DNA of 64,000 nt from Muricea muricata. Taxonomy: Eukaryota; Cnidaria; Anthozoa; Malacalcyonacea; Plexauridae. The position numbers and the translations under genes are program-made. Below are positions 1 through 64,000 of the stretch, piece after piece. Each line of letters opens with the position of its first letter. Position 1 is the stretch's first letter. The notes beneath the pieces are model-generated. The model was not told the origin of the DNA, ran no database searches, and saw only the letters and a program-made list of their open reading frames with translations. The stretch is from assembly GCA_963855995.1 (NCBI GenBank), contig OY979717.1, positions 19,691,906 to 19,755,905 of the forward strand. The letters run 5' to 3'.

Positions 1-407
1 ACTTTTGCATATTCTGTCGTCAACTTTAGCAATTGAATGACTGCAATGTGACTCACTATATTTTAGAATCCAAGCAGTGTCTCCTTAAATACTTAATATG
101 AACACGTACGTTTTGTATAAAGAAGAAAAGTTTTTGAGTTAAATTTCCAGACACTGAATTTAAAAGAGGAGAGTGCACGTCGTCTCATTGGGCCATTTTA
201 TGATAAACTACAGCCATTAATTAATTTTGCCGAATGAAGAGAAAAAGAATATCGTGAATGCATGCACACGAGGCGGCGCATTGCGAAATAATATGAACAA
301 AAATTACATCGTTCTTCGAATGCAGAACGACGCTGAAATTTGCAATGATCAGTGCTGCCAGATCATAAATAGCAGGGCCGTGTAAAACAAAAAAGTAATG
401 AAATTAC
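1..407. other. no gene seen
   Basis: AT-rich sequence with no coherent ORF, RNA gene or repeat that I can recognise. It ends where the left arm of the 408-2549 inverted repeat begins. Confidence 0.4.
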
Positions 408-1157
408 CCTTTCTCACGACCTGCGAACAGGTGCATGTCCGCCATGTTTGGGGTACCGAGTAGCGCGAAGAGCGAGATGGAAAACACGACAAAAGTTGTT
501 TTTTAAAAGCAAACTACAATGTTGGAGTTGAAGTTTTAAATGGTTAAAAATAAGCAGGCAGTTTGATCTTTCGTTGGTAAGTAAAAAGTATAGTTACTTT
601 CATCCTGGAGAAATTCTGGTGTCAAACTTGCTAAATATAGAGAAAAATGATTTTGAACGAGCGAGGAGCCAACTCAAGGTGAGAACATTTTCGTACTCAA
701 TTGCTGGGTTTTCAAATCCGAGCTATGTCAATTCTACTACACTTAAGGTCATATCATTTGGTACATGTTATCATGGACCGTTTCTGCATCTGGATTCGGT
801 AAAAACAAGGCACTAGTACAAAAATTTAAAAGTTTTTTTGTTGTTTTTAAAACATGATCGCGATATTGAGTCGACGATTTAACGTTTTGTTCCTCCTATA
901 GTAATATTTTCTGAACCCAAGCAAAATAAACAGCAAAAAAGGTTGTAAGTGGTTATATAAAATTTTTATATGTAAATTCTTAAATGTGAGCTACTGCACG
1001 TACATCAAATTTGAGCACTTTCAAAAGCAGTACATGTACAGCCTACTGCAAAGATTATAATTGCTGGCGTTGTTATTACAAAAGCCCGTTTTCGACCGTC
1101 TAAAATTTCGTACACTTACTTCTAAAAATGCAGATTTATGACTAAGTAAGTAGGTAA

Positions 1158-1403
1158 TAGAGAGCTTAAGCAAGCGACGTTTTTGTCAACACGGACGGCA
1201 GCCGGAAGTAAGTTGCATCGTTATAGATGGCGAATGATGGCGTCAGCCGTTCTCGTTTGAATTCAACAACGGCAGTCAGTCAACTTTCACGTTCATGATT
1301 TCAAACAAGAACGGCTGACGCCATCATTCGCCATCTATAACGACGCAACTTACTTCCGGCTGCCGTCCGTGTTGACAAAAACGTCGCTTGCTTAAGCTCT
1401 CTA
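1158..1403. mobile_element. foldback MITE with ~100-bp arms and TA flanks
   Basis: The ends are TAGAGAGCTTAAGC and its exact reverse complement, and pairing continues for about 100 bp per arm with very few mismatches, leaving a loop of about 40 bp. A TA dinucleotide at each end would fit a Tc1/mariner-type TA target duplication. There is no coding capacity, so it would be non-autonomous. Confidence 0.7.
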
Positions 1404-1424
1404 ATTTATATTATCATTCACTTT

Positions 1425-1970
1425 ATAGTATACTCAATTGTGATTGGTTAATTTACCTACAAATAACTGCGTGAAAATATCGATTTTGCTGCAAATAATG
1501 GTGCAAACAGTTTACTGAGCATGCGCACTTTAAAAATGATTCGTCAGCGAAAATTAAAAAATATCGTTGCTGTTTTAAAAATGTAAACATGGTTCGTTTT
1601 GTTGATTTGTCCGAAAATGAATTGTCCTTTTTACTACAAGAAAAAGATGCAGAAAATACAAAAAAGTTCCTTGAAGAAAAAGGATTGAGCGAAGGCGAAT
1701 TAATTACGATGTTTGGGTAATATTTATCGTTGTGTAAGTAAAATTGAATTAAACTTTTTTTTCTCGTTTGACTCTTCTTGTATTTTTCATTATACTTGCT
1801 ACCCATCAAAATTTACTATACTTATCCGTGAATTATAAAACAATTATTAAACTCGGCTATCGCAAAATATCGCGATTTACCCGTGGCTCGCAAAATAATT
1901 GATCTGCTCGCCACTGATAAATCACGATATTTTGCTCAACCTTGTCCAATAATTGTATAGTATTTTAACA
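1425..1970. repeat. possible short TIR element around a first-exon-like ORF
   Basis: Sequence near 1427-1448 (containing AATTGTGATTGG) is an imperfect inverted match to sequence near 1946-1970 (containing CCAATAATTGTATAGTA). A second inverted pair lies inside (about 1860-1879 with 1918-1937, around TCGCAAAATATCGCGATTTA). The pairing is imperfect and the boundaries are approximate. Confidence 0.35.
1589..1720 (+). CDS. short ORF, possible first exon of a DUF3504/ZMYM-like protein
   Basis: A 43-residue ORF starting MVRFVDLSENELSFLLQ, acidic and helical, with a motif ENTKK. From memory, this pattern resembles the N-termini of DUF3504/ZMYM2-like, tyrosine-recombinase-derived proteins that are repeated in cnidarian genomes; the resemblance is weak and unverified. 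The ORF ends at TTTGGGTAATAT, which also reads as a splice donor, so this may be a first exon rather than a full gene. A CCAAT box in reverse (GATTGG) lies about 150 bp upstream. No downstream exon was found before the right arm of the surrounding inverted repeat. It may be a transposon-captured 5' exon. Confidence 0.3.
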   Translation: MVRFVDLSENELSFLLQEKDAENTKKFLEEKGLSEGELITMFG

Positions 1971-2549
1971 AAGGATAGTCAGCAGCCTTGTTTATTTCTA
2001 TTTTATTTTGTTTTTGTTAAGTTTTAGCTGATATTTACTGTAGCCAAAGTCAAATCATTATGAAACATGTTGAGTCAATACGGCAATGTCGCGATCATGT
2101 TTTAATTAAAAACAACAAAAAAAACCTTCAAGTTTTTGTACTAGCATCTTGTTTTTACCGAATCCAGATGCAGAAACGGTCCATGATAACATATACCAAA
2201 TGATATGACCTTAGGTGTAGTAGAATTGACATAGCTCGGATTTGAAAACCCAGCAATTGAGTACGAAAATGTTCTCACCTTGAGTTGGCTCCTCGCTCGT
2301 TCAAAATCATTTTTCTCTATATTTAGCAAGTTTGACACCAGAATTTCTCCAGGATGAAAGTAACTATACTTTTTACTTACCAACGAAAGATCAAACTGCC
2401 TGCTTATTTTTAACCATTTAAAACTTCAACTCCAACATTGTAGTTTGCTTTTAAAAAACAACTTTTGTCGTGTTTTCCATCTCGCTCTTCGCGCTACTCG
2501 GTACCCCAAACATGGCGGACATGCACCTGTTCGCAGGTCGTGAGAAAGG

Positions 2550-3783
2550 CTAATTCGTTTTTTGGTCCAAAATCAACAGGATAACCAAAATGTTTCCGAG
2601 AAGTCCAAATACACTTATTACAGTACATTGACAAAATAAGGGTCATAAACTTCTATCTTTCATATTCAAAGGGTTTCGTTCAAGAAAATTTGATTTACGA
2701 GTTTCATTGCTGAAATTCAATTCACGATCAACCCGTTGGCGAAACATCACATTATGCGCACGTAAAATGAAATAGACGTGAAATGTCATCACGCAAAATT
2801 GTACATAACTTAATTAAAACCAAACGTAAACAGCTAATGAGAACCTCTACTATTGGCATGTGTACATAATTATGAGTGTTTGCTCAAAAAGTCCACTGCT
2901 GACCAGTATTTTGTATCATAATCCTCCTAACCCGATTTTCGGCCCAGAATACTCTAATATTTATCAGCCCGGCTGACTTTGCTCAATTGATAACGCAAGC
3001 TGCATTATGTTTGTCAGTGATTTGTACACCCAATGAACTAAAGGTCATGATGGTTACGTCAACAAGTATTTTCGCTAATCCCCGAGCCGCAGCGCAGTCG
3101 CAGCACAGCCGTAGCGCAGTCGTAACGCTGCCCGGGCGAAGCCCGGGGCGAGGGTTACTAATTCTGAGATGCGAAAGTCATCCGCCATTATGTGTTGGTT
3201 TGGTTTAGTTTGGTTTGGTTTGGACGTTGGACCTTTTAGCTGACGTTATTGAATTCCGAGGGTATTTTAAAATAAATGTCATGAAATCTGTACGGAAACA
3301 AATCGAAATCATTAAAAAAACAATAAAAATAAATTAAAAATACGGAGAAAAAACGCGCCAACAGAAGGAAACAAGAACGGAAACGTACATAAAAGGTAGC
3401 CATATTCAGACTATTCAGAATCCGTAATGATTCCACATTTTAATTTCGAAGTTTACGTTTCTGTGTTTTGTAAAAGCAAGACTTTGAGTTTTATTGTAAG
3501 TGTGAAAATAATTTACAGGTAAAAAAATACGACCGTAGCTATTTTAATCAAAAATGCATGGCTTTAAATGGTTTTTATTGCAAAACAAAGATTTAATAGT
3601 TTACAAATATTCATCAAAACGTTTTAATAATGTAGCGTAATAAATTGTATTTCATACCGTACCAAAGTTCACACTACGCATGATGACATACGAACCACAG
3701 ACATTTAAAAAATTAAGTATTTTGTCATAAAAACTGCATGCATGATGTATTTCTAGTTTAGTGTGAAAAGTATTCATAAGCAT
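2550..3783. other. non-coding stretch with GC-rich hairpin and (TTTGG)n tail
   Basis: Mostly AT-rich with no credible gene. A GC-rich patch at about 3077-3160 contains a stem CCCGGGC-GAA-GCCCGGG. It is followed at about 3194-3223 by a pentameric TTTGG run. A GC-rich body with a short-repeat tail fits a SINE-like insertion on the plus strand, but I see no tRNA-type A/B boxes. Confidence 0.35.
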
Positions 3784-4304
3784 ACAACCATTTGCAAGCT
3801 ACCGTTAACTGTGCATTCAAAACAATGTTTTAAAAAGTTATGAAGAGCATGTTAGTCACTTGAAACTTATTAGTTTCAGCTGTCAAACTTGTAAGTTTTG
3901 AACGCGTAACTTGTAGTTTTGCGCGTAACTTGAAGTTTTGGTGCCGTAACTTGTAGTTTTGATGCCATAACTTGTAGTTTTGATGCCATAACTTGTAGTT
4001 TTGATGCCATAACTTGTAGTTTTGAAGTTACGACAAGTTACGACATCAAAACTACAAGTTTTGAAGTTACGACAAGTTACGACATCAAAACTACAAGTTA
4101 TGGCATCAAAACTACAAGTTATGGCATCAAAACTACAAGTTACGGCACCAAAACTTCAAGTTACGCGCACAAAACAAGTTACGCGTTCAAAACTTACAAG
4201 TTTGACAGCTGAAACTAATAAGTTTCAACTGACTAACATGCTCTTCATAACTTTTTAAAACGTTGTTTTGAATGCACGGTTAACGGTAGCTTGCAAATGG
4301 TTGT
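3784..4304. repeat. foldback palindrome built of a 21-bp tandem unit
   Basis: The outer ends (ACAACCATTTGCAAGC at 3784 and its complement ending at 4304) pair along about 250 bp. Toward the centre each arm is a tandem array of a unit of about 21 bp, roughly AACTTGTAGTTTTGATGCC, on the left and its complement on the right. The right arm has at least one extra copy. The apparent 78-residue ORF (4022-4258, SKLQV repeats) only translates the array. Such a structure could extrude a long cruciform. Confidence 0.8.
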
Positions 4305-7300
4305 AAGTTTCAGTGCTTTAATATAATGAAAGTTATGATCCTTGTACTTAATGTTTACGTTACGGTATTTAGCGAAGATGTGGAACAGCCATAAAGTGTT
4401 ATAGCTCATGCAGGAGTTAACCTTGAGATTTCTGTACAGAATTCATTACAACTGTATATAACAGCATGCATGGGGCAACAAACTAACATGCGCACAAAGA
4501 TCGTTAACTTTTACAACTTTTTCTCTTTTAAAGTTAGTAATAATCAAAGGTCTATAAATACTATATATAAACCATTCATAACTGATTTCAGTGGGATTTT
4601 TTGTAATAGTTACTGCAATGACTTAACCTGAGACGATAATGCCCAACGATTATCATAGTTTGGCTGTTATTCGAATAAGAAATTTTCGGCAGTTTTATGT
4701 CGAAGAACAATGATCTTTATCTTGTGCCTTTTGGCCTCAAGTTTATTTTCTCACTCGTAGACATGTTCAAATTTTGGGCTCTAACACATTCTTCCTTAAC
4801 CTTCATTTAAAACTTTAATTATTTTCAGGAATTATTACAAGTTTAAATTCTGGTTCGTTTTTACTAAAAAAACTTAGGTCATCAAAAATTAATTAAGTTA
4901 ATGGAAAACATCATAATTATGAGACATCATTTACGCGGTTTATACCTTGACTTTTCAAGTTCTTAGTTGTTAGTTCTCAGTTTTGATGAAATTTTGATAA
5001 TGTATGTACGAGCATGTGACACCTCATGAACTACCGGCAATTAGTGATTGCTCGACAGTCGATATGGCAAATTAATCTTGCAGTCATAAGCCTGGCGCAC
5101 AAAATGGCTATCGTAAAACCGGCGTTACATGTTAGCGTGCACAGAAATGCCGCTTTATGCATGCGTACGATTTTAGTGTGTATTAATTAATATTTACTCA
5201 CACGATCACGAATACTAGCTATTTTCTGGTGTTACTTTGAAGAATTTATAGTGAGCAATATTGTTGAGCCCGAATTGGGTGTAACAGGGCTGACCAATAT
5301 TGATTATAGTTAGTAACAATGTGGGCAGAAAATTGTTTAATCTTGTTTTCATCAACATTGCAACAAGATGCTCTTTTTTTCTCTGCCCCCCTGATAGCAT
5401 TCCAAAGTGGGCAGTGTAACAGCTAGCGTTGCCAGATAATTGAGTCGGATATATATTCATATGTGCATGTCCACAGGCTGTGAAAACAATGGATTTTAAA
5501 GTAAATTAGCGGGGAGAACAGGAATATCTGGATATTCAACCCCTTCCCTCTCCCCCTTAAAAATAATAATAATAATAATAAATGATATACAACACTAGAA
5601 GCATCACGTTAAATTGGATTAATCACCAACAAAGACACCAACACACACTTAAACATAGAGAAATAATTGGTGTTCTTACACAGCTCAATGAACGACGTTT
5701 CATTAATATTTTTTGGCTGTGAAGGTTAATTTTTACAAAAATATATGGCGTAACTTCATTCTAATATATGCATGAAATCCTGTAAGAAGGTAACAACATG
5801 TTAATACTGTGTTTCTCCAAGCTGAGCGCAAAAATGTTCCTCGCCCCACCATTATTTTTTTATGTAGCCTGAAAAATAACCTTCTATTAAGGTCGAGACA
5901 AATTCTGTATTTATATATAACTCGTACTGTCCGTTGTATGGACGCACGGTACGGGACTGTTCCGGCAACAATATGCTTGCATTATTGGATGTATGGAGTT
6001 TATATAATGGCGTGATATAATCCAGAAACAAGCCAAGACATGCAGAGCAATTTGAGTGTGTGGTGTTTAATGGACCGACTAATAAGAGGATTTTGAGCAG
6101 TTAAGTATGTTTGAGTTAACCACAAGCTAGACTAAGTGAATACATAAGCTCATGGTTTCATGTGGTGTTAAATCACCTGCGCACAATTACACAACTTTTG
6201 TTGGTTAAGAACAATTGTGGAATCGTTAGAGGACGTTCGTCTACATTTTATATACGTTTTCAAACGCACAGCGATTGCTATAACGAGACTTTTAAGCAAG
6301 CACACTGCAGTATTACCTGAATAAACTGAATGTGTTGCTATTGGATTGATTAACTTTTCCAGTTTCATCTCTGAACCGGACATCTGGTAGATCCGTCAAA
6401 TCTCTGAAATTTAAGATAATGAAATTATAAAGTTTAATGTGTGTGTTTAGGATGTGTTTAATATTATCGAAAGTATATAAAATTTCCTATAATCCCTCAG
6501 GGCTGAACATAGGTCATCTGGACTATTTTAGTCCTACTTGTCAAAATGGCGTGTCGGAATTTAGAAAAAATGCGCATTGTTAGCGGCACTGATAATTGAT
6601 GCAATCGAGCTTTAGAATCGCTCGGTTTCATAAAAATGACTGGTGATCTTGCCCGTGAATTCAACTGAATTGAACACCATATTATGTTCAAACACGATAT
6701 CTTTTCCAGGTAAGAACACGATATCCCAATGAATATTAGAAATATGTTATATCTATACAGAATGAATGATGTAGATGTTAATAAGGGGGCGTGCAAGTCA
6801 TGGTTGCTACGTTTTGAACGCCTTCTTTGTATTGGCATTGCGAGCCGAGTGCTTGAGAATACATTGTGATGAATGATTTACATAAGATTGTTTATGTAAA
6901 TTAAAACGACAGCAGCCGGTATAAAATACCAAAATCATGCAAAGTGAGTTAGATTGTATGCAATCTTTTCGTCGCGAGGAATTGGATGCTCAGTTCAGCC
7001 TAAACAAGGTAACTAAAGATTTTGTACTAATCAGATTATAATTCTCATAGTGCGACATAACGTGCATATTGAAAATCGATAAATATTATATGCGAGTTTA
7101 TGCATGCACTGTGTCAATGGTATCTAGCCAATTGGTATTGGCTACATTTCTTGAATCCAAGCCAAAAATGTACACTCGATTGCTCGGAACTATTTTGCAG
7201 CCCTATTTTGTTTTTGCTTTTCTTTGCTAAGAAAATCATAAAACGTGCAGCTTTTATAAATGATTATATTATACTTGAAAAGTTGAAACTGAATGGAAAT

Positions 7301-10300
7301 TTTTTTCACTCGGCTAGATTTGTACAATTAGCCTACAATTTGTGCTGAAAGAAGAATTTACCTCTTTAACAAAGATCTGTATTTGGGAAACATTTGGACC
7401 ACATTTAATGGCTTAGTATCCCAAAACTAACGAACTCTAATCTATAGTGGCGAGATTTTAACTGAAATTATTGTGCAATCCACATAATCACAATGAATAT
7501 TGAGTGCTGTTTACACGAGCTTTAAATGGAGCTTGAGCTCTTGTGAATCCACGCGAACCGGTTAGTAATTCCATTGGATTTGCAAACTAAATGCAATTTA
7601 GTTTCGAATATTAAGCATAAAAGCACTGAAGTCAGTAACACCAAGTTTTGTTTTTATTCAGGAAGGACATTGTTTATCATATTGTTTTTATCAGATACCC
7701 ATAGTGACAACTCACAAAAATGCTGAGTGGACGTACATGCATATAGTGATAATTATATTGGTTGTGAACGCATAGTCGGTGACCTTGGAGTTATATTTAC
7801 TGTATTCGATGTTATGTACAATCAAAGGATTAGAAAGGATTGTAGGTAACGGCAAAAAAGTGCTTTTTGCCCTGTTCAGGTTTTTTCAAATTTTTTCTCA
7901 CGATCTTTTACATGACACTATCCATAAAGGGCCAAAAGAAAGATTATTAAAAATATACAACCAATGCAAAGCTTGTACTTATACCTTGCCTCTGGGAAAG
8001 CCCCTTGTTGAACGTAACATATATCACCATGCGTCGCTGGGATATTTTAGGAGATTGTCATGGCCATGAGTCTCTTTGTTTTTATATATTTCATGTAGCT
8101 TAATGCTGCAGTGAAGCTTCGTTATGTGTAAGCCTACAAACGGCATACATACCTTATTTTCAAATTTTCATATAAAATAACGGTTTTGTATGATGCATGA
8201 TAATTTTCAGTCGTATTATTGAATAAATTCATGCATCGCCTTTGGCTTGGGCTTTAATTGTGGGACTAAATAATCTGCAGCTAGAATAACGACGATGACT
8301 CCTTACTGGAAATCCTAAAAAAAAACTAGGCAATGGGCAAAAGCTTGGTTTAAAAGACGTTCTATTTCGACACGCATGCAGAATGATATACATGCATACA
8401 TGAAAACATGTTCCAGAAACTTTGGAACGGGGTTCTACTGCCTTCTTACATATAGGTGCCGCAGGTTCGAAGCTGGAGTACGGGATAAATTTTAGCATGT
8501 TTTAATGTTTTCTTGTATCTATCTAGCTACAATGTAGTTGTTTATTTTTTTGGCCGCAATAAGCAGTCAATATCTAGAGGGGCTACATATACGGTTGTGC
8601 AAAGCTGATTAACCCACGCATTATTTCAGTTTCAATATATTTCTACACGTTCGTTTGTTACAAAACTTCAGTACATAATGAACTGGATTCGCTTCAAATT
8701 GAATTCTTGCTTCTTTAGTACGTTCCGCAATCTTTAGCTATCTTCGCATGTGTTCAAGTGATTTACGTAATTTGTAGTCTGTAGAGGAACGTGTAGATTT
8801 GTGTAGATTTTAGACCGAAGCATAAATTGAGTTCCATACGTCCAACTAGCAATCGCCAATGACTTTGCTAGATTTTTGGGGTATTTTCTTAATTGACTAA
8901 GTTTGGAACTTTACGCTTTATCAATAACGACTAATGTTAGTATTAAAATGTAAATGCTAGAATACTGAACCTTTTGCGAAAAATTTTAAAACTTTAAATC
9001 TAATACCATTAGTTCATACAAGAATTCCGAAGAAATATATTTTTCTATATTTGTAAATAAGTTTTTCTGCCGGAATTTCAGCTATATATATACATATCCT
9101 GTAGGTAACATTCTTTTGGACAAGCGCTCGCTGGAAATATATATTGTAACTAAACTAACTCCAAACTATATACTGGAATTTCTTGTTATGTGGAAACAAT
9201 TATACAAGGATGATTGTATTTGTATTTGCCATGCGTAATGTTAAAATATACATATAGACTCAGAAAGCTTGGGTCTTTGATTTTGTGGAAGAATTTTGAA
9301 TTTTCGTGCAGTCTCGTCACTTTGCGCTAGAAAGGTTCGAGAATGATTTTGTCTTCTGTGCTATAAAATTTCGGCTGCTGGATTACTTAAATTTACTTTA
9401 GCCAATTAAACATATATTATTGCGCGCGTTCACTAAAGCCATATAGCAAATGTCCGTCAGGGTAGGGCTATGTTTTAGTATGGTTATATATAGTGTTCAT
9501 TTCTGACAAAATTTTATTCGAAGGGAATCGCGTTGGCGATTGAGTTACGTGGCCTAAAGTGTCCATCAAAAGTTTGGTCGGGTATGCAGAAATATACACA
9601 GTATTATTGATAGAAACAATATGTCGCAATATATTGCCCTATATTTCCTAATATATTCACACAAGTTCCAAATTCGACAAAAAATATACGCTCTTCGAGT
9701 TGGAAGGTCGGTATGTATTTCGGGATATTGTCAAAAATTAAAACAACACAACGACGTGCTCTTCTTTGCATTTATAATAATGACAGTTTTAATATATATG
9801 TTATTAAATAAAATATGAAACAAAAAAAAACAGTTAATGGTTTTTGCTTTACTAATTTTCAACATTTAAATGTCTCAGTACACAACATTGATGTTTTTGT
9901 TCGATCTGTCAGAGCGAATTTATTGGCTTGTTCATTTCAAACTAGAAAATTGAGTTAGAAGACAGTACAGTTTTTGAAGATAAACGAAGTTGATAATAAT
10001 ATAGCTCCGTGTAGTTAGTACGTGCAGCGGTAGAATAGGTAAAATCGGTTGCATTCGAAATAATGTAGATTTAAAGTTGAAGCTAGAATTTGATGCTATG
10101 CTGCAGATATAGTAATCACACTTGGATATGCATGATCGCGAAGGGGCAAAGTACAATCTTCATGAAGTTGCCCTGACATTGCGTTTTAAAAAGTGGTTTA
10201 ATACATTTTTTAGTAAAAAAGAGATAATTTTAAAACAAATGTTGAAATAAACTAGATGTTATCATGCATGTTCCAACATTAGGAATTCTGACCTAACCGA

Positions 10301-12419
10301 GTCACGAGCAAGTTGACGTCTGACAGACTTAGGCTGATGATGGTCAAGTTTTAGCTTGTTTTCATCCATAAACGATGAAAGATTGCTTTATTGTGATTCA
10401 ATTACCATATCCCATGTTAGACATTTTGATTCAATAATTTTATAACCTGTCCACGGACGTGAGTACATAAATAACCATCATCCCTTGCGCGCTATTAATA
10501 GCGACAAGCATTGTAGTTCGAAACAAATCAAATGCTTAGAATTTGTCGTTGAACCTATGATACTTTCAGGTCAAAGTTCAGATTAATTATATGATATAAA
10601 GATGTCCTCTACATAGCTAAGCGTATATAGCTATTGTCGCAAAAACCGGTATAGATGCGTGGGAGATTTGCTTGGAACTCCTGAAAGATTTAATGAACTG
10701 ATTAACCGATTTTCTCTGTTTTTTTTTCTTGGCAACAATTAAAATTGACAATATATCATGATAGGTATAAATGTTGTCATGCAATTGTTTTATTTCCTTT
10801 AAAATTAAAAAAAAATAGTGTTTAATTCCTACTAAGTTTGTACAAGAACTGTATACAAATACATTTGTAGAGACAACAATCACAATCACAGGACTATAAC
10901 AATTTCATTTTGGTGAAACCTTGCTGGTCTCACAAGTTGTAACAATTTTGTTCCGATCCGATGCCCAGCAGTATAGATTAGCACCCCTGCCTTCACGGGA
11001 GTAATTGTTGCATGGATATGATACTATGTGTATACATGCAAGTCCAAATACCCTACTAATGGAGGCAATTTGTTAAGAATAGGAACTTCTTTAGAACAAT
11101 TATCATGTAGCAGTGTCATTATCACCTGGACAGAAACCAGTTAGAATGTTCAATTACATCAAAATGCTGTTAATCAATGCAAATTTAAGATAGTTTGCAT
11201 GTCATGTCTCGACACCATATAATTATAACTGGCTACACACAGCTTGTATTCTCTATTTAGGAACTGCCAATATTTCGCAATCTCATGCATGACTGTTTCT
11301 GTTCTTTCATACTCGGTCTTGTCACGTGATCCTAGCCCGATTCCTAGGCTATATCATTATGCATATGATAGACATGCAGAGTTATAGTGAACTGGATTAG
11401 CTGTGCAACGAATTACAGCTAGGCGCTGATCATTTCGATTCCATGACCAGATGTTCAGATACGAAAGAAACAACGTAGTTGATTTCGAAACGTTTGTGTA
11501 CAAGTGCATGTAAATGTCACAAACATTTTTTAGTTTCTGGAATTGAAGCCATTTTTAGGCGTCATTTTCAGTTTCCTAATGTGCACAGTCAAATCATTAC
11601 TTCAGTTTTCGAATGTTTTTTAATTATATTGCCATATATAACAATATTTATTCAAAAAATTGTTCCAATTTTGCATCAAAACACCAAAAAGCCTGAAAAT
11701 AATTTTCCTTTCATAATATACTGATCAGTGGTATATTGCTAGTCACAAATTTTCAGACCGATTTCACTGCCAGTTATCAAATTTTCCTTCGCGTTAAAAC
11801 TAGAGCATTCATATATAACCAACCTAGGAGATTCGGCAGACTGTACAACTTTAGAAAAGTCAATTGGATCAGTACTCTGCAAGCACATGCGCAGTATAAT
11901 CATACTAGCTACATCAAATAACTAAGTTAATCCTGAGACTGATAATGAAAAATGCAAACTGATTTAACGTTACTTTCACGCCGTTGTCAATTACATCGTC
12001 AAGTTGAGGCAACGACATTGAGATTGCAAATCAAATTGACGTTATATCATCAACCATAAATGGGAGTCTACTAATATATCTAACTAATGTATTATAAGCG
12101 TCGAGATAACGTCATATATAATAACGTTGACATCACGTTATGTCGACTTATTTTCAACATGACAGTGTGACCCGCTGGGTTAATTAGTACAGAATCCCCT
12201 GCCAGCAGACTATAAATATTTCGCGAATTATAAGGGGCAATGTGCTTGAAACAACGCGAAAATACAATTATTTAAACACGACAACAATATCAATTAAAGA
12301 GCAATAATAAAGTGCATGATACTTCAAATATATTCAGATACACTCCGATTATAAACATGTAGAACTCATGATCAAGCAATGTTAGACAAGACAATTACAC
12401 AGTATGCAATTAGTATAGG
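4305..12419. other. gene-free AT-rich stretch
   Basis: About 8 kb in which I see no ORF with domain signature, no RNA gene and no long repeat. The small ORFs here (for example 7779-8069 +, 8229-8498 -, 10617-10889 -) have low-complexity, AT-driven composition and no splice context. There is a short (AAT)n run at about 5562-5582. Confidence 0.5.
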
Positions 12420-12577
12420 TAATAGTATAATTTCGAGTGCAATTACGGATAAACAAGCACGAGTGAGTTTTTAAAAACTGCAAAATAGCACGAGTCCGAA
12501 GGACGAGTGCTATTTGCGGTTTTTAAAAACTCACGAGTGCTTGTTTTCCGTAATTGCACGAGAAATTATACTATTAC
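12420..12577. mobile_element. 158-bp foldback MITE
   Basis: Starts TAATAGTATAATTT and ends with the exact reverse complement AAATTATACTATTA. The arms pair almost completely (TTTTTAAAAACT and GTGCAATTACG are recognisable on both sides) around a loop near GTCCGAAGGAC. It has no coding potential. Confidence 0.75.
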
Positions 12578-12876
12578 TTATTAATAATATAAAAAGGAAA
12601 TGTCCAAACAAACATTTTGTACCTACAACTTCGCATTATGCAAGTGCACTCATTCTCGAATTTCTTCGCTTAAAAAATTCATGTTTACAAAAGCCATGGC
12701 TAAAAGTTTTATGTACAAAGTTCCAGCATACTTTAGAGTTTGTTTTGTGATCATAATTGTCAGAGAAGAATCCCAAGTTGTGTTGAAGTTTCGACGAAAT
12801 CTTTAAGCAAACGTGAAAATTCGGCCGCCATATTTTTGGTTTTTCAGCGAGTAAATCCCATCGCTCAAAGAGCTTA

Positions 12877-12979
12877 TTACAGATTTTTGCACTGTTGTTA
12901 CAGATTTTTGCACTGTTGTTACAGATTTTGCACTGTTGTTACAGATTTTTGCACTGTGTTACAGATTTTTGCACTGTTC
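12877..12979. repeat. five-copy tandem repeat, 20-21 bp unit
   Basis: Five consecutive copies of a unit beginning TTACAGATTTTTGCACTG; copies 3 and 4 are 20 bp and the others 21 bp. It appears in one frame as a repeated peptide, which I treat as coincidental. Confidence 0.85.
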
Positions 12980-15900
12980 TGGGTGATGTTTGGGATTAAC
13001 TGCACTCGAATCAACCAATCACAGCCCAGAAACATTTCCTTGTATATTATTATAAATTTAAAGGGATACTTCACCTTCAGTCGACTCTACTCAGAAATTG
13101 TGAAACTTATATCTTTGCAAGATTTGTACAAATTGTTAGGTTTCACAGTCAATGACTTTGAGATCGATTTTCATATATCACATCAATATTTCAAACTTTA
13201 AAAAGGTCGAATCTTCATTTCAATTGATGTTTATATTTCCAAGGCATAATCTGAAAGAGAATGCTATCTGATACGGTGTAAAATAAATGCCAAAGGTTGG
13301 GTTTGAAAATTTATTCCATTCATTCAAGAATGTGGTGTGTATGTCGACAACCGATCAAACACTCACATATATGCTCAGTATAATTACGAACTCACGGAGA
13401 ATATAAGAAACCTGCAATAACGACGGATAAAAATTTTGCGGTTAATTATAGAATTTCACTTATGCGTCTAAAAATCAATATTATATTAAGCAGTGTTAAA
13501 ATAAGTGTTAAATTTGACATGAACAAACTACTGTGAGGTATTTACAAAGTACGCACATTCATTGTCACGAAAACGTAAAGAAATAACATAAACATTTGCA
13601 CAAATCTGAAAGGAAACACTCTATGTCTTGGTAAACCTCAGCAGGTGCATTTTCCTGTTATGCAAATAACGTAACCGGATACACACAACCCGGTGTCATT
13701 TGAATGACTTGTGTGTTTGGGGGGCTAGGAATTTTGATACGAGTAGTTATCAACAACGTCAAGCAGCTGAGAGTGTGTGACATTAAACACTGGGCCGTAG
13801 TAACGTAACACTTAAACAATCATACGCACACACGGCCGTGGTTTCATCGAAGTTCACTGAACGCTGATTCAATTTTTGTCCTCGGGTATATCTATTACCT
13901 ATCTTGGATTGGTCAACACCTACATTAACAAAGCTGTGGTTGGACGCATAGCAGATAGATGAAAGAAAATTTTAGAGGTAGGAAATCGGAAAGAGTGTAA
14001 TTGATTAGCTCAAAGCTTTGTTCTCGGCTTGTTATTATTCAGCTGGCTCTCTGGGCTACTAAATGCACTGAGAATGCGGACTCATGCTGAATATTAGAAC
14101 CTTAAGAATTTTACTCAATGGCACTTAATGATGATTTTTGTTCGAGATAAAAAATTCAGGTGAAATTTATAAATCAGATCTCCAATAAAAATCCGTCAAC
14201 ATGGATGTAGTGGTAGGTGTTTAGATGAAATGATACCGCCATCGCCGGACAATATGCGTAGTAATAAATGGCTTTGTGGTTATTCCCCTGCCAACTTATA
14301 AAAGCTACGGACCAAGAATTCACTGGATCGCAAGACTCCACGTTGAGCTTGTTGTTTTAAGTACTTTTAGCATTTGATTTTTTTGTTGGTCAGCTTAAAT
14401 CTTTATAAATTGTATATAAACTTCATTCGAGTTTTTTGGTTCGTCAGGTTAGATCCTTATAAAATGTATACAAATTTTCATTCGAGACGCGCGCTCGTTG
14501 AGCACACGCATGTCACGCATGCTTGTACAAGTCTTGAGATACCGACAAATCTTTTTCAGTTTTTCTTCATTTTACAAGGTAACAAAAACTCTTATGCTAA
14601 ATTATTTTTAAGTTTAACTTTTATCCAATTGAAAGTCAAAGCCGGTACATATACCTTCTATATTTTAGCAAAGCCTATTGTTTTAATAGCACGAGTTTTG
14701 TGGTCAGAATTAGCAAACAGTAATGATTTATGTAGTTCAGCTTATTGAGTTATATGTTCTCATGTTCTGGTCTGGTTATCCATTCCATTTGAAAACTGGC
14801 AAAAGTTTCAGAAAAAGCGAAATTTATCGTATATGTCTATTCTTGTCCAATGATATTATATTTATCGCATTTACTATGACTATATTAAAGCATAATTCTA
14901 CTGCAAGCTTTATTGAATATACTATACAAGTCTTTCTTTCGACGCTACAGAAACGGCTGTTAGCATACATTAATTTTTAATATCTCATGATGTCCGATAA
15001 ATACTATCACATTAGCAAAATTGATTTTGTTTTAATTTTATTGTTGCACGTATTTAACCATAGAATATCCCAACCTCAAATGTTATATGTATATTTTTGC
15101 ATTCTTACTAGATGCGAACAAAACCAAGCTTTGGCTAATACAAATATACTTGAACAAAACATAATAAAATCAAATTATATATTGACCTCAGACGTTAAAC
15201 ATCTGCTCGATCGATCATTTATACTCTTTACTTCTGTTCAAGTGTAATTTCACTAACGAATGGCCTAGAAAATACACACAACCCACTTGTTGCTTTTAGG
15301 CGCTGCTAATACCTGTTTGCGGCTTCTTAAGGAAACCAACTAAGCCACGATATCTTCGGCATGTGCATGAGCAAAAACATGTTCAGACATAAATTGACGT
15401 ACTCTGAAATCGGAAACTGCTGTATACAGTTAATTGTGTACGACAGGACGATTCGCTTCTTTCCACATGTCTGTGTTGACAGGCCAGAACAAAACAGGTA
15501 TGTAGAGCATACAAAACACAGCCAGTATCATGCAGTATGAACCACAATATTTGCGAGAAAAAGTTTTTTCAGGCTATTGCTATCATGGATGAAACATGGG
15601 ACTGCCTTTAGTATAGATATTATGAATTTGCCATAGTCGTTGAAAGTTTTAACCTTTCGTCCAAGAATGAGAAAGATAATTAAATTGTCTGTGGCGAAAT
15701 TTTTGCCTACGGTGGCGGGTGCAGAACTACAGTATGGGATTGAGCCACGCAAAGAAATTTTTGTCGTGGCACGATCGCAGCTGAACATGATTCGTGTTAC
15801 TAGATTAGGGCGCTTAGGCTAATAGTATATCTATAAACGGCAGTTAAAAGAAAATACAATCACAGTGTATAGAATGGCCAGTAGGACCACTCAAATAAAT

Positions 15901-17527
15901 TTTGCGCGTTGTACGCGTATAATTAACAATTTAACATCATGTACTACGGTCCAGTAGTGGTACTACCACGGTCCTGTAGTGGTACTATAGCGTCCGTAAT
16001 TTAAGGGGGGGAGGGGGGGAGGAGGAGGAGGTACTAATATTCACATATTCGAGTTCACTGCAGAGCAGAACATGAATACGGCACATGAAACATCACAGCA
16101 TTCATTCACCTACTTGGTCCTCTAATCTTTACACTCACTCTTAAAAAATGCATGTGCTTATGAGGATGACAACAATTATAAAGTATAGAATGTAAATACA
16201 TACGCTATATTTAAAATAAAATCAACTTTTGTCATCCAAATTGTATTTCAGGTTGCATGAAAAATTATCTGGTTAGCATGTTGTTATTATCATGGACTAA
16301 ATAAGTGGCTTGACAAGATCAATTGCATTTAAATATTTTGAATACTTCACATCCCGCTGTGATTCAGTTCAAAGTTCAAAACAATCACGATCAAACATAG
16401 TGCTTTGTTCTAGCATTGCCAGCTTTTACACAGATCTATACCAAGTTTTTTTTACCAGATTTTTTTTACAAATCTTTTACTAACTTATATTTTTTTATGA
16501 TCGTTAAGAAATCCGACTTGTTTATAACTCAGCACCGGACATATCAAATTCATTTATCCAATTGTTCCTTGGCTAAATCAATAAAATCACAGCGGTATAA
16601 AATCTGTTAGTTTAAATACAGATCGTGTATTCATTACAATTGAATACCATTATCGTGAAAATAATCTTGCTATCACTGCTCATGGTATTTTAATGAACGA
16701 CGTGGATCTGTCTGTGCACTTCCTGCATGGCTGAAGGCTGGAAGCATTAGTAAAGCAAACAAAATCATGACATAAATGGCACATAGCTTTCATAACTTAC
16801 AAAATATTTAATCTATGTCCAAAAAATACACGAGGTTGCACGAAACAGAAAATAGACCGAAATCTACAACAATGGAATTAAAAACAGAGTATACATCTCA
16901 TCTATATATAATAATTCATTACATTGCACGTTTAATTCCTTACAGTGGCAATTATAAATGCGAGTTTTTAGTCCACTCGTTCGGTCGTTTTCAAACGTTC
17001 CCATCTGTGGCATTCAATAATACATCAAAACGGTGCAGACTATTCACTATAATGTTTCCGTGCTAATTTGAGCATACTTTGCAATTGTTTGTAAAATAGA
17101 TCAATGAGGCCAATGGTAGATCAATTAGATTGGAGGCCAATAGGGGGCATAAAACCTTTCAAAACAGTTTTGCAATATTTTAAATTCAGTATATCTAAGT
17201 GGTGTGCTAAGTCATTGTATCCTCGGTGTGTTTGGAGGAAAACTAATCCATTTAATGATCGCCGCCTTGACCGGTTGGTCACAAGAAATCAAGATATGAA
17301 ATGCTGAGATTCCAGTAAAGAAAGCCTTAAACGTTTATAATCCTGGACTGTAGTAACTGCCTGTTGTTGTAATGTTTAAAACTTAACAACTAACTAAGTG
17401 CAACAATCACATTAAAGAAAAGGGAAAAATCTATACTAGGCGTTAAGTGTTTAATGTGACCATTTACCCCTATAAAATATATGGAGTGAGAACGTTTTGA
17501 GCAAAGAATCCCACAAAGCCTTTTGTA
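12980..17527. other. no gene seen; minor repeats
   Basis: AT-rich sequence. Two diverged copies of a unit of about 53 bp lie at about 14375-14484 (each ending TTCATTCGAG). A short direct repeat around GTAGTGGTACT lies at about 15950-15985, followed by a polypurine run of G and A at 16003-16030. The long ORFs at 14374-15247 (+) are hydrophobic AT-rich translations with no recognisable family. Confidence 0.4.
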
Positions 17528-17975
17528 CAATAGGGCCATTTATACGAGCGAAAATAAGCCGCGGCTTAAATAGGCCGCGGCTTAAATAAGTCGAGAACGT
17601 CTGTATAAACGTACAATTACTTTGCGACTAAAATAAGCCGCGGCTAATTTTAGCCCAGGGTTCGGACCTCGTCTTGAATTGGCCGCGGCCAATTTTAGGC
17701 GGGAAAACCTCGTAAAAACGTTTCGTTCGCGACCAAGGCAAGTCTATTTATACGATGTTTATTAATATTATTTATTATTAGTTTAGTTTATTAATATGAT
17801 GTTCGCGACCAATGCAAGTCTGTTTATATGATGTGTTGTCCTATTTATACGAGTGTTTTGGGCTATTTTAATAAACTTACTAAAACTGTCGTATAAAAGG
17901 CTGTGTTCTCGACTTATTTAAGCCGCGGCCTATTTAAGCCGCGGCTTATTTTCGCTCGTATAAATGGCCCTATTG
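17528..17975. mobile_element. ~445-bp foldback MITE with GCCGCGGC palindromes
   Basis: Begins TAGGGCCATTTATACGAGCG and ends with its exact reverse complement. Each arm holds two CCGCGG-containing blocks (AAGCCGCGGCTTAAATA) and pairing runs for about 70 bp. CAA and TTG flank the ends; TA may be the duplicated target. There is no coding potential. Confidence 0.75.
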
Positions 17976-18100
17976 AATCCTATGAATGCATTCAATGACA
18001 TTTTTCCTATAGAGCTAAAAAGAAGTAAATTCAATTGTTGGCTAGGCTGAATACGACTAAAACTAAAAATATGATTTGAAATTATCATTCCAAATTTTTA

Positions 18101-18333
18101 TTACTCGAGCTAAAGCGAGAGTCATAAATTCACTTCGGTTTTTTTTTTCGCGCAAGACGTAGTCTCCCACGCGGCCACTCTACATTTTGACCAATCGTGG
18201 CAAGTTAGCCCGATATTGGTTCAATATATATTTTAATATGCTTATTGTAAACATAATAACTCAGCCACCTTTTAAAATATGTAAACATGGCGCATCACAT
18301 GCAGAGCGCGGCTGAGCGCTTTAGCTCGAGTAA
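18101..18333. mobile_element. 233-bp MITE with perfect 17-bp TIRs
   Basis: TTACTCGAGCTAAAGCG at 18101-18117 is matched by its exact complement at 18317-18333. The body also forms most of the first unit of the 18118-18355 tandem repeat. It is non-coding. Confidence 0.6.
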
Positions 18334-18355
18334 ACGCTTAGCAAGCGTCTTGTTC
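18118..18355 (+). repeat. unit 1 of a 238-bp tandem dimer
   Basis: Runs from AGAGTCATAAATTC to CAAGCGTCTTGTTC. Unit 2 begins directly at 18356 but its two halves are separated (18356-18442 and 21879-22028). The right half is 150 bp in both units, and the left half is 88 bp here and 87 bp in unit 2. Confidence 0.75.
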
Positions 18356-18442
18356 AGAGTCATAAATTCCCTTCGGGTTTTTTTTCGCGCAAGACTTAGT
18401 CTCCCACGCGGCCACTCTACATTTTGACCAATCGTGGCAAGT
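18356..18442 (+). repeat. left half of split tandem unit 2
   Basis: Matches 18118-18205 closely, ending at GTGGCAAGT. The sequence then departs into the 18443-21878 insertion, and the missing half resumes at 21879. Confidence 0.75.
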
Positions 18443-18636
18443 CTTTCAGGCTTAAGCTTATCTGATTGGCTGCTCTTCAGTCACATCAGTTTATCATCTC
18501 ATTCAACTTCCTGTCCTTGACCACGACGGGTCAAACAAATGGCAAGATGTATATATGCTTTCTATGCCTACTCCGGATCCAAACAAAACGGCACTACGTC
18601 TACGCTGATGCATACTCGATCCAAGCAAAATGGCTG

Positions 18637-19400
18637 TATATATATGACGTACAATATCCGCCAAAATTGTATAGTAGATTTGTACAATTGTACTTCCAAT
18701 ATACGTGTAAGTTTGCATTTCAACATTCAACATTCAATTCCTGTTCATAATCGAACATTGTAAAGTTTACGATTCTTGGATTTGTTTTCATTCTTCCAGA
18801 ATCGAACATTGTAGATCGCTCTATTCAACTTCCTACTTTTCATCATTGAACATCGTAATTTACGATTTCCAACTTCCAACCGCAATCCAATCTCGAACCG
18901 TCTGCGCGGGCTCAACCATTCACCAATTTTCACCCAGTAGGGTAGAGAGCGGTTAATCAATTCCACCCGTTATACCCCCGATAGCTGAACTTTTTGCCCT
19001 AGCAACTGAGATTATGCAAATTATGATGCGGATAATACAAATTAATTATGATAAGGATTATACAAGATGGCGGCCGATAAAATAAGCGAAGTTCGTTCGT
19101 CTCTTTTGAAGGCCGTGGAACGTCTTTGCGAGATGCATCAAACACACAAGGTATTTGTTTAAACGTTTTTAATGTGATTTCTTAGTTATTAAAGGAAATA
19201 CATGTACATATACTGATTACTATCACAATATTCCGAGCTTTCCATTTAAAATCTTTGTTCACATGATGACATTAATCGAAGTGTTAACATTTAAAAATAC
19301 ATTCTCTAGCATATTTTTACTACAATCAGATTAGATAAGCAATTATTTTTGAGGAATGGTCTCAACTAGCAACGGAACGATCGAAAACAAAATCATTTTG
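18637..19400 (+). repeat. left arm of 764-bp inverted repeat
   Basis: Reverse complement of 20567-21330 over its full length, equal in length with only scattered substitutions. An identical 73-residue ORF appears in both arms (18745-18966 - and 21001-21222 +), which I read as a by-product of arm identity rather than a gene. The arm contains a promoter-like AT-rich stretch and then the first-exon-like ORF at 19067-19150. Confidence 0.85.
19067..19150 (+). CDS. 28-codon first-exon-like ORF in left inverted arm
   Basis: Starts AAGATGGCGGCC, a good metazoan start context, and encodes MAADKISEVRSSLLKAVERL plus eight further residues ending QTHK. It finishes exactly at a phase-0 donor AAG|GTATTT. 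A matching acceptor lies at 20061-20063 (TTATTTCAG), followed by an open segment (20064-20098) encoding KQKTIDTIVDLR and then TAG. The spliced product would be about 40 residues, or longer if GGTAGT is another donor. I do not recognise the family; the peptide looks like an amphipathic helix. The same exon occurs in the right arm on the other strand. Confidence 0.4.
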
Positions 19401-20063
19401 CAAATCATCACAATAGCATGGCCATCGTAAACAAATTGAGCCAGCAATCAGCAATGCCATGCAGTTAGAGAATCAACACAATAATAGACAATAATTGTTA
19501 CTGAATTGACCCCAAAAAACATACAGGATTTTAACTTGCCTAATACATTAATCCCGGCATACTGTAATATCACACACATGCTATCCTGAAATAACATGTT
19601 AATTATGCACGTGTTTAACTAAATTTTTTTATTATTGAATGTTTCATTTGTGAAGAACCTTTTTCTATGAATGAAATAGCAGAACACCAAAGATTGGTCT
19701 ATCCTGATGATTTTTCACCTCCAGCGGTTAGCTAGCGGTAGCAGTAGTGTGTAACATCAGTCTGCTGCAACTAGCACTGCTGACTGTAATACATGTATGA
19801 AGCAAATACTTGGTAGTAAATTTTGCAGCTACAAATGTAGGATTGGAATAATTTTTGAAACCAAAATATCAAGAGAATCATTCCTGGGGGGGGGGGGGTA
19901 CAAGGGGGGAGGGCATGGCCCTTACCCAGTCACACACTTTTTACACACAATTCTGTAATTTTAAATTCACTGTAACTGAAAATCATTGCCTACTAGTTAT
20001 TGACAATTGAGACTGCAAAACATGCCAAATATGTGGGTTATAATATATATGCTCTTATTTCAG

Positions 20064-20101
20064 AAACAAAAGACTATTGATACTATTGTTGATTTGAGGT
20101 A
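20064..20101 (+). CDS. possible second exon of the 19067 ORF
   Basis: Preceded by a pyrimidine-containing acceptor CTCTTATTTCAG and in phase with the exon at 19067-19150. It encodes KQKTIDTIVDLR and then meets TAG, with a weak GTAGTA donor overlapping the stop. It lies in the spacer, so only the plus-strand copy has it in sense orientation. Confidence 0.25.
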
Positions 20102-20566
20102 GTAAAAATGTATAAACTGGGCTAAAAACATCTAATTCAGATACTCAAAATCTCAAATTGACATAGTCAGTGCATGTAATGTAGTGAAAACTGCATGAAA
20201 TGTTTTGAATTCACTGAAAAATTCAATGAAACCAAATAAACAAAATTTAAGGCCCTTTTTCAGGCAGTCACTTAATACATTGTTTCAGACTTTCAGGTAT
20301 TGAAATAGGTAGTGAAAGGGCGTATTCTTTTCAAGGCACATGTGGTATAAGTGAGGGGCCAAAATTTTGAATTTTTAAAATATAGTCAGGCTTTTATTCG
20401 AGGCTTTTAATTGAAATGTAAAGGTACGGACAACTATGTCATAAAATTAGTACTAATTAGTGATTGAAGAAGCATACGTTTTCTTGCTCATATAAAAATG
20501 TTTTCAATTTCAAGTAGAAGCTGATGTGTTTGATAGCAATCTATGCTATATGTGTCTATTGTACGA

Positions 20567-21330
20567 CAAAATGATTTTGTTTTCGATCGTTCCGTTGCTA
20601 GTTGAGACCATTCCTCAAAAATAATTGCTTATCTAATCTGATTGTAGTAAAAATATGCTAGAGAATGTATTTTTAAATGTTAACACTTCGATTAATGTCA
20701 TCATGTGAACAAAGATTTTAAATGGAAAGCTCGGAATATTGTGATAGTAATTAGTATATGTACATGTATTTTCTTTAATAACTAAGAAATCACATTAAAA
20801 ACGTTTAAACAAATACCTTGTGTGTTTGATGCATCTCGCAAAGACGTTCCACGGCCTTCAAAAGAGACGAACGAACTTCGCTTATTTTATCGGCCGCCAT
20901 CTTGTATAATCCTTATCATAATTAATTTGTATTATCCGCATCATAATTTGCATAATCTCAGTTGCTAGGGCAAAAAGTTCAGCTATCGGGGGTATAACGG
21001 GTGGAATTGATTAACCGCTCTCTACCCTACTGGGTGAAAATTGGTGAATGGTTGAGCCCGCGCAGACGGTTCGAGATTGGATTGCGGTTGGAAGTTGGAA
21101 ATCGTAAATTACGATGTTCAATGATGAAAAGTAGGAAGTTGAATAGAGCGATCTACAATGTTCGATTCTGGAAGAATGAAAACAAATCCAAGAATCGTAA
21201 ACTTTACAATGTTCGATTATGAACAGGAATTGAATGTTGAATGTTGAAATGCAAACTTACACGTATATTGGAAGTACAATTGTACAAATCTACTATACAA
21301 TTTTGGCGGATATTGTACGTCATATATATA
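20567..21330 (-). repeat. right arm of 764-bp inverted repeat
   Basis: Mirror of 18637-19400. The few differences that I see are single-base substitutions and no net indel, which implies a recent duplication, gene conversion between arms, or an assembly artefact. Confidence 0.85.
20817..20900 (-). CDS. 28-codon first-exon-like ORF in right inverted arm
   Basis: Minus-strand duplicate of 19067-19150 with the same start, reading frame and CAAG|GTATTT donor. It points inward, toward the left-arm copy. No sense-strand second exon is evident on the minus strand in the spacer. Confidence 0.35.
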
Positions 21331-21878
21331 CGCTTTCTAGGCGTACCTGATCAAAACTAAATGACCATACACATTTATCACGACTGGTCTGGCAAGTGGC
21401 AGCTGCGCTGTATTGTGATTGTAAACGTGCGTTTTAACACGCGCACTCGATCAAATATATGGGAATATTTGCTTCTACGCGTCCTTGATCCAAACAAAAT
21501 GGCTGTATATGTATACGCTTTCAAACGCCGCTCAACCTGACATACGCATACTTTAATTTGTCTACTCATCTAGTTTATACAAATATACACCATCACATGT
21601 ATCTACACTATATCAAACTTACTTCTATCGCGATCGAGTTATACGGGAGAATATGTTGCCCTAACAGTATTAATTATGTACTGAAAAAGACCTCAGTGTC
21701 GAAATCTTGATGTGAATGGGCTGAATACAATATGCTATATGATTTGATATTAAGCACAGCTGTAAATATCGACAACAGCGTGCTCGAGACCCAAGTCAGA
21801 TTCTGAGTAGCAAAATTCACGCTGACGGATTTATATATGAAATATATTGACGCTAGTTACGCCGCTAGCCAGCATAGT

Positions 21879-22028
21879 TAGCCCGATATTGGTTCAATAT
21901 ATATTTTAATATGCTTTTAGTAAAGATAATAACTCAGTCACCTTTTAATATATGTAAACATGCCGCATCACATGCAGAGCGCGGCTGAGCGCTTTAGCTC
22001 GAGTAAACGCTTAGCAAGCGTCTTGTTC
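21879..22028 (+). repeat. right half of split tandem unit 2
   Basis: Matches 18206-18355 over 150 bp (starts TAGCCCGATATTGG, ends GCGTCTTGTTC) with a few substitutions. Together with 18356-18442 it rebuilds one 238-bp unit. Confidence 0.75.
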
Positions 22029-23325
22029 TATCCTATTTTCGCTATATCACTACTTCAAGTCTTCAACACACAGGCACAGCTGCGGATGTTACTAAAAAAT
22101 AAAAAGTAGTTATTCATTCGCTTTAGCTTATTATGAATTGTTAAGTTCATTTTACAGGTGATATTTTGAAAACACGACTTTGTACGAGGTGTGAGAGAAA
22201 GATGTGAATGATAATTATAATGCAAGCTTTTTGGAAACGATTGTAAACTTTAAAAGTCCAACTCGGACAGTCCCGTATAGCCAACTCGAAAGTTGGAGGC
22301 GGGGATGGGGGGTAGGAGTTAATTTGTTTTTGTGGTCTGTGAACATGAATATATGAGTATGTCTCCCTCCCCATCAACAATCCAAGCGGTCTGGCTCTAT
22401 ATAGCCCTGCCCCCACATTTTATTTCAAAATAAATAAATCAATAAAATTCAATCAATAACTAGAGATTTGAATCGTAAAGCTCACTTAATTACTTAATAC
22501 GCTTCATTATAGGCTTTGCGGTGCCATCTTGTCAAGGGGGGACAAACAAAGTGGCGAAAATACAATGCATTCAGGATCGCCTCACCCACGCCAAAAGTGT
22601 ATAGTATGAGGGGTTGCTATTTTGATAATTTAGTATTTTCTGTGACTACATAATGAGGTCTTAGACTAAGAGATGGTATGTTGAGATATCTTCGAAAATA
22701 CAGGAGATAACTCATGGAGAGTGGTCTATCTATGGTTCCCCAATTCCCCTAACATTTGTTTAGTTGCGTAGCTCGTTTTTCTAAATTCAAACTTTTATAG
22801 CGATCTCTACTACAAATCAAGGTTATTCGCACATAAATGGACTTAATTATTGTTTTTACCTTTCGTATATATACGTATTACAGCTGCTTGTCAAATCAAC
22901 AGCTGCGGCATACAAAAACAATAGAAAGAAACATTTATTGTCAATAGCTCGCTTGCTCGTGCATGTTTTCAATGATCACGAACTTGATCATTATAGCTGC
23001 TCATTTCCTCGGAAAAACATACCATAGTTTCCTTTGTTTCATTCACTTTTACTGCAAAATGAAATATCATTCCAAAAGCTAACTTGAGATCAAAGGGGTG
23101 AGGTTGGAAAAAGATCCAGAAACGCAACTATATATTGATATATAACTATAGCAGATTAGGGGGAAGGATAGCCTAAACTAGCTAACGATAAGTTTTTTTT
23201 ATATATAGGAAAAAAATATGCCTTCTGAAACATTATAAAATTAGTCGTTTTCAGCTTGCTTATAATTTGCTGGTTTTAAGGTTAGCTTTTCGTTTGGTAT
23301 ATTGATTTGCTCTTTCTCTTTCCAG
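22029..23325. other. intergenic/intronic sequence upstream of the 23379 gene
   Basis: No ORF of note. The stretch ends with a strong pyrimidine tract and acceptor (CTCTTTCTCTTTCCAG at about 23310-23325). Part of it is therefore probably an intron in the 5' untranslated region of the next gene; the upstream exon was not located. Confidence 0.4.
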
Positions 23326-23378
23326 ATTGCTTGAACTGTTGCCCGTTTTAAGTACATCTGGTTACTACTTCGACTAAA

Positions 23379-23849
23379 ATGGCAAACATAGGAGTCACAT
23401 TTCGAGTTGAATACGGTGTCGATTTAGGTCGTACTCCTCCACCAGCTATTTCCTTAAACATCCCAGAGGCATGCACTGTTTTTAACCTCGTTCAGATTGC
23501 CCAGGAAAATAGCGAAAGGCACTCGTTCAAATACAGAACCTACCCTGATATGGGAGCAGAAATCACGACAATTGACGGAATTGAAGAAGATCCTATCAAC
23601 GGCATCTATTGGTTTTTCTACAGCCCGTGGAACAAACTGATTCCTAATGGAGTTTCAAGGCATAAACTTAAACACAATACAACAGTTGTTGCACGATACG
23701 AGCGGTGGACGCGGACCGATCACTCAAGACAGAAAGCTCCTAGAAGACAGTTCATGAACATTAAGAAGGCATCCAAATCAAACGACGTGAAAAATAATAA
23801 CGATAAGAACAATAACACGACAAAGAAGAACGGAAATGGAAGCAAGTAG
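23379..23849 (+). CDS. small transcobalamin-like/DUF4430-like domain protein
   Basis: A 156-residue uninterrupted ORF with a good start context (CTAAAATGGCA), lying 53 bp after a strong splice acceptor. Residues 5-13 form a first strand, about 33-45 a helix (CTVFNLVQIAQEN) and about 50-110 the core. The core has the pattern seen in DUF4430/transcobalamin C-terminal-like domains: an ITTIDGI strand, a G-x-YWFFY strand, a turn ending NGVS, and a final VVARYERW strand. The last 40 residues are basic and Asn/Lys-rich, probably disordered. There is no signal peptide or membrane segment, so unlike secreted cobalamin binders it should be intracellular. The function is unknown. The fold assignment is by eye; that this is a real host gene is more certain. 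Confidence 0.7.
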   Translation: MANIGVTFRVEYGVDLGRTPPPAISLNIPEACTVFNLVQIAQENSERHSFKYRTYPDMGAEITTIDGIEEDPINGIYWFFYSPWNKLIPNGVSRHKLKHNTTVVARYERWTRTDHSRQKAPRRQFMNIKKASKSNDVKNNNDKNNNTTKKNGNGSK

Positions 23850-25242
23850 TGAATCCTTCACAAAAAATATTGATTCCCGGGAAACAATGATTGAGGTTTT
23901 GGTAAATGCTTACCACCTTTGTCATTTGTACAAAGTAAATGGAATAGTTAATTAGTTTAATCATTTAAAACATTTGTAGTTAAGTTCTTTAAACTTATAT
24001 GACGATGTAGGATTATGCTGACTATGGCATCTAAATACAAGTAGAGAGTATAGATAAGATATTCAGAAAATTATATATACTTAAACCAGTTAAATTGCAT
24101 ATTTTTGAACTAATTTTCTATATTTGGCACACAGTCATAATAATTTATTAGAAGTAATCGAAGAGCTGATCACAGGTTATTGAAATGACACAGTTTTATA
24201 GTAATCAACAACGTCAACGACAAAACATTTATTTTCTACCGAAACAAAGCATATTCAAGCAATTTGAGCTCAACCGATACTGTTTTCACAGCACGCGTGA
24301 AGCGAAACCGTTTTATAATATACTTATATGTTATTTACATGCTGGAAGGTCCGTGCTGGAAAACATTTTGTCGAGTTCTTAAAAGCAGCCGAGGGCGAAA
24401 ACTGAGGGACGTTTTTGAGACCTCGACAAAATATTTTTCCAGTGCGGACCGACCTAAACGGTAAATAACGTTTTCGTTTTTTTTATTTGAGCATGCCTAG
24501 TGAAATTCTAAAAAAAAATTAGGGTCGCGGTCGGGCTTTGAGAGCAGCTAACTTTCATAACAACACAATTTTAAATCCAGAAATCATCCTTAAACGTATC
24601 GCTATAAAAAATGTTATTTGTGAACAGGAGTAAATTTCACGTTTCACTATTTACTTCAAGGTCTGCTTTTTTAATAATTTTGGTTGAGTATGATATCTGT
24701 GACTTATGTACGCCCTTGCTTGTAAAAATTGATTTGAGCTGCTGTTGGGTTTTTTGTTGTTTTAAAGTATATAAAGCTTGAAACAAAAGACGTCGTTAGA
24801 ACGGTTTTTCAGCTTTTGTACACTTTCATATTAAATTTCGCCAATTATAATAGCTCTATTTTTGGTTTGTTCTTAAAATTAACACTTGTTATTACTGTTT
24901 GTGCTCAGATACTGAAAATGATTTTGCACCGCAAAGAACATATTGTTAATAAATCTCACTTCCGTTCTGCTATCTTTAGCTAATAAGATTAATGCAGCTG
25001 TAATTTTTATGAATAAACATTGATATACTAATAAAATTTGCCAGGTTGCAAAAAAAATCCTGATATTAGCATATCCACAGTTTTAACAAAGAGGATTTCT
25101 TTCAAAGGGAACTTCCTTCACTATGGGGGGGGGGGGGGGTGTTCAATACTAAACAGTGTACACCCAAAAATGTAAATTAATTGAGTTGATGTGCACGTAT
25201 TACCGTTACCATCAATAAACGCCAGCAACCACTTTGTATTCA
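23850..25242. other. no gene seen downstream of 23379 gene
   Basis: AT-rich 3' flank with no canonical AATAAA close to the stop. There are short G runs, the longest near 25125-25139. Confidence 0.4.
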
Positions 25243-25374
25243 GGTTTGCCAGATCACTGCATTTTTGAGGCCAAATCTTCAACAATGCTCTTTGTTTTTC
25301 TTTGTACTTGGTTTTTGTTGTCTTTGTTTACTTGACTAAAAAATGGCCTCAAAAATGCAGTGATCTGGCAACCC
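25243..25374. mobile_element. small MITE with ~30-bp inverted ends
   Basis: The left end (GTTTGCCAGATCACTGC then ATTTTTGAGGCCA) is repeated in reverse at 25344-25374 with a single visible mismatch; the loop is about 70 bp. It is non-coding. Confidence 0.65.
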
Positions 25375-27117
25375 TGTTGGTATTGACTGCATCATTCGCT
25401 TGCTCAACTTTTTGTTTCTGTCGAGCGTAAAAACCCCTGATGCGTCTCATATTCAATTCGAAGTAAACAATCCCCACGTGTATAGCGAATAGGACATGGT
25501 TACTATTGTGCGAAACGGAAGAGACCATGCAAATTTCTACAGTTTTATTAATTCTCACACGATTAAAATGCATTTTAACTCCTACAACGAATTAAGTTTA
25601 TGTTTTAGATTAATTATAAAGGTTCACTTATTTGATATGCTTCGCATAATACCTACAAGATATTCAAGAAACTTCTGTTAAATTGCAGCCGCCATGGGGC
25701 TAATTTGAATCGAATATGAAAGCATTAGTTTTTTTCTCACTCTGGACTGTTTTTAACTTGACTTAGGACAGGGTGTCCTAAAAAAGTTCCTGTTCAGCAA
25801 CAGTAGAGTGATTTCAAAGGGGGGGGGGGCTTTTTTGTACATACTTTATAAATTCCAAACTTCCACGAGCATAATTATATAGTATTGGCTCGGGTGCGCC
25901 TCGGCATTGTTTATACAGTGTGTACCAAGAAAGGGTTATCCATGTTAGTCAAACACTAGTGCCACACGTTCAAACTTGAAAGTTTTAACTCTCTAAAGAG
26001 CTAAAAATACATAAAACGGTATATAAGATAACTTTTATGTCTACATTGCAAATGATTGAAATTTGGTCCACCAAAATAACAAATATAATATTTGCTTGCG
26101 AATAGGAGTTTTATGTCTCCCATCTTGTTATCGTTTAGCAATGATAAGGAAACGAACTCTGCCAAGGGTGCGCAGGAAACCTGCTTTCAAAGATAAAACT
26201 TTGGCTGTAGGCAAATAGTTGCACTGATGTAGCATTTAGATAATAATTATGGACAAAGGGTTATTAATAGACACCCACGAACAAATGCCGTCAGTTGTTT
26301 AAAGTCAGCTTCGAGTGAAGTGACACAAGCTGTACAGCTACCAAGCTTTTTCACCCCACCTCCTCCCCATACCTGCATCAAGTACTTGTTGAGGAGGGTG
26401 AGGGGGTTAGTGAGAGGCGTAATTTTTGCCCTCACCTTACTGGGCAAAACAATGTTGACACTTATGTAAAAAGTATAGTTAATTATTCTGTTTAAGGGGA
26501 GGGTCTACCTTAAATTATATGGGTACAATCTACAGGCTATTATGGGAACACTTTGCATAATACCTATAGCAAACTATATATCCACTGAAAGCTAATAAAA
26601 TGAAGATTCTAAAAAAATATATTTGGAGTGGCAAAAATGCGTTGCCAGTGGCAACAAACCTCTTAAAGAGGCAACACGCTGTTTTTTAATAGGCTTCAGT
26701 TGAGAAAAAATATCTTGTTACAGATAAGTTCAAAACAATATATTTTTTGATATTTAACATATAATAGAGTATTCTTGGGGATCAATTGAGGAATTTTTAA
26801 TATTTCAAAAATTTAGGCACTTGCGGCCTTTTGAAAAAGCCCTATAAACTATGATGGGGTTTTTTAACAATATCTGCTGCTAAAGATGGAATATGAAAAA
26901 ATCCTCAATTCATTCCCAAATATGCAATGCGACACACATATCCTGAAAATTTGGTGACAAATGGTTAAATCCTTCCCGAGATATCCTTTCTCAAAGCATA
27001 AAATGGGTGAACTTGAGAAATTGAGCTGTAAAGTTAGCGTTACTAGAACTGACAGTAAACAAGGAGATATTTCTAAGGAAACCTAAAATCTATGTGTCAC
27101 CCTAGGAGGAACCAGAC
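25375..27117. other. no gene seen
   Basis: AT-rich with a G run at about 25819-25828. Small ORFs on either strand show no family pattern. Confidence 0.35.
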
Positions 27118-27297
27118 TCATATGTGGTGTCTTAGCTTCTCTTTGAGCTTCTTTTCTTCAAACATGCGGCATCGGCAGTGTTTGACGCTTTTTCGTTTCC
27201 TTTCCAGATTCTTCTCTAGAACTGTTTTACAGACATTTTGACCAATAAGTAGCATTTTCCCATCACACTCATCCTCTAGGACTGCCATATAGTCGCT
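27118..27297 (-). CDS. possible terminal exon, unknown protein
   Basis: On the minus strand, a coding-like stretch of about 60 codons starts after an acceptor-like AAGTAATTAG, continues through SDYMAVLEDECDGKMLL and LERKRKSVKHCRCRM, and ends KLRHHI with a stop at 27118-27120. The composition (charged, Cys/Lys-rich, no AT-driven hydrophobics) is unlike neighbouring spurious ORFs. It may be the end of a host gene or a transposon ORF. No upstream exon was found. Confidence 0.3.
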   Translation of the reverse strand, partial: SDYMAVLEDECDGKMLLIGQNVCKTVLEKNLERKRKSVKHCRCRMFEEKKLKEKLRHHI

Positions 27298-30200
27298 AAT
27301 TACTTATAACAGGTATATTTTGTCAAAAACATGATATCGTCATGAGATCGGTGTCAACAAATTACCAATTTACATTGTTGGGTACACACGCAAAAAATCT
27401 TGTTTTGAGTATTTTGGCATTTTTACGTACAACACATATAAACCTAGATAACGTTTTTGAAGGTTAGTACTTGATTTAAATGTCACCTAAACAAGCATAA
27501 GAGTTCGTAGAATAACTGTTAAATATTTCAGTGTCGATCATACCTGGGAGTTTTTCAGGATAATCGAGTTTTGCTACTGGCAAGTTTGGCCGGAGGTCTA
27601 CACCAAGTGTGAAATGAGTGTCTGGTGATTTACACCAATGTCAGAAAAGGCCTGGCTTTAGGTATGTTAATGAGAATACACAAACTTTCTAATTGATCAA
27701 ATGATGAATCATTTCGTAAAGAAAAATTTATGCAATTATGGATATAAAAGCATATACTCCTCCGCCAAATCTACCATTGGAAGCTTCATCATGTCGAACA
27801 ATTTCGTAACCATCTATATATTTACTTCTCTATCGCTAACCGTGCAGTCAAAGCTTTGTCTCATTTATAGCCAACACATCGATCATATTATTGTTGGCTA
27901 ACAGAATTCTGAGCAATGTGCTTAACAAAGCTAGTTACATTGAGTGACGCTAGTTTAAAACCGCTTGTATCCATTTGTTCATTAGAGATAGTATTTTGCA
28001 ACGATTGAAAGTTAGAAACTGATTTAGCAACTCTAAACAAAGCAGTACTACATCAATCTAAATTATTGCAAACTCACTAAAATTATTTTGAAGAGATTGA
28101 GATTCCAATTTGCTTAAATGTAAACCTCTACTGTTGAAGTGACTAATGTTAATATTTGCATTATCTAAGATTAGTTTATCTCAGATTAGTTTTACTTGCT
28201 ACTTAGATTATTATCTAAGATTACTTTTACTTGCTTAACATTTGTGTCTAATTTTGGACATGCACCCCGTTCAAGCAATGCTGATACACCTACTGTATTA
28301 TTGGGAGAGTCTTCCTTCATATCGAGTTGCCTGACGAACAATCGGCAATCATTTTCAGCTCGCAATTTTTTAAATCATTTTCGCCGACATAAAGAACAAG
28401 TTTATCGGGTGACTTACGAGTAATGGGTTTTCCACATGAAATTTTCCACATCTTCGACGATTGCACAACGGTTGGGAACGGTTCTATGAAATCTTCCACA
28501 TCCTCGACGGCTGCAGAACGGTTAGGAATTGTTTCACAACGTACTTATTATCAGCGTCACCTTTGCCCATGCATACCCTAACCATATTCTTTACTAACGA
28601 ATCAAAACTTCAACATCTTTCTTTTATTCTTGGTTGAACACTTAATCTTAATTTCAGGTTTGTTGCTGGGTATTGCTTTGCCACCAGCTTTTTAAACTGA
28701 GTGGCAGAGATTCTCGGTGTGGCAAGGCGTTACGAGGTAATGGAGCATGCCAAAGTAATGAGGTTTTACGAGGTTTACTTTTCTTATTTTTTTATGCATT
28801 GTGCCATTACTTTGGACTTACCACTTCAACTGTCTTAATTAACAACGAAATATCTCTTTGTAAGTTAGTATAACCAAATTGGAATTTGCCAACGCTTTCC
28901 TTTCGGAAAAATACTTTTACTCAGGATTTATCAATGTTTTCTCTATTCTTAACACTAAAGGTACAGCAGGGCTTTGAAATTTCAGCCTCAGAGACAGTAG
29001 CGGTAGATTTCGTTTCCGATGTACTTTGGTCAGCAGTTATATCATTGTCGTTGTTATTTGAGAAAGAAATTATATTACTTGCAGCTCCGAGCCTACTAGC
29101 GTCCCTTTAGATGTCTGCAAGTTCGATTTTGAGACATTCTAAAGATCGCCATGGCCTGCTTTATTTGCAACTGTTGATTGAAACAGTGCGCAATGTATTC
29201 GCTTATACAAATAGTCTGCCTTTTAGTACCATCAAATTAACAAAGAGAACAAAAGGCAAATATAAAGGAAAACAATGAGCAGTGTTGAAAATTTGACTTA
29301 TTTATGCAGGCAATCTACCAACCCTGTTCATAATTTATGTAGTATGTGTGCTGTCGATCTGTAGGTTTAAAATTTAAGAGTTTAAGTTAATTTACTTATA
29401 AATTGAATATAATTTTATATGCTAATAGTCTTTGATATAATTATTTAGTCTTCTTCTAGTTCGAATCCTATGTAGCTTTCTTTTTTCTCTGCAGAGAACT
29501 TCTACCTAATGTCAGAGCATATATGCACATAATGCATGGCAAAGGTTTTCGTAAACAAGTCTACAGAACTCTTTGCATGAAACGCTTCGTAAGAACCAAA
29601 AATGAATAGTAATTATAGTCCCTGAAAACATAAAACTCAAACAGGAAGAAAAGATTGTAGAATGTAGAAACAGTGTGCATGTTTACAGAGGCATTCAGAG
29701 ATTCCACAAAAAATGATTGGATTAAAAAATAAAAAGAGAGTTTCAAGTGCAATTTTCAACAAACTAGACATTTTAAATCTGCAAAATGGTGCCAACCAAG
29801 TTGGTATCTTGTGGCTATGCAAACCTTGCCAAATAGCATCATCTTATTTGTGATGCCACAAGCATATCCTTAGCTTGAAAATCCAGTTGAAATGTCAGCT
29901 GGTATGTTTCAACCGAAGTATATCAAGAATATAGCTAGATATGAAATCCTGCAACTAGTTTTGTCAGTTATTTCAAACGATTTCTTTTACATTATCGTTT
30001 TAACAAGGCGACAGGATTACCGTACGTAAATGTTTCATATAGTTTGATAAGTTTGGCGAAAAAAGTTACATCAATTTGGCAAATAATTTCATTAATTCTT
30101 TTTATATTTTATTGATTTGGTCACATAAATTTATGTTTTTGTAGCTTGGAATTTGAAAGTTTCCGTGACAATCGCTGCTGTTAATCGCACGATTGACAAG

Positions 30201-30507
30201 TTAATGCTTACGGGCGAGCATACCGCTAGGGAAAAGCCTTACACTATGTGCACTCGGAGTCGTTGGCGAGCGTTGTCAAAGCGGCTAAAATGAATTAAGA
30301 CGCGTACGACGGTACGATGATAAGTTGTTTAGTGAGATTTTTGTCGGTTTTCTTTGAAATATATCAACAAGTCGGGAGCTTTTTGAAATTATTAAAATTA
30401 AAACGCTCAAAAACTAAACAGTGTTTGTGCACATATCCTTAGACAAAGATTTACAGTCCCTATTTGCATTCAACTATGCACAAACTGCTAATATATTTGC
30501 ACGCGTT
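27298..30507. other. no confident gene; small direct repeat
   Basis: Several short ORFs without recognisable domains. Two diverged copies of a unit of about 48 bp (containing TTCCACATC and ACGGTT) lie at about 28437-28484 and 28489-28536. Nothing else was identified. Confidence 0.35.
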
Positions 30508-30620
30508 TGTTTACGTCTGTAGTCGAGACGTTTGCCGTTGAAAGGGAAGGCGTGGATTAATTTGCATATTTTGGGCATCTAAATGGCTTCAAACGGCAAA
30601 CGCCCCAACTACAAACGTAA
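30508..30620. mobile_element. 113-bp MITE with ~34-bp inverted ends
   Basis: Starts GTTTACGTCTGTAGTCGAGA and ends with an imperfect reverse complement (AACTACAAACGTAAAC). ACGTTTGCCGTT and AACGGCAAACG pair in the inner part. It is non-coding. Confidence 0.65.
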
Positions 30621-31947
30621 ACTAAGTTACCCATGGGGTAGGGAATGCTGCCTTGACACAAACAATCTCAACACAATACAACTGTCACAGATAATTGTGT
30701 TAACTTCTGAAACAAGTGACAGAAGAGATAAAATTACTATCGTCCAATAGAATTGTTCAAGTGCAAAAAAATATTACTGGCCGTAAAAGTAAATTTTTTG
30801 ATTAGATTAGATCAGTGACTTACGTTGCTATATGCATGGTAGTATTTTAATAGATGATAGTCTTGCCACAATTGATACTAATATAAATGATGCATTTATA
30901 GAATTCCTCCATGTATACGCGGCAAAACACAAGAAACGATTGTGCACACAATAATTAGCACAAAACAGTGGTCATTAGCACACAGCGATTGTTTATTGCT
31001 TTCATTTCAGATGCTATTCCAACAAATCGTTCTGCGTTAATCTTTTTTGTCGTGTGAATGGGCTTTCAAACACCTTAATACACCGCACCAAATACTGGTG
31101 TTTGATCATCAAGCACTACTGTGTGAAAGGCTAGTGTAGTTTTTGATTAATTGCATTTGCCTTGCCATTTCACAGATATTCCTTGTCAGGAAATCGCAAT
31201 GATTTGTTTATTTTACACAGACTTTTCAGTTCTTTTGATTTTTAATTGTTTTCGCTTCCACTGTATTCACTGGAATTTATCCACGTGAAAATATTTTAAC
31301 ACAACAATAAATAACTATATAGGGTCTAATTTGCGTATTAAAGTGAAAATAAGTATACTGATTGCTGTTAATTGTCGTTCGGTTATTAAGAAAACACAAA
31401 CACGATAGGGGGTATGTCCAGACTATATAAATTTGCGAGATAAGATGCACATAATATACGGAGAATAAAATATTGCATGTGGTTTATACGGTTGGAAAAA
31501 GGCTCAAGTAGCTAAATGCTATTAACATTACTGTAAACAACGTGGTCTGTTCAGCAGGTAATTATTGACATTTGATTAAATTTTGCGCATAATTTTATCA
31601 AGCCGTCGATCTCCACGTTTAGCTCTGACATATGTGGCGCAGTTGTAGTTGAAATAATTTTTCTTTGTTTTAATAAAAACTAGGTTTATATTTTTTGCAA
31701 TGGTGCGCCTTCAAGGTTAAGCTAGCGGGATACTTTCCACCTCCAAATAATAACAGAATTGATGAGAGAAAGTATTTTTTCATACGTATTTGGCATATGC
31801 GTGCATTTACACTAGATTTACTTAAGCTTCACAAGAAATTATCTACACTAATTTTAACTTTGCTGAAACTTTCCTAGGCTTTCTTGTAGTTCGAGACTCA
31901 TGTGTGATATTTTCTTCTGTGTTGTACCAAAACGACGTTAATTGAAA
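30621..31947. other. 5' flank of the first Mab-21/cGLR gene
   Basis: AT-rich with no ORF of note. A pyrimidine tract and acceptor-like site (GGCTTTCTTGTAG at about 31877-31889) could end a 5'-UTR intron. No TATA box can be placed with confidence. Confidence 0.35.
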
Positions 31948-33417
31948 ATGGCGTATGCTACATGTTACTCTGATGCTCTTCGAAATGCTATATTACGTGT
32001 ATGGACTCCTACGGTTGGCGCAAGGTCATGGGAATCATTGATTGAAAGAAACGCTGAGGAAATTTTTGCTTCTGCTGGTCCATTTCTTGCTCCTGTTATG
32101 ATACGCGATAACTTTCCAAACAATCTCCATTTTCCAATAGAATTTTATTCGGACGAACGACCGCCATTCCAATTTAAGGAGAAAATACTCTCCGGGAGTT
32201 GGAGTGAAGGATTATACTTAATTGGTTACTCTAACACGTCAGTTCCAGATATGGATTTCATGCTCGTTCTGGATCATATTTCATTTTCGAAAGAAAGCCA
32301 ACGTTGTGGTAATTTGATATTGAAAGAAGATACACCATTCCTCGATGCTTACATAACAGATGAAAACGCTGCGAAACTGTGGAAAGAATTTTTGCATGAT
32401 AGAGATGAGGCACAAGGCAATCGTTTATCGTCAAAGAAGCTGAAAGAAAGACTTCGAGAAAACAACCAGCTAAGAGCCTATTTTGGAAACGCTTTGAAAG
32501 ACAAGCATATAACTAATGCAGATAGTGAGGCTATGTACACATTTCAAGGTGCCCATTCTTTTTCAATTATCAGTAGTATACTTAATTCAGTTCAATCGAC
32601 TATGTCAAAGGACAATGCAAGTAACATGCATACCCGTGCGAATTTTGCCAAGGACATTTATAGCGAGGTTTTCACAGGTTGTGATATTGTACTAGCCATA
32701 TCTTGTGATGGTTGGCCATCTTGTGCGAGAGAATGGATAACACGCGATCGAATTTGGCCACAAACTGATTTGATACAGAAGATCATCGACGGTGGTTTTC
32801 ATATTGTTCCAAAGAGTTCGACCGAAGGAGATTTTCGACTGCCATTTTCGTATGCTGAAACTACGCTCATTGCAAGTTTAACTAAGTTACAGCATAAGGT
32901 ACTTCGTTCTTTCAAAGCTGTTGTCAAATTTCACCAAAGTTCCTGGAGTCCAAATATCAAGGACATTATCACAATATATCACTTGAAAACAATAGCAATT
33001 TGGTATTTTGAGAAAAGAATGCAAAATTCATTCACCGAAGAAACTGTGGGAACCCATCTAGTTTTATTACTCCAGGAGTTGGCTGAGGCTTTGAGGTGTC
33101 GCGAATTGCCAATGTATTTTATGCCGAAGGTAAACCTCTTTAAAAATACTGAAAATCCTGAAGAAGCAATTGATATTGCGGACAAGATCGAGAAACTTTC
33201 AAACAATTTTGGTCTTGTAATAAAAGGAATAGAAAACATAACTTCTGGCTTTGCACTGAGTTTTATTCATCTTTCAAACATTAGTGAGATGATTGTTAAA
33301 AGTCCTTTACTTGATGAAACAGAAATTCAAAGAAATATGAAACAGAAACTCAAAGAACTATCCCGATTTTCCGAGCAGGCAAAAATTTACTTACAGTTCC
33401 TAAACCCACAGAACTAA
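31948..33417 (+). CDS. Mab-21/cGAS-like nucleotidyltransferase (cGLR candidate), copy 1
   Basis: A 489-residue intronless ORF. I start it at ATG 31948 (GAAAATGGCG, A at -3 and G at +4) rather than the in-frame TTG two codons earlier. Residues 83-88 read GSWSEG (the GS nucleotide-binding turn), D101 and D103 form the DxD metal-binding pair (PDMDFML), and D246 in GCDIVLAI supplies the third acidic residue. Then follow the Mab-21 hallmarks: WPSCAREW, an R-x-x-WP element, HIVPKSS, GDFRLPFSYAETTL and a YHLKTIAIWYFEKR helix. cGAS-like receptors of this family make cyclic dinucleotides on sensing nucleic acid and signal through STING in the cytosol. All catalytic residues are present, so activity is plausible, but ligand and product are unknown. 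There is no obvious cGAS-type zinc thumb. An ordinary Mab-21-like protein is the alternative. Confidence 0.85.
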   Translation: MAYATCYSDALRNAILRVWTPTVGARSWESLIERNAEEIFASAGPFLAPVMIRDNFPNNLHFPIEFYSDERPPFQFKEKILSGSWSEGLYLIGYSNTSVPDMDFMLVLDHISFSKESQRCGNLILKEDTPFLDAYITDENAAKLWKEFLHDRDEAQGNRLSSKKLKERLRENNQLRAYFGNALKDKHITNADSEAMYTFQGAHSFSIISSILNSVQSTMSKDNASNMHTRANFAKDIYSEVFTGCDIVLAISCDGWPSCAREWITRDRIWPQTDLIQKIIDGGFHIVPKSSTEGDFRLPFSYAETTLIASLTKLQHKVLRSFKAVVKFHQSSWSPNIKDIITIYHLKTIAIWYFEKRMQNSFTEETVGTHLVLLLQELAEALRCRELPMYFMPKVNLFKNTENPEEAIDIADKIEKLSNNFGLVIKGIENITSGFALSFIHLSNISEMIVKSPLLDETEIQRNMKQKLKELSRFSEQAKIYLQFLNPQN

Positions 33418-35816
33418 AATTAATCATCATAAACCAAAACGGCTAGTAGAATAGGGAACAGAAAACTATAAACGAACAGCACATTATCTATGGACGAAGC
33501 TACGAGGAGTTCGACGTCACGTGTAGACTGAGACCCGCTTTATAAGGTAACGGATTCTCAAGGTCGCGCCTTGGAGTAATATTTCACAATTATATTTACT
33601 TTTAGCACTTTCTGTGTGATTAGTTGTCACGAAATTCTGTAATTTATATTATGGGCTTCAATAGACCGAAACAGATATGGACTGCAGCTGCCACTTTTAC
33701 ACAATATACTCTATACTACAACAAAAATTTTGTGATGCACAATGACATCATAGCACATTGTGCTATGACGTCATTGTGCTAAGCACATTTCAGGTTTGTG
33801 TAACTCCGTACATAATCAAATCCACAAATTTATTGCTACACAGTTACTGGGTGGCCATCTGGTATATTGCCAAGCAAAGTTAAGATCACTCAATTAACAA
33901 TCTCACATTGTGATACTGGATTTCTATGAGTTTGACAAAACTCAAGCTTTTTCTCACTTATGGATTTAGTGCGATAAATATATTTGCGATAATAACTTTA
34001 CTGTCACGCTTTGTATTATTTATACTAAGTAAAAATGTTCGCATTTTGCGATACAAATATGTTCAATTGATTTAAAGAGAAAACAGTAGATTTAGACTGA
34101 GAAACTATGCCTAAAAGCCTGAGTACATATAACGGTCGATAAGGCAAAACCAGAGAAAAATAACATTAATACAAGACGCACAATATGAATACAATACGAT
34201 AACACATTCGCTACATTACATTTACTTGCTTAATTAAGAACAATGAAATAGACCAAGAAAAGCATTCTTGGGCCAGAGTCAATCTTCCCTGAACACCATA
34301 AAGTAAAATCAGTGGGGCTGAAGTTTTGTTGCAAAAACAACTTGCAAAATCCTCTGCAAATTTAACACGGGCTTGCACTAAGCAGCAGCCCAGAGAAGAA
34401 CATAAATGTTCGGAACAAGATGAAAGCACCGACAAGTGATAATGTAGAATTATCACAAATTATTCTGAAATTTTGTAAAATCTCAAATTGCATAATATTA
34501 TAATTGTCATTTGTCACAAATGTTGGTCCCTAAAAAGTTAATTAATTGAATTTTCAAGGAATGATTATCGTCGATTTCAGGTCACTTTAAGTTTAATGTC
34601 ACTGTAATATTCCGAATTTCGTTGCGAAGTTCGGAAGTACTAGTTCGCTAGGCCGTATTCCCTGGCCCAAAAAATCGCTTAGAAAACGATTTTTGTTGCC
34701 CCTCTTATATGCTGAATTCGAATTCACTTGTTGCTACTCGCACAAACCTGTAGTTTTGTTGTATTTCACGAACAAACATCAATAAATTTCACTGCTTCGA
34801 AAGTCAATTTCCGCCATCTTATTAGCGGTACTTGATGTAGTACAGGTTTAATGTACTAGTTCCAGTCACCTAGCTGGATATTTCATGCGCGGTTATAGAC
34901 ATTTTATGCTTATTTTAAAGGTGGTCTACAAGAGTCCGTAATGTAAACAAATGCTTTGTTTACATTTCAAATAGCTACATTTTGTAAAATATGATGTACT
35001 GACTGAAAAGCGTACCCTGTTCCGGAAGTTATGCTAGCAAATGAATATGAACTATAATCAACTCATTCCACCTGACTTCCTGACAGTGTTTATGTTGATT
35101 TTAAAAACTATTTTAACAGCAAAATAGCGAATTTCACAAAGATCACCAACGACGCTTTTCATGTTGTTCGAATTCTAAAGAGTTCGGCGGAATGAGATTT
35201 TGAAATCCGTTTTCACTCCATATCCTTGCAGTCTATCACACAGAAATAAAGAGTAATAATTAGAAATTTATAAAATATTTAATGTTGCCAGTATCCAACA
35301 ACTGTAGTTTGATGTAAGTTTGATAGGGTTACATCAACTGCCAACTGCCAAGTTATTTGTAATAACCTGCACCAAGGCTTAGCTTTTTCAACAAGAAGGC
35401 TCAGCCGGGAAAGAAACTGTAGGGAGCCACCCTAACTTGTGACTGAACGACACTAGAGCTCCACTCTAACCCAGTCAACTGTAATACAACTGGAACGCTA
35501 ACTCAATACAAAACTTCAGTTAATGGCTGAAGCCAAGTCAGTTTTTCTGAGTTTTGAGACAAAATACGTAACGCCAAAGATCCGACCGTATATCAAATTG
35601 AAGCTATTAAAAAGTTACACTTTAATACAAAAATTTTAAGACTTTACACAAGAAAGAAATGCCTAAAAAATACGAAAACAACTGCAATTTTGAAAAGTAC
35701 GGCAAATTACGACAAAGTTTAAGGTGTTTGTTTTTCACCTAAAACCTCAAAATTTTTACACCAAATACAACTTTCTAATAGCTTTCATTTGATGTACGGC
35801 CCATTTTGTCACGTTT
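33418..35816. other. no gene seen; CRE-like palindrome
   Basis: AT-rich. A hairpin of about 43 bp at 33737-33779 pairs GCACAATGACATCATAGCAC with its complement and includes TGACGTCA. Short ORFs elsewhere (for example 34211-34456 -) have no family signature. Confidence 0.35.
33737..33779. promoter_or_regulatory. perfect-arm palindrome containing a CRE-like TGACGTCA
   Basis: Two 21-bp arms pair with one mismatch; the right arm contains ATGACGTCAT, the consensus for CREB/ATF dimers, and the left has ATGACATCAT. It lies about 320 bp after the stop of cGLR copy 1. It may be regulatory or simply the core of a tiny MITE. Confidence 0.3.
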
Positions 35817-36292
35817 AACATTCCAAACCAAGAGTGCACAAACAAGCCAGTCTTAAATCTTTCATACATGCATCAGTGGAAGCATATTTTTCAACGATGG
35901 CTTTTATCATATCGGTAGAAACTGGTACTTTCCTTTCGATAGCCAGTCTACCACGTTTGGCTGCCTCCAAAAAACTCGATAAGATTGGGCTGTCGCAAGG
36001 ATTTCCGTGTGCGAACGGCAGGAAAGAATGATACCATTTTAGGCAGAATAAGATAACACTAAATTAGAATAAGACTGAGACTGGTTGAACACTTTGGCCA
36101 TATAGGCCAAAGTCAACGCAACGGACAGAGGTGGTGATGATTGGACACCCGCTACCTTGCACCAACTGATGAACTTTCCTATCTTCTTAAGATATCCTTG
36201 AGATGTGGACTGCGCCTTCGATTGAAATAACTGTTGTAGTAAGCTTGATATAACTGGTTTCACTCCAACTGGTAAATCATTCCATTCAGGAG
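35817..36292 (-). pseudogene. tyrosine recombinase fragment (DIRS/YR type)
   Basis: On the minus strand, an exon-like segment opens after an acceptor (CTTCCTTGTAG) and reads through HSPEWNDLPVGVKPVI, a helical core-binding domain (LKKIGKFISWCKVAGV) and, after a one-base frameshift near 36035, an EAAKRG region and DLRLACLCTLG. This is the arrangement of the SAM-like N-terminal domain and start of the catalytic domain in eukaryotic tyrosine recombinases. The catalytic R, HxxR and Tyr are absent because the sequence stops at about 35817. It is therefore a truncated, frameshifted copy, probably of the DIRS-like element whose RNase H end lies just upstream (37072-36647). Confidence 0.6.
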
Positions 36293-36646
36293 AATGTCTA
36301 AATATCTACAAGGAAGATTAATGTAAGCTCAGGTACAAATTACTGAAACGACAAAATTATTGCAACGCTTTATTAAATTATTTCTATTTTTTGTCACATT
36401 AAACACAACTACATTTTTTGGCAAACGCCGTCCTGCATGTCTGTATTTCCGGCCAGTACCGGCTATGTGTCAAAGTCAAACAATGTGGCCGGTGCCTGCC
36501 CTGCAACAACACAGTGAAAATCATCGATGCGAAAATAACATTTTGAAGGCCAGTGCCGCACTCTCCTGGTAAGAGCAACCCGTGTAAAGTGTAGAAATCA
36601 ATGATCAAATGGGAAACGGACTGCTAAAATGTCTCCAAAAAACCTG

Positions 36647-37072
36647 TCAGAACCCAACAGCGAGTTCGTATTTTTTCCATGTACTAATGAACTCTTCCCT
36701 TCGAATGAATGATACCCAACTATAAAATCCACATATTTCGCAAAATGGGGACGAGGGCCAAAATGGCACAATTACAGTAACTGTGGCTTTACAAACATAC
36801 AAATAATGTAATGTTCGGACAATTAAACCTACTGGTGGAACTACCAAACAATTTTCTCCTGTGAGCCTTTGGACAAAAAAATCTACTCCGCTGGAACCAG
36901 GATTCCAGAACCTGGAAAAGTACTTGCTAATTTTCTTATTGTAAAAATTGGCGAACAATCCACCGTGTGTTTGCCTCAAAGCTTTTCTACAGCTTCGAAA
37001 CAATCTTTTGTAATTTGCCAATCGTCGATGTCGATAAAACGACTTATAAATCAGCCTTTTGTAAAACCTCAA
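36647..37072 (-). pseudogene. DIRS-like RT/RNase H C-terminal fragment
   Basis: A 141-residue minus-strand ORF containing SRFWNPGSSGVDFFVQ, then ENCLVVPPVGLIVRTLHYL and TVIVPFWPSSPF. In DIRS1-like retroelements this NPG...D.F...W..E..W.VPP...I...I.HL...KA.GTL..P.WPSAPFW pattern joins the RNase H domain to the recombinase region. The order on this strand (RNase H end, then recombinase at 36292-35817) matches a DIRS-type element. The RT catalytic part is missing; the upstream boundary is at the Helitron-like sequence that begins at about 37076 on the opposite strand. Confidence 0.55.
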
Positions 37073-37075
37073 TTT

Positions 37076-39160
37076 TTTTATCTTAATGAATTAGAGTGCA
37101 GATTGCTTGCTCCAAGACTTGCTTTCCAAAAATTAATGCAGGCTCCTAGAGGTGGACAACTAAAAATCAATGGAAACACTGTTAATGTACCAGCAGATGT
37201 TATAAATACTGTTAACATGTTGCCAAGGTTTCCTAATGAAACCAGCAAAATTAAGGTTAACCTCAAAAGAAGATTGCAGAGCTAACAAAAGTTCAGCTTT
37301 GTCAGGCAAAATAAAGTAGCAGAAGCTGCTAAATGGCTTGTTAATAATGGTAACCTCTATAAAGATGAAGGAATAACTTTTAATGACACCTGGCTAGAGG
37401 ATTATCCAAATGCCTTTGTATTTGATAGTGATGACAATGATCAAATTTTATATGGTTCAAAAAATGTTGTCAACTCTAATGCAGAAGGTTTGAACGGTGA
37501 CACAAAATGTAAAGGTCAGCAAACAGTGTGTCATGATGATGGACACTGGAGTGAAGATGAAGAAAAAATGCCTGCAGGAATCACTGACACTATGTTATCG
37601 TCTCCAGATTTTGTAACTGATAATGAACGTCAGCATATTTTGAATGTTGCACCTGGTGAAGACAATAGCCCCATGAGTATATTTCGGGATACATACTCAG
37701 AAGAATTAGCGTATCCTGGTATATTTCTTGGACAGAAACGACCAGACAATACAAGTAGATTTACAAAAGTTCATTATAGTGAAATTTGTAAATCTGAATT
37801 AAGAAGGTTTGACCGACGAGCTGCAATGTGTGTGGAAAATATTTTTTTTTAAAAGAAAGAAGTCACAAATGAAGGTTTTGCTTGGGCAAACACAGATTGC
37901 TTTAAGAAAATGTAAACAGAATACCAGCACAAGTACTGCTGGTCAACTAAAACAACCGGGTGCATTAGATAGCATGATTCACCAGGATCAAGGATTTGAA
38001 TTTCTTAGAGCTGTTAGGGGTTCACCTCCATATCTTGAAAAAGCAAAAAAAGATATATGCTTCTTTGTTTTGTAGTTTCTCTTCAGCTGAGACACAATGG
38101 ATTCATCTACTGAGAATACTTGGTAAACTTGTTGATAACAAAACATACACTGACGCTCAACTTGAGAACCTCAACTGGGAAGAGAAAAGTAGGTTAATTT
38201 AGTGTGATCCAGTGACATGTGCCAGACATTTTGATTTTCAAGTACACAAATTTTTGCAAAACTTTCTTTTAAGACTGCACCAATAGGAAAAATTTCAGAA
38301 TGGTTCTATAGGGTTGAGTTTCAACAAAGAGGATCACCTCGATCATATTCATATGTTAATATGGCTAGAAAATGCTCCTACATTTGGTGTAGATTTTGAT
38401 TGCGATGTTGTTTCGTTCATTGATAAAATAATAATATGTGAAAGCCAACTGATAACGAAGAGTTACTTACACTCGTGAACAGGTATATTCATCGACATTC
38501 TTACGCTTGTCGAAAAAAGTCCAAAAGTGTTTGCCGTTTTAATTACCCACAGCCACCAATGAGGTCAACTCAATTTTATATCCATTAGATGTAGAAAATA
38601 ATGAGTTTAAAGAACATAAAAATGTCTGGGAATTTGTAAAGAAGTGACATGAAAGAGAGCCAGGATATTACATTTGACCAGTTGTTATTTAATCTTAAAC
38701 TGACAGAACGGGATTATTTGTTGGCGGTCCGATCCAGCCTCAAAGCACCAATTATTTTTTTTTAAATGAAAACCAAATGAATTAAGAATCAATAGCTATA
38801 ATGCTGCATGACTTTGTGCATGGCGTCCAAATATGGACATTCAATTTGTCCTCGATGTTTACGCATGTGCCATGTACATTGTACCATATATATCCAAAGC
38901 TTCATGGTACGACTCTACTGGTAAGCCACACATTAAACCATCTCGTGAACTGGATATAGATAATTATCCTCTTGAGATAAATTTGGATGATAATGATGAC
39001 AAGTTTGAGGAAAGCGAAAGTATACAAAAAAATAAAAAAAGAACAAAATGTAGAATTATCAGAAGTGTTTGTTTTAACAAGGACGTTGATTCTGAGAAAC
39101 ATCACCGTGAATTAATTATGTTATTCACATCGTGGAGAAATGAAACAACTGAGATTTAAT
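37076..39160 (+). pseudogene. Helitron/Helentron Rep (HUH) region, decayed
   Basis: Pieces in several frames together follow the Helitron Rep: NELECRLLAPRLAF, PRGGQLKINGNTVNVPADV and LPRF (about 37078-37230), VAEAAKWLVNNGNLYKD (about 37310), EFLRAVRGSPPYLEKAKKD (about 38000), SSAETQWIHLLRILG (about 38080), a decayed [12 protein letters not shown] copy-matching strand (about 38345; the HUH His pair is kept but the QRGSP lead-in is lost), and DIQFVLDVYACAMYIVPYIS (about 38835), where the catalytic tyrosines reside. Multiple stops and frameshifts make it non-functional. The N-terminal part of the element is absent, cut at the junction with the minus-strand DIRS-like fragment. Confidence 0.8.
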
Positions 39161-39499
39161 TAATAATTGTTCTTCTTACCAAGAGCGTTATTTACAAGTT
39201 AAATCTTCAATAGATGAGCAAATGAAACAATATGCTATTGGTGGTGAACATCTCGATGAAATCCAAGAAGAACTAAACAATACCTATGATAATGATGATA
39301 ATTATGATTTAGTAGCTCCAGGAACACAAAATATTGAGCGCGAAGACCGAAATGAAGGTACACAAGACCTACATCCAGAATTGAATGCAAACTATGATTT
39401 ATAATTATCTGGTGATCTTGGAATTCCTTCAACTACTTCAAATACTGAGCAGCTAATATCACATGATTACATGATATTATATTACAACAGGATGATACT

Positions 39500-41666
39500 T
39501 ACAGAGGAATGGGACAAAAATTGAACAAAGAACAAAAGGAATTTTTCTATCATGTGTTGCATCTTGTTAAAACATCTGACGATCCATTCTACTGTTTTCT
39601 TAGTGGGGGAGCTGGAGTTGGCAAGTCACATTTGACTAAATGTCTTTATCAAGCTGCATTATAATATATCATAATACAAGAGCAGGAGATGATTCCCATC
39701 AAGTGAAAATATTAATGCTTGCTCCAACTGGCAAAGCAGCCTTCAATATTAAAGGTAACACAATAAATAATGCACTTGCAGTACCAGCTTGTCAATCTCT
39801 AAAAAACTGCAAACGACTTGACTCAAGCAGACTAAACAATGTCGACTTGGTGGTTTAAAACTTATATTTTTAGACGAGGTCTCAATGGTTGGCAGCACGA
39901 TGTTTAATGTTCAAATACATAAGAGACTGAAAGACATAAAAGGGAGTAAAGATGACTTTGGTGCTGTAAGCATAGTTGCAATTGGTGATCTGTTTCAACT
40001 AGAGCCTGTCATGGATAGGTACATATTTAAGAATCTAGACAATTCAGAATATGCAATCCTTGCTCCTAATAATTGGCAAGATTACTTTAACATGTTCGGA
40101 CTGCAAGAAATAATGAGGCAAAGAGAGAGCAAAGTATTTGCTGAAACACTGAACAGGTTAAGAAAAGGCAAGTATATCGAGAATGATATTTTGAAACTCA
40201 AAGAAAGATTGATAAAAGAAGGTAGTAAAGAAGATCCAATGGATGTGCCTCATTTGTTTATTCAAAACTAAAAAGTAAATGGATTTAATGAAAAACTTCA
40301 TAATGCAGCAACTGGAGACAAATTCTCCATTAAAACGGCCGACAGTGTCATAGGAGCTAGCTCGGCTCAAATTCGAGACAAAATTTTGAGTAAAATACCA
40401 GACGATCCAAGGGAAACAAAGCAAATAGTTTCAGATCTTCAACTTTCCGTTGGAGAAAGAACTGATCGAAATAGCATTAAAAAAGTACGGACTGACGATG
40501 GCATGACCAATGGTGCCAGTAATGTCATTAAAAAAATACAGCTAAAGGAAAAAGATAAACCTTCAGGAGTAACATGGGTACAATTTGACCACTCCGATGT
40601 TGGTGAGAAAACCAGACACGAAAATAGAAATCTTCATGTTCAAGGTATCGATTCAACATGGACTCCAATTAAACCAATTACTACTCTGTTTGCTGTGGGC
40701 AGAAACCAATCTGCACAGATTGTAAGAAAACAGTTTCCACTTAGACCTGCTGCAGCCAAAACAATCCATCGTTCACAAGGTGACACTGAGGAAAGAATTG
40801 TTGTCAACTTCGATACAAGGAAAGCTATACCTCATATACATTACGTAGGTTTAAGTAGGGTAACAAAAATTGAAGGTTTATATATTACTGACCTTTGCGA
40901 AGAAAAAATAGTCGTCAATCTCCATGTTGCAGCCGAAATGGAAATTTTAAGAAAAGAGCGTGCTTTAAAACTTAGTGTCACTCCTATTTATGAAGCAGAA
41001 CAAGTGTTATTTAAATTATGTTACCTCAACGCGCGCTCATTACATAAACACATTAATTATGTTCGTCATGATTTAACTTTTACAAGTACAGATATTAACA
41101 TATTTTCGGAAACACGATGTATGAGATCAGATAATGATACCATGTATGAAATTAGTGGTTACACATTCTTTAGAAATGAGAGTCACTCTTTGACTTCAAG
41201 ACCATTTGGCGGCATGGCAGTTTTCAGTCGAGTTGAATTTTTACCTGGGTATCCACATTGTCATAATATTAATGGAATTGAGATAACCTCTGAGATAACA
41301 GTCATAAAAGTAATGATTCTGCCACACATTACCATTATAGGTATATATCGATCATCCAAAATTCAAGTCCAGCAACTGTTAGCAGCTTTGACTGAGGTTT
41401 TGGTGTTATCTACTTCGCAATTTAATGTTTTCATAGGTGACTTTAATATCAATTGGTTTGATGAAGCCAGTAGAAGACCTTTATATAATTTCTTCGTTAA
41501 TGATAATAACTACAGACAATTAGTGTGTAGTACAACTACAGATAATAAGACTTTAATTGATCATATTTACACAAATTTACCAGAATCACAAGCAAGGTCA
41601 CACATATTAGAAACATATTTTTCGGATCACAAAGCAATATGCGCGTTAATTAATTGCTTTCATTGA
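39500..41666 (+). pseudogene. Helentron Pif1 helicase fused to AP-endonuclease-like domain
   Basis: Walker A (GGAGVGKSHLTK) is at about 39605-39640, Walker B (FLDEVSMVG) at about 39870, GDLFQLEPV at about 39985, and the late motif KTIHRSQGDTEERIVVNF with VGLSRVT at about 40758-40865. The uninterrupted 40386-41666 ORF runs from helicase into an endonuclease/exonuclease/phosphatase domain. That domain has LNARSLHKHI, FSETR (catalytic Glu), GGMAVFSR, GDFNINW (catalytic Asp), IDHIYTN and FSDHKAI (catalytic Asp-His). This helicase-EEP fusion is the diagnostic layout of Helentrons, a Helitron lineage that captured a LINE-type endonuclease. Stops near 39660, 39858 and 40270 break the helicase half, while the endonuclease half is intact. 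The element's 3' hairpin was not identified. Confidence 0.8.
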
Positions 41667-41754
41667 AACAAAATAGCAATGCAAAGTTTTCTAGAGACCA
41701 ACTAATCTGGCAAGAAATACCAGTATACTAGAACTTCTCACAACAATTTAATAA

Positions 41755-42380
41755 CTTGGTTTTCCTCGGGGACTCCCACACATTCTTATAATGCTCTCAG
41801 GCGTACGTTTCATAGCATCTTTCGCAGATACATGTACGCATGGCGTACCTATTTTTAACATATACCTTTATGATTTGCCCAATGTGACAAAGGAGTCGTC
41901 GCTTGAAACATACGTGGATGATTCTAAAATATTTCTATCATTCCCAAATGTGGATGCGGAAAGTGCAGCTACTAAAATGTCGAGGATGTGAACAAAATAA
42001 CTATTTGGTGTTATTCGAACAGTCTGTTAGTTAATCCAGCCAAAACACCAAGTTTCTTTTAATAGGCACGCAGCAATTATCAGAGCGATTGCTGGAAAAT
42101 TTTCACATAACTGTCTTTGATAAAGAAATAAGGCCTGTTCTAAATGCAAAAGACTTGGGAATGTTACTGGATTCTTGGTTGTCTTATGATAAACAAATTA
42201 CAAGTGTTGCTTCAATGTGCATTGCGAAGTTGTGTCAAATAAACAGAGTTAAACATATTTTAGATAAACGTACATTAACATTTAACGTACGTTATGAATT
42301 CGTTAATCTTTAGCAGAATGCATTATTGTTCCTCTGTTTGGTCCAATACCGCAAAGAAAAATATTGCCAAGCTACAAAGT
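41755..42380 (+). pseudogene. CR1-like LINE reverse transcriptase fragment, 5' part
   Basis: Frame-broken RT: CTHGVP then IFNIYLYDLPN (motif B region with the QGSILGP core lost), SLETYVDDSKIFLSF (motif C with both Asp present), then NPAKT, and KDLGMLLDSWLSYDKQI with CQINRVKHILDKRTL (thumb region). It ends at AAGCTACAAAGT where another element is inserted, and the same ORF resumes at 43545. No 5' endonuclease domain is attached; the EEP at 41.0-41.66 kb belongs to the helicase ORF. Confidence 0.75.
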
Positions 42381-43544
42381 AAGAAAAAATTGAAGAAGGA
42401 TTATACATAGTGAATAAATACAAACGTTCTCTGAGCAAATAATTTATAATTCGAGCTTTCGGCTGCCAGACTGCCAACAGGAAGCAAAAATAAAATATAA
42501 AACTATATGCAAGCAAATATGGAACACAAAGTAACATTATATATATGCACAGGTTAAGCCTTATTCAATATTATGCGACAATGTTCTGGTAGTGGTTTTG
42601 AATTTTTGTCCGATTCAGCTGTAATCACTGTGTGCCACGACTCTAATGTTTTTCTTGTCCGATAGGCACCCTTATCAATAACTTGCTCATCTTCAAAATT
42701 AATTATGTGGTCATTAATCCAAGAATGACTCGCTATATTTGAGCCAGCTGCCTATGTTTTGTTTGACGTTCCGAATATGTTCCTTTTTTCGTGTTTCGAA
42801 ACATCTTCCTGTTTCGCCAATATAACTCCAAGAGCAGTCCTTGCAGGGTTTTTGTAGATTACGTTGGTCTGCTTTTCGGTTTCAGGTCTGTCTTTGGGAG
42901 AGGGGAATTCTTGTTGCAGTTTTGTTGCAGGGGAATTCTTGTTGCAGTGGTCTTACAAGAACACTGCAACAAGAATTCCCCTTTCAGCAAGAATTAACAC
43001 ACAAGAACACCGCAACAAGAATTCACCTTTCAACAAAAATTCACCTACAAGAAAACTGCAACAAGAATTCCCCCCTCCGAAAGACAGACCTGAAACCGAA
43101 AAGCAGACCAACGTAATCTGCTAAATCCCCTGCAAGGACTGCTCTTGGAGTTATATTGGCGAAACGGGAGTCGGGAAGGTGTTTCGAAACACGAAAAATG
43201 GAACAAATTCGGAACGTCAAACAAAACATAGCTGGCTCAAATATAGCGAGTCTTTCTTGGATTAACGACCACATAATTAATTTTGAAGATGGACAAGTTA
43301 TTGATAAGGGTAACTATCGGACAAGAAAAACATTAGAGTCGTGGACTCGTGGCACACAGCGATTTGGACAACAATTCAAAACCACTACAAGAGCAGTATC
43401 GCATATTATTGAATAAGGCTTAACCTGAGCATTGTGTTCCATATTTGCTTGTATATAGTTTCATATTTCATTTTTTGTTTTCCCGTTAAATGCTGCAGTC
43501 TGGTCTGAATATTATTTGGTCTGAGAACATTTGCTTTGTTCATT
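42381..43544. mobile_element. Penelope-like element remnant, inverted-dimer form, with 12-bp TSD
   Basis: Flanked on both sides by AAGCTACAAAGT (42369-42380 and 43545-43556), a perfect 12-bp target duplication splitting a LINE ORF. Its two halves (about 42460-42930 and 43041-43500) are reverse complements. The plus-strand half encodes a GIY-YIG endonuclease segment typical of Penelope-like elements: CKDCSWSYIGETG, FETRKMEQIRNVKQN and a SWINDHIINFEDGQVI region, with one frameshift. No RT domain remains. Penelope-type elements often leave 5'-truncated copies in inverted arrangement, which fits. The central 42905-43075 part is rich in GCAACAAGAATTCCCC-type repeats in both directions. Confidence 0.75.
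43156..43416 (+). pseudogene. GIY-YIG endonuclease fragment (Penelope-like)
   Basis: An 86-codon open stretch; only residues from about FETRKMEQIRN to GNYRTRKTLES match the second half of the Penelope GIY-YIG domain (Arg of the R-x-x-EH region, Asn/His-rich middle and the Glu near RKTLES). The GIY-YIG strand itself (CSWSYIGETG) lies just upstream at about 43140-43170 in another frame. A decayed mirror copy lies on the minus strand at about 42560-42840. Confidence 0.65.
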
Positions 43545-43838
43545 AAGCTACAAAGTGTTCAGATTGAATCCGGTGCATGGAAATATGATCAGGTCACACC
43601 ATTACTTCAAAGTTTGGGATGGCTACCAGCCCCACCGTACTTGAGCGAGAAATTTGAATTCGGGTCGGAGCTTCATAATGTCAACACAAGAATTAAGCAA
43701 GAACGACTTAAATATTCCACTTTATACTGTACGTCAGCTTCTGGTCAGCGAACTTTTTACTTTAAAGCAGTGACTCTATGGAATAATCTTCCAAAAAATA
43801 TTAAAGATATTGATACCCTTAGAAATTTTAAAATATAA
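43545..43838 (+). pseudogene. CR1-like LINE reverse transcriptase fragment, C-terminal part
   Basis: Continues the LINE interrupted at 42380: KLQ, then YDQVTPLLQSLGWLPAPPYL and a C-terminal tail QRTFYFKAVTLWNNLPKNIK. This Y.HITP.L..L.WLP...AVSLWN.LP pattern is the usual end of CR1/L2-type ORF2 proteins. The segment between GWLP and APPYL is deleted. Confidence 0.75.
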
Positions 43839-43860
43839 TATAAACGTATTTAATTAGATC

Positions 43861-45802
43861 AATTTTTAGAAAGTAGTAAAATTAAATAGCATAATTTTCT
43901 TATTTAAATTAAATGTAAATAAAGAAACGTTATATGTAGCTTTAAAGTAAAAGTATAATGATTTTGTGAATATGAATACTGAAAAGCCCTTTTGGGAGGA
44001 TCTATTGATGTTTAATAATAATGATAATAATAATGCATACTTTAAGAAGAAATTGAATAAATAATACTCAAGGACAAAAATCAAGATGAATGGAAACAGG
44101 CTTAAATTCGTCTGTTGTTTTGGCTGCAAAAACTTATATATCGATATTATTCACTAGTTCCACTTCCCCAAAAATTGATGACCAAAATAAATTGGTACTA
44201 GTACAGGTGTATGTACCACAGAATACCACACAATTTTCTACCATTCATATTTTATGTCACAAGTATATATCATGGACTATATTATTGGTTTTTTGGAAAG
44301 ATTTTCCCTGCAGTTTTTCTTCCTGTGGGTGTTGCGGTTAGATTTAGCATATTCTAGTAGTTCTGAAGCATGACATTATTTGGATAAAATCCTAATGTAC
44401 CACAGAATACCAGTGTGGCAATGAATAAGTAACGGTTTATCAAATTGAACCAGGATTTGGTCTTTGATGCTGTATGGTAATACTGTATAGATATTGCTAT
44501 CTAATTTAGTAGAAGGTTAATACTAAAGCCACTACATAATACCCATGGTATATACTACTATATATCAGGTTTATCAATAATGTTGAAAGATCGCGTTCTT
44601 TTATAGCAAATTTGATTGCTCCCTGTTATTCTTGAATGGCAGGAATGTTTTTTCGCTTAGTACAAATGTCTATGAACATAATTTATGTTGGTTTGCAAAC
44701 CTATTTTCGAACGTCCTGATTTTACGAGCATTTAGCAAAAAAGAGGTATCAAAAACAACGAATTATATTTAAACATTATCCTCGTTTCTTTTAAGAATTT
44801 TTATTAAAATATTCATTTTTCTTATTTATGTGTCAATTAACACCAAAATTAATATATATTTACGAGAATAAAGTATTTTGCATGTTTCTTTCAAATTTTA
44901 TACTGAAAATAAATACGACTGGTATTCTGTGGTACCGAGATATTTTGTGGTACATATACCTGTATACAATGCCTTGATCCACCGCAGCATTTTGGGTATT
45001 GACTTGAGGTCTGGAATAAACTAAGCAGACGGGTAGGATATAAAAGCCCCCAATCACTTTTAAAAAAATGTTGGAAAAAAATGCCGGCGAAAAGCAAGAC
45101 ATGACTGCATTGTATTGGAAGTACTTAAAATCTATTCAATTTGTAAATTGACATGCCTGGGACTGCGTAGTTGCTTTAGAACATAAAGTTCTATGCTTAT
45201 AAAAATGCTTATAAAAAAATCTTGAAAAATCTCAAATTACATGACATTGTCACAACTGGTGGTCTGTAAAGTCGAATCACTAAATATCCATTAATTTTAC
45301 GGGAAATTGTTTAGTTTTCGATTGTCCTTTCGTTCTTTTGCGCTTGCTATACCCCTCTTTTCTTTTCATTTTTCAAATTTTATTTGTGGAACCCCGCCGC
45401 AAACAAGTCGGAATTTGTTTCTTTCTCGGTGGACCTTTTTCGGTTCTTTTAAATTAATTTTGACCATATTCCAATTTATCTCAATACAAAAGTGCGAAAT
45501 TGCAAAATAACAAAAAGTAGGAATATCGATTTCCGGATAAAATGAAACTAGATTAAATATTATGCATAAAAATGCTAATTGTTTCGAGGTTACAAAAACA
45601 GAAGATCTGTGACTGCATGAACAGACTATACGTGTTACCCATTGGGCATATAGCTACATACAGTTTGTCTTTACTGATCAACCTTTTGTGAATTGTACAA
45701 TAATACTGTTTTAAAAAAGGCTCCAGTAATTTGTATTGGTTAACATCACGGGGAATGACTAGAGATTGAGCCTTTTCCACAGGTACTATTAATACATTGA
45801 AA
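43861..45802. other. no gene seen; CCACAGAATACC inverted repeats
   Basis: AT-rich. TACAGGTGTATGTACCACAG (about 44202-44227) is matched in reverse at 44921-44964, and a further copy of GTACCACAGAATACCAG lies at 44397-44413, so a small foldback element may occupy about 44202-44964. A pyrimidine tract with acceptor-like CACAG at about 45773-45782 precedes the second cGLR gene and may end a 5'-UTR intron. Confidence 0.4.
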
Positions 45803-47260
45803 ATGGCGTATGCTACGCGTGACTCTGATTCTCTTCGAAATGCTATATTACGTGTATGGACTCCTACGGTTGGCGCAAGGTCATGGGTATCATTGATTGA
45901 AAGAAACACTGAGGAAATTTTAGCTTCTGCTGGCCCATTTCTTGCTCCTTTTATGATGCGAGATCACTTTCCAACCAATTTCCACTTTCCCATAGAATGT
46001 TATTCCGACGACAGACCGCCATTCCAATTTAAGGAAAAAATACTCTCCGGGAGTTGGAGTGAAGGATTATACTTAAATGGTTACTCTAACACGTCAGTTC
46101 CAGATATGGATTTCATGCTCGTTCTGGATCATATTTCATTTTCGGAAGAAAGCCAACGTTGTGGTAATTTGACATTGAAAGAAGATACACCATTCCTCGA
46201 TGCTTACATAACAAATAAAGCCGCTGCCAATCTCTGGCAAGAATTTTTGCATGATCGAGACGTGGCACAAAGCAATCGCTTGTCGTCAAAGAAGCTAAAA
46301 GAAAAACTTGGCGAGAACCACCAGCTAATGGATGTTTTTGGTTACGCTTTGAAAGACAATGCCTCAGCAAATGAAGATGGTGCAGCCAGGTACACATTTC
46401 GTGCAGACAATTCCTTTTCACACATAAATAGTTTACTTAATTCAGTTCAATCGTTTATATCAAAGGAAAATGCAAGTGAATTACATGCCCGTGTGAATTT
46501 TGTCAAGGACATATACAGTGAGGTTTTCACAGGTTGTGATATTGTACTGGCCATATCTTGTGATGGTTGGCCATCTTGTGCGAGAGAATGGATAACACGC
46601 GATCGAATTTGGCCACAAACTGATTTGATACAGAAGATTATCAACGATGGTTTTCATATTGTTCCAAAGAGTTCAACCGAAGGAGATTTTCGACTGTCAT
46701 TTTCGTATGCTGAAACTACGCTCATTGAAAGTTTAAGTAAGTTACAGCATAAGGTACTTCGTTCTTTCAAAGCTGTTGTCAAATTTCACCAAAGTTCATG
46801 GAGTCCAAATATCAAGGACATTATTACAACATATCACTTGAAAACAATAGCATTTTGGTATTTTGAGAAAAGAATGCAAAATTCGTTCACCGAGGAAACT
46901 GTGGGAACCCATCTAGTTTTATTACTCCAGGAGTTGGCTGAGGCTTTGAGGAGTCGCGAATTGCCAATGTATTTTATGCCGAAGGTAAACCTCTTTAAAA
47001 ATACTGAAAATCCTGAAGAAGCTATTGATATTGCGGACAAGATCGAGAAACTTTCAAACAATTTTGGTCTTGTAATAAAAGGAATTGAAAACATAACTTC
47101 TGGCTTTGCATTTATCTGCAATATTCTTTCAAACTTTCATAAGATAAGTGTTAAGCATCTTGAAGAACGGAATGCTTTACCTGATGAAAAGCCTAAAGGG
47201 ATATTACAATTTTTAGAGAAGGCAAGAATTTACTTTCAATTTCTAAACCCACAGAACTAA
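45803..47260 (+). CDS. Mab-21/cGAS-like nucleotidyltransferase (cGLR candidate), copy 2
   Basis: A 485-residue intronless paralogue of the 31948 gene. ATG 45803 is chosen for the same context (TTGAAAATGGCG). The GSWSEG turn (83-88), D101/D103 and D246 sit at the same residue numbers as in copy 1. The rest of the Mab-21 core (WPSCAREW, HIVPKSS, GDFRLSFSYAETTL, YHLKTIAFWYFEKR) is nearly identical. Divergence is concentrated in residues 138-234 and in the last 55 or so; both copies end KARIYFQFLNPQN or close to it. An AATAAA occurs about 13 bp after the stop. With both copies open and catalytically complete, an expanding receptor family is likely; a housekeeping Mab-21 role is the alternative. 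Confidence 0.85.
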   Translation: MAYATRDSDSLRNAILRVWTPTVGARSWVSLIERNTEEILASAGPFLAPFMMRDHFPTNFHFPIECYSDDRPPFQFKEKILSGSWSEGLYLNGYSNTSVPDMDFMLVLDHISFSEESQRCGNLTLKEDTPFLDAYITNKAAANLWQEFLHDRDVAQSNRLSSKKLKEKLGENHQLMDVFGYALKDNASANEDGAARYTFRADNSFSHINSLLNSVQSFISKENASELHARVNFVKDIYSEVFTGCDIVLAISCDGWPSCAREWITRDRIWPQTDLIQKIINDGFHIVPKSSTEGDFRLSFSYAETTLIESLSKLQHKVLRSFKAVVKFHQSSWSPNIKDIITTYHLKTIAFWYFEKRMQNSFTEETVGTHLVLLLQELAEALRSRELPMYFMPKVNLFKNTENPEEAIDIADKIEKLSNNFGLVIKGIENITSGFAFICNILSNFHKISVKHLEERNALPDEKPKGILQFLEKARIYFQFLNPQN

Positions 47261-47347
47261 AAGTAACTCTAAATAAAACGTGTGGCAGAATGAGTACAAA
47301 AATCTAGAGGAGATGAACATTATCCTTCAAATGAGCTCGACAAGAAG

Positions 47348-47794
47348 TACACACGTAAAAACGCAAAAGTTGCTACAGACCTGCAAACAATTTGTAACAA
47401 GTCTCTACACAAGTTGTTCACAAGACGCATTCGCACTGCTTGTTCCGAATTTGTTGGAACAAGTTTGGAACAAGCTGTTGACAAATTGTAACAAGCTTGA
47501 TGGGACTATCAGACCTGTTACAAGGTTGTTCCAGCAAGACTGATACAGCATGATATAACAACATTGTTACAGCCTTGTGTTGTCAATCTTGTAACAAACT
47601 TGTTACAACAGGATTGTATCAAAGTTGTTAGAACAACCTTGTAACAAGTCTGATATTTTCATCAAGCTTGTTACAAGTTGTCAACAACAAGTTTGGAACA
47701 ACTTGTTGACAAACTTGGTACAAGCAGTGCGAACACATCTTGTTGACGGCTTGTCTGCAGACTTGTTACAAGTTTTGAGATTTTTACGTGTGTA
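47348..47794. mobile_element. ~447-bp MITE with 14-bp TIRs and TTGTAACAA-rich body
   Basis: Ends are TACACACGTAAAAA and its exact complement, with a TA at each outer end. The interior consists of many diverged, two-way copies of CTTGTTACAAG/TTGTAACAAG words, so the whole element folds on itself. It is non-coding and lies about 90 bp after cGLR copy 2. Confidence 0.75.
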
Positions 47795-47989
47795 GTGTTA
47801 ATGCTGGCTTGTCATATAACAACGACTAGCCCCCGCCTTATTAAATTTTGTTGCAAACTATTTGGAATATTAACGCAGAATGTAGTAGTAGGACACACCA
47901 CAGAATTGTGTGAGGTTTATTATGAATGGATGTGATATATGAGATTGAAAGTTTATATACTGTAGAATTATTGGATCTAAAGTGCAAAA
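47795..47989. other. short unannotated spacer
   Basis: Nothing recognisable between the MITE and the first (ATT)n array. Confidence 0.4.
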
Positions 47990-48014
47990 TATTATTATTA
48001 TTATTATTAATATT

Positions 48015-48045
<31 letters not shown>

Positions 48046-48061
48046 TTATTATTATTATTAT
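47990..48061. repeat. (ATT)n microsatellite, slightly interrupted
   Basis: About 72 bp of ATT triplets with a few substitutions. It directly precedes the truncated LINE 3' end that starts at 48062. Confidence 0.9.
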
Positions 48062-48544
<483 letters not shown>

Positions 48545-48779
48545 TGGTGTCGCCGAACACGTCTGTAGAGTCGCCGAACATGGCCGTTGTTGTTGTACGT
48601 TGGTGAAATTATCTGTACGCTTGCTAAAACGCTCCTAATTTTTAAAGGTTTAGTAAACAGAGTATGACTTGTTTATGTCTTTATTAGAGGATAATTCTAG
48701 CTTCCTTTGCTCTAAACTAAATCAATGAACACTGCAAAAATTTAAAGCAATTAGATCCGAAGCAATATTTCTATGCAAG

Positions 48780-49526
48780 ATGTCTACAACAAGACGGAAT
48801 ACAAAAACAAAACGAATAAAATGGACGGAAGAAATGGTATCAGACCTCATAGAGTGTAGAGAAAGAGCTTTAGAAGAACGAGACCGTCAAGATAAGCGAC
48901 GGCAAGGCTACATGAAAAAAATGCGACTGCTGTGGGAAGAGAAAGAATATGCATCATTAGGTTTAAAAGCACAAAACCTAAGGGATAAAGCAGCTCAAGT
49001 AATAAAGTCTCGAGAAGAAAACCGGCAACGTAATGGGGAGACCAATGTGAATAGTGAAATTGAAGCTAGCGATGACATGAACGGAATTCAGGAACAAGAC
49101 ATACACGAAAATATGACAGTTTGTAAAGTTAACAACATAAACGAGGAAGTAATAAATGCAAATCAGGAGTTCTCGGCCGAACATATTAACATACAAAGTC
49201 AGTTTAAATGGGGTGACCTCAGTGGAGAAGTGTTTATTCAGCGTATAAATATAGCTTATGAAGAAATTGTAAAATGGAGGAGAAACATTTTTCTGTTACC
49301 ATCTGAGAAAGCGGGAAAAGCCTTTATTTCAGAATTAGCAAGATTATATCAATCCTATGCAGATAATTCCACGCTAGAATGCATTGCTTTGAAAGCATGT
49401 TCAAACATGCAGAGCTTGCTATTACAAAAGCCTCACGCTAAAAGCAAAACAAAGGAACATATAGCGTGTTTAGAACGTAGGTTGGTTCTATGGACGATTG
49501 GACGGAGGTTAATATTGAAAAATTAA
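48780..49526 (+). pseudogene. N-terminal part of the 48541 LINE protein
   Basis: A 248-residue open stretch from ATG 48780. Residues 10-70 (KRIKWTEEMVSDLIECRER, LWEEKEYASLGLKAQNLRD) look like a Myb/SANT-like DNA-binding helix set; such domains open several early-branching LINE proteins and bind the target. Residues 150-240 lead into the RT palm region (FKWGDLSGEVFIQRINIAYE). A frameshift near 49490 moves the reading to the frame that continues at 49490-50341. Confidence 0.65.
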
Positions 49527-52081
49527 TGATGGAAGGAAAGTGTATCCAGAAATATCTTATCACGAGTGGAAAAGCTGAAACGGAATTTGAAAAGACAGCA
49601 AGAGTTTTTAATCGTCTCATGCTACAAGGAAAAGCGAGACAAGCTGTCCGATTGATTTTTAATGCAAATAGAGGAGGTCTTTAAAACATAGATTCGCTGA
49701 TTCCTGTTGGTGAGAATGAAAATGGGTATACAGAATGGAAAACGACGCGTGAAGTTCTACTCGAAAAGCATCCTCACGGTTGTGCCCCTGCTTCAGAAAC
49801 ACTGTTAACAGTGTCAGATAATGAGGATATGCATCATAATCCAATCATTTTTGAGAGAATTACCGGCGAAGCAATAAAGATTGCGGCAAACAACACACAA
49901 GGTGCAGCTGGTCCGTCAGGAGTTGATGCATATGCATGGCATCGTTTCTGTTCATCGTTCAAAAGTGCCTCGGCTGATCTGTGTAATGCTCTGGCTGGGG
50001 TAGCGCGTGGCCTGTGCACCTCTCGTGTCGATCCAGAGGGTCTGTCAGGGTTTGTAGCTTGTCGACTTGTACCACTTGATAAGGATCCTGGTGTACGGCC
50101 TATAGGCATCGGTGAGGTCCCAAGACGCATTATAGCAAAGTCGATTCTTAAAGTGGTAGGAAATGATGTTCAGGAGGCTGCAGGGCCATTACAAGCTTGT
50201 GCAGGCCACGAAGCGGGATGTGAAGCAGCAATTCATGCCATGAAGGAGATCATGTCATCACATGAAACACAAGCAGTGTTATTAGTAGATGCCAGCAATG
50301 CTTTTAATACAATCAATAGACATGCTGCACTACATGCATAACATTGGAGTAATATGTCCGTCCATATCTACAGTGCTAAACAATACTTTTCAGATCCCAG
50401 TTCGACTATTTGTGACGGGGGGGGGGGGAAGAAATAGAATCATCGGAAGGAATTACTTAAGGAGATCCGCTCGCCATGGCCATGTATGCTCTTGCTGTAA
50501 CACCCTTAATTTGCAAGCTGAGATCAGAGGAACCATCTGTTAAACAAGTATGGTTTGCAGACGACTCGTCAGGAGGCGGAAAAATCGTAGCTTTAAGAAG
50601 ATGGTGGCAATGTTTGAAATCTATTGGTCCACAGATGGGTTACTTTCCAAATGCTAGCAAAACACATCTCGTGGTGAAACCGTAGTTTCGAGAAGAAGCA
50701 ATAAAAGCTTTCGAAGGAACAGGTATCAAAGTTAATATCGAAAGGCACGAAATGCTCGGATCAGCTATTGGCTCAAGACAATTTACGGAACAGTTTGCGG
50801 CTGAGAAGATCGAACAGTTTGTGAACGAAATTGAAAGTCTTGCTAAAATAGCAGAAAGATACCCTCAATCTGCGTATGCTGCTTTTTCGCATTGTATTAT
50901 AAGCAAATGGCGCTATTTAATGAGAACAGTCGAGAATATTGATACATTTTTTCAGCCTTTAGAAGAAGCCATCAATCAAATTTTTATTCCAGCATTAACT
51001 GGAAGGGGACCATGTAATCCCGATGAAAGGAAGCTCGTTTCATTACCTATACGTTATGGTGGGTTGAATATCATCAATCCTGTCACAAGCGCCAACGGCG
51101 AATATCATGCTTCACAGAAAATCAGCAAGCCTCTCAAAGATATGATTATTGAGCAGAAAGAGTCGTTCAGTAAACCGCAGTTACAATCCATCAAGGCAAG
51201 TTTGCGTCAGGACAGGAATCAGAAAATGAAAGATATGGCTGGACAAATAAGGGAAACCCTCAGGGCTACCTCCGAGAAAGCAAAGAATGATGGATTTACT
51301 TTGTGAGAAAGGATCTTCATCATGGCTAACGGTATTGCCACTACAAGATCAAGGGTTTAATTTGAACAAGGGTGAATTCCGTGATGCGTTAAGTTTACGA
51401 TATGGGTGGCAGTTGAGAAACATATCCTTATCCCATCATTGCAGATGTCGAAAGTCCTTCTCGACAGACCACGCCAAGATATGTCCGTTTGGTGGTCTAC
51501 CAATAGCAAGACACAACGAGATTAGAGATATAACAGCTCAATGACTAAATGAAGTGTGTGCTGATGTGGCAAAGGAGCCATTACTTCAACCACTCTCAGG
51601 TGAAATCATATTACCACGCACAGCGAACAAGCAAGATGATGCAAGGCTAGACATCCGAGCAAGGGGATTTTGGAATCGGCAGCAAGATGCATTCTTTGAC
51701 GTGAGAATTTTTCACCCAGACGCACCGAGCTACCGAAACACCAGTATATCCGCACTATATAGGCAGCATGAGATGGCGAAGAAAAGAGAATACGGTGATC
51801 GCGTAAGAGAAGTAGAATACGCCGCTTTTACACCACTGGTATTTTCAACATCTGGTGGAATGGGAAAAGAGACTGCTATTGCTTACAAACATCTGGCTGG
51901 GTTGCTGGCAGAGAAAAGAAAGACCCAGTATAGCATCACTCTCGCTTGGATGCGATGTACAGTATCATTTGCGTTAATACGCTCAGCAGTGATGGCAATA
52001 CGGGGGAGTCGATCTCATGTTTGTCGACAGCAAAACTCGGATATTGAACTAGGATGTAGAGAAAGGGGTCTAAGAGCTTGA
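49490..52081 (+). pseudogene. RT and endonuclease part of the 48541 LINE protein
   Basis: RT landmarks: AAGPSGVDAYAWHRF, DPGVRPIGIGEVPRRI, LLVDASNAFNTIN (motif A), EGTTQGDP-type motif B at about 50450 (partly frame-shifted), VWFADDSS (motif C), FPNASKTHLVVKP and RYGGLNIINP. Then come CRCRKSFSTDHAKICPFGG and the LDIRARGFW...FFDVRIF endonuclease signature. I count in-frame stops at 49682, 50683 and 51542 and frameshifts near 50335, at the G run 50409-50419 and near 51290. Both RT catalytic Asp motifs remain, but the copy cannot make a full protein. Confidence 0.7.
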
Positions 52082-52270
52082 CTCTTTTTAATTTTTTACA
52101 AAGAATCGAACATTTATTATAAGTGACTATTAAGTTTTTTTGTTTACTAACTTTTTTATCATTAATTCATTCGATTTGTAAAGAATATAATTTTTAATAA
52201 TTAAGGATTTTCTGATCTGTAGAGTTAGATAATGCGGTTTTTGTATTCATATCTGAACTTATTATATGTG

Positions 52271-52643
<373 letters not shown>

Positions 52644-54566
52644 TGAACAATTACATAGAACATAACATCCAGAAAGGTTTTACTCCTAAAGTTGCAGGAA
52701 CTCTTGAGCATACCGCTCATATGGCGCATATAATCAACACAGCCCGTATTAAACAACGATCTGTTGTAATCACCTTGCTTGACCTTAAGAATGCATTCGG
52801 CGAACTCCATCATAACCTCATTTACGAAGTCCTTCAGTATCATCATCTCCCACGTGAAATAAGTGACCTAATCCAAAGTCTTTATACCAACTTCCAAACC
52901 TCTATTATAACCGAACAGTTCAGTACTCCGTTTATTGCAATCGGTCGCGGCGTCTTACAAGGTGATTGTCTCAGCCCTTTCCTTTTTAATATGTCTTTCA
53001 ATACGTTTATTCAGCATATAAAATCTGAAAAATACTCCCAACTTGGCTTTTGGAAATTTAATAAATCTGGTATTCCGTGCAATCCCATTCATTGGTTCCA
53101 ATTCGCAGACGACGCGGCTGTCATCAGCAGCCAAGAAAAGGAAAATCAAATTTTGCCCAATCGTTTCTCAGTCAATGGGCCAACATGATCATACGTGTTG
53201 ACAAGTGCTCCTCATCTGGAATTAAAAAACACTCATCCAAATCTATCCAGTACCAACCAAAGCTGTTCGTAAATAACCAACTGATACCCCGTATCGAAAT
53301 CGGTAAATCTTTCTGCTATCTTGGGCGTTATTTCGATTTCAACATGTCTGACGAACGACACAAATCTGAATTATGTGATCTGTTTAATAATATCATATCA
53401 AAAATTGATGAATTACCTTTACACCCCCGAAATAAAATTCTTCTATATAGTCGCTACTTGCTCTCAAAAATCTCGTGGGAATTGGCAATAACCGATATAT
53501 CTAAAACAGGGATTTGCGAAACTTTAGATACCCTTGCTTCCAGATATATCCGAAAATGGCTCGAACTTCCAATCTCTGCTACCCTTAGCAACGTGTTTCT
53601 CCCCCGAAACAAATTTGGTTTAAATGTCATTCTGCCGTCAACGAAGTTTACCCAATGCCAAACTGTCTCACGGTCAAGTTTAAAAACGTCCATGAATGAA
53701 GACATCAATAAGTTATGGTCAATAACAAGCACGAGTAAGAATATTCAGTACGACATGTACAAAAATACAAAGGATGTATTCAAAGCTTTTAGAAATGATA
53801 ATGAACAGAGACTACAAAACCATCTCATCTTACAAGGTTCTTTCTTCTCAAATGTCATCAAAAACTCCACGTCATCATTCAATTCCCTATGGTCATCTGC
53901 TCAATCCAGACTTCCTAAGAATATATTTAACTTCACGGTTCGTTGCATCAACAGTTCCCTTCCTACTCGAAAAAACATGGTCAGATGGGGTCTGTCATCA
54001 TCGGCTGATTGTTCATCCTGCTTTTCTCCTAAAACACTCATGCATGTCATCTCTGGATGTAAGGAATATCTAAATGAAGGACGTTTTACGTGGCGACACG
54101 ATTCAGTTTTGAATTTCATTACGTCCAGCCTTACGTGTGTCAAAGGATCCAAACTTTATGTTGATTTACCTGGCTTTATTACCCCGTCAGTTATCACTGG
54201 TGATGAGTTACGTCCAGACCTTCTCTTGACAATTGAAAATAAATTATTACATATTTTGGAACTGACTGTAGGCTTTGAAACGAATGAATTAACTCAGATC
54301 GAAAACTTAGAAAATACTTGCCACTTATTTCTGATCAAGAAAATAACTTTGATAAAGTAAAATTCGTTAATGTATCCATAAGTTCGCTAGGGGTATTTGG
54401 TCAATCGGCGAACACGTTTATTGATATGCTTAAAGATTTGAAGTTTGATGAACAGCATATTAGATACGTTAAAAAGAAAATTATTTCTACTTGTATTCGA
54501 GCATCTTACTACATATTCTGTCAGCGAAACAAAGACTGGACTAGCCCAGAACTTTTAAAGATTTGA
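52644..54566 (+). pseudogene. RT/endonuclease ORF of the 52644 LINE
   Basis: Read in three frames: 52644-53150, about 53150-54315 and 54318-54566. The middle segment (427 residues if opened from 53077) carries the thumb, zinc knuckle and endonuclease; the last gives the C-terminal YYIFCQRNKDWTSPELLK helix. Both RT catalytic Asp motifs and the endonuclease Asp/Glu residues are still recognisable, so decay is recent. Confidence 0.75.
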
Positions 54567-54717
54567 GTAGTCAAATGTAACAAAAAAGCACTATTACAAT
54601 TATTTTTTTTATTAATATATATAACCAAATATTATTCAAGTATAGACACAGATAGACTACCTTTTATACGTGAGGTTTATCAATGTAAGTATGGTAAATC
54701 AAATAAATAAAGTTTCC
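52644..54717 (+). mobile_element. 5'-truncated RLE-type LINE (R2/R4-like), second family
   Basis: Coding sequence starts immediately at the end of the (ATT)n array inside RT (YIEHNIQKGFTPKVAGTLEH). It has LLDLKNAFGE (motif A), GVLQGDCLSPFLFN (motif B), FQFADDAAV (motif C), a CSSCFSPKTLMHVISGC zinc knuckle and ELRPDLLLTIENKLLHILEL, the PDx(12-14)D/E endonuclease block of R2/R4-type LINEs. The element ends with AATAAAGTTTCC and an (ATT)n tail, identical in style to 48344. Frameshifts near 53150 and 54315 inactivate it. Confidence 0.8.
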
Positions 54718-55053
<336 letters not shown>

Positions 55054-56381
55054 TAAACTGTGAAAATGATCACAGTTTTAACTATCTAGGAAAACAATTT
55101 AACTTTAGTATGGATTGCGAATCAATCAAGATTGAGTTACTCTTTGAGATCGAAGAGTATTTAAAGAAAATAGACCTTTTTCCAATAAATCCCTTCTCGA
55201 AAATAAGGATCATCCAGAACTATGTTTACTCAAAGATTCGCTGGCGATTTTCAATCTACGACATCTCTGAAACTTGGATAAAACATAACATTGATCCCAT
55301 TATTTCAAAGTACGTCCGAAAATGGCTACAAATCCCAGTTAGTGGCAATATCACTCATCTAAAACTTCCGAAATCTGACCTAGGCATTGATTTTTCTTCT
55401 GCTTCAGATATATATTTACAATGCAAACTTTCAATAAGGCGTATATTGAAATCTTCAAAAAATAGTGACATTCAACACCTCTATGCTGTAACGTCCAGTA
55501 AATCCATTAAATCGGATGAACTAATTGAGAAAGTGTCACCCAATGCATCGAAAACTTATGAACTTATTTACGAAACAAACAAACTTTTGAAAGTACAAAA
55601 TAAACAAGAGGTTTGGGCACACTTTACTGAACTAAAGGAACAAAGTGTTATTGTAAAACATCTGGTTGAAGTGTGCCATAAGAAAATTTTAGATTTATGG
55701 CAGGAAATTGTTTCTAAGTTGCCTAAAAATATTACTTGTTTTGCAAGGCGAGCACTAGTGCTTAGCCTGAGCAACAATTCGAATTTGAAGAGGTGGAACA
55801 TTCGCGATTCTCCCAGTTGCGACCTTTGTAACAAAATCCAAACACAGCTTCATGTATTTTCGTACTGCGAAGTTTCGTTACAGCAAAAAAGATATACGTG
55901 GAGGCATGATTCGATAATGAGTACCTTATTGCATCACTTACGGAGAGCGGCGACGGAAGACATAGAAATTTTTGCTGATTGTGTGGACTGTGGCTTAAAA
56001 TGTACGTCGAATTTATTTGAGACTTTAAGACCTGATACAGTAATTCGCTGCAAACGAGAGTTTTATGTGATAGAATTAACCGTCCCGTATGAAACGAACA
56101 GCAAAATTGCAAGGAAACGTAAGCAAGATAAATATCGTGATTTGCGTTCGCAGTTACTGGTCCCGTGCGAGAAATTTAAAGTTCTAACTCTGGAAATTAC
56201 GACACTGGGATTTGTCACGAAGAATATTCGACAATTTCGTAGGCTCTGTAGATCATTAAACTTACAAGAAAACCGTATCATCACAAAATGTATGGAGGTT
56301 GCACTTCGTGCTACTTTCTACATTTTTTGTAAAAGAAATTCGATTAATTGGACTCGTCCAGAACTGCTCAAATTCTATTAG
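55054..56381 (+). pseudogene. 5'-truncated RLE-type LINE ORF, third copy
   Basis: Homology to the previous LINE begins right after the array (HSFNYLGKQFNFSMDCE here, matching SFCYLGRYFDFNMSDE there), so ATG 55110 is only an internal Met. The frame then stays open to the stop at 56381. It has a CDLCNKIQTQLHVFSYC zinc knuckle, RYTWRHDSIM, LRPDTVIRCKREFYVIELTV (endonuclease PD...E) with KRKQDKY, and the terminal FYIFCKRN helix. The RT catalytic palm is missing. An intact C-terminal half with endonuclease residues suggests a fairly recent insertion of a related but different family. Confidence 0.8.
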
Positions 56382-56447
56382 CTGCTGACGTAATGCTGTG
56401 TAGATAATGGACCTGTGTCTTAAGAGAACTGTTATCTAACTTATTCA
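56382..56447 (+). other. 3' UTR start of third RLE LINE, interrupted
   Basis: Ends at CTTATTCA (56440-56447). The remainder of this 3' UTR appears to resume at 60520 after the nested CR1-like LINE, ending in its own (ATT)n tail. Confidence 0.5.
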
Positions 56448-56459
56448 TTTGATTTACTT

Positions 56460-58061
56460 ATGATGGCGGCTGGTCACATTTCTAAGGGCTCTACATTTCC
56501 TTCAAATTCACAACAATTAAACTACCCTATTGACGGGAAAAAACTAAAATCTACCTGTCTATACATACAAGAAGGCGAATTATTTTGCAAGGGAGACTAT
56601 GATGGCTTAAAAGGGTTGATTGAAAGCGATTTTAATCTTAGTGGAAAATGGTTATCATCAGGCGGAGAATCAAAGGAATTTATTCATCGTGACTTTGTGT
56701 TGAAATGGCAGGGAAAATCTAAACAACGCTTAACTGTAGTGAAAGATAACCAGCAGAGCTACCTTTTAAATGCGCTAAAAGGCTATGCTAGTGAAATGGA
56801 TGATGAAAATACAGTAAATACTTTCTCTGACAGCGAAGCGAACGAGGGTAAATGTGTCGAACACGTGCTCATAGAAAATATCGACCAGGATGAAAATAAT
56901 GCATCATGCTTTAATAATGACAGATATCTACAAGACTTGAACAAAATAATGTCTATGATATCTCAACTAAGGGAAGCACACGAGAAAGAAAGGCTAAATG
57001 CTATCACACAAGCGGCTAAATACGAAGCAACTAATAAAGCTTTGACAGAAGGACAAATCAAAATGGCGGCCGAAATTCAAGACTTGAAATCAACTGTGGA
57101 AAAACTTGAAAATGAGAACAAAAGTATAAGGAAAGTTCTAGGTATCAAGCAAGACGAGTGGCAAAAAGTAGAAACGAGAAAATGCTCAAATTCAAAAAAG
57201 AATGAACAGAAATTTGAAATTTCTGTCCAAAATAGCTTCTCAGGACTCGAAATTGAAGATAGTAAATTGACAAGTTTTCCAGAAATTATAGAAATTGAAA
57301 AGAAAACAGAGAAACGAAGTCGTAAGAATGAGAAGCGCCCTAATGGAAATCACCTAAACACTAGGGAATGTCCTGGCAATGCTACAACAAAACACCAAGA
57401 CCCAGCCAAACCAAATGAGAAAATAACACTTGTCATTGGCGACTCCATGGTGAAAAACATTGATAGTAAGAAGATCAAAGGAGCTTGTGGACACAAATCA
57501 TTCTGTCACTCGTATAGTGGAGCCAAAGTGAAGCAGATAGAAGACAAACTGAAGAGTGATGGTGATAGGAAATACGATAGTGTCATTCTTCATGTTGGCA
57601 CTAACGACTTAGCCCATGCTGATGCAAACAAAGTGGCAAAGGATATGGATGATCTGATAAAGGATATGGATGATCTGATCTATGAGGTAAAAACCCACAC
57701 AAAGAAGATTGCTGTCTCAAGTGTCATCTACAGGTATGATGGTCGAGTCCATTCTAATAAAATTGACCAGTATAACAAATTATTAGAAAACTTATGTATT
57801 AAGCATAAAGTTACTTTCATTAATAACAATAACATAGATGAGTCTCGACTAAATGGCTCAAAACTGCATCTCAACCGATTTGGCGATATAGCACTTGGCT
57901 ATGCTTTCTGCTCCTATTTGAAATCACATAGAACCAAAATCCAAGGTATTTCACAGGGTTCTGTAAGTAGTAGGAATGACCATTTTTTATCCAAAGTTTA
58001 TCATCATCGGACCAGAGACTGGAGAATTTATCTAAGCCATGTCAGGCGAATGATGGCATGA
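56460..58061 (+). CDS. LINE ORF1 protein with coiled coil and SGNH hydrolase domain
   Basis: 533 residues. Residues about 1-120 form an N-terminal domain of unknown type (WLSSGGESKEFIHRDFVLKW). About 160-225 is a coiled coil (ISQLREAHEKERLNAITQA and DLKSTVEKLENENKSI), and about 320-515 is an SGNH hydrolase: ITLVIGDSMVK with the nucleophile S329, SYSGAKVKQI (Gly block), VILHVGTNDL with N382/D383, and LHLNRFGDIALG (final His block). Esterase-type ORF1 proteins occur in CR1-clade LINEs, where the domain may act on membranes or RNP assembly. A 21-bp tandem duplication (57638-57679) repeats KDMDDLI. The stop overlaps the ORF2 start (ATGA), suggesting termination-reinitiation. The frame is fully open. 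Confidence 0.85.
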   Translation: MMAAGHISKGSTFPSNSQQLNYPIDGKKLKSTCLYIQEGELFCKGDYDGLKGLIESDFNLSGKWLSSGGESKEFIHRDFVLKWQGKSKQRLTVVKDNQQSYLLNALKGYASEMDDENTVNTFSDSEANEGKCVEHVLIENIDQDENNASCFNNDRYLQDLNKIMSMISQLREAHEKERLNAITQAAKYEATNKALTEGQIKMAAEIQDLKSTVEKLENENKSIRKVLGIKQDEWQKVETRKCSNSKKNEQKFEISVQNSFSGLEIEDSKLTSFPEIIEIEKKTEKRSRKNEKRPNGNHLNTRECPGNATTKHQDPAKPNEKITLVIGDSMVKNIDSKKIKGACGHKSFCHSYSGAKVKQIEDKLKSDGDRKYDSVILHVGTNDLAHADANKVAKDMDDLIKDMDDLIYEVKTHTKKIAVSSVIYRYDGRVHSNKIDQYNKLLENLCIKHKVTFINNNNIDESRLNGSKLHLNRFGDIALGYAFCSYLKSHRTKIQGISQGSVSSRNDHFLSKVYHHRTRDWRIYLSHVRRMMA

Positions 58062-59374
58062 TACCTAATGCAGATAATTTTAATGATATAAGCAGCGATT
58101 TTCACAATTGTCTTACTTCAGTCCCTAAAGAGAGAGGTTTTAAAATGGCTTTTCTAAATATTGTTAGTTTTCCAAAAAAGATTGACGAAATAAGGTATTC
58201 AATGTCAGAAAAAAACATTGACTTAATTGCTTTCAATGAGACTCGACTTGATTCAAGTATAAGTAATAATATACTTCACTTAAGTGATTATGATATTGTT
58301 AGGAAAGACAGATCAAGAAGTGGTGGTGGAGTGTGTATTTACTTGCGTAGCTTTATAAACTACAAGTTAAGGCATGATCTGGTTCCTAGTGAACTAGAGG
58401 CAGTTTGTCTAGAAATTGTCAAACCACATAGCAAACCATTTCTTGTGACAACAGTCTATAGACCACCAAATGCATCGGCAGATTTCTTTGAGCATTTTGA
58501 AAACTTAATCAAAGCTATTGATGATGAAAATAAAGAATTTTATATTCTTGGTGATTTGAACTGTGATATGTTAAAAACAGATGGTAATGAAAACATGCAG
58601 ATAAAGAAAATTAAATCTCTATATGAATTATATCAATTAACACAATTAATTCAAGAAGCTACCCGAGTAACTATGACAACCTCCACCCTTATTGACCATA
58701 TAATTACTAATACTCCAGAAAACGTTTGTGATTCTGGTGTTATTCATGCTGGAATAAGTGACCATAGTTTAGTTTTTGCAATTAGGAAGATCTCTGTTGC
58801 TAGGAAAGTAGAACATACAGTTGAAATTAGAAATATGAAGAAATTTGATGCTAAAAAATTTGTCGAGGATCTGAAACAACAACCCTGGCAAAATGTGTAT
58901 TTCTTTGCTGATACTCCAAATGCAAAGTGGGAAATTTGGAAAATACTATTTTTAGAAGTTTTAGACAAACATGCACCTCTTCAACATAAAAAAATTAGAG
59001 CAAGACAAGTCCCTTGGATTACAAGTTCTATAAAGGAGCTCATTAATACAAGGGACAAGCTCAAAAGAAAAGCCATTATTACAAACCTTGAAAATGATTG
59101 GTTAAACTACACAAGAACTAGAAATAGAGTAAATATAGAATTAAGAAATGCAAAAAGGGATTACTATTCCACTAAGATTGCTGATGATAAGTCCAATCCT
59201 AAGCAGGCTTGGAAGACTATAAACAGTTTATTGGGAAGGCAAAACAAACCGTCAATTGTAAATGAGCTAAAACTTGGAGAAAACAGCCTAACAAACCCTA
59301 GAGATATTGCAGAGGGTTTTAATGATTATTTTTCAAATATTGGCCCAAATTTAGCTAGTCAGATCAATACATAA
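58058..59374 (+). CDS. LINE ORF2 N-terminal part: AP-type endonuclease and linker
   Basis: 438 residues from ATG 58058, which overlaps the ORF1 stop. The endonuclease has FLNIVSF (Asn), AFNETRLDSS (catalytic Glu), GGGVCIYLR, TTVYRPPNAS, ILGDLNCDM (Asp/Asn), IDHIITN and GISDHSLVF (Asp-His), all present. A basic linker (KRDYYSTKIADDKSNPKQAW) leads to the RT fingers and stops at 59372-59374. The RT continues in the next entry after damage. Confidence 0.8.
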   Translation: MIPNADNFNDISSDFHNCLTSVPKERGFKMAFLNIVSFPKKIDEIRYSMSEKNIDLIAFNETRLDSSISNNILHLSDYDIVRKDRSRSGGGVCIYLRSFINYKLRHDLVPSELEAVCLEIVKPHSKPFLVTTVYRPPNASADFFEHFENLIKAIDDENKEFYILGDLNCDMLKTDGNENMQIKKIKSLYELYQLTQLIQEATRVTMTTSTLIDHIITNTPENVCDSGVIHAGISDHSLVFAIRKISVARKVEHTVEIRNMKKFDAKKFVEDLKQQPWQNVYFFADTPNAKWEIWKILFLEVLDKHAPLQHKKIRARQVPWITSSIKELINTRDKLKRKAIITNLENDWLNYTRTRNRVNIELRNAKRDYYSTKIADDKSNPKQAWKTINSLLGRQNKPSIVNELKLGENSLTNPRDIAEGFNDYFSNIGPNLASQINT

Positions 59375-60248
59375 AATTTCAACTTTGAGACATATGTCAA
59401 AAATATTGAATCAGAGTTTGCTGCATTCCAGCCTGTCACGGTCAACCATGTCAATCAATTCATATCTCTCAAATCGAAGTCAGAAATGTCACATAAACGG
59501 ATTTTTATCATTAGAGAAAGCAATTAGGTGTGGTGTACCACAAGGCTCTATTTTAGGACCATTGTTCTTTTTATTGTATATCAATGATTTGCCCCATTCT
59601 GATTTAGAAAATCTTAGAAAATGGCTAATTGCCAATAAACTAAGCCTCAATGTCGCGAAAACTGAATTTATGCTAATTGGTTCAAAACAAATGGTTAAAA
59701 ATATTTCAAACTTCCAGCCAAATGTGGTAATTGAAAACAAACGGATTAAACAAGTGCATGAGTGCAAAACTCTCGGAGTGACAGTCGACCAGCATTTGTC
59801 GTGGATAAGTAATACTGATATTATTTGCGGGAAAATAACATCGGGAATTTCTGCTCTTAGACGTTTAAAGGATTTTGTTGATAGGCAAACACTTCTTTCC
59901 GTTTATAATGCCATTATCCGCCCATATTTCGATTACTGCTGTGAAGTATGGGATGTGTTCAGTGAAACACAATCTAAACGACTTCAAAAACTCCAAAATA
60001 GAGCCGCTCGAATTATCATGAATATGAGCAATGATACAGATCATTCTGTAGCATTGAAAGCGTTGGGCTGGAAAACACTCAAAGTAGAAAGGAAGAAAGC
60101 CAAGGCAAAAATGATGTATAAGTTGTTAAATAACATGGGGCCTCAATCACTCACCAATTTATTCACTTATAAAGGTGAGACGACTAGCTATAATACCGAA
60201 ACATTTCAGGTACACTTTGTTTACCGCAACCGCGTACTAATAATCTAA
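59375..60248 (+). pseudogene. LINE ORF2 C-terminal part: RT with catalytic motifs deleted
   Basis: After the stop, RT sequence continues (YVKNIESEFAAF), then jumps at about 59455 directly to SYLSNRSQKCHINGF and CGVPQGSILGPLFFLLYIND (motif B). The roughly 150 residues with RT motifs 1, 2 and A are gone. A second deletion at about 59600 joins LPHS to DLENLRKWLIANKLSLN, removing the YADD box (motif C). The thumb and C-terminus (LQNRAARIIM, ALGWKTLKVER) are kept. Frame-breaks near 60215-60250 precede the usual WNSIPKEIRES ending. The copy cannot be catalytically active. Confidence 0.8.
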
Positions 60249-60519
60249 AAAAAAGTTTAGTGGATGGATCATTTCTTTGGAATTCCATTCCTAAGGAAAT
60301 TAGAGAGAGCAAATCCCTTTCTTCCTTTCGGACGAAAATCGCTGCTTACTTTGATAGTTAAAGCAAATGTGCATTGTAAATACCTCGCTACCGCACATTT
60401 TGTAAATAGCTTTTAAATATTTTTATGTATCTGTTACCTGCTTCACACGCCCCTCGTGGAAATCAGCTTTTGTTGACGAGGTTAGCGTGTTTAAATAAAG
60501 TTTTATCTATCTATCTATC

Positions 60520-60617
60520 TTATTCAGTGTAAATGTTTATCAATCGGTCTTGAATCGTAGTTTTAACTATGAATCGGATATTGTAATGATTGATCTTCTA
60601 TTAAAGTTTAAAAAAAA
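60520..60617 (+). other. resumed 3' UTR of the third RLE LINE
   Basis: After the duplicated CTTATTCA, sequence ending ATTAAAGTTTAAAAAA runs into (TTA)n, resembling the 3' ends at 48344 and 54717 (AATAAAGTTTCC then ATT repeats). This is the best evidence that the CR1-like LINE is nested. Confidence 0.5.
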
Positions 60618-60870
<253 letters not shown>

Positions 60871-60875
60871 TAGTA

Positions 60876-60960
60876 GTATAGTAGGAGGTTTTCAACCCCC
60901 TTTTTTGAGGGGGCGCGAGGGTGTACGAGGGGGCGCACACATATTGAGGGGGCGCACCCT
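60876..60960. repeat. G-rich junction with GAGGGGGCGC repeats, candidate element terminus
   Basis: Abrupt composition change from (ATT)n to a G-rich stretch containing three copies of GAGGGGGCGC and an inverted CCCCC/GGGGG pair (CAACCCCCTTTTTTGAGGGGG). It is a plausible left terminus (TIR) of the element carrying the polymerase gene. The opposite end is outside the window. Confidence 0.4.
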
Positions 60961-60974
60961 CATTAGAATATCGT

Positions 60975-61350
60975 GCTCTGATTGGTCAAACAGCGTACGT
61001 ACACCCTGTGACGTACACACCGTGGCTGCGTGAGGTTGCGTGAGGCTGCGCGAGGTTGCGCAAGCCTCCACAGGGTGCCGCACTAATTAGTATGCGAGAA
61101 TGTCGCGCGCTGATTGGTCAAACAGCGTACGTACACACCGTGACGTACACACCGTGACGTACGCCATAGCCGCGCGCTGATTGTTTAAAACAGCGTACGT
61201 ATGCCCCGTGACGTACGCTATAGTTGCGCTCTGATTGGCTAAAAGAGCGTACGTATGCCCCGTGACGTACGCTATAGTCGCGCTCCGATTGGTTAATGGT
61301 TGGTGGCATGAAACTATATAAATCCACCGTCGAATCGAGCTTACATTATT
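60975..61350 (+). promoter_or_regulatory. tandem CCAAT/TGACGT repeat promoter with TATA box
   Basis: Four and a half units start near 60975, 61104, 61171, 61225 and 61280. Each unit has a reverse CCAAT box (CTGATTGG), then AGCGTACGTA and CCGTGACGTACG with a CREB/ATF-like TGACGTA half-site. The units become shorter and more regular toward the gene. TATATAAA follows at 61315-61322, about 95 bp before the start codon. Units with inverted-CCAAT plus CRE-like spacing resemble cell-cycle or stress-responsive promoters, and repetition suggests strong cooperative binding. They could also be replication iterons. Confidence 0.6.
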
Positions 61351-61415
61351 ATCGCGCGTCTTAACTTGGTAAGAAACACAAGAGTCTTTTGTACGAAATC
61401 TTTTACTTGGATAAT

Positions 61416-63939
61416 ATGGCTCAACAACATCAAGAAAATATCTGGTAAGTTGATATGTTGTATTAAATTTTGGGTTTAAAGCGGTCTTATGAATTTGGTT
61501 TTATGTTTTAGGAGAGACCAGTTTATGGAAGAGCTGGAGAATGAGGAGTTGAACCGTGAACTGTGTGCGTTGGCGGTGGACGACATGTTTGGGTCATGGT
61601 CGCCAGAGATTCAAGAACAATTTCTTGCCGAGTGGAACGACTGGCAAAATGAACCAAAAAAGTCCGGTTACATGTGTGATCAGTGCGGTAAAGAGTTTAC
61701 GCGTTCGTATGATCTGAAACGTCATATTCGAAGAGTTCACACGGCCGAGCGACCACACGTATGCAGTACGTGTGGTAAGGATTTCAAGACAGGAGATAAG
61801 TTAAGACGCCACGAAAAAATCCATGAAGATAAAACCTTCGAGTGTCATAAATGTCACAAGAAATTTGATCGGAAGGTATGTTTTGTTTGCTTTTTTTAAG
61901 TTTGAATTATTCATGCTTTATAAGCTATGATGTTTATTTCCTGTTGCTAGGATAATCTCAATAGACATTTGGAAATGCACGAGAAAAGGGGTGCTGAACG
62001 TGAATATTCATGTAACATCTGTGGCGAGGTGTTTAGAAATATATTTCCACTACAAGCTCATCAGCGGAATGTGCATCAAGTCGGTGGTGGGAAGCGGAAG
62101 GAAACAGACCCTACAACATCAACCCGAACAAAACGAGCAAGAGTAAGCGAAGGTAAGTTGTGTCGGCTACAATTAAACAAATGATCGAGACTTCAAATGT
62201 AAAACTTTTGCCTCTGTAGAGACATCGAACGATCAAGTGAGTGGTCGTAAGCGCAAGGCGACTGAAACTACATCGACCCAAGCGAAACGAGCGAGAGTAG
62301 ATGATGGTGAGCATAAAAATTGATATTATTCAAATATTTCTCTTCCTAGGAACTTCAACATCGGGTGCAGTTTATGTCAATTTTGCGAATCGCAGATGTT
62401 TAAAAAACAATGTTATTTTTTTATCTAGGGGCTTCGACGTCCAATCCATTTCCTCAAGATCCCGTCTACCCACCAGCTGATGTACCGTCTACACTACATC
62501 GAGATCATTGGCGCACCATCCGGACAAGACAAAGTCGTGGCAACCGAGTCCAGGATTGGTACAATTACCGCTTAAACTCGTTGAATATGGGCGAACTTGT
62601 TAGTGATGTTGAACGTATATTTCAAGACCAAACGACCGTATTTAAACTTAACCTTTCCTTTGGATTTGTACTGTTCAACAACGATACGGAGCAAATGCAG
62701 TACCACCACTCCTCTGCAAATAACAACCGGGTATTTGAAACACCGTTCCTTGTTCGGAATCGTGAAGATTTACAACAAGTACGTTTGGCGTTGGAAAATT
62801 TAGACGTGTTTGAATGGGCTCGACAACAACGTCCCAACTCCAAATGGATTGTGGTGGATATTACGAATGCTACGTTTTATGTGACAAAGCTTCGCGGGCA
62901 TCCTATTGGACGCAGTACTCGTCTACCTAAATACGTGTTGGAGAATCTCACTATTATTTCACTAGACTGCAACGAACATACTGGCTTACCGTACGAGGAC
63001 AAATTGTGTTTCTTCCGCTGTTTGGCTTTACACCGTGGATGTCACGCACACAATTTGGAACGCGACACGCAGCATTATTTTGAACGCTACGCTGAAGATG
63101 GGGGTGATTTTGATGGAGTTACACTCGAAGAACTTCCCGACTTGGAGAAATTGTTTGAACTAAATATTTATGTATATCGACTTGTGGAATATGAGGACGA
63201 AGACGCGGAGAAAACCGAGATTGTTGCACAACTTTTTCAACGATCTCACCGTACATACGCCAACAGCATGTATCTTAACCTATACGGAAGTCACTTCAGT
63301 TATATTAACAATCTTAAAATGTACTCAAAGTCTTACTGTTGCTCGAAATGTGACAAATTATGGAAAACAGCGTGGGCACTTAACAGGCACGAGAAAACCT
63401 GCGAAGCAACTGTACGACACGTGTTCCCTGGTGGCGTTTACAAAGTACCACAAACCATTTTTGATTTACTCGAAGATGAAGGAATCGTGATCCCTGAAGA
63501 ATTAAAATACTTTCCATATCGCGCGACATTCGACTTTGAGTGTTACTTCAAAAGAGAAGATCAGCACCCGGGAAACACAGCAAAGCTGACATGGGAAGCT
63601 GAACATATCCCGTTGAGTGTCTCTGTGTGCTCTAATGTTCCTGGCTATGATCAACCAAAGTGTTTTGTGTCCTCTGGTAATACAAGAGAAATGCTCAAAC
63701 AATTTATCGACTATTTGGTGGAAATTAGTCAGGAAAGCTATTCGCTATTGTTGGACCGTTTCTCTGATGTATTTGACAAAATCAGTCAACGGATAGCAAA
63801 CAGTGAGGTATGTTGTGTGTTTGACCACCTAGGTATTTTCGAGACTTGTACTTATTATATCTGTGTTTAGGTATGTAATGGAAGTAGCGAGGACAAATGG
63901 TTGGAAGAAATGGTGCAATGTCTTCTCACATTGAATCAG
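61416..63939 (+). CDS. C2H2 zinc-finger / family-B DNA polymerase protein, spliced, 3' incomplete
   Basis: Exons 61416-61444, 61512-61875, 61951-62152, 62220-62306, 62429-63807 and 63871-63939 join in phase through canonical GT-AG introns of 63-122 bp and run on past the window. Residues about 65-171 hold four C2H2 fingers (CDQC, CSTC, CHKC, CNIC). About 175-230 is a basic KRK/KRAR region in two similar copies. A large N-terminal polymerase region follows (VQDWYNYRL, FKLNLSFGFVLF, QQRPNSKWIVVDITNATF), then CFFRCLALH with a later GSHFSYINNL (OTU-like, tentative), a CSKC...H finger and ATFDFECYF (about residue 596), the DxE ExoI motif of protein-primed family-B polymerases. Such proteins drive Polinton/Maverick-like and related elements. 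The reading frame is intact. Confidence 0.75.
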
Positions 63940-64000
63940 GTATAGACCATATTGTTGGTCAACTAGATCTGTGTAGTCTTTATCCTTATTACTCTTTCTT
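63940..64000 (+). other. start of next intron of the polymerase gene
   Basis: Begins GTATAGACC after the phase-0 exon end CAG. The next acceptor lies beyond the window. Confidence 0.5.

Follow-up and report, generated by a model that had tools for sequence, protein, structure and literature searches.

Expansions of cGAS-like receptors (cGLRs) have already been published for cnidarians and bivalves, and the sections of that work used here count 3,020 animal cGLRs, list 42 cGLRs and 7 STINGs in Stylophora pistillata and give a ligand for only part of the members (PMC9980059). The same sections, from Li et al. 2023, set out a sequence motif for the family, h[QT]GS X8-20 [DE]h[DE]h X50-90 h[DE]h, place the pI of dsDNA- and dsRNA-sensing cGLRs above 8.5, and describe some cGLRs of acidic pI as auto-active, with a ligand that is perhaps positively charged. 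Sp-cGLR1 (S. pistillata cGAS-like receptor 1, PDB 8gjy) appears in them as a dsRNA sensor making 3'3'-cUA. For human MB21D2 (PDB 7lt1), the excerpt used of a second source (PMC8410604) reports that none of the ligands tried elicited a product in vitro and that the crystal was in the inactive state. Because cnidarian cGLR expansions are on record, the array described below adds to a known type, here in an acidic, MB21D2-leaning form; among the titles and abstract openings surveyed, none was recognised as dealing with this particular array.

The window is the whole stretch of 64,000 nucleotides that was analysed (C2:19691906-19755905 of a 453-Mb, 74-contig assembly, which was also the genome searched). 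On its + strand it carries two single-exon cGLR-like (Mab-21) ORFs recognised from the ORF list and Pfam, gene A (31948..33417, 489 aa) and gene B (45803..47260, 485 aa), both running from ATG to stop, as the first-pass annotation had described them in calling the pair open and intronless. Pfam Mab-21 scores are 49 and 54 bits for A and B (cut-off 24.1), and the Mab-21 C-terminal hallmarks attributed to both are recovered as Mab-21_C matches of 53 and 57 bits. The GSWSEG activation-loop motif (residues 83-88; 32194..32211 in A, 46049..46066 in B), the D101-M-D103 pair of the catalytic triad (32248..32256 and 46103..46111) and the third triad residue, D246 (32683..32685 and 46538..46540), carry the same residue numbers in both proteins. 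The two genes are indeed related, but "near-identical", as they had been termed, is too strong for copies sharing 81.6% of amino acids (396/485) and 89% of nucleotides. Their 160 nucleotide differences include no stops and their indels are whole-codon only; in neutral simulations of this divergence 2 of 2000 runs stayed stop-free and none of 2000 showed as few as the observed 89 amino acid changes, so that the genes are constrained and are not chance ORFs. Identity is 63/100 over residues 136-235 of a variable insert between D103 and D246 (residues 136-240; 32353..32667 in A, 46208..46522 in B). A 23-nt tandem pair (33314-33361) lies in the coding tail of A, where A and B differ most. The idea that the intronless genes are retrocopies was dropped because the MAB21L1/2 relatives of Nematostella and vertebrates are likewise single-exon in their coding part, according to the portion used of PMC1784063.

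A and B belong to a much larger set, and the expanding family proposed from the pair alone proved far larger than the pair. Since exons are taken one at a time in the genome search and only the best candidates receive a score, the counts that follow are lower bounds. There are at least 22 Mab-21 matches, A and B included, and at least 44 pieces matching the A protein, which we grouped by position into about 24 places or more, the MAB21L1-like locus excluded. About 14 of these cluster at C2 19.72-20.30 Mb, with the remainder at C2 17.2, 44.0 and 70.6 Mb, C3 46.1 Mb and C1 122.1 Mb. Sixteen of the 20 Mab-21 places beyond A and B join the family (blastp against A, E 1e-16 or below), the four outside it being L001, L002, L016 and L020. 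Counting A and B, the core ORF is open at 12 of 18 places and broken at six (L005, L008, L009, L011, L018, L019), and about six more places from the A protein search show stops or short fragments in their rows; L014 and L017 stop at residues 450 and 449, before the end of A's tail, and the L009 and L020 sequences are partial. This mixture of open and broken copies over many places makes A and B two members of a birth-and-death array. Searches of viral contigs and of other genome contigs with a few degenerate patterns each found no relatives.

The active site is conserved across the array. In an alignment of 13 members, to which L001, L002, L016 and L020 align only distantly, 60 of 489 positions are invariant, among them G83, S84, S86, E87, D101 and D103, while D246 is kept in 12 and replaced by E in L015. 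Ten active-site positions (GS, the three acids and second-lobe R, S, S, E and Y) were chosen from knowledge of cGAS and MAB21L1 and fixed ahead of the alignment. Eight of them do not vary (p 1.2e-6, leaving relatedness out of account), and with three further lysines added the count is nine of 13 (p 1.7e-6). Part of the roles we assign to R297, S299, S301, E304 and Y344 is presumed. Their positions were mapped to cGAS by sequence alignment together with the part used of PMC4897736. Position 299, which by this alignment lies in the nucleotide pocket, is S in 12 paralogs and P in A (P299, 32842..32844). PF03281 and PF20266 are found in 13/13 members. Outside the family, the GS and acidic pattern is missing from L001, L002 and L016 as aligned, and the L020 piece has no N-terminal half. 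The description of A and B as catalytically complete thus agrees with a GS loop and triad kept across 13 paralogs, as far as residue identity can indicate, and the predicted structure is cGAS-like and appears homologous to the cGLR/CD-NTase enzymes. A Foldseek search with the family model places MB21D2 first (E 1.4e-13) and MAB21L1 above cGAS; because MAB21L1 also has a cGAS-like fold, the predicted fold alone does not show catalysis.

The strict Li et al. motif finds no match in A or B, in both of which GS follows an S and the last spacer measures 140 (142 residues separate D103 from D246; family range 122-149). With the loop relaxed to G[S/G] and X50-90 retained, A is still missed and the one match in B falls at D177, another acid; a wider spacing lets both match at D246. 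Even Sp-cGLR1 appears to exceed X90, with about 104 residues between its second and third triad residues by our reading of the chain positions. The form given in the methods of PMC9980059, a G[S/G] loop with three conserved acids, is present in the family when spacing is set aside.

On balance we favour the reading that A and B are functional copies in a branch of cGLRs that is expanding in tandem and recombining, most likely nucleotidyltransferases that would signal via STING. Enzyme function is likely from the residues conserved; the inexact motif and P299 in A count against it, as does the lack of product from MB21D2 in vitro. The placement of the family bears on the same question. Trees were built from 180 core columns with nine non-family sequences, few of them animal cGLRs, and are shown midpoint-rooted from unrooted data; Tc-cGLR (7lt2), of which only a partial stretch aligned, was left out. 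The family adjoins MB21D2 (UFBoot 85), and MAB21L1 pairs with L001 (UFBoot 100), apart from the family. Forcing the family together with MAB21L1 and L001 gives AU 0.049, KH 0.099 and SH 0.29; the grouping with MAB21L1/2 that would have spoken against a cGLR assignment is therefore marginally disfavoured by AU and not rejected by SH. Placement with Sp-cGLR1 (AU 0.067), cGAS and Cv-cGLR1 (0.46), L002 (0.22) or L016 (0.34), like that with MB21D2, is not rejected, and the SH test rejects none of seven trees; an AU of 0.0003 for the unconstrained tree was taken as a numerical artefact, this tree and the MB21D2 tree having the same likelihood. A first tree of seven sequences had left the family placement unresolved. 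The family profile scores MB21D2 at 99.8 bits, Sp-cGLR1 at 96.5, Cv-cGLR1 at 59, mouse cGAS at 57 and MAB21L1 at 52, and with A alone as query Sp-cGLR1 comes first (58.9 against 52.7 for MB21D2). By tree and profile, MB21D2 is the nearest human relative.

A rival reading takes A and B as non-enzymatic adaptors, either scaffolds that switch on a kinase, as in shrimp, or proteins with a developmental role, as for MAB21L1. Shrimp Mab21 proteins are described in the excerpt used of PMC12928593 as activating IKK-epsilon without binding nucleic acid or synthesising cGAMP, and the inactive, productless MB21D2 crystal (PMC8410604) points the same way. The GS loop, triad and second-lobe residues kept across 13 divergent paralogs would be superfluous in a scaffold, however, and the MAB21L1-like protein of the same genome, L001, does not show those residues in the alignment and groups firmly with MAB21L1. 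We consider adaptors unlikely.

The charge of the putative enzymes bears on what they might respond to. The pI is 5.3-6.5 in 13/13 family proteins (L009 partial), as against above 8.5 in nucleic-acid-sensing cGLRs, which disfavours the nucleic-acid sensing put forward in the first-pass annotation; the trigger of A and B is probably not naked nucleic acid, acidic pI being a correlate and not a proof. When seven proteins are compared over the aligned C-terminal segment, A and B come out as the most acidic (6.6 and 6.2; others 7.7-9.1); this segment does not tell sensors apart from MAB21L1 or MB21D2, both likewise at 7.7 or above. Classical sensing, in which a basic groove binds dsRNA or dsDNA and the enzyme makes a cyclic dinucleotide, would fit a fold and catalytic set equal to those of such sensors, and one of the two solved structures nearest in sequence, Sp-cGLR1, senses dsRNA; set against the acidity of the whole family and of the A and B C-terminal segments, this seems to us rather improbable.

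The insert behaves differently from the core. Nei-Gojobori estimates from the 15 pairings of six close paralogs put dN/dS at 0.12-0.31 for the core in every pair and at 0.40-2.28 for the insert. Synonymous-codon counts had hinted at positive selection on the insert; as a proven effect this was rejected, since Nei-Gojobori values significantly above 1 were found in 0/15 pairs at p 0.05 (best p 0.055). With borders set after inspection, synonymous change between A and B is 24/64 in the insert and 9/119 in the core (p 1e-6), whereas it is 6/61 and 55/119 between L009 and L017 (p 4e-7) and 10/61 and 49/118 between B and L017 (p 7e-4). When nine paralogs are divided into codons 56-240 and codons 241-430, each part rejects the tree of the other (AU 0.024 and 0.005; borders likewise set after inspection). 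Border-free tests of A and B give p 0.008 for the variance and p 0.015 for the maximum of synonymous change along the gene and p 0.003 for the longest identical nucleotide run, while the longest run of unchanged codons is not significant (p 0.11). The regional contrasts and conflicting trees make gene conversion among paralogs the simplest account, as judged from codon comparisons. A and B are homologous from 7 nt 5' of the ATG to 6 nt 3' of the stop, with only short weak matches outside, and the 5' flank of A matches that of paralog L006 while the 5' flank of B matches L009 and L017. With flanks matching different paralogs, A and B are not each other's simple duplicate; a fresh tandem duplication was rejected on these flanks and on the difference in synonymous divergence between insert and core.

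A fast-changing insert swapped among paralogs would also suit an animal radiation on the MB21D2 branch, in which STING-coupled cyclic-dinucleotide synthases would perceive through it a ligand other than nucleic acid, for example a protein or polyamine, and P299 would alter the product of A or make A a regulator. This we regard as quite unlikely; if true, it would offer a workable way of finding the ligand of MB21D2.

Between A and B lies a 12.4-kb interval in which two of ten stop-to-stop ORFs scanned have a Pfam match. Transposon remains at 39822..41666 (+ strand) comprise a PIF1-like helicase piece followed by an endonuclease domain (Pfam PIF1 1.6e-10, Exo_endo_phos 1.9e-6) and are, we assume, Helitron-like; the transposon content claimed for the interval is real and the locus is transposon-rich. 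Nested inverted repeats with arms of up to 115 nt are also present between the genes (42545-43432), and another nested inverted repeat, presumably MITE-like, begins about 130 nt 3' of the gene B stop (47389-47774). Elsewhere in the window are long ATT arrays of 67 to 128 copies (48345-48545, 52259-52644, 54718-55053, 60617-60869), a single-exon ORF (23379-23849) with a DUF4430-like match of 23.6 bits, just below the Pfam cut-off of 23.8, and a 486-aa ORF without Pfam match (62410-63870), whose end, as we take it, resembles the exonuclease part of a Maverick-type DNA polymerase. An Rfam scan of the window returned nothing at gathering scores. That A and B are relics of a decaying duplicate cluster carried by transposons and now without function, as the transposon-rich setting, the six broken places of 18, the further broken or fragmentary ones and the early ends of L014 and L017 might suggest, is very improbable given the open core at 12 of 18 places, the constraint between A and B and the uniformly low core dN/dS.

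For the working cGLRs that we favour, a cyclic-dinucleotide receptor is at hand, since the genome holds at least seven matches to the STING ligand-binding domain, three of them in tandem on C5. The two scanned, L021 and L025, also have the STING transmembrane domain; L025 (C4, ~17042159-17042662) forms an 844-aa frame with transmembrane and ligand-binding domains and a long repetitive polar C-terminal tail. The tandem L021-L023 (C5:1157087-1165883) lies about 110 kb from the divergent Mab-21 piece L020 (C5:1273500-1277000). We infer a link between these STING proteins and the A/B family. In the proposed mechanism the GS loop would hold the site closed and inactive until reshaped by a ligand, D101, D103 and D246 would bind two metals, and second-lobe R297, S301, E304 and Y344 would hold the nucleotides; the cyclic dinucleotide so made would be read by one of the STING proteins, conceivably in an immune role, and the D103-D246 insert, exchanged by gene conversion, would tune the response of each copy. 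An array of young paralogs whose core is constrained while their insert changes, with recombination between the two and several STINGs encoded in the genome, would give a natural series for mapping the determinants of cGLR ligands.

Compared with known systems, the family shares the Mab-21 fold with MAB21L1/2 and differs at the third triad position, which is Q in those proteins and D here. From cGAS it differs in its acidity and in the longer insert between triad residues; the pattern H-X5-CC-X6-C, which we take to be that of the cGAS zinc ribbon, is absent from A and B. Sp-cGLR1 shares 33% of 173 aligned core positions with A, and the family departs from this dsRNA sensor in being acidic and in the greater length between its second and third triad residues. 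MB21D2 matches A at 26% of 151 positions, has the DMDF and DIV..S..GWP blocks in common with the family and, like it, a long stretch between triad residues (about 116 by our reading). Where MB21D2 has a Gly-Gly loop the family has Gly-Ser, and the array may offer relatives of MB21D2 with an ordinary GS loop.
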